From assembly GCA_903943975.1 (NCBI GenBank), contig CAJAQB010000010.1, positions 1 through 41,038 on the forward strand: DNA of 41,038 nucleotides, read 5' to 3'. Positions within the stretch are counted from its first letter, which is position 1; each line of letters begins with the position of its first letter. The notes under the pieces were generated by a model. That model made no database searches, was not told the DNA's origin, and saw only the letters and a list, made by a program, of their open reading frames with translations. The DNA is from Synechococcus lacustris. Lineage in GTDB: Bacteria > Cyanobacteriota > Cyanobacteriia > PCC-6307 > Cyanobiaceae. Below are positions 1 to 41,038 of the stretch, one piece after another. A program made the translations under genes and the position numbers.

Positions 1-1
1 G

Positions 2-106
2 TTGCAGGCCAACCTTGAGGAGGTGATTTCCATGCTCCTGGAGGATGGTGAACCGACTTTGGAAAGCGATTTCGTAGGTCTGCAGCAAATCTCCGTTCCG
101 GCTTGA
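2..106 (+). CDS. hicB: HicB-family antitoxin, C-terminal fragment (cut by window start)
   Basis: Only the last 34 codons are inside the window; the frame is open from base 2 to a TGA at 104-106. The visible tail (ending GLQQISVPA) is acidic and helical, as HicB C-termini are. The assignment rests mainly on position: it ends 3 bp before a clear hicA gene on the same strand, the usual tight hicBA arrangement in which HicB neutralises the HicA mRNA interferase and represses the operon. The DNA-binding part would lie upstream of the window, so I cannot tell whether HicB is intact. Confidence 0.6.
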   Translation: MQANLEEVISMLLEDGEPTLESDFVGLQQISVPA

Positions 107-109
107 ACG

Positions 110-334
110 ATGGGGTCAACGCCTGTTCTCAAGCCATCGGAGGTAGCAGACATCCTCAAGAAGCTGGGGTTTGAGGTGGTTCGCCAGCGCGGCTCCCACC
201 AGCAGTTCCGTGATGCCAAAGGCCGCTGCACGACGGTTCCGGCGCATAAAGGGCGCGACATTGCACCGCCGTTGCTACGCCAAATCGCCAAAGACATCGG
301 CATGTCGGTGGAGGAGTTCCTCAGCTACCGCTGA
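110..334 (+). CDS. hicA: HicA-family mRNA interferase toxin
   Basis: A 74-residue protein of normal HicA length. The double-stranded-RNA-binding-like fold is recognisable from 'LKKLGFEVVRQRGSHQQF', which contains the G-S-H catalytic histidine at about residue 29, followed by the conserved 'VPAHKGRDIAPPLLRQI' segment and a C-terminal 'GMSVEEFLSY' helix. HicA toxins cleave mRNA in the cytoplasm and are held inactive by HicB. The gene starts at the ATG at 110, three bases after the upstream HicB-like stop, so the two are co-transcribed. All key residues are present and the toxin looks functional. Confidence 0.88.
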   Translation: MGSTPVLKPSEVADILKKLGFEVVRQRGSHQQFRDAKGRCTTVPAHKGRDIAPPLLRQIAKDIGMSVEEFLSYR

Positions 335-529
335 GCGCCTCCTCGCCATCGAGACCGGGGTCGCCGCCCATCAGGCAGCTATCCAGTCGTTGCGCCAGAG
401 GAAGGGTCAGAAGGTCATTCACCACAGGCCGTGCCGGCAGGAACGGCTGGGGTTTGTCATTCGCAGGAGGGATGCGTGGCTAGATGCTTGCAGAGCTGAT
501 GCTGGCTGCAGTTACCCAGCTCCCCATCC

Positions 530-703
530 ATGATCCGAATCGTGATCCAGTGGCAAGACCAATTTGGCCATTGGCAGCGCTTCCAGGAAAAACACAACCA
601 GGCCGATGCATACCGCACTGCTCAGGCCCGCGCCCGCAGCACAGGCAAGCGCCACCGCCTCGTCGATGAAGCTGGGCGACTGCTTGATCTGTTGGAGCCT
701 TAA
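530..703 (+). CDS. small conserved cyanobacterial protein (57 aa)
   Basis: An intact 57-codon frame from ATG 530 to TAA 701-703. It begins with a beta-strand-like 'MIRIVIQWQDQFGHWQRF' and continues with 'DAYRTAQARARSTGKRHRL', then ends 'GRLLDLLEP'. I recognise the pattern 'IQWQD..G.W......H...DA.RTA..RA..TGKRHRL' as a short protein frequent in cyanobacterial genomes and of unknown function. The aromatic and charged pattern is conserved-looking and not random. It is shorter than most gene-calling cut-offs, so it may be missed by others. Soluble and basic; a nucleic-acid-related role would be a guess. Confidence 0.72.
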   Translation: MIRIVIQWQDQFGHWQRFQEKHNQADAYRTAQARARSTGKRHRLVDEAGRLLDLLEP

Positions 704-761
704 CTCAAGGCAGTTCCAGTCAAAAAAGCATTGCAGCTGCCACTGCCCTTACCAGAGCTCC

Positions 762-1193
762 TCACCGCAGGCTTTCGCAAGCCACCCCACCCCCGTTGCC
801 ATCGAGATAGCTGTGTCCCTGCCGTAATAGCTCCTGGGCACGGGCATAGGAACCGATCTCCTTGCAGCGGTAATGGTGGCCAGAGGGACTGCTGCTGAAG
901 GTGCTTGGACTATTGCTGCCAATGGGCGTTGACCCACCCCGGCGGCCCCGCCGAAAATCCCAGGGTCTAGTGATGCCGCCTTCCTGCTGCCAAACGCCAT
1001 AGCGATGGCGGGAGGCGCGGTACTCAGCATCTAGATATTCCCTGGCATCGCATTGGCCTAGGTATTTGCGATAGGCAAAAGCCAGACCGTCCTCCACCAA
1101 CGCCAGGTTGATGTTGATGTCACTGATCACCTCAGCCACAGTGCGGCCGTACTTATCAATCGTTTGGGTATGCAGCGTCACCTCCCGGCCCAT
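762..1193 (-). pseudogene. thermonuclease-like (SNase) gene, 3' half with Excalibur-type tail
   Basis: The frame opens inside an SNase domain (first residues 'MGREVTLHTQTIDKYGR') and lacks the signal peptide, the first catalytic strand and the metal-binding region. The second half of the nuclease is present ('VEDGLAFAYRKYLGQCDA'). After a low-complexity linker comes a C-terminal 'YRCKEIGSYARAQELL' and 'LDGNGGGVACESLR', which matches the Excalibur calcium-binding motif pattern. The missing 5' part is 3.2 kb away at 4247-4630, and the two pieces share a 144-bp repeat. Fusing them across the repeat would restore a continuous secreted nuclease of about 225 residues. On its own this piece should be inactive. 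Confidence 0.8.
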
Positions 1194-1202
1194 GGCTAGG
1201 CG
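1059..1202. repeat. direct repeat copy A (SNase internal segment)
   Basis: This 144-bp segment reappears at 4250-4393 in the same orientation with about a dozen mismatches, counted by eye. Both copies encode the same stretch of the nuclease (from the residues 'MGREVTL' to 'KYL'). The two copies bound the c-di-GMP gene segment 1203-4249. Confidence 0.9.
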
Positions 1203-1441
1203 GCAACGTTGGGGTCATGGTTTGACGCAACTGCCTAAAACCAAAATAACTTCGGCTGGTCTGGCAAAACTTGCTATAAGACCATGCCAAAATTTGCTGG
1301 CTGCACAAGGCATCAAATATGCATCAAATATGCGTCAGCAGTTTTATGTAGTTCGCATTGGGATTTTTGGCTGCCTACAGTGAATGTGGATCATATATGC
1401 ATCGCTTGAGCGTGCCCCTTCATGCCCTTCTTTCGTGATTT
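1203..1441 (+). promoter_or_regulatory. AT-rich upstream region of the c-di-GMP gene
   Basis: About 240 bp with no convincing gene. It is clearly more AT-rich than the flanks and contains a short tandem direct repeat 'GCATCAAATAT' twice around 1310-1331. The promoter of the GGDEF/EAL gene presumably lies here, but no confident -35/-10 pair or ribosome-binding site can be fixed. An ATG at 1397 in the gene's frame runs into TGA at 1436. Confidence 0.4.
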
Positions 1442-4252
1442 GTGCCAGCGTCTTCAGGCCGCAGCGCCGGGATTGGTATATATATATTTGCCGTGCCTTT
1501 TATTTGTGGGGGGGGGGGGGGGGGGTTGTGGCGCCAATCTGAAATTAATGCCGAGACTCAACTTCGAACAAAACATATCAGTGAGCGGCTCTACGTCGAG
1601 GTGGCCAGTCTCTTTCAGCACCCCATATATGGCCTCAACGGTGCCAGAGGGGTATTTGCCACCAACGAAAATATAGGTCGCGCAGCATTTAAGGCCTATG
1701 TGGATTCCCGAGACCTTTCTCATGAATTTCCCGGTGTAAGGGGCTTTGCTTTCGCTTACCGTGTGCTGCGTTCAGATCTTAACGCCTTTGTGGCCGCCAC
1801 CCGAGCAGACGGTGCGCTGAATTTCGCGGTTAGCCAATTGGCCAACCAGAAGCACAATGATATGTACATCATTAAATATATTGAGCCTGCGAATAATAAC
1901 CCCAGGGCATTGGGCCTAGATATTGGCTCAAACCCAATGCTGCGGCACACGGTTCAGCAGGCCGTAGACAGCGGCAAGCCCAGCATGAGTGCACCCATCA
2001 CCCTGATGCAATCAAAACTGCAAACACCCGGCGCCTTGCTGATGTTACCAGTATATGCGAATGGCTCCCACCCCGCCAATTTGAGCGAGCGACGGGAGGC
2101 AGTTATTGGTGTGCTAGTTGCTCCGGTTGTGTTTGCAGAAATGTTCAAAAATCTACACAGCTCTGCCAAAGACCTAATGCATATCAAGATCTTCGAAAAT
2201 ACAGCTGGGAATCCAAGTAGGAGCTTGATTTTTGATTCATTAAAACAAACTGGAAAGCCTGATCCGCGCTTCTTGGCTGATGTTAAGTCTCTTCATGTTG
2301 CGGAACAACGGCTAAGTATCTTCGGGCGCGAGCTTACTGTGAAGGTGAGCTCCTTGCCAAGGTTCGAAAATGGCATTGATGTCTATTCCCCCTGGTTGAT
2401 ATTTGGCGGCGGCGCTATAGCCAGCGCTGCACTAGCTCTCTACCTAAAGCATCACCTGCGTAAATACAGCCTAGGCACAAAGCTTGTTGAGCAGTGTTCC
2501 CTTGATCTCGCCCAGGCAAATGAATCTGCCGAGCGAGATCGCCACCGCTTGTTACTCGCCACTCGCGCCGGTGGAGTTGGCATATGGGACTGGGATGTTG
2601 TGAATAACCTATGGACCTGGGACGAGAGTATGTATGCGCTCTATGGGATTTCGGCTGATCAATTTAGCGGTGAAGATGATGCCTGGCTTAATAGCTTGCA
2701 TCCAGATGACAGGCTGCAGGTTAATACCGCAGTCCAAGCTGCCTTAGAAAGCGGCAAATTCGACTCAGAATTTAGGGTTATTTGGCCAGATGGAAGTATT
2801 CACAATATCCAGGCCCATGGCAACTTGATCAGAGATTCTGAAGGCAAGCCGCTGCGCATGATCGGAACGAACTGGGATGTAACTCAACGAAAAATATCTG
2901 AAGCCAAGATTGAAGAGCTGGTCTACTTCGATCCCTTGACTTCATTGCCCAATCGACGTTTATTTGTAGATCGCTTCCAAAGAGCTCTCGTTTTGAGTGA
3001 TCACAACAATCGACATGGTGCTTTGTTATACATTGATCTGGATAATTTCAAGGCCGTGAACGATATTAGAGGTCACGACATTGGCGATATAGTGCTGCAA
3101 GCAGCAGCCCAAAAACTCAGCGGCTGTATTCGTGCTTCAGACACGCTTGCGCGCATCGGTGGAGATGAATTCATAATCTTAATTGAAGATTTAGGCAACA
3201 GTCCCTCTGAGGCTGCCCTGGCAGCAGAGATTGTTTCTGAGAAAATATTAGCTAATTTTAGCCCAGGTACGATAGTGACTGCTTACAACTGGATTGGAAC
3301 GGTTAGCATCGGCATTGCTTTGTTTCATGGATCTCAAGAAAATGATGTAGAGGAAATTATAAAGCAAGCTGATTTGGCTCATTATCAGGCAAAGGCAGAT
3401 GGGCGCAATCGCCAGCAATTTTTTGACACACAGATGCAAGAGGCTATCCATGCCAAATTCAGCATGGAACAAGCGATATGCGAGGCCCTTGAAAATAATT
3501 GGCTTGAGTTATACTATCAGCCCCAGTTTAATAGGAATAAGTGTCTTGTTTCAGCGGAAGCCCTCCTGCGTCTAAAACATCCAATTCATGGCATTATTCA
3601 GCCAGCTGAGTTTATTCCTATAGCGGAATCCAGCGACCTTATTTTGCGGATTGGTGATTATGTATTGACTGCTGCCTGCGCGCAACTGGCGCTTTGGGCG
3701 AAATGGCCGGCAGCCGCCCAGCTCGCCCTTGCAGTAAATTTCAGTGCCAAACAATTTCAGCAGGCTAATTTTGTTGACAAGGTTATTGGTGCGATTGAGA
3801 AATCCGAGGCAAATCCAGGATTGCTAACTATAGAGTTGACTGAAAATATTTTTCTTACAAATAAGGAGGATGTGGCGGCCAAAATGCAGGAATTAAAAAA
3901 TTATGGTGTTAGCTTTTCAATTGATGACTTTGGAACTGGCTACTCTTCTTTGTCCTGCTTGAGAGTATTGCCATTTGACCATTTAAAAATTGACAAATCC
4001 TTTGTTTGTAATATACCGCAAAGTGAAGTTAGCCGCAGTCTAATCAGGTCTGTAATTTCGATCGGAATCAATCTTGGACTGGAGGTAATTGCCGAAGGTG
4101 TGGAGACAGAAGAGCAACTCACTTTTCTAATCGAATCAGGTTGTGAAAATTTTCAGGGGTATTTATTTAGTCGACCATTGCCATTGGCTGAGTTCAGCGC
4201 ATTGGTTGATCTTTCAAGCAGTACTGTACCGACTGGCCGTGGAGGTTCATAG
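1442..4252 (+). CDS. CHASE-PAS-GGDEF-EAL cyclic-di-GMP turnover protein
   Basis: A 936-residue hybrid sensor that should make and/or degrade c-di-GMP at the membrane. Counting from GTG 1442: an N-terminal hydrophobic stretch interrupted by a glycine run, a periplasmic CHASE-like domain (about 60-300, including 'FPGVRGFAFAYRV'), a membrane segment (about 317-337), PAS plus PAC (about 370-485), GGDEF (about 495-655) and EAL (about 670-925). GGDEF is intact (573-577) with an inhibitory-site RASD five residues before it. The EAL domain keeps 'AEALLRL', 'ELTEN', 'DDFGTGYSS', 'LKIDKS' and 'AEGVET', so both activities are possible. The start is uncertain: an 18-G run at 1508-1525 lies within the first 30 codons, and ATG 1422 is in another frame. 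The gene is AT-richer than its neighbours and sits between the two halves of a nuclease gene, which suggests insertion. Confidence 0.9.
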   Translation: MPASSGRSAGIGIYIFAVPFICGGGGGGLWRQSEINAETQLRTKHISERLYVEVASLFQHPIYGLNGARGVFATNENIGRAAFKAYVDSRDLSHEFPGVRGFAFAYRVLRSDLNAFVAATRADGALNFAVSQLANQKHNDMYIIKYIEPANNNPRALGLDIGSNPMLRHTVQQAVDSGKPSMSAPITLMQSKLQTPGALLMLPVYANGSHPANLSERREAVIGVLVAPVVFAEMFKNLHSSAKDLMHIKIFENTAGNPSRSLIFDSLKQTGKPDPRFLADVKSLHVAEQRLSIFGRELTVKVSSLPRFENGIDVYSPWLIFGGGAIASAALALYLKHHLRKYSLGTKLVEQCSLDLAQANESAERDRHRLLLATRAGGVGIWDWDVVNNLWTWDESMYALYGISADQFSGEDDAWLNSLHPDDRLQVNTAVQAALESGKFDSEFRVIWPDGSIHNIQAHGNLIRDSEGKPLRMIGTNWDVTQRKISEAKIEELVYFDPLTSLPNRRLFVDRFQRALVLSDHNNRHGALLYIDLDNFKAVNDIRGHDIGDIVLQAAAQKLSGCIRASDTLARIGGDEFIILIEDLGNSPSEAALAAEIVSEKILANFSPGTIVTAYNWIGTVSIGIALFHGSQENDVEEIIKQADLAHYQAKADGRNRQQFFDTQMQEAIHAKFSMEQAICEALENNWLELYYQPQFNRNKCLVSAEALLRLKHPIHGIIQPAEFIPIAESSDLILRIGDYVLTAACAQLALWAKWPAAAQLALAVNFSAKQFQQANFVDKVIGAIEKSEANPGLLTIELTENIFLTNKEDVAAKMQELKNYGVSFSIDDFGTGYSSLSCLRVLPFDHLKIDKSFVCNIPQSEVSRSLIRSVISIGINLGLEVIAEGVETEEQLTFLIESGCENFQGYLFSRPLPLAEFSALVDLSSSTVPTGRGGS
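1508..1525 (+). repeat. homopolymeric G18 tract inside the 5' coding region
   Basis: Eighteen consecutive G residues encode a glycine run at the end of the first hydrophobic segment of the c-di-GMP gene. Runs this long slip readily during replication. With 18 G the downstream frame connects to GTG 1442; with 19 or 16 G it would connect to ATG 1422 (MPFFRDLCQRLQ...). The exact length may also be a sequencing artefact. Confidence 0.9.
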
Positions 4253-4630
4253 GTATTTATGATAAGTATAGGCCTGACCGTCCTCCACCATTGCCAGGTT
4301 GATGTTGATGTCACTGATCACCTCAGCCACGCTGCGGCCGTACTTATCAATCGTTTGGGTTTGCAGCGTCACCTCCCGGCCCATGGCTAGGCGCTGCTGC
4401 AGGTAGTTGCGGGCCTGCTGGCCGTAGGGGGCCTGGGCCATTTCGGGGGCATCAATGCAAGCCAGCCGCACGGTCAGCTTTTTTGTTCCCTGCTGCACCC
4501 GGATGGTGTCGCCATCACCAATAGAGAGCACCGTGGCGCGGCTGGTTTCAGCAAGGGCCGCTGCTGGACTGATGCCCTGAGCCGATAGCAAGCCAATCAA
4601 CAGCAGCAGGCAGGCCCTAGGCATAGCCAT
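4247..4630 (-). pseudogene. thermonuclease-like (SNase) gene, 5' half with signal peptide
   Basis: It begins with a secretion signal (about residues 1-27, hydrophobic 'ACLLLLIGLLSAQGIS' then AALA), followed by the first part of an SNase/thermonuclease domain: 'VLSIGDGDTIRV', 'VRLACIDAPEMAQ' and 'YGQQARNYL'. These contain the acidic metal ligands and one of the catalytic arginines. The frame stops straight after 'TYHKYL', where a full-length homologue continues. The missing C-terminal part is found at 762-1193 beyond the inserted c-di-GMP segment. The stop codon overlaps the antiparallel stop of the c-di-GMP gene, placing the breakpoint at about 4250. A truncated exported nuclease would be expected to misfold. 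Confidence 0.82.
4250..4393. repeat. direct repeat copy B (SNase internal segment)
   Basis: Partner of 1059-1202, same orientation, roughly a dozen differences. The left edge coincides with the TAG stop codon of the c-di-GMP gene; the right edge ends at 4393, after which the two copies share nothing obvious. Confidence 0.9.
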
Positions 4631-4651
4631 AGTCTGCGCTGATTCTTGTAG

Positions 4652-4830
4652 TTATTCCAGGTTCTTCTTGGCAATGACCTTCAGTTGCCAGCTGCCGGTT
4701 GGTTCTTGGCGAGCCCTAGCCACTGCCACCACAGAGAATCCGCCCCAATTATCCGCCGTTCCCGTAGCTGCCAGGCCAGGCCCTGGGCTACGGCCACCCA
4801 GCAGTCAAGGCCAAGGCGAGGCCGCTGACG
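4652..4830 (-). pseudogene. possible frameshifted gene remnant upstream of the SNase 5' half
   Basis: The minus strand carries two plausible coding pieces in different frames. One is 'LGLDCWVAVAQGLAWQLRE' (around 4745-4815); the other, 'DNWGGFSVVAVARARQEPTG' onward, ends in 'WQLKVIAKKNLE' with TAA at 4652-4654. One indel near 4750 would join them into a single C-terminus. It ends 21 bp before the nuclease start on the same strand. I do not recognise the family, and chance open frames in GC-rich DNA remain possible. Confidence 0.3.
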
Positions 4831-4890
4831 CGCCGCCTTGACAGCTGGGCAGCAACGGCGGGGGAGAGGGCGTTCTTCTCCTTATGGATC

Positions 4891-5079
4891 ATGGCTGATT
4901 TCACTACCGATCAACAACGGCAGCTGCTGGGCCAGCCGATCGCCCCTGAGCACTTGCTCGATGCAGTTCATCAGGCCTGGCAAGCAGAGGGCCCGCCGGC
5001 GGGCTCCTGTTGGGATCTGGTCGATCACAGTGATCTCATTGAAGCCGAGCAGGAGCTGCCGCTGCGCTGGGCCATTTAG
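4891..5079 (+). CDS. small hypothetical protein (62 aa)
   Basis: An intact 62-codon frame from ATG 4891 to TAG. The product is acidic and soluble-looking ('MADFTTDQQRQLLGQPIAPE', later 'DLVDHSDLIEAEQELPLRW'), with a composition typical of a real protein and no membrane segment. No family is recognised. It stands alone between a minus-strand nuclease fragment and a minus-strand BrxL remnant. No clear ribosome-binding site is visible, so it is only a moderate call. Confidence 0.45.
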   Translation: MADFTTDQQRQLLGQPIAPEHLLDAVHQAWQAEGPPAGSCWDLVDHSDLIEAEQELPLRWAI

Positions 5080-5149
5080 GCCCGAGCGCCTATGGGGTTT
5101 GCCCCTAAGGGGTTCGGCCCTGGGGGGTGGTTTTACGGGAGGCTGCTAG

Positions 5150-5252
5150 TTAGAGCTCAGTGGTGCTCATGCCCTGGATATTTACCGGGCCCCCATTTTT
5201 GTCGTAGTTCAGTTCTTGGGCGGCATTGGCAAAGGCGCCACCACGCTGTTGG
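5150..5252 (-). pseudogene. unidentified C-terminal gene fragment
   Basis: An open minus-strand frame reading 'GGAFANAAQELNYDKNGGP' and 'VNIQGMSTTEL' before TAA at 5150-5152. It directly abuts, in another frame, the end of the BrxL-like remnant, so two unrelated pieces seem to be joined here. The composition looks like a genuine protein C-terminus but the family is not recognisable. Confidence 0.25.
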
Positions 5253-5634
5253 AACAGGAAGCTTTAATGGCGAGGCTGGGCACCTCTGCTACGTAGGAGT
5301 CGCTGCGGGTATCGAGTCGTGCTCGCACGAAGTCGATGATCTTGACGCTGCCTTGATCACGGGAGCGCGCCTTGAATAACTCCTCTTCTCCGGTGCGTAC
5401 CGTGCGGCCCTGGCGTTGCTTCTCGACGATCTGCAGGCCTTCTTATATCTCTGCTAGATCGGTGCTGGCGCAATAACGGCCCAACAGAAACTCCACCACT
5501 TAGGTGGCTACCGGGTACTGGCGGCGGGAGTATTTGCGCACCAGATCTTTGCGGACCAGGAAGCCAGCGAAGGCCTTGGCCCCGAGCTGGTCGAGATGGT
5601 CCATCTCACTGGTTACAGCTGGTGCACTGGTCAT
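5215..5634 (-). pseudogene. BrxL-like (BREX Lon-like ATPase) N-terminal remnant with two in-frame stops
   Basis: Reading from ATG 5634, one frame gives the characteristic BrxL N-terminus: 'LGAKAFAGFLVRKDLVRKY', then 'VVEFLLGRYCASTDLAEI', 'EGLQIVEKQRQGRTVRTGEE' and 'GSVKIIDFVRARLDTRSDSY'. Two TAA codons interrupt it, one after 'PVAT' (where a tyrosine codon would fit) and one after 'LAEI'. Similarity stops near 5215. BrxL is the conserved AAA+ Lon-like component of BREX phage-defence systems. The AAA+ core and protease-like domain are absent, and no pglX, pglZ or brxC is visible, so this is a relic. Its ATG overlaps the stop of the vapC-like gene (ATGA). Confidence 0.72.
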
Positions 5635-6059
5635 GCCAGGACCTTCAGTTGCAGCAGCGATGCTGCCTGCTTGAGTCTGCGATCGAAGCAGGCAAAGGTC
5701 AGTGGTTGATCCGTGCTCTGGTCGAGTTCATGGGCTGCTGCCAGTTGCACGCTGTCGTAGCCACGCAAAGCGAAAACATCGGCAAAGCGCCCAGCGGTTT
5801 CAACCAGCCGCTGGCTGACCTCGACGATCGTGAACTGATCCCAGCTAAGGATCAGTCGCTGACGGGCCTGTTCGATGTCATCTCCACTGATCGGATCTTC
5901 TCTCTGACGACGGGCCATAGCCGCCATGGCCTCTGCCCAGCTGATCCGGCAGACCGCAATGGCTTCTGCTTGCGAGCTGCTCTCCTCCATCTGATCGGAG
6001 TCGGGCTCACTGATCAGCAACTTGATCAAGGCACTGGTGTCGCAGAACAGGATCACCAA
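5631..6059 (-). CDS. PIN-domain toxin (VapC-like RNase)
   Basis: A 142-residue PIN protein of normal length. It starts with 'LFCDTSALIKLLISEPDS', giving the first catalytic aspartate. 'ISWAEAMAAMARR' supplies the conserved acidic residue, 'ALRGYDSVQLAAAHEL' the third acid and 'FACFDRRLKQAA' the fourth. VapC toxins are Mg-dependent RNases, often against tRNA or rRNA, and are neutralised by the upstream antitoxin. The start is TTG 6059 (or GTG 6056), 1 nt after the antitoxin stop, so translation is coupled. All four acidic positions are present, suggesting an active toxin. Confidence 0.85.
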   Translation of the reverse strand: MVILFCDTSALIKLLISEPDSDQMEESSSQAEAIAVCRISWAEAMAAMARRQREDPISGDDIEQARQRLILSWDQFTIVEVSQRLVETAGRFADVFALRGYDSVQLAAAHELDQSTDQPLTFACFDRRLKQAASLLQLKVLA

Positions 6060-6060
6060 C

Positions 6061-6354
6061 TCAACCCCGATCTTCCATCACGATTTCACTGACGAGTTTT
6101 CCCTGACCACGCAGCTTCACTGGTGGAGGGAACACCGGCTTTTGGCCGTTCCAACTGACGATGCCTGCATCAATGGCTTTCTGCAGCGGGTTGGCCGCAG
6201 TGGAATCGTGCTGCTTGATGGCGGTGAGCCGGGCGATGGGCTTGCGGTGGGAGGTGACCTCCACCACCTCGCCAGCTTGAACCCGGCCGAGCCATTCGGA
6301 GAGGTGGGTCTTGAGATCCCGCACCGACACCTGGCTTGCGACTACTTCAGACAC
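6061..6354 (-). CDS. Phd/YefM-type antitoxin
   Basis: About 97 residues. The N-terminal half matches the Phd/YefM fold: 'VSVRDLKTHLSEWLGRVQAG' then 'EVVEVTSHRKPIARLTAI', the DNA-binding part that autoregulates such operons. The C-terminal tail, including 'GKLVSEIVMEDRG', would wrap the PIN toxin. I choose GTG 6354 over the longer in-frame start at 6393 because a GGAGG sequence lies 7 nt upstream of it. It is immediately followed by the VapC-like gene. Confidence 0.8.
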   Translation of the reverse strand: MSEVVASQVSVRDLKTHLSEWLGRVQAGEVVEVTSHRKPIARLTAIKQHDSTAANPLQKAIDAGIVSWNGQKPVFPPPVKLRGQGKLVSEIVMEDRG

Positions 6355-6393
6355 GCCTGATCCTCCATTTGTGACCACTTTAGCTGCCTCCAA

Positions 6394-6633
6394 CTACGGT
6401 GGCCGTTCGATCTCCGGCTGAATTACCCGCGCCAGGTCGTTCTGCAGTTGATGGCCGCGCTGATCGAGATCGCCAATCTCCAGCCAGCCGCGCGCCTCCG
6501 GGCCAGAGGGGAAGTTCAGCTCGTCGTCACCCAGCACGGAGTAGCCCTGGGCGGTGAGGGCCTTGCGCAACTCGGCGGCACTGGTGGCTTGGCTGATAGG
6601 GGCTATGAGCAACTCAAAGCTGACCCTCGCCAC
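6394..6633 (-). CDS. hypothetical protein (79 aa)
   Basis: A 79-codon frame, apparently from GTG 6633. The product reads like a real soluble protein ('VSFELLIAPISQATSAAELR', 'LTAQGYSVLGDDELNFPSGP', ending 'VIQPEIERPP'). No family is recognised. It lies about 40 bp upstream of the antitoxin gene on the same strand. It overlaps by 31 bp a second unidentified frame in another phase, so the two may be pieces of one broken gene. Confidence 0.4.
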   Translation of the reverse strand: MARVSFELLIAPISQATSAAELRKALTAQGYSVLGDDELNFPSGPEARGWLEIGDLDQRGHQLQNDLARVIQPEIERPP

Positions 6634-7166
6634 CCTTCACTGCATCTAAAACGCATCGGCCGCTTCTGGTCGGTGCGGGTAGGCATCAGGCATCGCGCCT
6701 TGGCAGTGCAGGCATCGCACGATGAGCTGCTAACAAAAGGTTGACCAAGGTCCTGCCTCACCCAGCTGGCTAGGGCCGGCAGCAGCAGCAGGAGCTGGTC
6801 GGCGTAACGCCGGCGCTGGCTGAGCAGACCTGCCGCTGGCGAGCGGGGGGTGGCGTAAACGGTTTCGGTTTCTTCCCGCAGCAGGGATGTGTTGAAGGCG
6901 ATCACATCCGCCTTCAGCAGCGGCGCATCACCGCTAGCTGCAACAGAGCCGGTGATTGGGCCGGAGCGTGATTGTTGCTGATCGATCAGGGCCACCGCAT
7001 CGACCAGGGCCCTAGCGCTGAGCACCCCAGCTGGATGTTGCCGTTCCAGATCTGCCATGGTGCGGCTGATCGCATCGAGGCATGGCACCGTCGCTGGTAA
7101 GGCCAAGCATTGGCGGATTGCTTCTTGATCAGTTGCTTGCCAAGACCCGGCTGGACTGGAAACCAT
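6603..7166 (-). CDS. hypothetical protein, possibly degraded
   Basis: A 187-codon frame whose middle part ('LDAISRTMADLERQHPAG', 'LSARALVDAVALIDQQQ', 'RRRYADQLLLLLPAL') has the composition of a real helical protein, whereas the last 45 or so residues are rich in Cys, Arg and Ser and look out of frame. That suggests a frameshift near 6740. I do not recognise the family. Position, upstream of a TA pair and a BREX relic on the same strand, makes an accessory origin likely. Confidence 0.35.
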   Translation of the reverse strand: MVSSPAGSWQATDQEAIRQCLALPATVPCLDAISRTMADLERQHPAGVLSARALVDAVALIDQQQSRSGPITGSVAASGDAPLLKADVIAFNTSLLREETETVYATPRSPAAGLLSQRRRYADQLLLLLPALASWVRQDLGQPFVSSSSCDACTAKARCLMPTRTDQKRPMRFRCSEGWRGSALSCS

Positions 7167-7255
7167 GAAGCGCAGCTAGCGGAATACTTGGGGCTATTGC
7201 CGCCCACCACGGGCTCGTCGGCTTAGCCTGATGCTCTGCCCGGGCTGCGCTTTCG

Positions 7256-7555
7256 ATGGCTACCCCCAATCGCCAGGATGTGCTGAACCTGCTGCAGGAA
7301 CGCAAGGGTCTATGGCGGCAGCGATATGGCATAACCCGTTTGGGTCTGTTTGGTTCCCTCGCTAGGGGCGAGGCTGGACCAGATAGTGACGTTGATCTTT
7401 GCGTCAGCCTGGATCCGCCCAATCCCTTCTGCCTAGTGCATTTCAAGCAGGAGGTGGAACAGGCCCTACAGGTACCTGTTGATGTGATCAGCCTCTGGGA
7501 TCGCATGAACCCAGCCCTACGCCGTAGGATTGATCAGGAGGGTGTATTTGTCTGA
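7256..7555 (+). CDS. MNT-type minimal nucleotidyltransferase (antitoxin of a HEPN/MNT pair)
   Basis: A 99-residue nucleotidyltransferase. The hallmark is 'GLFGSLARGEAGPDSDVDLC', i.e. the GS-x(n)-DxD motif, with the third acidic residue at 'VPVDVI'. MNT antitoxins of this type modify (AMPylate) the partner HEPN RNase to silence it. The HEPN partner follows immediately, overlapping the MNT stop, but is interrupted by stop codons. The MNT gene itself is intact. Confidence 0.85.
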   Translation: MATPNRQDVLNLLQERKGLWRQRYGITRLGLFGSLARGEAGPDSDVDLCVSLDPPNPFCLVHFKQEVEQALQVPVDVISLWDRMNPALRRRIDQEGVFV

Positions 7556-7931
7556 CGAGAAATAATTCAGCCAGGATCTGTTAGAGCAGATTCTGAGCCT
7601 TGTCGAATCAGTGATAGTCCGAATGGCAGCGGTCAGCTCAGCCGATGACTTGCTAGTAACTGAACAAGGGAAGCTCCTCTTGGATGCTGTTTGCATGCAA
7701 TATCTGGCTTAAGGTGAGGCTGTGAAACAACTTGATAAGCACAGCCATGCTGAATTACTTGCACGCCATCCAAGCCAGGACTGGAAAGGCATAATGGGTT
7801 TTCGTGATGTGCTTGCCCATCAATATTTTAGTGTTGATCCAGCTCAGGTTCTGTGGATCAGCCGGCAGGCCATGCCGCAATTACGACTTGAACTCCTACT
7901 GATGATCCAGCAACTAACTCAACAACATTAG
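7548..7931 (+). pseudogene. HEPN (DUF86-type) toxin gene with two in-frame TAA codons
   Basis: One continuous frame from TTG 7548, overlapping the MNT stop, encodes a HEPN protein: 'FSQDLLEQILSLVESVIVRM', 'LVTEQGKLLLDAVCMQYLA', 'GEAVKQLDKHSHAELLARH' and 'WKGIMGFRDVLAHQYFSVDP'. The catalytic R-x4-H motif (RDVLAH) is intact, but TAA codons at 7563-7565 and 7710-7712 break the frame; no base is lost. The remaining open part is 7722-7931. HEPN toxins of this family cleave RNA, so loss of the toxin beside an intact antitoxin is the harmless direction of decay. Confidence 0.78.
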
Positions 7932-8057
7932 TTATCCAGTGGCCGGTGCAATGCCGGCCAGATCCCCCAGCCATTGCCGCAACGCCTCCTCGCTAACATG
8001 GATTTGTTCATATTGATAGCCGTAATGGAAAGGGTTGGAAAACGGGTGGAGAAAAAG
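7932..8057 (-). pseudogene. unidentified C-terminal fragment opposite a small plus-strand frame
   Basis: On the minus strand, 'NPFHYGYQYEQIHVSEEAL' and 'RQWLGDLAGIAPATG' end at TAA 7932-7934 and look like a genuine protein C-terminus of unknown family; a stop lies just upstream. On the plus strand the same area holds a 50-codon frame, 7998-8150 ('MDLFILIAVMERVGKRVEKK'...). At most one is real; I cannot decide. Confidence 0.25.
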
Positions 8058-8234
8058 GTTTTAGATGGCCTTACTGAAGCCACTATGATGGAGAATCTGG
8101 AAAACGAGCCAGATCCTGCCAAGGCGGTGCTGGGGCCCACTGTCAAATAATGGGCGCGATGATTCCAGTAGGTAACGCTACTGCTGGCCTGTTGGTCCAA
8201 TCAGCCCCAAATGCACCGGGACTTGCCGAAATCC

Positions 8235-8711
8235 TTAGTTGACCACCGTCAATGTTTGGATTCCGAAACGTTGGATTGTTTCAGACAGGTTGAAGAGTTC
8301 TTTCCGCCCTGGTATGCAAATGCAGCCCACCCCAGGTAAACAGTTGTGAATACCCAGGGCTGAGCGGCTGGTGGCGAATTCAGGTTGTAAATCAATCCAG
8401 AGGCCTTGGCCTAAGGGTTCTGGGGGGCCTAGGCGATATCTACCCGGTGGCAATGGTGCGCCATTGCCTGGGGACCAAACGCGGTCGAGCTTTTGTCGAT
8501 TGCTTACCCCAGAAGCTGCTTGCCAACTGGCCAATAGCTTCGAACCATCCGTCAGTTTAAGCATCCACACTGGATCGCCACTGTCGAAGCTTCTGTTGGT
8601 GCGCTCCATGGTGAGCCTTGTTTCGGCGCTGGCAGCTTGTGGGCCCGGCAGCAGGAGAATGAACAGGCCCAGTAACCAGCCCCCAGGCCGGCAGTAGCTC
8701 CGATTTCTCAT
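8235..8711 (-). CDS. secreted L,D-transpeptidase-like protein
   Basis: A 158-residue protein with an N-terminal signal peptide ('GWLLGLFILLLPGPQAASA', cleavage near 29). The mature part resembles small YkuD/DUF2778-like folds: 'PPGRYRLGPPE' followed by 'ALGIHNCLPGVGCICIP', which places a histidine and a G-C-I motif as in L,D-transpeptidases (H...GCI). If so, it would act on peptidoglycan stem peptides in the periplasm. The catalytic region is shorter than in classical YkuD proteins and the usual S/T-H-G before the cysteine is replaced by G-V-G, so activity is uncertain. No operon partner. Confidence 0.5.
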   Translation of the reverse strand: MRNRSYCRPGGWLLGLFILLLPGPQAASAETRLTMERTNRSFDSGDPVWMLKLTDGSKLLASWQAASGVSNRQKLDRVWSPGNGAPLPPGRYRLGPPEPLGQGLWIDLQPEFATSRSALGIHNCLPGVGCICIPGRKELFNLSETIQRFGIQTLTVVN

Positions 8712-8766
8712 GGGTTCTCAGTATCAGGAAACGTCATAGGGCTCGAGGTTGGCTGGCTGGCGCTCC

Positions 8767-8934
8767 CTAATCCAGCTGCTGCACCAATTTCTGCATTGAC
8801 TGCAGTGATTCCTGGGCCACTGCAACGGCCACCCTGCCGCCGGCTTCCACGGGTAACCCCCAGAGCCACCGCCAGGAGTCCACAACCACCCGCCCGGCCT
8901 GATCGCCCCTCAGCCAGTAGATGAAGCATTTCAT
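8767..8934 (-). CDS. small conserved picocyanobacterial protein (55 aa)
   Basis: ATG 8934 to TAG 8767-8769, 55 codons. The sequence begins 'MKCFIYWLRGDQAGRVVVDS' and ends 'AQESLQSMQKLVQQLD'; the central 'WRWLWGLPVEAGGRVAVAVA' is strikingly Trp- and Gly-rich. The composition is far from random, and the pattern looks like a short, conserved, unannotated protein that I have seen in marine and freshwater Synechococcus-type genomes. Function unknown. A longer start in the same frame (9012) adds an N-terminus that looks non-coding, so I prefer 8934. Confidence 0.6.
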   Translation of the reverse strand: MKCFIYWLRGDQAGRVVVDSWRWLWGLPVEAGGRVAVAVAQESLQSMQKLVQQLD

Positions 8935-9023
8935 GCCTTCTAACCCGCTGCAGTAAGGATAGGTAGGCGAGGGGCATCGTAATCTCTCTGGCGCTTGAAA
9001 GCTTGCCAACAAGTTCTCGCGCC

Positions 9024-9953
9024 CTATTTGCCAGCCCCAATAGATTCATTCAGATTGGCTATGCATGAGTGACTTCCGCCCAATCCCTTGGCTTGATACA
9101 GGGCTAGATCGGATTTGAGCATCAGTTCCCTTATGGTTCTGCCGTGTTCAGGGAAAAAGGCAGTGCCTATGCTGAGTGATGTGATGTGATTTATGCCATC
9201 TATATGCACGGGTTTTCTTGCTTCTGCTAAAATGCGGCTAGTAAGACTCTTTGATTCAGCCGCCGTAGCAATCGAGGGGGCTAAGAGCAGGAATTCATCG
9301 CCACCAAGTCGGGTCAGGGTGTCTGATTTGCGCAAACAGGCCTTGATGCGGGCAGACACTTCCACAAGGAGCTGATCGCCAGCGAGATGGCCGTGGTAGT
9401 CGTTGACATGCTTGAAATTATCAATATCTATGATTGTGATGGCGAAGCTACTTTTGTTGCGAATGGCCACTGCAATTGCATTTTCTATCCGATCCTCAAG
9501 CAGCAAGCGATTTGGCAGGCCAGTGAGGTGATCATGGGTGGCGAGGTGCTCAGCCTGCTCCAGGGCCTGCTGGAGCTTTAATTCAGTCGCTTTTAGCTGG
9601 GATACGTCTGCAACATGAACAATGATTCCTTGTACTTCCCCACCTTTGATGAAGGGTGTATAGGTGGTAAGTGAATGGCGAATGATTCCATCTGGGCATC
9701 GAATGTCTCGTTCAAACGTCTGCGTTGCGCCATGGTAGGCCGCCTTGATATATGGCAGGTTTAATTCGTAGATCTCGCCTAATAAAGCTTCTAATGTGCC
9801 GCCAATTATTTGCTCAATTGAAATGCCAAACCAGTCAAGGTAAGCCGCATTTGCGTAGGTGCAGATTTGATTCTTGTCCCAAAAAGCTACCAGCGCATCT
9901 ATGCTGTTAAGAATCTCTAGAAGTAGGGGGTTTTTGTTCAACTGGCTATCCAA
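9024..9953 (-). CDS. PAS-GGDEF diguanylate cyclase
   Basis: A 309-residue soluble protein with an N-terminal PAS domain (about 10-120, including 'LVAFWDKNQICTYANAAYLD') and a GGDEF domain (about 135-300, beginning 'THDHLTGLPNRLLLEDR'). The active-site GGDEF (217-221) is intact and an RKSD inhibitory site precedes it by five residues, so product-inhibited c-di-GMP synthesis is expected. No membrane segment. It is AT-richer than its neighbours, like the other GGDEF gene at 1442-4252. It stands alone, and the output may include the PNAG-type cluster 5 kb downstream (inference). Confidence 0.9.
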   Translation of the reverse strand: MDSQLNKNPLLLEILNSIDALVAFWDKNQICTYANAAYLDWFGISIEQIIGGTLEALLGEIYELNLPYIKAAYHGATQTFERDIRCPDGIIRHSLTTYTPFIKGGEVQGIIVHVADVSQLKATELKLQQALEQAEHLATHDHLTGLPNRLLLEDRIENAIAVAIRNKSSFAITIIDIDNFKHVNDYHGHLAGDQLLVEVSARIKACLRKSDTLTRLGGDEFLLLAPSIATAAESKSLTSRILAEARKPVHIDGINHITSLSIGTAFFPEHGRTIRELMLKSDLALYQAKGLGGSHSCIANLNESIGAGK

Positions 9954-10093
9954 TTGGCCCCGTCACTGCCGAGGGGATGGCGGCGACGCTGAGTTTGGCG
10001 ACCCCATTCTGCACATTTGGGTGCGGCCTGTCACGCAGTTGCTGCCCTAGTTGCTTAGGGGCGGCAAACTATGGGTCTGCAGCGCTTTGCACC

Positions 10094-10450
10094 ATGCAAA
10101 CCATCGCCCGCATCGGAGCGGTTTTCGACGCCCTTGGGGTGGCTTTAATCGTTGCCGCTGCCCTGCTGGCGCTGCTGCAGTCAATGCTTGCCTGGCGGCG
10201 CCTGGGGGGAGAGGCGGCCTACACCACGGCCCGCCGCACCCTGGGGCGGGGGCTGTTACTGGGGCTGGAGGTGCTAATTGCCGCAGATCTGCTGCGCACT
10301 GTGGCAGTTGATCTCACCCTGCAGGGCATCTCAGCCCTGGGCTTATTGGTGGTGGTGCGCACGATCCTGAGCTTCTCGGTGGAGATCGAAATTGAAGGGG
10401 CGCTGCCCTGGCGCCTGCGCAGCTTGACTGGCGGAGAAGCTCGCCACTAA
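10094..10450 (+). CDS. DUF1622 family membrane protein
   Basis: About 118 residues from ATG 10094 with three hydrophobic helices: 'ALGVALIVAAALLALLQ', 'LLGLEVLIAADLLRTVAVDL' and 'GISALGLLVVVRTILSF'. The segment 'ARRTLGRGLLLGLEVLIAAD' followed by 'RTILSFSVEIEIEG' is the signature of DUF1622, an inner-membrane family of unknown function. A longer in-frame start at 9977 exists, but the added N-terminus is Cys-rich and looks non-coding, so I take the internal ATG. Confidence 0.8.
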   Translation: MQTIARIGAVFDALGVALIVAAALLALLQSMLAWRRLGGEAAYTTARRTLGRGLLLGLEVLIAADLLRTVAVDLTLQGISALGLLVVVRTILSFSVEIEIEGALPWRLRSLTGGEARH

Positions 10451-10481
10451 CTTCGCCCGCCGCGTGCTGCTAAGCATCCCT

Positions 10482-11045
10482 ATGAACGATGCAGTTGCTG
10501 TCCCCTATGCCCTATGGCTTATCCCGTCGGGCGAGCTGCGGGCTCAGCTGCGGGCGACCGTGGAGGATTTAGCCGTTCGCTTCAAGTCACCCCCGTTTGA
10601 ACCCCATGTGACCCTCTGTTCGGGAGTCTGGACCGCGGGGCTTCCAGCCTTAAGAACCGCGCTGGATTCCCTCTGCCGGGGATTCGGACCTGTTTATCTA
10701 ACCGTCGCGGGCCTCGGTCAAACCGACGACTACTTCAGCTGCTTTTTCATCCGGCTGATCAACAGCGACAGCCCCCGGCTATTTGAACGAGCTACCTCCG
10801 CCATTAATGGCGCCCGTTCAGCCCCAATCGGACCGCACCTCAGCCTGATCTATAGCGATCGCATCGCTGACATCAACCGAGCCGGCCTGGTGCAGGAGAT
10901 ATCCCCGAGCCTTCCGGCTCGCATCAGCTTTGATTCAGCCCAACTTGTTATGCCTGCCACTGGTCACTGGCGGGATGTTTCCAGGTGGGAGCTGAGGCAC
11001 TCGGTGAGTTTCAACGCTGATCAGATTGACCAGCCTGGACTATGA
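10482..11045 (+). CDS. 2H phosphoesterase / cyclic phosphodiesterase-like protein
   Basis: About 187 residues with two H-x-T/S-x motifs: 'PPFEPHVTLCSGVW' in the first half and 'IGPHLSLIYSDR' in the second. This duplicated arrangement defines the 2H phosphoesterase superfamily (2'-5' RNA ligase-like; closest in layout to plant/cyanobacterial cyclic phosphodiesterases acting on cyclic nucleotide phosphates). Soluble. The start is ATG 10482 ('MNDAVAVPYALWLI'); a start at 10464 is also open. The stop codon lies inside a hexanucleotide tandem repeat. Confidence 0.8.
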   Translation: MNDAVAVPYALWLIPSGELRAQLRATVEDLAVRFKSPPFEPHVTLCSGVWTAGLPALRTALDSLCRGFGPVYLTVAGLGQTDDYFSCFFIRLINSDSPRLFERATSAINGARSAPIGPHLSLIYSDRIADINRAGLVQEISPSLPARISFDSAQLVMPATGHWRDVSRWELRHSVSFNADQIDQPGL

Positions 11046-11074
11046 CTATGACTATGACTATGACTAGGACCATG
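11039..11074 (+). repeat. hexanucleotide tandem repeat (ACTATG)n
   Basis: Four perfect ACTATG units followed by two variants (ACTAGG, ACCATG). The repeat starts in the last codons of the 2H phosphoesterase gene, so its TGA stop is repeated in every unit and length changes cannot extend the protein. Confidence 0.9.
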
Positions 11075-11183
11075 ACCAGGCTCAGCTCAGGGCCGCCTGC
11101 TCCTCCCGCCACCAGCTGGGGCAGGCCTGTATTCCCTTCCTGCGCTATGACCAGCGAGAATTCTGTTAGTGAGTGAAGTTCCC

Positions 11184-11582
11184 ATGGGCCAGGCGCTGAT
11201 TGAGGCGGTGGAAACCAGCCAGGCCCCAGCCCCCGTGGGCCCCTACAACCAGGCGGTCAAGGCGGGGGGGGTGCTCTATTGCTCCGGCCAGATCGCCCTC
11301 GATCCCCTCAGTGGTGCCCTGGTGGGCGGAGGCGATGTGGAGGCGGAAACCAAGCAGGTGCTAGCCAACCTCCAGGCGGTGTTAGCCGCTGGCGGCTGTG
11401 GCCCAGATCGGGTGGTGCGCACCACCGTGTTTCTCACCGATCTAGCCGACTTTGCCCTGGTCAACACGCTCTATGGCCAGCTATTTGGCCTGGGGGTTTC
11501 TCCGGCGCGCGCCTGCGTGCAGGTGGCCGCCCTGCCCAAGGGTGCCAAGGTGGAAATTGATTGCGTGGCGTTGCTGCCCTGA
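11184..11582 (+). CDS. ridA: RidA family enamine/imine deaminase
   Basis: About 132 residues, the usual RidA length. It shows 'APAPVGPYNQAVKAGGVLYC', 'SGQIALDP', 'ANLQAVLAAGG', 'VVRTTVFLTDLADF' and the C-terminal 'SPARACVQVAALPKGAKVEI', which contains the conserved active-site arginine and the glutamate. RidA hydrolyses reactive 2-aminoacrylate and related imines made by PLP enzymes such as threonine dehydratase; it acts as a cytoplasmic trimer. An alternative GTG start lies at 11169. Single gene, no evident operon. Confidence 0.92.
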   Translation: MGQALIEAVETSQAPAPVGPYNQAVKAGGVLYCSGQIALDPLSGALVGGGDVEAETKQVLANLQAVLAAGGCGPDRVVRTTVFLTDLADFALVNTLYGQLFGLGVSPARACVQVAALPKGAKVEIDCVALLP

Positions 11583-11690
11583 TATCTCCTTGTTTTCTAT
11601 TTAATTAACACCAACCCCATAAATGCTGCCCACTTGCTAGGCCCTTGGCTTGATTTAGGCTTGCAATAGTTAAGAGTGCGAATTTTTACC

Positions 11691-12572
11691 ATGCTTAGAG
11701 CCCTCCTGCTCAACGGCTTGCTGGCCCTGGTGGGGCTGCCAGCCCTGGCCGCCGCTGCCGACGGCAGCTTCACGGTGGTGGCCGTGGGAGACATTGTTAC
11801 CTGTGATGGCTTGAAACCTGTGCTGGCCAGCGCCTACGCCGAGACGGCGGCCTTGGTGAAACCCACGGATGCCCTGGTGCTCACCCTTGGCGATAGCACC
11901 TACCCAGTGGGCGCTTTAAAGGAATTCAACAATTGCTTTAAGCCCACCTGGGGGGCATTTAAGGACCGCATCCGTCCGGCGCCTGGCAACCATGAATACA
12001 TGACCCCTGGGGCCGCAGGTTATTACGACTATTTTGCAGATCTGGCCGGCCCTGATCGACGTGGGTACTACAGCTTTGATTACGGCGGTTGGCACTTTAT
12101 TTCCCTGAATAGCAACATCGACGTATCACCCCAGTCGCCCCAATATCAGTGGCTTCTCCAAGACTTGGCCCGCTCCAAGCAAACACTCTGCACAATTGCC
12201 TATTGGCATCATCCGCTGTTTAGCTCTGGATTGCATGGCAATAATCCCCAGATGGCCCCCTTCTATGCGGCCGTCCAGAAGGCCGGTGTGGATATCATCC
12301 TAAATGGCCACGACCATATCTACGAGCGTTTTGGTCCCCAAACGGCCGAGGCGGTGGCTAATCCCACTGGGGGCGTGCGCGAATTTGTGATTGGTACCGG
12401 CGGTGCCCCCACCTACCCTTTCCGGCTAATTAAGCCCAACAGTGAGGTGCGAAATAATAACTCCCATGGGGTTGTGCGTTTTAACTTGGCCCCAGGCCGT
12501 TATAGCTGGCGTTATGAAGCAATCGCTGGATCAAGCTTCAGCGATACCGGCAGTGGCCAATGTCATCTGTAG
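11691..12572 (+). CDS. secreted purple-acid-phosphatase-like metallophosphoesterase
   Basis: About 293 residues with a signal peptide ('LRALLLNGLLALVGLPALAA'). All metallophosphoesterase blocks are present in order: 'VAVGDIVTCDG', 'LTLGDSTYPVG', 'PAPGNHEYMTP', 'YWHHPLFSSG' and 'LNGHDHIYERFGP', supplying the dinuclear metal ligands. The layout is that of the short purple-acid-phosphatase-like branch, so it probably releases phosphate from organic esters outside the cytoplasm. I prefer ATG 11691 to GTG 11676 because the signal peptide starts there. It converges on uup with 11 bp between the stop codons and no obvious terminator. Confidence 0.88.
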   Translation: MLRALLLNGLLALVGLPALAAAADGSFTVVAVGDIVTCDGLKPVLASAYAETAALVKPTDALVLTLGDSTYPVGALKEFNNCFKPTWGAFKDRIRPAPGNHEYMTPGAAGYYDYFADLAGPDRRGYYSFDYGGWHFISLNSNIDVSPQSPQYQWLLQDLARSKQTLCTIAYWHHPLFSSGLHGNNPQMAPFYAAVQKAGVDIILNGHDHIYERFGPQTAEAVANPTGGVREFVIGTGGAPTYPFRLIKPNSEVRNNNSHGVVRFNLAPGRYSWRYEAIAGSSFSDTGSGQCHL

Positions 12573-12583
12573 GATCTTGAGCC

Positions 12584-14560
12584 TTATTCAGGTAAACTAC
12601 TTAATTCCAGCCAGCGGTCTTCCCCTTTGCTAATGCGTTCACATAGGTCCGCTAATTGATGGGTAAGTTCCTCCATGCTGCCATAGGCTGCCCCCGCCAG
12701 CTGTGCTTCCATGGCGGTTTTTTCCTGTTCCCAGATCGGCAGCTGTTTATCTAGGTCTTTTAGCTCCCATTGTTCCTTGTAGCTGCGTTTGCGCAGTTTT
12801 GCGTCTGTATCTTTTGTGTTGCCAGTTTCAGCGCTGCTGGAAAGTTTTCCGTTGTTCTTTGTATTGACAGTTCCTTTGCTGTTTGCAGTTCCATTGGTTG
12901 TTCCGTTGGCGCTTCCAGTGCCAGCACTACTTCCCGTGCCAGCAGCAGCACTAGTTGCAGGGGCACTGGCTTGCTTTAGCTGGATCTGTTTTTGCTGGAT
13001 CTGCTTTTGTTGGTTTTGTTCCAACCATTCACTGTAGTTTCCCTCGAAGCGTTCAAGTATCCCGTTGGCTTGAAAACAAAAGAGTCTATCTACGGTGCGA
13101 TCGAGGAAATAACGGTCGTGGGAGACCACAATCACGCAACCCCTGAAATCTTCGATGTATTCCTCTAGAACCGCAAGGGTCTGGATATCTAGATCGTTGG
13201 TTGGTTCGTCCAGCAGCAATACATTGGGGGCACCCATCAGCAGCCGGCAGAGGTGTAAGCGGCGCCGTTCCCCCCCAGATAGCTTTGCCACGGGGCTGTG
13301 CTGTTGGGCCGGTGGGAAGAGGAAGCGTTCCAGTAACTGGCTGGCGCTGAGGGTATTGCCATCGCCCAGGTCTATGCGTTCGGCAATTTCTTTGATTACA
13401 TCGATCACCTTGAGGTCTTGGCGTAGCTCCTCAGAGTGTTGGTCAAAGCGGCCGATCGCCACGGTTTCGCCCCGTTGCACTGTGCCGCCATCGGGCTCTT
13501 GCAGGCCGCTCAAAAGATCCAGCAGCGTCGATTTACCCATCCCGTTGGCCCCGATGATGCCGACGCGATCCTCCGGGGAAAAGCTGTAGCTGAAGTCGTC
13601 GATTAATAGCCGCCCGTTGATCTCCCGGTGCAGGTTTTCTACTTCGATCACGGTTTTTCCGAGTCGACGGCCGACGCTGGCCATCTCCACCTTGGCCTTG
13701 GGGCCCTTAAAGGTTTGCTCGCGCATTTCAGCGATGCGCTGGATCCGAGCTTTTTGCTTAGTGCTGCGGGCCTTGGGGCCCCGTTGCAGCCATTCCATCT
13801 CCCGGCGCATCACCGAGCGATAGGCGCGATGGCGGGCGACCTCAGCTACTTCTTCTTCGCTTTTGCGGCTGAGGTAGGCGGCGTAATTGCCGGGGTAGCG
13901 ACGCAGGTCGCCGTTGTCTAGTTCAATGATTGTGTTGGTGACCCTATCCAAGAAATAGCGGTCGTGGGTAATCAGCACCAGGGCCCCTTTGAAGCGTTCT
14001 AAGAAGCCTTGAAGCCATTCAGTGGCCAGGGCATCGAGGTGGTTGGTGGGTTCATCAAGTAGCAACACATCCGGTTCCGCCACCAGGGCTGCCGCCAGGG
14101 CCAAGCGTTTGCGATAGCCGCCGGAAAGCTCCCCCACCCGCCGTTGGGGATCGCTGATGCCGAGACGCTCAAGCACCTCATGGCACTGGCGTTCCAGTTC
14201 CCAGGTATTTAGTTGGTCCATGCTGGCGCTGAGCCGGCCCAGTTCGGTTAGCAGTGCGCCATTGCTGGGGTCTGCCGCCAGCTGCAGGCTGATGCTTTCG
14301 TAGCTCTTCACCAGCTCCATTTTTTCACCGCAGTCGGCGAAAACCTGTTCCAACACAGTGCGGTCAGGATCGAGCACGGGGTTCTGGTCCACCAGCACCA
14401 CCCGGGTGTTTGGTAGCCGCCGCACCAGCCCTTCCCCGGGGGGCTCCAGCCCGGCCATCAGTTTCAGCAGGGTGGATTTCCCGGAACCGTTGGTGCCGAT
14501 CAGCCCCAGCCGCTCCCGGGGGCCCACCTCGAGGTTCACCCCGGCTAACAGGGTTTTCAC
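12584..14560 (-). CDS. uup: ABC-F ATPase, Uup-like
   Basis: A twin-ABC protein without membrane segments. It has a first Walker A 'GLIGTNGSGKST' and signature 'VGELSGGYRKRLALAA', Walker B 'LLLDEPTNHLDAL', an ABC-F linker with 'YLSRKSEEEVAEVARHRAY', a second Walker A 'GIIGANGMGKSTLLDLL', signature 'VAKLSGGERRRLHLCRLL' and Walker B 'LLLDEPTNDLDI'. A low-complexity Ala/Gly/Ser/Thr/Asn linker leads to a charged coiled coil ('LKDLDKQLPIWEQEKTAMEA') as in Uup, which acts on ribosomes and DNA. The start is problematic: GTG 14560 misses the first strand, and the same frame continues upstream as 'ILISLQGVVKDFG' to a TGA with no ATG, GTG or TTG; ATT 14599 would fit. Confidence 0.9.
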   Translation of the reverse strand: MKTLLAGVNLEVGPRERLGLIGTNGSGKSTLLKLMAGLEPPGEGLVRRLPNTRVVLVDQNPVLDPDRTVLEQVFADCGEKMELVKSYESISLQLAADPSNGALLTELGRLSASMDQLNTWELERQCHEVLERLGISDPQRRVGELSGGYRKRLALAAALVAEPDVLLLDEPTNHLDALATEWLQGFLERFKGALVLITHDRYFLDRVTNTIIELDNGDLRRYPGNYAAYLSRKSEEEVAEVARHRAYRSVMRREMEWLQRGPKARSTKQKARIQRIAEMREQTFKGPKAKVEMASVGRRLGKTVIEVENLHREINGRLLIDDFSYSFSPEDRVGIIGANGMGKSTLLDLLSGLQEPDGGTVQRGETVAIGRFDQHSEELRQDLKVIDVIKEIAERIDLGDGNTLSASQLLERFLFPPAQQHSPVAKLSGGERRRLHLCRLLMGAPNVLLLDEPTNDLDIQTLAVLEEYIEDFRGCVIVVSHDRYFLDRTVDRLFCFQANGILERFEGNYSEWLEQNQQKQIQQKQIQLKQASAPATSAAAGTGSSAGTGSANGTTNGTANSKGTVNTKNNGKLSSSAETGNTKDTDAKLRKRSYKEQWELKDLDKQLPIWEQEKTAMEAQLAGAAYGSMEELTHQLADLCERISKGEDRWLELSSLPE

Positions 14561-14679
14561 CCCGAAATCTTTGACTACGCCCTGGAGGCTTATCAGAATG
14601 TTGTTGCTTCTGATAAGAGCCTCTCACGCAGCCGGATTTGGGGTCGGCGTCGTAATCCCACCTAGCTTGGGGCATAATT

Positions 14680-14698
14680 GCGGTTGATTCTCAATATC
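14680..14698. promoter_or_regulatory. Fur-box-like site upstream of the PepSY-type gene
   Basis: The sequence contains the palindromic core TTGATTCTCAA. Aligned with the 19-bp consensus GATAATGATAATCATTATC it matches 12 of 19 positions by eye. It sits 8-26 bp before the ATG of the next gene, where a repressor would block expression. Predicted only; the downstream gene family is often tied to iron uptake. Confidence 0.35.
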
Positions 14699-14705
14699 AC
14701 AGCCC

Positions 14706-14975
14706 ATGGCCTGGACTCCCCGCTCCCTGCACCGCTCCCTAGTGCCTTTGGCGGCAGCCCCCTTGGTGCTCACCGCCCTCACCGGTTCGGCCTATGGCGC
14801 GATCGAGTCCCGTGGGCTGGAAGCACCCCACTGGCTGATGGATCTGCACCAGGGCGAATTCGGCCCCCTCAACCTTGAGCCCTATTACTCGGTGCTCCTT
14901 GGCGTTTGCACCCTGGTGCTGGTGGGCAGTGGTGTGGCGCTGTTTGTGCGTAGCGGGCGTAAAAAGCCTTCCTGA
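14706..14975 (+). CDS. PepSY-associated small membrane protein
   Basis: 89 residues, two hydrophobic helices ('LVPLAAAPLVLTALTGSAYG' and 'SVLLGVCTLVLVGSGVALF') separated by a short exported loop containing 'HWLMDLHQGEFGPLN'. The combination 'LHR..VPLAA.PL.LTALTG' with 'LH.G' and a second helix is that of short PepSY-associated TM proteins, related to the membrane anchors of siderophore-linked PepSY proteins. Function unknown. A Fur-box-like sequence lies directly upstream. It is followed by the pga cluster on the same strand after a 45-bp gap. Confidence 0.65.
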   Translation: MAWTPRSLHRSLVPLAAAPLVLTALTGSAYGAIESRGLEAPHWLMDLHQGEFGPLNLEPYYSVLLGVCTLVLVGSGVALFVRSGRKKPS

Positions 14976-15020
14976 AGCTGCCGGCCTGGCAGCTGGCTTC
15001 TCGATTTCTTGTCTCGGTTG

Positions 15021-17057
15021 ATGCAGGCTGGGCCCAGATATGCCAGTTGGCCCCTGAACCGTTCCCTGCGCCAGTGGCTGGTGGGCCTGCTGTTGGGGCT
15101 GCTGCTCAGCTTTGCTTTGCTGCTGCCAGCCCTGTTGAGGCCCGCCGCCGCCAAGCCTGGGGCCAGCCTGCAGGGTTTGGTGGTGCTCGGCTACCACGAA
15201 ATTGAAGAGTCAGCCCAGGCGGTGATTCCTGATTATTCAGTCACTCCCCAACAATTTTCCGAGCAGATCAGCTGGCTCCATGGCCACGGCTACCACTTCG
15301 TGAGCCTTGGGCAGGTGTTGCAGGCCAAGGCGGGCAAGCAGCCGCTGCCGTCCCATCCTGTGCTGCTCAGCTTCGACGATGGCTACCGCAGTGTGTACAC
15401 CAATGCCTTCCCGGTGTTGCAGCGTTATCGGGCCCCAGCCCTGGTGGCCCTGGTGGGTAGTTGGCTGGAACCCGATGCTGGCCTGGTGACCTTTGGTGAT
15501 AAGCAATTGCCCCGGGAGCAGCTGCTCAGCTGGGCGCAATTGCGAGAGCTGGGGCGCAGTGGCCTGGTGGAGGTGGCCAGCCACACCTACGACCTCCATA
15601 AGGGCATAACAGCCAATCCCCAGAAGAATTCCGAGCCAGCGGTTACCAGTCGCCTCTACAGCCCCGGTAAGGGCTATGAAACTGAGCCGGCCTACCGCCA
15701 GCGGCTGCGGGCTGATCTGCAACGCAACAACCAGCTGCTAACCAAGCAGTTGGGCCAGCGGCCCCGGGCGGTGGTTTGGCCCTATGGCCGTTACAACGAC
15801 ACGGCCATGGCGGTGGCCGAGGAGTTGGGGATGCCCGTGGGCTTAACGCTCAATGATGGCGAGATATTTAGTAACTCCCCTTTGAAGGCTTTACCTCGGG
15901 TGTTGATGACCCGGGAAATGACTGGGGTGAAGGGCCTGGAAACGGAGCTGGTCCTGCGGGATCGCGATGCCGGCGACAACACCCGGGCGGCAAAGGTGAT
16001 GCATGTGGATCTCGACAACATCTACGACCCCAACCCGCCCCAGATCGAACGCAACCTGCAGTTGTTGTTGCGCCGTATCCGTGAGATGGGTGTTAACACC
16101 GTTTATCTGCAGGCCTATGCCGACCCCGATGGCAACGGCGCCGCCGACTCCCTCTATTTCCCCAGCCGGCACCTGCCCATGCGGGCCGATCTGTTCAACC
16201 ATGTGGCCTGGGAGATCCGCACCCGCACGCCGGTGCGGCGTCTCTATGCCTGGATGCCAGTGCTGGCCTTTGAGTTACCCAAGGGCCATCCCGCCGCCAA
16301 GCAAAAGGTGGTCACCGAGAAACCCAGCAGCGGTCATCTCACCATGGGCTATCCCCGCTTGAGTCCCTTTGCCCCTGAGGCGATGGCCACGGTGCGAGAC
16401 ATCTACGCAGATTTGTCTCGCTACGCCAGCTTCGATGGCCTGTTGTTTCACGACGACGTGACCCTTTCCGATTACGAAGACGCCAGCCCCTGGGGCCTGC
16501 GCCAGTACCGCCGCTGGGGGCTTCCCGCAGACCTGGCCAAGATCCGTGCCAGTGACCCGCTCCAGGGCCGTTGGGTGATTAAAAAGATCAAGGCCCTGGA
16601 CGCCCTAACTCTTGAGCTGGCCGCCACTGTGCGCCAAAACCAGTCGCAGCTCCGTACGGCCCGCAATATCTATGCCCAGGTGCTGCTTAATCCAAAGGCT
16701 GAGGTTTGGTATAGCCAATCCATTGATGATTCCCTACGGGACTACGACTTCACGGCGGTGATGGCTATGCCCTACATGGAAAAGGCCAGCGATCCCAAGG
16801 CTTTTCTGCAGCGGATGGTGGCCCAGGTAAAGGAGAAACCCCAGGGTCTGCAGAAGGTGCTGTTTGAGCTGCAGAGCACCGATTGGCATACCAAGCGCGA
16901 TTTGCCCTCTGAGGAATTGGCGCAGCAGATCAGCGATCTTTATGCCCTTGGGGCGCGCCATGTGGGCTACTACCCCGACAACCTGCATCGCGGCACCCCA
17001 GATCCAGCGGTGCTGCGGCCGGTGCTGGCGGCCCAGTCCAGTGCCCCAAGCCGCTAA
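15021..17057 (+). CDS. pgaB: PgaB-like poly-N-acetylglucosamine N-deacetylase
   Basis: About 678 residues. An N-terminal signal anchor ('WLVGLLLGLLLSFALLLPAL') is followed by a polysaccharide deacetylase domain ('LVVLGYHEIEES', catalytic 'LLSFDDGYRSVYTNAFPVL', 'VASHTYDLHKG', 'VVWPYGRYND') and a C-terminal glycoside-hydrolase-like domain ('MHVDLDNIYDPNPPQIERN', 'FDGLLFHDDVTLSDYED'). This two-domain order is that of PgaB, which partly deacetylates beta-1,6-GlcNAc polymer during export. No lipobox cysteine is seen, so it is probably anchored by the N-terminal helix. The stop overlaps the pgaC start (TAATG). ATG 15021 is preferred over TTG 15009. Confidence 0.88.
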   Translation: MQAGPRYASWPLNRSLRQWLVGLLLGLLLSFALLLPALLRPAAAKPGASLQGLVVLGYHEIEESAQAVIPDYSVTPQQFSEQISWLHGHGYHFVSLGQVLQAKAGKQPLPSHPVLLSFDDGYRSVYTNAFPVLQRYRAPALVALVGSWLEPDAGLVTFGDKQLPREQLLSWAQLRELGRSGLVEVASHTYDLHKGITANPQKNSEPAVTSRLYSPGKGYETEPAYRQRLRADLQRNNQLLTKQLGQRPRAVVWPYGRYNDTAMAVAEELGMPVGLTLNDGEIFSNSPLKALPRVLMTREMTGVKGLETELVLRDRDAGDNTRAAKVMHVDLDNIYDPNPPQIERNLQLLLRRIREMGVNTVYLQAYADPDGNGAADSLYFPSRHLPMRADLFNHVAWEIRTRTPVRRLYAWMPVLAFELPKGHPAAKQKVVTEKPSSGHLTMGYPRLSPFAPEAMATVRDIYADLSRYASFDGLLFHDDVTLSDYEDASPWGLRQYRRWGLPADLAKIRASDPLQGRWVIKKIKALDALTLELAATVRQNQSQLRTARNIYAQVLLNPKAEVWYSQSIDDSLRDYDFTAVMAMPYMEKASDPKAFLQRMVAQVKEKPQGLQKVLFELQSTDWHTKRDLPSEELAQQISDLYALGARHVGYYPDNLHRGTPDPAVLRPVLAAQSSAPSR

Positions 17058-18310
17058 TGGAGTGGCTCGGCGGCTTTCTGGTTGGTTATCCGCTGGTAAT
17101 GGCTCTGGTTTGGATGTTGCTCGCCCTGGGGTTTCTGCTGCGGCGGGAATGGCCGGATCGGGGACGCTCTTCCCCCCCCCAGGGGCCCCCCTGGGCGGTG
17201 AGCGTGCTGATCCCCTGTTTCAACGAAGCGGCCAACCTCGCAGAAACGCTCCGCTATGCCCTGGCGATCGATTGGCCCCAGTTTGAATTAATTGCGATCA
17301 ATGACGGCAGCAGTGATGACACGGGCCGCCAGCTAGAGCAATGGGCCGCCTTGGACCCCAGGGTGCGGGTGGTGCACCTGGCCCAGAACCAGGGCAAGGC
17401 GATGGCGCTCCAGGCCGGGGCGCTGCTGGCCCGCCATGAACTGCTGGTTTGCATCGACGGTGATGCCCTGCTGGATCCCCAGGCGGTGGCCTGGCTGGTG
17501 CGGCGTTTCCAGGCGGACCCCGGCCTGGGGGCCGTTACCGGTAACCCCCGCATCCGTAACCGCACCACGCTGCTGGGGCGCATTCAGGTGGGGGAATTTT
17601 CTTCAATTGTGGGTTTGATTAAACGGGCCCAGTCGATGCTTGGCGGTTTATTTACGGTGTCTGGCGTGATCACCGCCTTTCGCCGCTCGGCTTTGCACGA
17701 GGTTGGCTACTGGAGCGTAGACATGCTCACGGAAGATATCGCCATCACCTGGGCCCTGCAGCGGGCCGGCTGGCGGGTCGCCTACCAGCCCCAGGCGTTG
17801 GTTTGGATCCTTATGCCTGAAACCCTGCGGGGGCTCTGGAAGCAGCGCTTGCGTTGGGCGGAGGGCGGCATTCAAGTGTTGTTGGCCAATGCCACTTTGT
17901 TGGCCCAGCCGTGCCAATGGCGGCTGCTGCCCTTGTTGCTGGAACCTTTGTTGAGCTTGGTCTGGTCCCAGGCCATGGCCCTGATGCTGCTGCTCTGGCT
18001 GGCTCAGCAGCTGGGCCTGGTTGCCTGGCCGCAGCCCCTTGGTATGCCGCTGCTGCCCCGGGCCAGTGGCCTCTGGCTGGGGGCCATCTGCCTGTTGCAA
18101 TTTGGCTTCAGCCTTTGGCTGGATCGCCCCTATGACCGGGGGCTAGGCCGCAACTTTTACTGGATGATCTGGTATCCCGTCGCCTTTTGGGTGCTCACCA
18201 TGGCCACCTCCGTGGTGGCCTTGCCCTTGGTGCTGTTGCGCCGCCGCGGTCTGCGCGCCCGTTGGGTGAGCCCGGATCGGGGCGTGCGCATCGGTTCAGC
18301 CGAACTTTGA
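17057..18310 (+). CDS. pgaC: PgaC-like beta-1,6-GlcNAc polymer synthase (GT2)
   Basis: 417 residues. Two N-terminal hydrophobic stretches lead into a GT2 domain: 'VLIPCFNEAANLAETL', 'LIAINDGSSDDTGRQLE', 'LLVCIDGDALLDPQAV' (DxD), 'TVSGVITAFRRSALHEVGYW', 'DMLTEDIAITWALQ' and 'LWKQRLRWAEGG' (QxxRW). C-terminal membrane helices follow. This is the processive membrane synthase that polymerises UDP-GlcNAc and pushes the chain out. It lies directly between pgaB and a pgaD-like gene, which supports the name. In E. coli PgaC/PgaD activity requires c-di-GMP, and two GGDEF proteins lie in this window. Confidence 0.9.
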   Translation: MEWLGGFLVGYPLVMALVWMLLALGFLLRREWPDRGRSSPPQGPPWAVSVLIPCFNEAANLAETLRYALAIDWPQFELIAINDGSSDDTGRQLEQWAALDPRVRVVHLAQNQGKAMALQAGALLARHELLVCIDGDALLDPQAVAWLVRRFQADPGLGAVTGNPRIRNRTTLLGRIQVGEFSSIVGLIKRAQSMLGGLFTVSGVITAFRRSALHEVGYWSVDMLTEDIAITWALQRAGWRVAYQPQALVWILMPETLRGLWKQRLRWAEGGIQVLLANATLLAQPCQWRLLPLLLEPLLSLVWSQAMALMLLLWLAQQLGLVAWPQPLGMPLLPRASGLWLGAICLLQFGFSLWLDRPYDRGLGRNFYWMIWYPVAFWVLTMATSVVALPLVLLRRRGLRARWVSPDRGVRIGSAEL

Positions 18311-18400
18311 TCGAAGCCTGAACCAAATTTGGCTTGGGCCCTTGCCGATTTCTGGCCGATTCGCCGTCACCATTGCTACCAAACTCCCTGGCTTTTTCCC

Positions 18401-18859
18401 GTGACCCCCCGGTCCGCCCCCCTGTTGGACCTGCGCAAGAGCCGCAGCTGGTGCCACCAGTTGCCAGCGGAGCTGGCCACCCTCTCCCTCTGGGGCCTTG
18501 GCGCCAAAACTTTGTTGGGGGCAGCCGCTGCCCCTGCCCTGGCGCCGCTGCTGGGTTTAGTGCTGCTTTGTCGATCAGGGCAGTGGCTGGACAGCCGCCG
18601 CGGCTCCCTGCTGGCCCCAGCCCTGCCCCAGCCCCAGCCATTGCGCCAAGACGAGGGCCTTTGCTATGGGGCCGCCGATCGCAGCCGCAGCCAACTGGCT
18701 GGCCACTTCGGCCTAAGTGAGGTGTTGCTCTTCCGCGGCCAGCACGCCTCGATTTGTACGCTGCATCACCATGACGATGGCCGGATCGCTGATCTGGTTT
18801 GTTTACAGCGGCCCCAGCCGGCCCCTCTCCGCGACCGCCATGCGCATCCTGTTGGCTGA
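18401..18859 (+). CDS. pgaD: PgaD-like small membrane subunit
   Basis: About 152 residues from GTG 18401 ('MTPRSAPLLDLRKSRSWCHQ'). An initial basic segment is followed by a hydrophobic region ('LATLSLWGLGAKTLLGAAAA' then 'LAPLLGLVLLCRSGQWLDS') that can form two helices. The remainder is polar and His/Arg-rich, ending 'LQRPQPAPLRDRHAHPVG'. Identification as PgaD is positional: it follows pgaC on the same strand and has the expected size and two-helix plan, but sequence similarity to the E. coli protein is weak by eye. The last 20 bp overlap the response-regulator gene. Confidence 0.55.
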   Translation: MTPRSAPLLDLRKSRSWCHQLPAELATLSLWGLGAKTLLGAAAAPALAPLLGLVLLCRSGQWLDSRRGSLLAPALPQPQPLRQDEGLCYGAADRSRSQLAGHFGLSEVLLFRGQHASICTLHHHDDGRIADLVCLQRPQPAPLRDRHAHPVG

Positions 18860-19517
18860 AGACGACAAACTTCTTGCTGAACCGTTGCTTGATTATCTGC
18901 AGCGGGAACGCCATGTGGTGACCTGGTTCAGTGATGGGGCCCTTGCCCTCGAGGCGTTAGTGGCCGGAGGTTTTGAGCTGGCCCTGCTGGATTGGATGTT
19001 GCCTGGCTTGGATGGCGCTGCGATTGTGCGGGAGGTGCGCCGGCGGCAATTGCCGCTGTTGGTGTTGATGCTCACCGCCCGTGATGCCCTGGAGGATGTG
19101 GTTACGGGGCTGCGGGCCGGGGCAGACGACTACCTGGTTAAACCATTTCGAATGATGGAGCTGGCCGCTCGGATTCGTTCGCTGGAGCGTCGCTCCCCCC
19201 AGCCCTATCGCGGCGACAGTCACCATTGGGGTGAGCTTGTGCTTGATGCCGAGGCCGGCCAGGCGCGCTGGGGTTTGCAACCCTTAGGGCTCACCAGTAA
19301 GGAATTTCAGCTGTTGGAGTGGTTCCTGCGCCATCCTGGCCAGTTATTTAGTAGGGCACGGCTGCTTGATCAGCTCTGGCCTTTGGAGGCGGAGGCCGGC
19401 GAAGAAACAGTCAAGACCCATTTGAATAATTTGCGACGCAAGTTACGGCTGGCTGGGGTGCCTGATCCGATTGAAACCCTGCATGGCCAGGGCTATCGCC
19501 TGGGGCCTGTCCCTTGA
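18840..19517 (+). CDS. OmpR-family response regulator
   Basis: 225 residues. The receiver domain shows 'MRILLAEDDKLLAEPLLDYL' (acidic pocket), phospho-acceptor Asp in 'LALLDWMLPGLDG', the conserved threonine in 'LMLTARDA' and lysine in 'DDYLVKPF'. The C-terminal winged helix is OmpR-type ('LTSKEFQLLEWFLRHPGQLF', 'VKTHLNNLRRKL', 'HGQGYRL'). The layout is close to cyanobacterial RppA-like regulators. ATG 18840 lies inside the 3' end of the pgaD-like gene, and its stop overlaps the kinase start (TTGA), so it is co-transcribed with both and a plausible regulator of the exopolysaccharide genes. Confidence 0.9.
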   Translation: MRILLAEDDKLLAEPLLDYLQRERHVVTWFSDGALALEALVAGGFELALLDWMLPGLDGAAIVREVRRRQLPLLVLMLTARDALEDVVTGLRAGADDYLVKPFRMMELAARIRSLERRSPQPYRGDSHHWGELVLDAEAGQARWGLQPLGLTSKEFQLLEWFLRHPGQLFSRARLLDQLWPLEAEAGEETVKTHLNNLRRKLRLAGVPDPIETLHGQGYRLGPVP

Positions 19518-20809
19518 ACCGCCTGCGCCATCGGCCACCGGTGGGTCGTCCCGCCAAGTTGGTGCAGCGGCAGCAGCTGGAGTTATGGCTGTTGTATCTG
19601 GCCAGCCTGGCGGGGGTGCTGCTGTTGTTTGCCCTGGTGTTGCGGGGGGTGTTTCAGCAGAGCCAATTGGGCACGATCCGCAGTGCCCTCTCTGTTGTTA
19701 GTGAAGACCTGGCCAGCCTGCCGCTGCCGGCCCCTGGCAGTGAACGGGATTTGCAGGAAAGCCGTAAGGATTTCGCCACGGCCCACCAGCAGGTGGAGTG
19801 GTTTGTGAAAGGGCGGGCGGCGCCGGTGGCTCGGCTGGGGGAGGTGCGCACCATTGGTCCGCTGCCGCCTTTGGCGCCAGGAAAACGGCTGATTTGGCAA
19901 CAGGGCTCCGATTGGATTGCCCTGGTGCGGCCAGTCGATTCGTCCCAGGTGGAGGGCCATGCCCCTGGCACTGTTTGGTTACGGGTGAGTGAAGGCTTAG
20001 AGAACACCGAGGCCCAACTCACCCAGTTGGATCTTGCTCTTGCTGCTTCCGTGGGGGCCGCCCTGCTGCTGTCGGTGTTGATGGCAAGGTTGCTCACCCA
20101 GCGTGCTGTGGAACCGTTGCAGCGCAGCCTTTCACGGCTACGCCAATTCAGCTTGGATGCTTCCCATGAATTGCGGGGACCCCTGGCGGCCCTGGGCGCC
20201 AATGTGGAGATGGGGCTTTTGGAGAGTGATCCGGCCTTTGGCCAACAACGGCGGCGTTTTGAAGCGATTGGCCAGGCCACGGCTCAGATGGAACAGTTGG
20301 TGGATGATTTGTTACTGCTGGCCCGCCAGGACGAACAGCGGATTGAACATGCCGAGCCAGTGGATATTTCCGCGCTATTGCAGTTGCAAGTTGATTTGAA
20401 TCGTGATGGACTGGCATTGCACCAGCACCAGCTCAGTTTGGAGTTAGAGCCTGAGCTGTTGGTGCTGGGCCAGCCGATATTGCTGCAACGTTTATTTCGC
20501 AATCTGTTCGATAACGCCCAGCGCTACACCCCAGACCAAGGGGCGATCAGGGTTAGCGCCCAGCGCCGCGGTGGCCGGGTCACGGTGGCAGTGGAAGACA
20601 GCGGTGTGGGGCTCAGCGCTGATCAATTGCCGCGGGTATTTGATCGTTTCTGGCGGGCCAGCCCCGACCGGGGTGATGGCGGCACCGGCCTCGGTTTAGC
20701 GATTGCCTCCCGCATTTGTTTGGCCCATGGGGGCAGCATCCGGGTTACCAGCCAGCTGGGGGAAGGCAGTTGTTTCCTCGTGGATCTGCCGGCCTACCAG
20801 GCGGCATAG
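19514..20809 (+). CDS. sensor histidine kinase partner of the OmpR-type regulator
   Basis: 431 residues from TTG 19514. Two membrane helices ('LLYLASLAGVLLLFALVLRG' near 30-50 and 'LALAASVGAALLLSVLMARL' near 175-195) flank a periplasmic sensor of about 120 residues with no recognised fold. The cytoplasmic part has a HAMP-like linker, the H-box 'FSLDASHELRGPLAALGAN', N-box 'LFRNLFDNAQRYTP', G1 'VEDSGVGLSADQLP', F-box 'VFDRFWRAS' and G2 'GGTGLGLAIA'. All catalytic boxes are intact. Translation is coupled to the regulator. The 3' end overlaps an antiparallel hypothetical gene by 16 bp. Confidence 0.92.
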   Translation: MNRLRHRPPVGRPAKLVQRQQLELWLLYLASLAGVLLLFALVLRGVFQQSQLGTIRSALSVVSEDLASLPLPAPGSERDLQESRKDFATAHQQVEWFVKGRAAPVARLGEVRTIGPLPPLAPGKRLIWQQGSDWIALVRPVDSSQVEGHAPGTVWLRVSEGLENTEAQLTQLDLALAASVGAALLLSVLMARLLTQRAVEPLQRSLSRLRQFSLDASHELRGPLAALGANVEMGLLESDPAFGQQRRRFEAIGQATAQMEQLVDDLLLLARQDEQRIEHAEPVDISALLQLQVDLNRDGLALHQHQLSLELEPELLVLGQPILLQRLFRNLFDNAQRYTPDQGAIRVSAQRRGGRVTVAVEDSGVGLSADQLPRVFDRFWRASPDRGDGGTGLGLAIASRICLAHGGSIRVTSQLGEGSCFLVDLPAYQAA

Positions 20810-21180
20810 CTGGGTTTGGCATATTTGGCCGTGCTGAGCCGCCAGCCCTGGCTGGCCAGTTGGCGTAGCCCTGTGATCAGCTCCTCAGTGCTACCCCCCG
20901 CCAACCAGCTGCTTTTCAGGCTCGGTAGATCATTCATTAAGCGTTCCATCGGCATCTCAAGCAACCAGAGGCTCTGCTCCCCCGCCGCCCGTTTGATTTC
21001 GCCCCCATCACTCTGTTGCCAGAGCCGTAGCAGCAGATCCAAAGCCAGCGCTTCCCCCTCCTTGCCAGGGGTTTCCCCCGCTGGGATGGCGGCGCTAATG
21101 GAACAACCGCCAAGGGGCATCCGGCGACTGCCATTTTGTTCAAGCAGGGCCAGGCTCACCAGGTAGGGGCTGTCGGTCAT
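20794..21180 (-). CDS. hypothetical protein (128 aa), cyanobacterial type
   Basis: A 128-residue soluble protein starting 'MTDSPYLVSLALLEQNGSRR' and containing 'GEALALDLLLRLWQQSDGGE', 'SLWLLEMPMERLMNDLPSLK' and 'ELITGLRQLASQGWRL'. The amphipathic pattern and codon use look real. I do not recognise a named domain; proteins of this type are common, unnamed entries in picocyanobacterial genomes. It is transcribed towards the histidine kinase and overlaps its end, so it is an independent unit. Confidence 0.6.
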   Translation of the reverse strand: MTDSPYLVSLALLEQNGSRRMPLGGCSISAAIPAGETPGKEGEALALDLLLRLWQQSDGGEIKRAAGEQSLWLLEMPMERLMNDLPSLKSSWLAGGSTEELITGLRQLASQGWRLSTAKYAKPSYAAW

Positions 21181-21307
21181 CGGGGCCTGGGGCGGGGGTA
21201 TTCCTCAGCCTGACAGGCTGTTAACGCGGGGGTTCAGCCAGTCCGATCCTCGATAGACAGGATAAGAAAGGGGAGACCATACGGTGAGCTGTCTTAACCC
21301 TTCAGCA

Positions 21308-22018
21308 ATGCGCGCCTTCAGCTTCAGTGCCGTTTTGATCGGGTTTGGCTCTGCCCTGATGCTGGGTGTTCCTGGCCTGGCCCAGCAGCCCGCTGGTGGG
21401 GATCACGGGGCCCATCACGGCATCCCCTCCCAGATGGCCGAGCCGTCGGTCCATGGCGGCCACGCCCATGATTTAGGCCCCGCTGGCGCCAGCTACGACC
21501 TGCGCTTTATCGACGGCATGGTGCAGCACCACACCGGCGCCCTGCGCATGGCTGAATACATGTTTGACATTGGCCAGCCTGGCGTGGGAGCTCTCGCCAA
21601 AAAGATTTGGCGCGATCAAGCCAATGAGATTCGAGCAATGGGGCTTTGGCGTAAGGCCTGGTACCCCGGCGCTCCTGGGTATCCGGTGGCTTTGGCGCCT
21701 GGGGGCGATCCCAACAGCCTTAGCGGCCTCACCCGCATGACCCAGGCCCAAATTGATGGCATGCGAATGATGGGTGAGGGCCCCACCAAGGAGAACCGCG
21801 TGGTGTGGTTCTTGGAGGGGATGCTCCACCACCACGGCGGGGCGCTGATCATGGCCCACGACGCCCTGGCCAAGAGCAGTAATCCGACGATCCGCCGCTT
21901 TGCCCAGGGGGTAATCGTGGCCCAACGGGCCGAGATTATCGAGTTGCGACGGATGCTGGCGCTAGGGGGATTGCGCAAGCCGGAATACCTTAAGTACGAC
22001 GCCCTGTTTGCCCTTTGA
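21308..22018 (+). CDS. exported DUF305 (ferritin-like fold) protein
   Basis: About 236 residues with a signal peptide ('AFSFSAVLIGFGSALMLG', cleaved near a LAQQ site). The mature part holds two copies of the DUF305 helix-pair signature: 'YDLRFIDGMVQHHTGALRMA' and 'FLEGMLHHHGGALIMAHDA', with 'RFAQGVIVAQRAEI' after the second. These His- and Met-rich helices suggest metal (often copper) binding in the periplasm, though the family has no proven activity. An N-terminal His/Gly-rich segment ('GGDHGAHHG') supports metal contact. An alternative GTG start lies at 21284. It converges with and overlaps the next gene by 57 bp. Confidence 0.85.
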   Translation: MRAFSFSAVLIGFGSALMLGVPGLAQQPAGGDHGAHHGIPSQMAEPSVHGGHAHDLGPAGASYDLRFIDGMVQHHTGALRMAEYMFDIGQPGVGALAKKIWRDQANEIRAMGLWRKAWYPGAPGYPVALAPGGDPNSLSGLTRMTQAQIDGMRMMGEGPTKENRVVWFLEGMLHHHGGALIMAHDALAKSSNPTIRRFAQGVIVAQRAEIIELRRMLALGGLRKPEYLKYDALFAL

Positions 22019-22498
22019 AGGCTGCCCATAAACGAGTCGAGGATCAGGGCTGGGGGGGAGACCAAAGTCCAGATCAAACAGCCAACGGCCGGGAACATCG
22101 GGGGAAGGATCAAACCAATACTGGGTCACCAACTCCAGAAACACCGCCTTGGGCAGGTGATCAGGCGGCAGCTGGAAGGCGGCAAGCATCCGCGCCAGGT
22201 TGGCCTGGATGCCTGCGGTGGGCTTGCCATAGGCAGCGGCATAGGCCGCTAGATCAGCCAACTCCAGCACACCATCGCCATCGAGGTCGAGGCAGTCAAA
22301 GAAGCCACCGGCAGCCTTGGCGATGAAGGCTCGGGCCTGCTCCGGCAGGCGGGCAAAAGCCGACACCACCTGCGCATGGGATTCGACAAACTCCTGTTCA
22401 TTCACCACCCCGTCGTGGTTGAGATCCCGCCGTTCGGTTTCGTGCTGATAGGTGGAGATCAGCAGCTCAAGCACGTTGGGGAAGGGGGGACTTGGCAT
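21962..22498 (-). CDS. EF-hand calcium-binding protein
   Basis: 178 residues with two canonical EF-hand loops: 'DLNHDGVVNEQEF' (about residues 25-37) and 'DLDGDGVLELADL' (about 70-82), each with the 1-3-5-12 acidic pattern and central glycine. No signal peptide, so a cytosolic calcium sensor is likely. After 'WFDPSPDVPGRWLFDLDFG' the last 25 or so residues are antisense to the DUF305 gene and look unconserved, so the true C-terminus may have been lost or extended by a rearrangement. Confidence 0.8.
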   Translation of the reverse strand: MPSPPFPNVLELLISTYQHETERRDLNHDGVVNEQEFVESHAQVVSAFARLPEQARAFIAKAAGGFFDCLDLDGDGVLELADLAAYAAAYGKPTAGIQANLARMLAAFQLPPDHLPKAVFLELVTQYWFDPSPDVPGRWLFDLDFGLPPSPDPRLVYGQPSKGKQGVVLKVFRLAQSP

Positions 22499-22528
22499 TA
22501 GATGTGGAACGCATTCTCTTCAGCGAGG

Positions 22529-22744
22529 TCAATTCCGTTGGCAATCAAAGGTCTGGTTGGCCGGGATCGGCTGGGTTGAGTAGTTGTAACCGACACGAAG
22601 CGTCAGGTTGTCCGTGGGTCTGTAGGCGATGCCGGTTTTAATGACAGTCGCATCGTTCCAGCCGAAGCCTGGTCCCTCTTTAACATCCTTGCCCCCGCCG
22701 TGGTGCAGCACCACGCCACCGCAGGTCTCACATGGAATTTCCAA
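22529..22744 (-). pseudogene. outer-membrane FadL/OmpP1-like porin fragment
   Basis: The minus strand encodes 'KEGPGFGWNDATVIKTGIAY' followed by 'TDNLTLRVGYNYSTQPIPAN', a typical beta-hairpin from the C-terminal third of FadL-type long-chain hydrocarbon/fatty-acid outer-membrane channels. The frame then ends after 'QTFDCQRN' instead of continuing through the final strands. The upstream side joins unrelated-looking sequence, so both ends are missing. Confidence 0.55.
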
Positions 22745-22960
22745 AAGAACCTTGAGCTCTCGGCCTTGGCTGGAAGTTCTAGCCTGAAGAAGAACTCCCG
22801 TACCGGGCTGGCATCGCCGTTGTTGAGCAGGGCTAGGCCAAACAGCTGGGAGAGGTTGCCCATAAACGAGCCAATCCTGAGGGCTGGGCTAATCCCCCAG
22901 ACCCATTGCAGCCACTTGTTTCGCCGGAAATCCTGTTACCCACTAGTATGACTGGGCCAT

Positions 22961-23034
22961 CGGGGCGTGGCGCAGCTTGGTAGCGCGGGTGCTTTGGGAG
23001 CACTAGGTCGCAGGTTCGAATCCTGTCGCCCCGA
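22961..23034 (+). tRNA. tRNA-Pro (anticodon UGG)
   Basis: A 74-nt cloverleaf. The acceptor stem CGGGGCG pairs with CGCCCCG; the D-arm contains AGCTTGGTAGC; the anticodon loop TTTGGGA gives UGG; the T-arm is GCAGGTTCGAATCCTGT. The discriminator base is A and CCA is not encoded. A hairpin terminator follows 11 bp later. tRNA genes like this are common integration sites, and the DNA downstream is accessory in character. Confidence 0.96.
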
Positions 23035-23039
23035 TCAGT
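23028..23039 (+). repeat. possible attachment-core repeat, tRNA copy
   Basis: The 12-mer GCCCCGATCAGT at the tRNA-Pro 3' end is repeated exactly at 23728-23739, about 700 bp downstream, just before the DUF2493-Gp157-Rad52 gene group. This could be the footprint of an integration event, but 12 bp is short and no integrase is visible. Confidence 0.4.
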
Positions 23040-23045
23040 GATAGC

Positions 23046-23081
23046 AAGGGTTCTCGGCGAAACCGGGAACCCTTCTTTTTT
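23046..23081 (+). terminator. rho-independent terminator after tRNA-Pro
   Basis: AAGGGTTCTCGG pairs with CCGGGAACCCTT across a CGAAA loop (one mismatch in a 12-bp stem), followed by CTTTTTT. Orientation matches the tRNA gene. Confidence 0.88.
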
Positions 23082-23792
23082 GACTTGCAAGAGAAAGTGC
23101 AAGAGAAACTCGCCTGCTTCTGGGCTTTCAAGGGTTCTGTGCCGGCCAGCTGCGCCCGTAGGTGGTCGCTGGGTCCGGAAGCTGGTCATTGATCTGCCGG
23201 AGGCAGCTCGGAACTTTCTCTTTCATCTCTTGCAGTTGATCGCTCAAGAAGAAGACGCCTCAGGCTCAGGAGGACGGAGCCACCCGGCGGCGGGGATGCA
23301 GGGTGTCACGCGGCGCAAGGGCGGGCAAGTCGGCTTCGCCGACCCTTGCGCTCGCGTGAGTTTGATCTCCCCTCGCCGCCGCCGGGATGGGTGTGCTCAG
23401 GTCACGCCTGCCCGGCGCCTCTCCCGCGGCTGCGGTGGACAGGAGGCGCAGTGGCAGGGTGTTTCCTCGCGCGGCTGCGCGGGCATCGAGGGGGGCATTG
23501 TCATCATTGAAAGGATCAACTCAGGGCGGTTGCGAATCAGACAGCCAGAAGGGGCACCTCCAGCATGAGCTTGGGCAGATGCCTTTTGCAGCAGTCCTTT
23601 AGCCTGCCCATTAGTGCCTTTGTACTGGTAGAATAAGGGTCACGCCAAAGGCCCCGAGCCCATTGCCTGCGGCAACGTCATCCCCTGATCTCGCCATCAC
23701 GGCCGCATATGCCTGAGCGGCCTTGATGCCCCGATCAGTTGTCATCCACGGCAACTGATTCCATGGCTCTTTGTATGTCATCGAGGCCCGTA
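23082..23792. other. non-coding stretch between tRNA-Pro and the Rad52 module
   Basis: About 700 bp with no frame that looks protein-coding. It contains a tandem-like pair of TGCAAGAGAAA units near 23085-23110, a strong bulged hairpin at 23313-23351 (GCGCAAGG...GTCGGC-TTC-GCCGAC CCTTGCGC) and, at 23728-23739, the second copy of the 12-mer from the tRNA 3' end. Open frames here are Arg/Gly/Ala-rich and look like GC-driven chance. Confidence 0.5.
23313..23351. repeat. strong inverted repeat (hairpin)
   Basis: Outer arms GCGCAAGG and CCTTGCGC and inner arms GTCGGC and GCCGAC around a 3-nt TTC loop, with an 8-nt bulge on the 5' side. No T-run follows, so it is not an ordinary terminator. Confidence 0.75.
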
Positions 23793-24260
23793 ATGGGCCC
23801 CGGTCGCTCCCTTGTGATCGCGGCCGGCGGAGGCCGTGATCTGGCCTGGCCCCATCAGCGCGTTGCCGCTGAGCTGCTGGCCCGCAGCGGCGGCCGGCTG
23901 GTCCATCTGTTGCTCCACGGCGGAGCCCGCGGAGCCGATGCCGCCATCGCCCGCGCGGCCCATCAGCTGGGCTGGTCGGCGCTGGTCATGCCCGCCGAAT
24001 GGCGGCGCCATGGCCGGGCCGCCGGTCCGATTCGCAATCGGGAACTCCTCGAGCTGGCCGTTGCCCGGGCTGAGGCCCACACCTCCCCAGGTGTCTCCAC
24101 CTCCGTGCTGGTGGTGGCCTTCCCCGGTGGGTCCGGCACGGCCTCGCTGGTGAGAGAAGCCCGCCGCTTGGCCTCCCGCTCCCCGGTGCCGATCGCCGTG
24201 GTGGAAGTCAGCCACTCAGCAGGCCGTTGGGCCGATCCCGCTCCTGCCACTTGCCCCTGA
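23793..24260 (+). CDS. DUF2493 (SLOG-like Rossmann) protein
   Basis: About 155 residues from ATG 23793. The signature blocks are 'SLVIAAGGGRDLAWP', 'LLLHGGARGADAAIARAA', 'VMPAEWRRHGRAAGPIRNRE' and 'VVAFPGGSGTASLVREAR'. These are the DUF2493/YspA blocks of the SLOG superfamily, proposed to bind nucleotide-derived ligands; members are often carried by phages and plasmids. Longer in-frame starts exist (TTG 23739, ATG 23763, ATG 23775), but 23793 has a GAGG 6 nt upstream and sits just before the first strand. It is followed by the Gp157-like gene on the same strand. Confidence 0.8.
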   Translation: MGPGRSLVIAAGGGRDLAWPHQRVAAELLARSGGRLVHLLLHGGARGADAAIARAAHQLGWSALVMPAEWRRHGRAAGPIRNRELLELAVARAEAHTSPGVSTSVLVVAFPGGSGTASLVREARRLASRSPVPIAVVEVSHSAGRWADPAPATCP

Positions 24261-24309
24261 AGCCTTCCCCGGCGGTTGGCGCCTCCGCTCCCATTCCCTT
24301 ATCACCGTC

Positions 24310-24930
24310 ATGCCCGTTCTTACCCCCACCCCCACCGCTCTTGCCGGGGCTGCTGCCAAAGCCGCCGGCCCGGCCTGCTCTCTCCAGCGCACCGGCTCGC
24401 TCTGGCAGCTGGGCATCAAGGCCCAGGAGCTCACCACCTCCATCAGCCAACTGGCCGAGCAGCTGCAGAGCGATGACGACGACAGCCGCAGCCAGGCCCT
24501 CGCTGAGCTGGAGGCCGCCCTGATGGCAGAGGAGGGCAACAAGCAGGCCCTGGCCGCCAAGGCCGATGCCACCTGCTGGGTGATCGAGCACCTCCGCGGC
24601 CAGGCCGCCTACCGCCAGCAGCAGGCCAAGCGCCTCACGGAACTCTCCAGGTCCGATGCAGGCCGGGCCGACGCCCTGGAGGAATCACTCGTTCTGGTCC
24701 TCACCCGGTTACAGCCGGCAGCTACTCGCTTCTCCTTCCCCAATCACGAGCTCACAAGCCGCAGATCCCAGTCCGTCGAGATCGATGACGAGCAGGCCCT
24801 GGCTCCCGAGTGGCTGACGGTGAAAACCACCACCCAGCCCGACAAGGCCGCCATCAAGCAGGCCCTCAAGGCCGGCCAGCAGATCCCCGGCGTCCAGCTC
24901 CTCTCCCACCGCAGCTGGCGCATCACCTGA
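24310..24930 (+). CDS. Gp157-like siphovirus protein
   Basis: 206 residues. An N-terminal Ala/Pro/Thr-rich segment precedes a long, Gln/Ala/Leu-rich helical region with 'ELTTSISQLAEQLQSDDDDS', 'EEGNKQALAAKADATCWVIE' and 'RLTELSRSDAGRADALEESL'. The C-terminal part reads 'SQSVEIDDEQALAPEWLTVK', 'PDKAAIKQALKAGQQIPGVQ' and 'LLSHRSWRI'. The order (long coiled coil, K-x-D..., beta pair, 'DK..IK..LK.G..I.G') is that of the phage Gp157 family, associated with phage DNA recombination/replication cassettes. The gene lies two genes before a Rad52-family protein. Confidence 0.78.
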   Translation: MPVLTPTPTALAGAAAKAAGPACSLQRTGSLWQLGIKAQELTTSISQLAEQLQSDDDDSRSQALAELEAALMAEEGNKQALAAKADATCWVIEHLRGQAAYRQQQAKRLTELSRSDAGRADALEESLVLVLTRLQPAATRFSFPNHELTSRRSQSVEIDDEQALAPEWLTVKTTTQPDKAAIKQALKAGQQIPGVQLLSHRSWRIT

Positions 24931-25041
24931 GGGGGTGGGCAGAGCCCCTCGATTGGGGTCCGCTGCAGGGGCGGGCCCAGGGCATCCAGTCAGCGCCATC
25001 ACCAACCAGGCCATCTCCAACATCTGCACCTCACCAGAGCC

Positions 25042-25254
25042 ATGGATCTCTCCAGCTACGGCAGCACCACCGCGAAAACCACCCCCACCAGCCCCCGGCC
25101 CAGCGGCCACATCTGGTCCACACGCCTGGCCAGCTGGGTGGTGCCGATCGGCCGGCGCCCAGGGCGGCGCCCTTCTGCCGATCACATCTTCTGCAGCGAT
25201 CCGCCCTGCTGGGTGCTGATCGAGGCCCTGCCAGCCGGCAGCCCCGCCAGCTGA
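25042..25254 (+). CDS. small protein inside the Rad52 module (70 aa)
   Basis: A 70-codon frame from ATG 25042 to TGA, same strand, between the Gp157-like and Rad52-like genes. A polar Ser/Thr/Pro N-terminus is followed by 'GHIWSTRLASWVVPIGRRPG' and 'HIFCSDPPCWVLIEALPAG', which look like two beta-hairpins. Unknown family. Its regular spacing within the module supports it being real. Confidence 0.5.
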   Translation: MDLSSYGSTTAKTTPTSPRPSGHIWSTRLASWVVPIGRRPGRRPSADHIFCSDPPCWVLIEALPAGSPAS

Positions 25255-25290
25255 CTCCCATCGCCTGTTCCCACTCTGCCCAACAATGCC

Positions 25291-26202
25291 ATGACCACGA
25301 CAACCACCATCGACCGCTCTGTCGCTCAGGCGTCAGCCCTCACGGCAGAGCAGGTCGCTGCCCTGGCGGCACCCCTGAGTCGCGCCAACGTCAAGCAGCG
25401 CGAGCAGGGCCGCGCCAAGGTCAGCTACCTGGAGGGGTGGCAGGTGATCGCCGAAGCGAACCGGATCTTCGGGTTCGATGGCTGGCAGCGCGAGACGGTT
25501 GCGCTGCGGTGCGTCTCCCAGGCGGAACGGCGCATCGGCCGTGAGCCGAGCAAGCCCTCCGATCCACCGCAACGCGACGGCTGGGGCGTCACCTACATCG
25601 CCCGGGTGCGGGTGGTCGTCGGCGCGATCGTGCGCGAGGGCAGCGGTGCCGGCCACGGCATCGATATCGACCTGGGCCAGGCCCATGAATCCGCCCTCAA
25701 GGAGGCGGAAACCGATGCCATGAAACGGGCGCTGATGACCTTCGGGAACCCGTTCGGGCTCGCGCTCTATGACAAGCAGCAGCGGCAGGTCACCTCAAGC
25801 GTCACCGGGGCCTCCTCACGTGGGGACAGCACCGAGCGCCCCTCCAACGGGACCACCTCCAGCACCGCTGCAGGGAACGGCCCGTTGCGGCGTTCAGTGA
25901 CTGGCAACGGCCACGCTCTCAACCACCAGCCTGCGGGCTTGCCCTCCACTACTGCTGCGACGGAGGGCGTCGCCGCAGCCCCCGAGGGCGCGGCCCTGCT
26001 GCCCCTCGATGGCGCCACGATCCGCCAGATTCACGCCACCATCCGCAGCCTTCCCCAGCCCCAGCTGGAGGGATTCACCAAGGCCTTCCGCAAGCGGTTT
26101 CAAGTCCCGGAGGAGGCCAGCTCGATCGCGGATCGCATTACCCAGAAGCAACACCACGACTGGATCGAGGCCTTCCTGGTGCAGCACCTGACCGTTGCCT
26201 GA
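25291..26202 (+). CDS. Rad52-family single-strand annealing protein
   Basis: 303 residues. The N-terminal domain carries Rad52/Rad22 hallmarks: 'VSYLEGWQVIAEANRIFGFD', 'GWQRETVALRCVSQ', 'VTYIARVRVVVG', 'GSGAGHGIDIDLGQAHESA' and 'LKEAETDAMKRALMTFGNPF'. A low-complexity linker rich in Ser, Thr and Gly (about 175-225) leads to a C-terminal domain of about 70 residues ('TIRQIHATIRSLPQPQLEGF', 'ITQKQHHDWIEAFLVQ') that is not part of the annealing fold. Such proteins anneal complementary single strands, typically for phage or plasmid recombination. Neighbouring phage-type genes support that role. No exonuclease is next to it. Confidence 0.85.
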   Translation: MTTTTTIDRSVAQASALTAEQVAALAAPLSRANVKQREQGRAKVSYLEGWQVIAEANRIFGFDGWQRETVALRCVSQAERRIGREPSKPSDPPQRDGWGVTYIARVRVVVGAIVREGSGAGHGIDIDLGQAHESALKEAETDAMKRALMTFGNPFGLALYDKQQRQVTSSVTGASSRGDSTERPSNGTTSSTAAGNGPLRRSVTGNGHALNHQPAGLPSTTAATEGVAAAPEGAALLPLDGATIRQIHATIRSLPQPQLEGFTKAFRKRFQVPEEASSIADRITQKQHHDWIEAFLVQHLTVA

Positions 26203-26272
26203 GATCCAGTCATCCGGCAGCTCAGGTAGGAGGTGCTGCCTACCATTCATGAGTCCGGCCGCCCTGAGGGCC

Positions 26273-26515
26273 ATGACCACGCAAACCGATCTGGGCTGGG
26301 CAGGCTGCAGTGCTGTGGAGCGTGATCCTCAGCGCGTGAGCGGCGCCTGGGTGTTCCGCGGTACCCGGATTCCAGTGGCGGCTCTGTTTGAAAACCTGGA
26401 AGACGGCGTCTCCTTGGCTGAATTCGTCGAACTGTTCCCAGGGGTAAGCCTTGAGCAGTCCCGGCTGGTCCTGGAGCACGCTGCTCGGAGCACCGCAGCT
26501 GCCGCACTGGCTTGA
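26273..26515 (+). CDS. DUF433 antitoxin-like protein
   Basis: 80 residues. 'VERDPQRVSGAWVFRGTRIP' and 'VAALFENLEDGVSLAEFVEL' are the DUF433 core (a helix-turn-helix-like fold), and 'FPGVSLEQSRLVLEHA' closes it. DUF433 proteins are the usual antitoxin partner of DUF5615 PIN-like proteins. Its TGA stop is immediately followed by the GTG start of that partner, so the two are translationally coupled. Start ATG 26273 is chosen because the family begins close to the 'DP.v.gG.p.frGTRi' block. Confidence 0.82.
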   Translation: MTTQTDLGWAGCSAVERDPQRVSGAWVFRGTRIPVAALFENLEDGVSLAEFVELFPGVSLEQSRLVLEHAARSTAAAALA

Positions 26516-26836
26516 GTGCGGATCCTGTTTGACCAGGGGACACCCGTTCCTCTTCGCCGTTCATTGACCGGCCATGTGATTGCCACGGCTTATGAGCTGG
26601 GTTGGTCGACCGTCACCAATGGCGAACTGATTCGCTTGGCGGAGCAGGAGGACTACGAGCTCCTGATCACCACCGATACCAACCTGCGTTATCAGCAGAA
26701 TCTGAGCGGGCGCAGCATCGCGATCCTGGTGCTGACAACAACCAGCTGGCCGCGGATTCGCCAGGTCACAGGCGAGCTCCAGGCAGCGGTCGCTGCCATC
26801 GAAAGCGGCGGCTACGAGGAACTGTTCATTCCCTGA
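26516..26836 (+). CDS. DUF5615 PIN-like toxin
   Basis: 106 residues from GTG 26516. 'MRILFDQGTPVPLRRSLTGH' gives the first acidic site, 'ATAYELGWSTVTNGELIRLA' and 'EDYELLITTDTNLRYQQNL' the central blocks with the DTN/DxN signature, and 'AILVLTTTSWPRIR' the closing strand. This is the DUF5615 (Mut7-C/PIN-like) family, paired with DUF433. A role as RNase toxin is inferred from the pairing. The acidic residues expected in the family are present. Confidence 0.82.
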   Translation: MRILFDQGTPVPLRRSLTGHVIATAYELGWSTVTNGELIRLAEQEDYELLITTDTNLRYQQNLSGRSIAILVLTTTSWPRIRQVTGELQAAVAAIESGGYEELFIP

Positions 26837-26841
26837 ACACC

Positions 26842-27036
26842 TCACCGCTGCAGCAGCCAGCGCAGCAGCGACAGGCCGATGATCAGGCCGATGCCGGTGT
26901 TCCACAGCAGGGAGGGCCGCTGGGAGAGGCGTTGCAGCCAGCGCGGCATTCGATCGCCCCAGTGCTCCAGGGCCAGCACCGCCAGCACCAGCAGGACCAC
27001 GGGGAGTCCGATGGCCAGCACCAGCTCACGCAGCAT
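26842..27036 (-). CDS. small two-helix membrane protein (64 aa)
   Basis: ATG 27036 gives 'MLRELVLAIGLPVVLLVLAV' followed by 'LALEHWGDRMPRWLQRLSQ', then 'LLWNTGIGLIIGLSLLRWLL'. Two clear membrane helices separated by a basic amphipathic loop. The upstream extension in the same frame (to 27309) is compositionally different and is rejected. Function unknown. Convergent with the DUF5615 gene; the stop codons are 5 bp apart. Confidence 0.55.
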   Translation of the reverse strand: MLRELVLAIGLPVVLLVLAVLALEHWGDRMPRWLQRLSQRPSLLWNTGIGLIIGLSLLRWLLQR

Positions 27037-27643
27037 TCCATCGTTCCCCTCTATCGGCACCGTACCCAGCTGGATCCAGAGCGACAGCCGGTTGGCGGCC
27101 CTGACCTGAGGGTGCGAATCCACCCGCTGAGCCGTCAGCGCTGACTCGCGAGCCAACCCCTCCAAGTGGCGACGGCGAGGCCTGCGGGTCCTTGCGCCGA
27201 ACAGGCCGCAAGAGTGGTACGGGAAGCGGTACTCCTGGAAGCCGCTGCAGCCTGAAAAGAGGCGTACTTTGGAGTTGAGGGGAGGCCCGGTAGCCAACCC
27301 GACCCTCACCCTCCAAGAGAGTCCGGCCAGGGATCACCCGAGCCGGTGCGCAAAACGGAGGTACGCCCAACATGCGAGGCATCAACCGTGAACTTGATGG
27401 CGCAGCGCGAACGCCATCCCGTAACCGCAGAGAGCGATATGCCAGTTCTGTTCCCCGCGTGTTCAAATCCCGGGCTGCATAACCCGGGCCCGGATCACAG
27501 CCGAGAAGGTCAAGCCCCGAGCAACTCTTCCCGGAGACGTGATCCCATCCCTTACCTGCCAGGCCCCAGACAGGTCATGCGTGAACAACAGACACCCGAC
27601 CGGCAGTTCTTGGTGTGAGGACGTGACCGCCGCAACCGGTGCT
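27037..27643 (+). other. hairpin-rich region without a convincing gene
   Basis: About 600 bp with several strong inverted repeats. 27269-27316 pairs TTGGAG and TGAGGG with CCCTCA and CTCCAA around a GC-rich loop; 27396-27418 pairs GATGGCG with CGCCATC; 27469-27488 has CCCGGG twice. The stretch ends at a good terminator. One 36-codon frame (27371-27481, 'MRGINRELDGAARTPSRNRR' onward) follows a GGAGG motif at 10 nt and may be a small basic peptide. I find no hallmark of tmRNA, RNase P RNA, SRP RNA or a group II intron. A structured non-coding RNA is possible. Confidence 0.4.
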
Positions 27644-27671
27644 AAGGCGCCCCCCACGGGGCGCCTTTCTG
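27644..27671 (+). terminator. rho-independent terminator
   Basis: A perfect 10-bp stem AAGGCGCCCC / GGGGCGCCTT around a CCAC loop, followed by TCTGTT. It closes the hairpin-rich region and is best read on the plus strand; no annotated gene ends just before it. Confidence 0.75.
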
Positions 27672-27676
27672 TTGGG

Positions 27677-27925
27677 GTGACAATCACCAGGCCACCTCTG
27701 CGCTCTTCTGACCTCATCCCGATCACCCCTGCAGATCCGCCCTATGGGGCGGCCGACTGGCCGGCGCTGTGGGCGCTGCTGGAGCCGGTGTTCCGCGCTG
27801 GCGAAACCTTCCCCCACGACCCGGCCATCACGGAGGCCGAGGCCCGGGTGGCGTGGGTGGAGCAGAGCCAGGCGGTGATGGCGGCTGTCGATCCGGCCGG
27901 GGCCGTGGTGGACACGTATGTATAA
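27677..27925 (+). pseudogene. GNAT acetyltransferase, truncated after the N-terminal part
   Basis: From GTG 27677 the frame gives 'ITPADPPYGAADWPALWALL' and 'EPVFRAGETFPHDPAITEAE', then 'WVEQSQAVMAAVDPAGAVV', the typical opening of a GNAT N-acetyltransferase of the phosphinothricin-acetyltransferase-like kind. The protein should continue with a 'GTYYL.PN' strand and the acetyl-CoA loop; instead it becomes 'DTYV' and stops. The break at about 27910 looks like a rearrangement junction. Confidence 0.65.
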
Positions 27926-28127
27926 GGCTACTAAGGAAGCCAGATACACAGGCAGAGAGTCAGGCTCGGCAGACAAGTTGTGCTCAGGGGTATGGCACTT
28001 GCTTTTCATTGGGCTTCTCCTCTCCAAGTCTGACCGCCACCATCCTTGATGAGATGAAGGGAATGGATGTGTGCAGGAGAGGACTATGGCGACCGGTGGT
28101 GGCATCAGTGTGATGAACGGGGGTCAT

Positions 28128-29129
28128 CTATTCGGCAGACACCTTGCCGCGGAATGCGATGTAATTGTAGATGTTGTAGAAGAGCATGATCGGAATCAAT
28201 ACGCCGATGAAGGTGAGCATGAACACCTGCGACGTCACCGATGCCGAAGCTTGAAAGATCGTGACTGATGGCGGAATCACCGCCGGGAACACCATCACGC
28301 CCAGCCCCGCGAAGCTGAGGATGAACAGCAGCACGGTATAAACGAAAGGCCACACGTCCTGCTGCAGCGCCAGGCTGCGGAACAGCTGCACGATCAGGGT
28401 GACTCCGAGCAGCGGCAACACCACGAAGAAGGGCAGGAAGGCGGGGTCGAACAGGCGCTGCCGCAGCGTTTCCGACGCGAACGGTGCTGTGAAGGTGATC
28501 AGCAGGGCCCCGCCCAGGGTGGTGGCAGCCGCTAGGCGGGCCGTGCGCACGTGCAACCGCTGCAGCTCACCACTGGTTTTGAGGATCAAGTAGGTGGAGC
28601 CGATCAGTACGTAGCCCTGGATGAGCGTGAGCGCCACCACCAGGCTGCTGGGGTTCACCCAGATCCAGGCGGAGCCTGTGAAGTGGCCTGCGGCATCGGT
28701 GGGGATGCCAGAAAGCACCGTGCCCAGACAGATGCCCTGGGAGCCAGCGGCCAGCAAACTGCCGATGCCGAACATCAGGTTCCAGGGCCGCTTGTTGGTG
28801 GCGTTCTCGCGAAACTCGAAGGCCACCGCCCGCAGGATCAGGCCGAGGATCATCAGATAAATGGGCCCGTAGAGCGCCTTGAGGATGGTGCCGTAGGCCA
28901 GCGGGAAAGCCCCGAACAGAGCACCGCCCATCAGCACCAGCCAGGTTTCGTTGGCATCCCAGACGTTGCCGAGGCTGGTCATCAGGATCGTGCGCTGATC
29001 TTCCCCCGGCGAGGTGAGCGAGAGGATGCCCACCCCCAGATCGAAGCCGTCGAGAATCACATAGAGGAGCAGGAACAGGGCCAGGATCACGAACCAGACC
29101 GTGGGCATGAACAGCTCGAGGAAGTCCAT
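28128..29129 (-). CDS. cydB: cytochrome bd-type (CIO-like) quinol oxidase subunit II
   Basis: 333 residues with about eight membrane helices. Start ATG 29129 gives 'MDFLELFMPTVWFVILALFL' and the invariant 'YVILDGFDLGVGILSLTSPG', then 'SLGNVWDANETWLVLMGGAL', 'RAVAFEFRENATNKRPWNLM' and 'SSLVVALTLIQGYVLIGSTY'. This is the second subunit of the bd-family terminal oxidase, which takes electrons from quinol to oxygen without proton pumping. It begins 2 bp after the cydA stop on the same strand. A frame continuing upstream to 29384 is antisense-like and is not used. Confidence 0.95.
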   Translation of the reverse strand: MDFLELFMPTVWFVILALFLLLYVILDGFDLGVGILSLTSPGEDQRTILMTSLGNVWDANETWLVLMGGALFGAFPLAYGTILKALYGPIYLMILGLILRAVAFEFRENATNKRPWNLMFGIGSLLAAGSQGICLGTVLSGIPTDAAGHFTGSAWIWVNPSSLVVALTLIQGYVLIGSTYLILKTSGELQRLHVRTARLAAATTLGGALLITFTAPFASETLRQRLFDPAFLPFFVVLPLLGVTLIVQLFRSLALQQDVWPFVYTVLLFILSFAGLGVMVFPAVIPPSVTIFQASASVTSQVFMLTFIGVLIPIMLFYNIYNYIAFRGKVSAE

Positions 29130-29131
29130 GC

Positions 29132-30553
29132 TCAGGCCCCCGGAGCGGGGAGGGTGGCCGCGGCGGGAGCGGCGCCTGAACCTCTGCCGCCCGGCGGCTC
29201 GAGCGTGAGATTCGGCCCCTTGGCGATGATCCGCGCACCGAAATAGAGCGCGAACACCAGCAGCACGCTGTAGAGCACCGCGAAGGTGCTGAGGCTGGTG
29301 ATCACCTCGCCCACCGGCAGCACCGAGGCAGCATCGGCTGTGCGCAGCTGGCCATACACCGTCCAGGGCTGGCGCCCGACGCAACGCACTACCCAGCCCG
29401 CTTCAATCGCCAGGTAGCCGGCCGGGGCGGAGAGGATCCAGGCCCAGCTGAACCAGGGCCAGCGGACAAAACTCTCGGCGCTCAAACCACCACGCCACCA
29501 GAGCAGCAGGCTGAGGACCGAGAGCGCCGCCGCCGCCATGCCGATGGCGATCATCACCCTGAAGGCGTAGAAGAGCAGCCCAACCATGTGGGGACGCTGG
29601 TCGGCGGGCCAGCTGTTGAGCCCCCGCACAGGCTTGCTGAGTTGCGGTCGCGTCTCCAGGATCCAGCTGAGGGCCCCTGGCACACTCAGCTTCCAGCGGT
29701 TGCTGCCGGTGGCTTCATCCGGAACGGCCACCAAGGTCCAGGCCGGCGATGTTCCAGCCGGCTCATCCTCCCAGATGGCCTCGATCGCCGCCAGTTTCGT
29801 GGGCTGGCGCTCAGCCACCTGCACACCGCTTTCATGACCGGCCAGGATCTGGAGCGGCGCTACCGCGAGCAGAATCACCAACGCCAGCTTGAAGGAGAAC
29901 TGGAAAAACTCCGGGGCCTTCTGCCGCATCAGCGACCAAGCACTGATGGCGGCCACCACGAGCATGGAGGTTTCCACCGTGGCAAGCGACATGTGGATGA
30001 CACTCTTCACCATGAATGGATTGTTGATGGCGGAGAAATAGTTCTGAACGTGAAAATGGCCGTCACTGAAGGTGCCGCCGGCGGGAGTCTGCAGCCAGGA
30101 GTTGGCGCTGAGGATCCAGAACACCGAGAGGTTGGCGCCGAAGGCCACCATCACGGTGGAGAGGAAATGAATCACCGGCGGCACCTTCTGCCAGCCGAAC
30201 AACATGATTCCAAGGAAGCCAGCTTCAAGCATGAAGGCCATGGCGCCTTCAAAGCCGAGCACAGAGCCAAAGAAATCACCGGCGAACTCAGACAAGGGTG
30301 CCCAGTTGGTGCCGAACTGGAACTCCATCGGCAGCCCAGAGGCCACGCCGATGCCGAAATTGAGCACATAGAGTTTCGCCCAGAAGCGGGCCTGGCGGTA
30401 ATAAAGGGGGTTGCGTGTGCGCAGCCAGAACGCTTCCAGTACCACCAGGTAGATCGCCAGGCCGGTGGAAAGAACCGGCCAAAGCATGTGGAAGATCGCT
30501 GTCAGGGCGAATTGCAAACGTGACAGAGTTACGACATCAAGTGTGGCCATCAT
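29132..30553 (-). CDS. cydA: cytochrome bd-type (CIO-like) quinol oxidase subunit I
   Basis: 473 residues. 'LQFALTAIFHMLWPVLSTGL' carries the heme histidine near residue 22, 'KSVIHMSLATVETSML' the second histidine region, 'AGHESGVQVAERQPTKLAAI' the start of the quinol-binding loop, and 'FYAFRVMIAIGM' the methionine ligand region. 'GRQPWTVYGQLRTADA' is the conserved signature near the C-terminus. The Q-loop is short, as in cyanide-insensitive oxidases and most cyanobacterial CydA. It provides an alternative respiratory/photoprotective electron sink. ATG 30550 is an equally good start. No cydX-like gene is seen. Confidence 0.95.
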   Translation of the reverse strand: MMATLDVVTLSRLQFALTAIFHMLWPVLSTGLAIYLVVLEAFWLRTRNPLYYRQARFWAKLYVLNFGIGVASGLPMEFQFGTNWAPLSEFAGDFFGSVLGFEGAMAFMLEAGFLGIMLFGWQKVPPVIHFLSTVMVAFGANLSVFWILSANSWLQTPAGGTFSDGHFHVQNYFSAINNPFMVKSVIHMSLATVETSMLVVAAISAWSLMRQKAPEFFQFSFKLALVILLAVAPLQILAGHESGVQVAERQPTKLAAIEAIWEDEPAGTSPAWTLVAVPDEATGSNRWKLSVPGALSWILETRPQLSKPVRGLNSWPADQRPHMVGLLFYAFRVMIAIGMAAAALSVLSLLLWWRGGLSAESFVRWPWFSWAWILSAPAGYLAIEAGWVVRCVGRQPWTVYGQLRTADAASVLPVGEVITSLSTFAVLYSVLLVFALYFGARIIAKGPNLTLEPPGGRGSGAAPAAATLPAPGA

Positions 30554-31183
30554 CGATCGCGGCCCACCAGTAGAGGTCCAAAGTAAGCCGAAAAGATGCC
30601 ACTCACTATTGACGAGGAAGGTGGATTTAGTCTTGCGTGGGCGCTAGTCAATGCGGATTGTGCTTTCTTTTCTTCCAGAAACGGTGACTCAGGCATGGTA
30701 GCCGCTGTCGATTTACTTTTTCTATCTTCCTCCTCTTGATGGCACCACAGCGCGACATGTCTTGAGATCAATACCAGTTTTCTCCGCGGCCACTCTGCGG
30801 TGCTGATTCATTGCTCATTCCAGATGAGCGATCGGATTTTACATCGACGAACGTTGCCGCCAAGGTAGACGTGAGCGCCCCATTTCCGTTGCCACGGAAA
30901 GTGGGTTCCAGCCCAGGTTTCGCTGGTGGCTGTCCTGTTCTCACGCAACATCAGCTGCAATCAGGCCGGAAACTGGTTGGTCACGGCGGTCTGGCTGCTG
31001 GGGGCGCTCCAGCACACGGTCAGTGCGAGGAGTGGCAGATTTCTGCTTGAAGGCAGAGAGGCCAGGTGACGAAACGACCCGCCCTGGCGAGGCTCTTTCG
31101 CGTTGGTTGTGAACGGCCGCTGGATCCCGGACTGGATGGCGAGGTTGGGCAGCGCGACGCGATTGGCGGGCAGCGGGAACGGC
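30554..31183. other. intergenic region between cydA and cbiX
   Basis: About 630 bp. The part next to cydA (30554-30800) is AT-richer and should contain the cydAB promoter on the minus strand. The rest shows only weak open frames of unnatural composition. I see no gene, no clear terminator after cbiX and no recognisable repeat. Confidence 0.5.
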
Positions 31184-32305
31184 TCATTCTCGAGTCTGGT
31201 TCCGCAGGGTTCGAGGGCCGAGCGGATGGTCGGCATGGGGATAGGGCGTGTGGGTGTGTTCGTGCGAGTGGCTGGGACCCCCCTGTTCGGATTCGTGGCC
31301 GTGCTGTCCGGATGCCTGCAACGGCACCCCATCCGGCTGGCAGGCCCCCGTGCATTCCCGCTCGCAGAGCTGGCAGGGTTCCCCCAGCCCTTCCACATGG
31401 TGGTGGTGGCTGTGCTGGGGAGCTCCCACTTCGGTTTCGAAGCCCAGCACCTGGGCGCGGTATTTGCACAGAGAGCAGTTCATCTGCGTGTCGCCGCGCA
31501 CAACCTCCTCCAGGCGCTCGCGGAAGGTGTCGATCACCAGCGGATGGTCGCTGAGGTAACCCGCCTTGAGGAACTCCACGTCGGGGTGGTCGGCCGCCAC
31601 TCGATCGCTGTGCTGGTAGATGCGGCTCACCAGCACGCCGGAGAACAGGAAGTAGGGAAACACCACGATGCGGCGGAAGCCCAGGCGTACCGCGTGACGC
31701 AGGCCCGGCTCCACCAGGGGGAACGTGACACCGGAGTAGAGAGTCTCCCCCCAGCCGAAGCCGAACCCCTCCACCAGCATGCGGGTGACCTTGCTGACGT
31801 TGGAGTTCGCATCTGGATCCGAGGAGCCTCGCCCCACCACCACCAGGAGGGTGTCGGCCAGAGGCACCTCGGGTGCCTGATCGAGGCATTCGCGGATGCG
31901 AGCGCCGGCCGCCAGCAGCATCTTGCGGTCGATGCCCAGTTCGCGCCCGTAGTCAATCCGCAGGCCGCTTTCTGCGGCGTAGGTGTTGAGCACCGAAGGA
32001 ATGTCGTTCTTGGCGTGGCCGGCGGCGAAGAGCATCCCCGGAACCGCCAGGACGCGGCGCACCCCCTGTTGCCTCAGGCGTTCGAGCCCCTCCCGCAGGA
32101 TCGGCCGGGCGAACTCGAGGTAGCCATACTCCACGGGCAGCTCCGGCAGCCGCCGCCGCAGCCCATCGGCCAGGCGGGCGAACTCCTCCACCGCCAGCCG
32201 GTTGCGGCTGCCGTGACCGCAGATCATCACGCCGAGGCCCAGGGGAGCCTCCAGGATCGAATGCCCCTCGGCAAGCGGCCGAGCGGGAGTCAGGGGAACG
32301 CTCAC
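31184..32305 (-). CDS. cbiX: CbiX-type sirohydrochlorin chelatase (long form)
   Basis: 373 residues from GTG 32305. 'GVMICGHGSRNRLAVEEFAR' and 'VLAVPGMLFAAGHAKNDIPS' give the first chelatase half with the metal-binding histidines. 'LLVVVGRGSSDPDANSNVSK' and 'IVVFPYFLFSGVLVSRIYQH' give the second. The C-terminus has 'MNCSLCKYRAQVLGFE' and further paired cysteines (CQLCERECTGAC), as in long CbiX with an Fe-S cluster, then His-rich stretches ('HSHHHH', 'HSHEHTHTPYPHADH') likely to store metal. It inserts cobalt (or nickel) into sirohydrochlorin. The start overlaps the nikMN stop (GTGA), so both are co-translated. Confidence 0.9.
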   Translation of the reverse strand: MSVPLTPARPLAEGHSILEAPLGLGVMICGHGSRNRLAVEEFARLADGLRRRLPELPVEYGYLEFARPILREGLERLRQQGVRRVLAVPGMLFAAGHAKNDIPSVLNTYAAESGLRIDYGRELGIDRKMLLAAGARIRECLDQAPEVPLADTLLVVVGRGSSDPDANSNVSKVTRMLVEGFGFGWGETLYSGVTFPLVEPGLRHAVRLGFRRIVVFPYFLFSGVLVSRIYQHSDRVAADHPDVEFLKAGYLSDHPLVIDTFRERLEEVVRGDTQMNCSLCKYRAQVLGFETEVGAPQHSHHHHVEGLGEPCQLCERECTGACQPDGVPLQASGQHGHESEQGGPSHSHEHTHTPYPHADHPLGPRTLRNQTRE

Positions 32306-33342
32306 CCGCGACCCCGCAGCACGAGACCAAGGCTTCCTGCCGCCAGCAGGGTGAGGCCGGCTCCCACCAGGCCCGCCAGGCTCTTGCCGGCACTGGGCGC
32401 ACCCCAGCCGGCCTCGGCTTCGCCGGCATGGGCAGGCGCGGCGAGCGGAGTCTCCGCCACGGGCTTGAAGTCGTAGTCGGGGAGGAAGGCCGTCTGCTCC
32501 TGCACCGCGGCAATCTCGTTCTTCAGGCCAGTGGGCGTTCCGTTGAACTCCTCCTGACCGGTCACCCCACTGATCGACCATTCCAGACCATCGGGATGGC
32601 CGGAGGCAAACCAGGCCAGGACCACACCCGTCAACACAGCGGCAATGGCGAGGCTGGAGATGACGCGCCGGATCGCCAGCCCTTGAAGGGGTTGCTGGCG
32701 GATGGCCCGGGTGAGGATCTCCGGCTGAAGACGGGCGACATAAAGCACCACGACAGCCGTGATCAGCCCCTCGACAATCGCGATGGCCAGGTGGATCGGC
32801 AGCATCAGGGCCACGAAGGTGCCGAAGGGCAGATCCGAGATTCCGGAGAAGGTCGTCTGCAGGACAACCGCCATGGCGCCGAGGCTGAGGCCCACGATCG
32901 AGCCGGTGATCGAGCCGATGACGACGCGGGTGGGACTCAACTGGTCGCCCACAATCGGTCTGTAGACGAGTGGGTAGGCGATGAAGGCCGGGAAGACCCC
33001 AAGGTTGAAGATGTTCGAACCAAGGGCCAGCAGGCCCCCATCGGCAAAGAACAGGGCCTGGACGGCCAACACCGAAGCGATCACCAGGAAGGCCGCCTCC
33101 GGTCCGAGCAGGATCGCGAGCAGCAGACCGCCACCGATGTGGCCGCTGGAGCCGGTGGCCGGGATGGAGAAATTCACCATCTGGGCCGCGAACACGAAGG
33201 CACCCAGTACCCCCATCAGCGGCACCTTGGCCGGGTCGGGGTTGCGGCGCAGCGTGCGGGCACAGTGAGCGGCGGTCAGGGCCGAGGCCCCCCACATCGC
33301 CCCTCCCACCGTGTGGGAGAGGAGGGCGTCAGCCATATGCAT
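32302..33342 (-). CDS. nikMN: ECF metal transporter substrate component with fused PDGLE/CbiN domain (CbiMN/NikMN)
   Basis: 346 residues. The N-terminus 'MHMADALLSHTVGG' is the signature metal-binding start of CbiM/NikM, in which the amino terminus and His2 coordinate the ion. Six or seven helices follow ('GSSGHIGGGLLLAILLGPEA', 'LGSNIFNLGVFPAFIAYPL'). The C-terminal third has 'ASGHPDGLEWSISGVTGQEE', the PDGLE motif of the CbiN/NikN-like module, and a final anchor helix. Fused M-N proteins mostly serve nickel, and NikR lies divergently next door, but cbiX is in the same operon, so cobalt cannot be excluded. The matching T and A components are at 33961-35570. Confidence 0.88.
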   Translation of the reverse strand: MHMADALLSHTVGGAMWGASALTAAHCARTLRRNPDPAKVPLMGVLGAFVFAAQMVNFSIPATGSSGHIGGGLLLAILLGPEAAFLVIASVLAVQALFFADGGLLALGSNIFNLGVFPAFIAYPLVYRPIVGDQLSPTRVVIGSITGSIVGLSLGAMAVVLQTTFSGISDLPFGTFVALMLPIHLAIAIVEGLITAVVVLYVARLQPEILTRAIRQQPLQGLAIRRVISSLAIAAVLTGVVLAWFASGHPDGLEWSISGVTGQEEFNGTPTGLKNEIAAVQEQTAFLPDYDFKPVAETPLAAPAHAGEAEAGWGAPSAGKSLAGLVGAGLTLLAAGSLGLVLRGRG

Positions 33343-33377
33343 CAGAGGGTCCTGTCAGGGCGGAAGGCTCGGAATCG

Positions 33378-33473
33378 GTGCTACGGATTTCCGAAACGTG
33401 TTACGGTCCACCGAAGGCTATGCCTGCGCGATGAGGCCCGTCAACGTGCAATCCCTTCGGCCTTCGTGTTACG
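33378..33473. promoter_or_regulatory. direct repeats GTGYTACG between nikMN and nikR
   Basis: GTGCTACG at 33378-33385, GTGTTACG at 33398-33405 (start-to-start 20 bp, about two helical turns) and GTGTTACG at 33466-33473. They lie in the 179-bp divergent intergenic region. They are candidate operator sites for the ribbon-helix-helix NikR encoded alongside; unlike the E. coli site they are direct, not inverted, repeats. Confidence 0.4.
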
Positions 33474-33521
33474 CGGCCCGCTCCAGCTCAGCCGCACACT
33501 CTCCATCCCTTCTCCATTGGC

Positions 33522-33950
33522 TTGGCATCGTTGACCGAGGTCGTTCGCTTCTCCATTTCCACCGACCAGCGCCTGCTGGATCGCTTCGATGCGCTGATCG
33601 ATCAGAAGGGGTACGCCAACCGCTCCGAGGCGATCCGCGATCTGATCCGCAACGCCCTGGTGGAAGAGGTGCTGGCGGATGAAGCCTCAGAAGCTGTGGG
33701 CACCGTCACCCTCATCTACGACCATCACGTGTCCGAGTTGAGCACCAAGCTCACCGACCACCAGCACCATCACCACAGAACGATCGTCTCCACCCTTCAC
33801 ATTCACCTCGATGACCATGACTGTCTCGAGGTGGTCGTGCTGCGCGGTAAGGCCGGGGAGATCAAGGCACTGGCCGACTCGCTGATCAGCACCAAGGGGG
33901 TCAAGCACGGCCGCTTCGTCGCCACAGCGGCCACCCGGGCCCTGGTGTAG
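33522..33950 (+). CDS. nikR: NikR-type nickel-responsive regulator
   Basis: 142 residues. The N-terminal ribbon-helix-helix reads '[20 protein letters not shown]' and '[19 protein letters not shown]'. The C-terminal ACT-like domain carries the nickel ligands: a His after 'LTDHQHHHH', the HxH of '[20 protein letters not shown]', and the Cys in that block. This is the standard NikR set. NikR binds DNA as a tetramer when loaded with nickel and represses uptake genes. No ATG is available; TTG 33522 or TTG 33531 are the candidate starts. Divergent from nikMN and 10 bp ahead of nikQ. Confidence 0.92.
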
Positions 33951-33960
33951 GGCCAGCCGC

Positions 33961-34773
33961 ATGAGCGTGATCCGCCGCGAACTGCACGAACTGAGCCGAA
34001 TCGATGTCTTCGCACGGCAGGACACATGGATTCACCGCATCGATGCCCGCGCCAAGGTGCTGGCCACGTTCGTGTTTCTGCTCTGCGTCGTCTCCTTCCC
34101 CAGATACGCCGTCCTGCCGCTGCTGCCGTTCGTGATCTTCCCGGTGGTGATCGCCAGCCTGGGACGGCTGCCCCTCGGCTGGCTGGTCCAACGGCTGCTC
34201 GTCGCTTCACCCTTCGCGCTCATGGTCGGCATCGCCAACCCCTTGGTCGATCAGACGCCGGTGGCGATCCTGCCCGGGCACAGCATCGCCGCCGGCTGGC
34301 TGTCGTTCGCCTCGATCGGGCTGCGCTTCCTGCTCACCACGGCGGTGGCCCTGCTGCTGATCGCCACCACGGGGATGCCAGCCATCTGTGATGCCCTGCG
34401 GCAGCTGCGGATACCGGAGGCGTTCGTCACCCAGCTGCAACTTCTCTACCGCTATCTCTTTCTGCTGGGGGAGGAAGCCATGCGGATGGAGCGGGCCCGC
34501 GATCTGCGCTCCTGCGGCCGGCGGGGCACCGGTCTGTGGGTGAGCGGCACGCTGCTGGGGGCCCTGCTGCTGCGCACCGTGGCCCGGGCGAACCGCATCT
34601 ACGCGGCCATGCTGCTGCGGGGTTTCGAGGGAACGATCCGGCCGGCCTCCCTCCGAGCGCTGACCCGGCGGGACCTGGTGTTTCTGCTGGGTTGGAGCAC
34701 GGCCTTTCTGATCTGCCGCCAGGTGCCGGTGGGGGAGCTGCTGGGGCACGCCGTGATCGGAGCGCGGCTATGA
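33961..34773 (+). CDS. nikQ: ECF transporter T component (CbiQ/NikQ-like)
   Basis: 270 residues. 'WIHRIDARAKVLATFVFLLC' is the usual start of EcfT proteins. Helices include 'FVIFPVVIASLGRL' and 'LTTAVALLLIATTGMPAICD'. The coupling helices carry 'MRMERARDLRSCGRRG' and 'NRIYAAMLLRGFEGTIRP', equivalent to the two A-R-G motifs that contact the ATPases. It connects the substrate component NikMN to the ATPase. It starts 10 bp after nikR, and its stop overlaps the ATPase start (ATGA). Confidence 0.9.
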   Translation: MSVIRRELHELSRIDVFARQDTWIHRIDARAKVLATFVFLLCVVSFPRYAVLPLLPFVIFPVVIASLGRLPLGWLVQRLLVASPFALMVGIANPLVDQTPVAILPGHSIAAGWLSFASIGLRFLLTTAVALLLIATTGMPAICDALRQLRIPEAFVTQLQLLYRYLFLLGEEAMRMERARDLRSCGRRGTGLWVSGTLLGALLLRTVARANRIYAAMLLRGFEGTIRPASLRALTRRDLVFLLGWSTAFLICRQVPVGELLGHAVIGARL

Positions 34774-35570
34774 GCGCAGCCAGGAACGGTTCCCCGGACC
34801 CACACGCCACCGGAACCGCCATCGTCCCCGTCATCGAGGTGGTCGGGCTGGTCTACGCCTATGCCGACGGCACCCCGGCCCTGGACGGGGTTTCGCTCCG
34901 CATCGCCCCAGGGGAATCGGTGGCGGTGGTGGGCGCGAACGGAGCCGGCAAGTCGACCCTGCTGGTGCTGCTCACCGGCCTGCTCGAGCCGGTGGCCGGC
35001 GCGATCCGCATCAACGGCCTCCCCCTCGGCCCCGGCAGCCGGGCGGAGATCCGCCGCTCGCTCGGCATGGTCTTCCAGGAGGCCGATGACCAGCTGTTCA
35101 TGCCGACCGCCGCCGAAGATGTGGCCTTCGGCCCCCAGAACCTGGGCCTGCCGGCCGACGTGGTGCAGCAACGGGTGACCCTGGCGCTGGAGCAGGTGGG
35201 CGCCCTGGCCCTGAGGGACCGCTCCCCCCACCGGCTGTCCGGTGGCGAGAAACGTGCGGTGGCGATCGCCACCGTCCTGGCGATGGAGCCGTTTATCCTG
35301 CTGCTGGATGAGCCGAGCGCGGCTCTCGATCCCCGGGCGCGGCGCCGGCTGATCCAGCTGCTGCAGGGGCTCTCCCACACCCGGGTGGTGGCCACCCACG
35401 ACCTCGATCTGGCGCTGGACCTCTGTTCACGGACCGTGGTGCTGAGCGCCGGCCGCGTCGTTGCCGACGGCCCGAGCGACCGGATCCTTGCCGACACGAG
35501 CCTGCTGGAGCGCAGCGGCTTGGAAGCCCCCCTGAGCCTGCAGGCCCGCAGGCCCTGCCGTCAGGGCTGA
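34770..35570 (+). CDS. nikO: ECF transporter ATPase (CbiO/NikO-like)
   Basis: 266 residues with all ABC ATPase motifs: Walker A 'VGANGAGKSTLLVLL', Q-loop 'GMVFQEADDQLFMPTAAEDV', signature 'HRLSGGEKRAVAIATVLA', Walker B 'ILLLDEPSAALDPRARR' and H-loop 'VVATHDLDLALDLC'. The 'FQEADDQLF' stretch is typical of ECF-type metal/vitamin ATPases. It energises the NikMNQ complex. Start ATG 34770 overlaps the nikQ stop; an upstream frame to 34536 is a shadow of nikQ. Confidence 0.93.
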   Translation: MSAARNGSPDPHATGTAIVPVIEVVGLVYAYADGTPALDGVSLRIAPGESVAVVGANGAGKSTLLVLLTGLLEPVAGAIRINGLPLGPGSRAEIRRSLGMVFQEADDQLFMPTAAEDVAFGPQNLGLPADVVQQRVTLALEQVGALALRDRSPHRLSGGEKRAVAIATVLAMEPFILLLDEPSAALDPRARRRLIQLLQGLSHTRVVATHDLDLALDLCSRTVVLSAGRVVADGPSDRILADTSLLERSGLEAPLSLQARRPCRQG

Positions 35571-35644
35571 GTCCGGCCCCGGCCGTGGGCCCGACCATCG
35601 GCGAGCGGAACGGTTGGGGCGAAAGCCGATGGCTATGTTAAGCC

Positions 35645-35768
35645 CGGCAGGTCCTGGCTCCGGGCCGGGAAACAACGAGGAAAGACGGTGCGGGAGTTCT
35701 TCCCCATTCCGTCGCTGTCCCGCAACTGTGATGGGCTCTGCCCTCAGTCAGAACACTCGCTCCTGCCG
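35645..35768 (+). promoter_or_regulatory. cobalamin riboswitch upstream of cbiMNQO
   Basis: A closing stem CGGCAGG (35645-35651) pairs with CCTGCCG (35762-35768). Between them are the conserved elements GGGAA, the GGTGCGGGAGTTCTTCC block, CGCTGTCCCGCAACTGTGA and the B12-box-like GTCAGAACACTCGCTCCTGCC. Adenosylcobalamin binding would shut down expression of the cobalt importer 29 bp downstream. Confidence 0.9.
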
Positions 35769-35797
35769 AACCAACCATCTCATCTGCGAGGTACAGA

Positions 35798-36556
35798 GTG
35801 AGGACCAAGCCGGCTCAGCTGGCCAGCCTTCTTGCCATGGCTGGCCTGAGCTCCATCATTGTCTTGCTTTCTCCGAGCCCTGCCATGGCGATGCACATCG
35901 CCGAAGGGTTCCTGCCGTTTCCCTGGGCCGCCTTCTGGTGGCTGGTATCGCTGCCGTTCCTGCTGGTGGGCCTGCGCTCGCTGGCCCGCATCACCAGGGA
36001 GCATCCCGAGCTCAAGCTGCTGCTGGCCTTGGCCGGCGCCTTCACCTTCGTGCTCTCGGCCCTGAAGATTCCTTCGGTCACCGGCAGCTGCTCCCACCCC
36101 ACCGGCACCGGCCTAGGGGCCATTCTTTTCGGCCCCTCGGTCATGACCGTGCTGGGGGGCATCGTGCTGCTGTTCCAGGCGCTGCTGCTCGCCCACGGGG
36201 GACTAACCACCCTCGGCGCCAACATGGTGTCGATGGCGGTCGTGGGACCGCTCGTCGCCTGGTGGATTTTCGGGGCGCTGCTTCCCACCGGCCGCACCCG
36301 CCTGGCGGTGTTTGCGGCGGCGGCCCTGGCGGATCTGGCCACCTATGTGGTCACCGCCGCCCAGCTGGCCCTGGCCTTCCCCGCGGCCAACGGTGGTTTC
36401 GGTGCCTCGTTGGCGAAGTTCGGCGCCATCTACGCCGTCACCCAGGTGCCGCTGGCGATCACCGAGGGCCTGCTCACCGTGCTGGTGTGGAACTGGCTGC
36501 AGGCCTACGGCAAGCCCGAGCTGAAGACCCTTCAACTGATCCAACAGGAGAGCTGA
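35798..36556 (+). CDS. cbiM: cobalt ECF transporter substrate component CbiM
   Basis: 252 residues from GTG 35798. A signal peptide ('[20 protein letters not shown]' to AMA) is expected to be removed so that the mature protein starts '[16 protein letters not shown]', the metal-binding CbiM N-terminus. Other marks are '[20 protein letters not shown]', '[15 protein letters not shown]', '[19 protein letters not shown]' and '[15 protein letters not shown]'. It captures Co2+ for B12 synthesis. The upstream cobalamin riboswitch and downstream cbiN distinguish it from the nickel-type system at 32302. cbiN starts 3 bp after the stop. Confidence 0.95.
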
Positions 36557-36559
36557 CCC

Positions 36560-36880
36560 ATGTCGACCCGTTCCGATCGGAATCCCCACAGGCACAACTG
36601 GCTGCTGGTCGCCGGAGTGGTCGCCCTGGCCCTGTTCCCCGTGCTGTTCATCCGCGGTGAGTACGGCGGCGCCGACGGCCAGGGCACCGAGGCGATCGAG
36701 AAACTGCAGCCCAGCTACAAACCCTGGTTCGAACCTGTCGTCGAACTGCCCAGCGGCGAGATCGAGAGCCTGATGTTCGCCACCCAGGCCGCCCTCGGCG
36801 CCGGCGTCATCGGCTTCGTGATCGGCCTTTACCGGGGCCGGACCCTGGCGGAGGAGCGCAAGGAGCCACCGGCACCATGA
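36560..36880 (+). CDS. cbiN: cobalt transporter accessory protein CbiN
   Basis: 106 residues with two membrane helices ('WLLVAGVVALALFPVLFI' and 'QAALGAGVIGFVIGLYRG') around a short exported loop. The loop contains 'RGEYGGADGQGTEAIEKLQP' and 'YKPWFEPVVELPSGEIESLM', the conserved CbiN block that helps load Co2+ into CbiM. Normal family length. Its stop overlaps the cbiQ start (ATGA). Confidence 0.93.
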   Translation: MSTRSDRNPHRHNWLLVAGVVALALFPVLFIRGEYGGADGQGTEAIEKLQPSYKPWFEPVVELPSGEIESLMFATQAALGAGVIGFVIGLYRGRTLAEERKEPPAP

Positions 36881-37674
36881 GCCATCGGATCGATGCGCTC
36901 GCCCATGGCAACCGCCTCAGACTCCTGCCGCCGCTCCACAAGGCCTGCTTCGCGGCCACCATGCTGGTCCTGGCGCTGGTGGCACCGGTGCCGGTCCAGG
37001 TGCTCATCGGTCTGTGGCTGGCCCTCTGGGTCGTGGGGTACGCCGGCATTCCAGCCGGCACGTACCTGGCGATGTTGCTGTTGCCCCTGGGGTTCGCCGT
37101 CTCCAGCCTGCCCGCCATCGTGATCAGTGCCGCTGGCCAGGATGGGCCGGCCGGGATGCAGGCCGATGCGTGGCGGGGCCTCAGCCTGCCGGCGGCGGGG
37201 TGGACCCTCTACATCAGCAATCACGGCCTCAGCCAGGCGTCCGCCTTGCTCGCCCGTTCGCTGGCGGCCACCAGCGCCCTGTTCTTCCTGCTGCTCACCA
37301 CCCCGTTCAGTGAATGGATCCAGGTGCTGCGCCGACTCCGCGTGCCACCGTTGCTGCTGGAGCTGATGGTGCACATCTACAGCTTCATTTTCATCCTCTG
37401 GGCGATCGTGGATGAGATCGCGGTGGCCCAGAGGGCACGCTCGGGCCACAGCAGCTGGCGTCGCACCCTTCGCAGTCTTGGCCTGTTGATCGGCCAGCTG
37501 CTGGAACGGTCCCTGGCCAGCTACCGGGGCCGGGCCCTGGCCCTGGAGGCCCGGGGGTTCCAGGGGGACCTGCGGGTGGTGTCCTGTGCCAGCCATCGCG
37601 TTTCGCGGCGCTACCTGGCGGAGGCCATCGGCGGCTGCGCCGTGCTGGGGGCCCTCTCGATCGCCTGGCAGTGA
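36877..37674 (+). CDS. cbiQ: cobalt ECF transporter T component CbiQ
   Basis: 265 residues, five or more helices. 'LLPPLHKACFAATMLVLALV' starts the membrane part; 'SLAATSALFFLLLTTPFSEW' and 'LLLELMVHIYSFIFILWAIV' are typical of CbiQ, and the coupling motifs are 'AVAQRARSGHSSWRRTLRSL' and 'YRGRALALEARGFQG'. It transmits ATP-driven movements to CbiM. ATG 36877 overlaps the cbiN stop, and its TGA overlaps the cbiO start by one base. Confidence 0.93.
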   Translation: MSHRIDALAHGNRLRLLPPLHKACFAATMLVLALVAPVPVQVLIGLWLALWVVGYAGIPAGTYLAMLLLPLGFAVSSLPAIVISAAGQDGPAGMQADAWRGLSLPAAGWTLYISNHGLSQASALLARSLAATSALFFLLLTTPFSEWIQVLRRLRVPPLLLELMVHIYSFIFILWAIVDEIAVAQRARSGHSSWRRTLRSLGLLIGQLLERSLASYRGRALALEARGFQGDLRVVSCASHRVSRRYLAEAIGGCAVLGALSIAWQ

Positions 37675-38552
37675 TGAGCGGCACGCCCCTGCTGGAGTTC
37701 GAGCAGGTGGGCTTCACCTACCCCTGCGCCCTGGGGCCCTCGATCACGGCCCTGTCGCTGCGGCTGCCGCCGGGATCCCGCTGCGGCCTGATCGGAGAGA
37801 ACGGCTGCGGCAAGACCACCCTGTTCCTGCTGGCCCATGGCCTGCTGATGCCCCAGCGCGGGCGCCTGCTGTGGCAAGGCCAGCCGATCGGCTACGGCCG
37901 CCGGGAACTGGCGGCACTGCGGCGGCGGGTGGGGCTGGTGTTCCAGAACCCCGAGCACCAGCTGGTCGCCACCACCGTGGCGGAAGATCTCTCCTACGGC
38001 CTGGTGAACCTGGGGCTGAAGGAGGGCGAGATCCGCCGCCGGATCGGGCGGATCGCCGATCGTTTCGGTCTTGGCGACCTGCTGGACCGGCCGGTGCACA
38101 TGCTCAGCCTGGGGCAGAAGAAGCAGTTATCGCTAGCGGATGTGATGGTGCTGGAGCCTGAACTGCTGCTGCTCGATGAGCCCACCGCCTTCCTCAGCCC
38201 CGGCCATTGCCGCGATCTCAGGGCGCGGCTCGATCACATCCATGCGGCGGGCACCACGATCGTGGTGGCCAGCCACGATCTCGAGTTCCTCCATGGCTGG
38301 GCCGATTGGCTGCTGGTGATGGACTCAGGGACGCTGGTGCTGGAGGGGCCCCCGGCTGAGGTGTTCGGCCAGCGCCAGCGCCTGGAAGCGCTCAACCTGG
38401 GCATCCCGCCCACCCTGGCCCTGCTGCAGCGCTGGCGATGGCTCGCGGACGCCGGGGTGACTCCGCTGGCGGCGCTGGAAGGGCTGGAGCAGGGGCCGCA
38501 GCCGCCCGACCAGCTCACCCTCAACCTCACGGGAGACAGGTGCCATGGCTGA
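37674..38552 (+). CDS. cbiO: cobalt ECF transporter ATPase CbiO
   Basis: 292 residues. Walker A 'GLIGENGCGKTTLFLLA', Q-loop 'GLVFQNPEHQLVATTVAEDL', signature 'HMLSLGQKKQLSLADVMVLE' (LSLGQ rather than LSGGQ, as in many CbiO), Walker B 'LLLLDEPTAFLSPGH' and H-loop 'IVVASHDLEFLHGWADWL'. The 'VFQNPEHQL' block is characteristic of cobalt ECF ATPases. ATG 37674 overlaps the cbiQ stop. The last 8 bp overlap a degraded reading frame. Confidence 0.94.
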   Translation: MSGTPLLEFEQVGFTYPCALGPSITALSLRLPPGSRCGLIGENGCGKTTLFLLAHGLLMPQRGRLLWQGQPIGYGRRELAALRRRVGLVFQNPEHQLVATTVAEDLSYGLVNLGLKEGEIRRRIGRIADRFGLGDLLDRPVHMLSLGQKKQLSLADVMVLEPELLLLDEPTAFLSPGHCRDLRARLDHIHAAGTTIVVASHDLEFLHGWADWLLVMDSGTLVLEGPPAEVFGQRQRLEALNLGIPPTLALLQRWRWLADAGVTPLAALEGLEQGPQPPDQLTLNLTGDRCHG

Positions 38553-38727
38553 GTTCCAGCGCTGGATCACGCCGATGCGGCGCTCCACGGTGGAGCCAAT
38601 GCCCACGGGGGCACGATGAAAGCCCCCGGTGACACCGGAGGTGGCCACGCAGATCGTGCAGAACCACCTGGTGGCGGGCCAGCGCCTGAACAGCCACCTC
38701 TACCCTCCAACCCCCACGAGCCGATGA
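38545..38727 (+). pseudogene. possible (2Fe-2S) ferredoxin-like remnant with internal stop
   Basis: A single frame from ATG 38545 reads 'MAEFQRWITPMRRSTVEPMP', hits TGA at 38617-38619 and then continues 'KPPVTPEVATQIVQNHLVAG' to a stop at 38725-38727. The second part resembles the C-terminal helix of thioredoxin-like [2Fe-2S] proteins ('V.PE....IV..HL..G'). The cysteine-bearing middle is absent, so a central deletion plus a nonsense codon is likely. Its ATG lies within the cbiO 3' end, suggesting it was once the next gene of the operon. Confidence 0.45.
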
Positions 38728-38764
38728 CACCACCTCCCGCCCATGGCTGCTCACCCTCATCCTG

Positions 38765-39280
38765 TTGGGGGCCATGAGCAGTGTGTTCAGCAGCTGCACG
38801 GTTCCACTGGTGGGATTCGCTGCCCTGGCCTCAACAACGCTGTCACGGCGGCAGGGAGTGGTCTGCCTGAGTGTGATCTGGTTGGTCAATCAGGCGCTCG
38901 GCTTCAGCGTGCGCAACTATCCCCTGGAGGCCAACACGGTGGCTTGGGGCGTGATGATGCTGGCGGCATCACTCGCCGCTCTTGCGCTGGGACGCCTCAT
39001 CGACAGGAGAGGTCGTCGCCCATCAATGCCCGGCATCGTCAGACTGGGGCCTCGCGTCGCCGTCTCATTGACGGTTGGGTTTCTGGTCTACGAACTGATC
39101 CACTGGCTGGCCAGTTTTTCACTGGGAACGACAGGGGGCTTCACCCTCGCGGTTCTGGGATCCGTTCTGCGGACCAATGGCCTGTGGGCTCTGGGGCTCA
39201 GCGTTCTCTTCTGTCAGTTCGATCGCATCACGCGCCGGTGGGGGCCCCGACTGCCATCGATCCCTTCTTCGCTTCCCTGA
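38765..39280 (+). CDS. membrane protein of unknown function downstream of cbiMNQO
   Basis: 171 residues, about four hydrophobic helices ('SSCTVPLVGFAALAST', 'VVCLSVIWLVNQALGFSV', 'WGVMMLAASLAALALG', 'VAVSLTVGFLVYELIHWLAS') plus 'LGSVLRTNGLWALGLSVLFC'. I recognise no named family. No ATG is available near the beginning: TTG 38765 is possible, but the frame stays open upstream through 'TSRPWLLTLILLG', which would complete the first helix. It shares direction with the cobalt operon, and a link to cobalt or B12 is positional only. Confidence 0.6.
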   Translation: MGAMSSVFSSCTVPLVGFAALASTTLSRRQGVVCLSVIWLVNQALGFSVRNYPLEANTVAWGVMMLAASLAALALGRLIDRRGRRPSMPGIVRLGPRVAVSLTVGFLVYELIHWLASFSLGTTGGFTLAVLGSVLRTNGLWALGLSVLFCQFDRITRRWGPRLPSIPSSLP

Positions 39281-39319
39281 TCCACCATGGCCCGCCACAC
39301 ACTGTTTGTTTGTGTGACG

Positions 39320-40115
39320 TGACCCCCTTTGTCGGTCCAGGCCTTATGAGAGTGGGTGGATTTGGTCATGCGGCAGCTCCCTGGTGAGCTGCCTCCAGGG
39401 GCGTCAGCCCCTGGAGGGCCGAGTGAGGCCTGATCGAGTTGTACTCCCAGCGCCAACGATCGGCCAGGATCTGCGCCTCAGGAGCTGTGGTGAACAACTC
39501 GGTGTTGAGGAACTCATCCCGGAAGCGGCCATTGAACGACTCTGCAAAGCCGTTCTCCCATGGGGATCCCGGCGCGATGTAGGCCGTGCTCGTGGTGGTG
39601 CTGGCCTCACACCAGTTCCGTAGGGCCTCGGCGATGAACTCTGGGCCGTTGTCGCTGCGGATGAACGCCGGCGCCGGGTAGAGGCTCGTGAGCTCCTCCA
39701 GCATCGCCACCACATCCTTGGCCTTGCACCGCCTGCCCACCCGAATGGCCAGACAGAGGCGACTGTGCTCGTCGATCACGTTCAGGAATTTGAGACGGCG
39801 GCCGTCGGCCGTGGCGTCGAACTGGAAGTCCATCGCCCACACCTGGTGGGGATGCTCAGCCCGGTGGCGGCGCACCGACCCGTCGGCGGGCCGTGCCCGC
39901 TTGCGTTTCCGGGGAGTGGACCTCTGCAGACCCTCCTCCCGCCAGAGCCGTTGCACCCGCTTGTGATTCACGGTCCAGCCCTCCCGCCGCAGCAGGCGGT
40001 AGGCCATCCGGCGGCCCCAACGGATGTGCTCAGCCGCAATCTCCCATAGGCGATGCCTGAGCTTGCCCTCCTCGATCGAGACGACCTTGCCGGGGTGACG
40101 TTGGGTGCTGCGCAT
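39320..40115 (-). mobile_element. IS3-family (IS407-like) element, 5' truncated
   Basis: The right end is marked by a TGACCCCCTTTGTCGGTCC-like terminus starting near 39320, just outside the transposase stop, as in IS407-type ends. The other end, with orfA and the left terminal repeat, is missing: IS sequence stops at about 40113-40115, where a nucleotidyltransferase fragment begins. The element is therefore unable to move by itself. Confidence 0.72.
39366..40115 (-). pseudogene. IS3-family OrfB transposase, N-terminally truncated
   Basis: About 250 residues from '[20 protein letters not shown]' onward. The DDE integrase core is complete: '[20 protein letters not shown]' (first D), '[20 protein letters not shown]' (second D) and '[20 protein letters not shown]' (E). 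The C-terminal '[20 protein letters not shown]' is typical. The frame stays open upstream to 40205, but those residues are antisense to an unrelated gene fragment. orfA, needed for the OrfAB transposase made by -1 frameshifting, is absent. Confidence 0.85.
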
Positions 40116-40284
40116 GCAGCTGTTCGGCTCTGCCCTGCGGGATGACTTCGACCCCGATCGCAGTGACATTGACCTTCTGGTGGAGTTCCAGCTGCCCGGT
40201 GTCAACTACGTAGGCGGGCGCGCCTACCTAATCGTCGCCGAGCACTCCTGCCGGGCCGGGCATCGGCCTCGCTCCCGTCGTTAG
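40114..40284 (+). pseudogene. MNT-type nucleotidyltransferase fragment
   Basis: A 56-codon frame whose first 28 residues, '[20 protein letters not shown]' followed by LLVEFQ, are the catalytic core of an MNT nucleotidyltransferase (GS-x(n)-DxD). The sequence upstream has been replaced by the IS3 element, and after 'LPGV' the similarity is lost. This is the second MNT locus in the window; no HEPN partner is visible here. Confidence 0.7.
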
Positions 40285-40375
40285 GGTCGTCGCCATAGGT
40301 TTGCGGTTCAAGCTGGTCGGTCGTGCTGTGAGCACCTTTCGGTGCGACCTGATCGGTGTTGGTGCTGGTGGCCAT
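40202..40375 (-). CDS. possible small protein (57 aa)
   Basis: ATG 40375 to TGA 40202-40204. The N-terminal 35 residues ('[20 protein letters not shown]', '[15 protein letters not shown]') have a natural, polar composition, but the tail is Arg-rich and overlaps the antiparallel MNT fragment, so this may be the 5' end of a larger gene cut by rearrangement. A short inverted repeat GTAGGCG-GGCG-CGCCTAC lies near 40210-40227 inside it. No family recognised. Confidence 0.3.
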
Positions 40376-40546
40376 GACCCGTCTCGGCTGTAAGTGAATC
40401 GGCAGCCCATCACGGCGCTGCCACTCCCTGTTGCCGAGGCGGCTCTGCTGGCGATCGACGGTTCAGGCCACACACGCACGACTGCCAACTCGATGGCATG
40501 CATAGTCAAAAAAGTCTGTGTGGTCTTTTTCTTCTGCCGTGCAGCC

Positions 40547-40798
40547 TTACTTGAGATCAAGCTGATCGAATCGCCGTTCACTAATGATCTTTGCCAATTC
40601 CAGGAAATAGCCGGCGGTGCACCACTTGCCATGGTTGCGGTCGCGATTGACTACATCAGTCCTGACCTCGGCAGCCTCTGCCATTAATAGATCTAGCTCC
40701 CCTTGAGGCAACTCATAAAGCTCTTGAAGCTCAACCGAGCGGTCAAGCAGGTGACTTTTAAACCACTTTGGATTTAGTTCTTGAGGAGGGATATCCAA
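40547..40798 (-). CDS. hypothetical protein (83 aa), AT-rich
   Basis: An 83-codon frame, 'MDIPPQELNPKWFKSHLLDR' through 'ELYELPQGELDLLMAEAAEV' to 'FLELAKIISERRFDQLDLK'. Soluble, helical and acidic; composition looks genuine. The DNA is noticeably AT-richer than the metal-transport block. It follows another minus-strand unknown frame by 17 bp, so the two are likely co-transcribed. No family recognised. Confidence 0.5.
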   Translation of the reverse strand: MDIPPQELNPKWFKSHLLDRSVELQELYELPQGELDLLMAEAAEVRTDVVNRDRNHGKWCTAGYFLELAKIISERRFDQLDLK

Positions 40799-40815
40799 AT
40801 GAAATTAGTTCTTAT

Positions 40816-41038
40816 TTAGAACTCACACTCTACAGCATTGTCCTCTTCTTGCCATTCATCGACAAAGTCCTCGAAGTTTGAGTGGAAGCCAGGGTTGTTT
40901 AGAAAAATCTCCGCAAGATCATCCAAGGCGACGAATTCAGGGATAAACGCACCAGGCTTTTGCTTGTAGTCATGCAAGATTTCTTCCTTATTCACTTTAC
41001 TGAAATCCCAATTACCCAGCATAGATTCCGGTTCTTCA
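40816..41038 (-). CDS. hypothetical protein, possibly continuing beyond the window
   Basis: The frame ends at 40816; an ATG at 41022 gives 68 residues ('MLGNWDFSKVNKEEILHDYK', 'PEFVALDDLAEIFLNNPGFH', ending 'WQEEDNAVECEF'), but the frame stays open to the window edge ('EEPES' precedes the ATG), so the gene may be longer. Very acidic and AT-rich, unlike the chromosomal neighbours, suggesting transfer. No family recognised. Confidence 0.5.
   Translation of the reverse strand, partial: EEPESMLGNWDFSKVNKEEILHDYKQKPGAFIPEFVALDDLAEIFLNNPGFHSNFEDFVDEWQEEDNAVECEF

Follow-up and report, generated by a model that had tools for sequence, protein, structure and literature searches.

Insertion-duplication (single-crossover, Campbell-type) leaves two truncated copies of a gene that have an internal segment in common, with foreign DNA between them. 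The locus described here, which lies in a window of 41,038 nucleotides (the whole stretch of DNA analysed), has the same layout: two parts of a nuclease gene flank an inserted c-di-GMP gene. It differs in that its repeats, at only 92% identity, have the look of two older lineages, and in that the insert is without vector-like functions. The nuclease is of the SNase-Excalibur type (PF00565 + PF05901), which is about 219-240 aa long and is intact, widespread and often multicopy in the relatives of this cyanobacterium. The window copy resembles the nucleases of the family in sequence, but it is split, and each part is incomplete.

The inserted gene leads to a second group of described systems. 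For Helicobacter canadensis, phase-variable genes were recognised by a tract of over 9, a frame shift and a position near the 5' end, and by these criteria the window gene would be a strong candidate (PMC2823697). Like the G-tract genes of that species it has a long tract near its 5' end and a frame-shifted state; unlike them it sits in a cyanobacterial host, is a signalling gene and has a tract known from one assembled length. Known phase variation of c-di-GMP enzymes proceeds by inversion or epigenetic switching, for example at the invertible promoters of pdcB and pdcC in C. difficile and with a fimbrial-operon PDE in E. coli (PMC11868660). These cases would have the stochastic control of c-di-GMP enzymes in common with our candidate, but they involve no homopolymer. 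Should the G tracts prove to slip, c-di-GMP enzymes of a cyanobacterium would be subject to phase variation by simple repeats, for which we found no report in the open-access literature.

With a probability of about 0.6 we regard the locus as the remains of a multicopy gene for a secreted nuclease, in the middle of which a c-di-GMP gene from elsewhere has come to lie. The features on which this reading is built are collected in Table 1.

Table 1. Positions of the features discussed; plain numbers refer to the window.
Feature	Position	Strand	Remarks
Small ORF, 57 aa, adjoining copy A	530..700	+	81% aa conserved in two sister species
Copy A, nuclease 3' part	762..1193	-	ORF of 143 aa; SNase-Excalibur type; alignment to intact relatives
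Repeat copy A, 144 bp	1059..1202	-	
nadC start remnant, 20 bp	1199..1218	-	ATG and nearly six further codons
Inserted segment	1203..4249	+	nadC 5' remnant, intergenic region, whole c-di-GMP gene
Conserved N-terminus of c-di-GMP gene	1422..1507	+	MPFFRDLCQRLQAAAPG...; matches MRFLPDLRQRLQAAVPG... of the C13 copy
CHASE-PAS-GGDEF-EAL frame	1442..4252	+	936 aa from GTG
Run of 18 G	1508..1525	+	length sets the reading frame
Copy B, nuclease 5' part	4247..4630	-	ORF of 127 aa; alignment to intact relatives
Repeat copy B, 144 bp	4250..4393	-	provides TAG stop of c-di-GMP gene
Broken nuclease copy, 3' part	C1:7640-7930		
Broken nuclease copy	C1:20922-21376 (L095)		keeps about nine codons of the start and about a dozen of the end, by inspection
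Broken nuclease copy	C19:329589-329802		
Eight G/C tracts	window 1508-1525; L173:3889-3901; L174:1619-1632, 1881-1894; L175:3867-3880, 7007-7024; L128:988-1001; L133:993-1007		
Tract at c-di-GMP gene	window 1508		inserted CHASE-PAS-GGDEF-EAL gene
Tract at c-di-GMP gene	C13:300380		PAS-GGDEF gene; directly before a GTG
Tract at c-di-GMP gene	C3:63506		PAS-GGDEF remnant
Tract at c-di-GMP gene	C3:60366		PAS-HD-GYP gene behind kaiB-like gene; HDIG and GYP motifs present
Fifth tract	C13:284388		5' part of CHASE histidine kinase

The split nuclease and its repeats

A preliminary description of this DNA had assigned the 5' and 3' halves on the minus strand to one SNase-like gene, and the Pfam profile confirms this assignment: copy A matches positions 36-107 of 107 and copy B positions 1-80, showing that a complete SNase fold is absent from both. 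Copy A has no signal peptide and lacks the N-terminal strands with most of the catalytic residues, while its C-terminal end gives a weak Excalibur match (20.2 bits, just under the cut-off). Copy B carries the catalytic motifs behind an N-terminus that reads like a signal peptide, and is truncated after KYL. A secretion signal and an Excalibur domain are therefore not found on one protein, and neither half is able to be a complete nuclease. The sequence has 60-80% identity to the intact nucleases of many relatives.

The direct repeat at the two broken ends had been described with about a dozen mismatches; we count exactly 12 (132/144 identical, 92%). The two repeat copies are spaced by 3191 bp, and their match in a search against the own genome (E = 3.5e-54) is far above chance. 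The mismatches are clustered, with 7 of the 12 lying within the 17 bp that adjoin the point where the 5' half is broken. Because the repeat joins A and B without a shift of frame, a crossover there would yield a frame of 225 codons, close to the length of the relatives' intact nucleases, so that the continuous frame predicted earlier is indeed obtained by computation.

In the whole genome we found no intact SNase-Excalibur nuclease; every copy found is broken, three of them in addition to A and B. In the copy at C1:20922-21376 the middle of the nuclease is replaced by a VapC-like ORF. None of the three has repeats of the 144-bp kind. The remaining intact SNase genes, at C19:227073 and C21:15329, have no Excalibur domain. 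No tRNA or RNA elements were found adjoining the nuclease copies. We also considered the nuclease as a mobile cassette and rejected this, since the nuclease copies within single genomes of relatives have 0.3-2.2 kb in common, flanks included, which fits ordinary segmental duplication.

In the relatives examined there were neither tandem full nucleases nor an intact nuclease at the exact site; in two genomes of the same genus (G002 and G003) the small ORF adjoining copy A is followed by another gene, which is not a nuclease. The sister species G003 has another nuclease that is split by an unrelated gene (contig C242, L192:587-1851), showing that interruption of this nuclease recurs. There, a 5' remnant and a 3' part enclose a gene on the opposite strand, which from its sequence we take to be probably DUF1810-like; about 45 codons are lost, and the split position differs from that in the window. 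The split arrangement of the window is thus not conserved in the sister species. In another genus, the start of a contig (G209:C23:1-330; L054 / L120) holds a nuclease 3' part that is 92% identical to copy A, with the match extending about 34 bp past the stop, while the majority of copies there have about 75% identity to A; a recent transfer is possible. The contig edge falls at the codons at which copy B breaks off.

The inserted c-di-GMP gene and its sister beside nadC

The insert is, as had been noted, AT-richer (G+C 0.469 vs 0.610 for the window) and holds a single large ORF on the plus strand, in which a domain search found CHASE, PAS, GGDEF and EAL domains. The TAG stop of this gene at 4250-4252 is formed by the three bases with which the repeat begins, in agreement with the earlier observation that stop codon and repeat edge coincide. 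The RxxD inhibitory site and the GGDEF, EALLR, DDFGTG and EGVET motifs are kept, and by its domains and catalytic motifs the product is predicted to be a bifunctional CHASE-PAS-GGDEF-EAL enzyme. No sigma-70-like promoter was found upstream of the gene. Among 400 genomes of the cyanobacterial family the gene had no match above 36% aa identity, and a scan of genome contigs with the protein gave distant sensor proteins only. Phage sequences contained no DNA similar to the locus, and similarity to plasmid sequences was limited to 84 bp of the EAL part. The insert carries no transposase or recombinase, and there are no inverted repeats at its edges.

At the left edge lies the nadC remnant, 19/20 identical to the intact nadC on contig C13 of the same genome. 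A 9-bp stretch of imperfect microhomology to the nuclease (GGCTAGGCG / GGCTTGGCG) overlaps with this remnant. At the end of C13 the intact nadC faces another copy of the inserted gene, which is decayed and is the insert's nearest relative. The sister copy spans C13:362742-363771 / C16:1-180 (also L096:7892-9772, L097:1-183); contigs C13 and C16 overlap by exactly matching 138 bp and probably join. It is without the CHASE, PAS and GGDEF parts, and window positions 1502-3431 are unmatched there. Because the insert still starts with 20 bp of nadC, we conclude that it was copied from a nadC-linked locus and not vice versa. In their EAL part the copies differ at 22% of sites, with a dS of about 0.99 and a dN/dS of 0.16, showing that they split long ago and under selection. 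For the nuclease repeats dS is about 0.16, from few sites; the c-di-GMP paralogues hence predate the split of the nuclease repeats, unless the repeats were homogenised. A donor in a related strain would be a simple reconciliation of the two dS values.

Origin of the arrangement

On whether one nuclease gene or two entered the locus, the C19 broken copy gives a hint. Polarised with 16 relatives as reference, its 86-bp overlap with A and B contains three informative sites: at site 61 it carries a derived base common to B, and at sites 118 and 122 derived bases common to A. Sharing derived bases with both repeats, it indicates that two distinct nuclease copies probably contributed, and these few sites point to separate lineages, an A type and a B type, that recombined. 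The evidence leans toward two paralogues (or two alleles) over the duplication of one gene. The preliminary description had left the choice between an insertion that duplicated the segment and tandem paralogues; the paralogues gain ground here, while the tandem full nucleases do not appear in the relatives. Its suggestion of an old event or of paralogues finds support in the two dS values and in the derived sites of the C19 copy. The same split fixed in relatives, which would have spoken against its proposal, is not what G003 has: there the nuclease is interrupted elsewhere, by a different gene. The nadC remnant, the additional broken nucleases here and in the sister species, and the 18-G tract had gone unnoticed in that description.

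The history that we propose for the wrecked nuclease begins with a CHASE-PAS-GGDEF-EAL gene, divergent from nadC, which the lineage would have gained from outside. A copy of this gene would have been cut inside codon 7 of nadC and near its own stop codon, and joined into nuclease sequence, on the left side across the microhomology. The donor may have been the nadC-linked locus of the same or of a related strain. The site patterns suggest that the nuclease ends came from two already different copies, either two paralogues or one allele already in place and one that arrived, in which case the 144 bp would be the overlap of two truncated copies and not a target-site duplication. The joining itself may have been either a replacement between two copies or an insertion-duplication with a foreign allele. 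Today both nuclease parts are incomplete, and the nadC-linked sister has lost its CHASE-PAS-GGDEF part. The run of 18 G may act as a switch that turns the gene on and off by slippage, may be a recently acquired lesion, or may have been given a wrong length in the assembly. Three points count against this history: the case for paralogues is built on three polarised sites in 86 bp; the relatives show neither two tandem nucleases nor an intact one at this exact site; and a replacement between copies needs proximity, yet nuclease copies on one contig within the family lie tens of kb apart (30 kb or more). We read the split nuclease as a relic of ordinary genome decay. It shows a multicopy, dispensable family that decays and takes in unrelated genes, also in the sister species.

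Insertion with duplication of a single gene is clearly less probable, although it is the most probable of the alternatives. A single crossover could have brought in a circle on which the c-di-GMP gene was accompanied by an internal nuclease piece of 144 bp, or a template switch during replication could have led out of the nuclease and, on return, to a point 144 bp upstream; both routes give one 3'-truncated and one 5'-truncated copy that share exactly the repeat. Such a layout is the textbook product of insertion-duplication, and in the window the 5' half indeed ends with the repeat and the 3' half starts with it. The microhomology at the left edge fits as well, and a single event would be enough. 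After template switching, however, the repeats would begin identical, yet each keeps ancestral bases that the other has lost, and a third copy shares derived bases with both, at three sites in all. A circle with a foreign allele would lift this objection.

An assembly artefact, meaning either that contigs were falsely joined where nuclease copies had collapsed or that the length of the G tract is in error, we consider improbable. The genome does contain several similar nuclease pieces, contigs of this genome and of G209 end in repeats, and the lengths of G tracts are difficult to assemble. But 12 differences between the repeats, a nadC remnant of its own and 22% divergence of the EAL part do not fit a simple repeat collapse. 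More improbable still is a reversible switch, in which recombination between the repeats would delete the c-di-GMP gene and restore the nuclease. The common frame and the near-normal length of the crossover product would suit it, but 144 bp at 92% identity is a poor substrate for recombination, the other broken copies have no such repeats, and a recombinase, inverted repeats and a conserved layout are all absent; moreover, the split nuclease of G003 could not be restored in this way after losing its codons. A transposon target-site duplication was rejected because there is no transposase, there are no inverted repeats, and the repeat is too long and too divergent.

Two candidate breakpoint signals were also discarded. 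CTAG / CCTAGG occurs at three edges, but the motif is not over-represented, so we treat this as coincidence. A hotspot at the KYL codons (the end of B, the start of C1:7640-7930 and the contig edge of G209) is suggestive, with too few cases.

G/C tracts at c-di-GMP genes

The inserted gene has a long tract near its 5' end whose length sets the frame. In the assembly the 18 G put the conserved N-terminus, starting at ATG 1422, into another frame than the CHASE domain, and the frame from this start stops after 84 codons. When reading frames were computed for tract lengths of 15-21 G, two of the seven lengths, 16 and 19 G, gave an open frame of 942-943 codons from the conserved start through CHASE-PAS-GGDEF-EAL. 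Because GTG 1442 offers an in-frame start at 18 G, an off state at this length is not certain.

Pattern searches of the whole genome found eight G/C tracts of at least 13 (13-18 long), where 0.4-0.8 are expected from composition. Four of the eight lie at the starts of c-di-GMP genes. Assuming 10-20 such genes, the probability of this placement by chance is about 1e-8 to 1e-10, a value that makes the case look too strong, as the grouping is post hoc. Another of the tracts lies upstream of a phycobilisome-linker-like gene. We tentatively propose, as a candidate mechanism that is possible but not the likelier outcome, that slippage in these tracts might switch cells randomly between signalling states.

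Tracts of at least 13 G/C occur in 111 of 400 family genomes, usually few in each. A family-wide link of G tracts to signalling genes is unsupported: the ten tract-bearing loci of relatives included only one chemotaxis gene (CheB/CheR) and a single gene that matched EAL weakly.

The C14 tract within L175:3660-3900 falls in the last codons of the kaiB-like gene, just before the PAS-HD-GYP gene and beside a kaiC-like gene; its slippage could alter the end of KaiB or couple the two genes. Elsewhere in the window, a second GGDEF gene (9078-9542, minus strand) has no G tract near it, a HicA toxin gene lies near the contig edge (110-334), and a cobalamin riboswitch (Rfam RF00174) is located at 35632-35780 on the plus strand.
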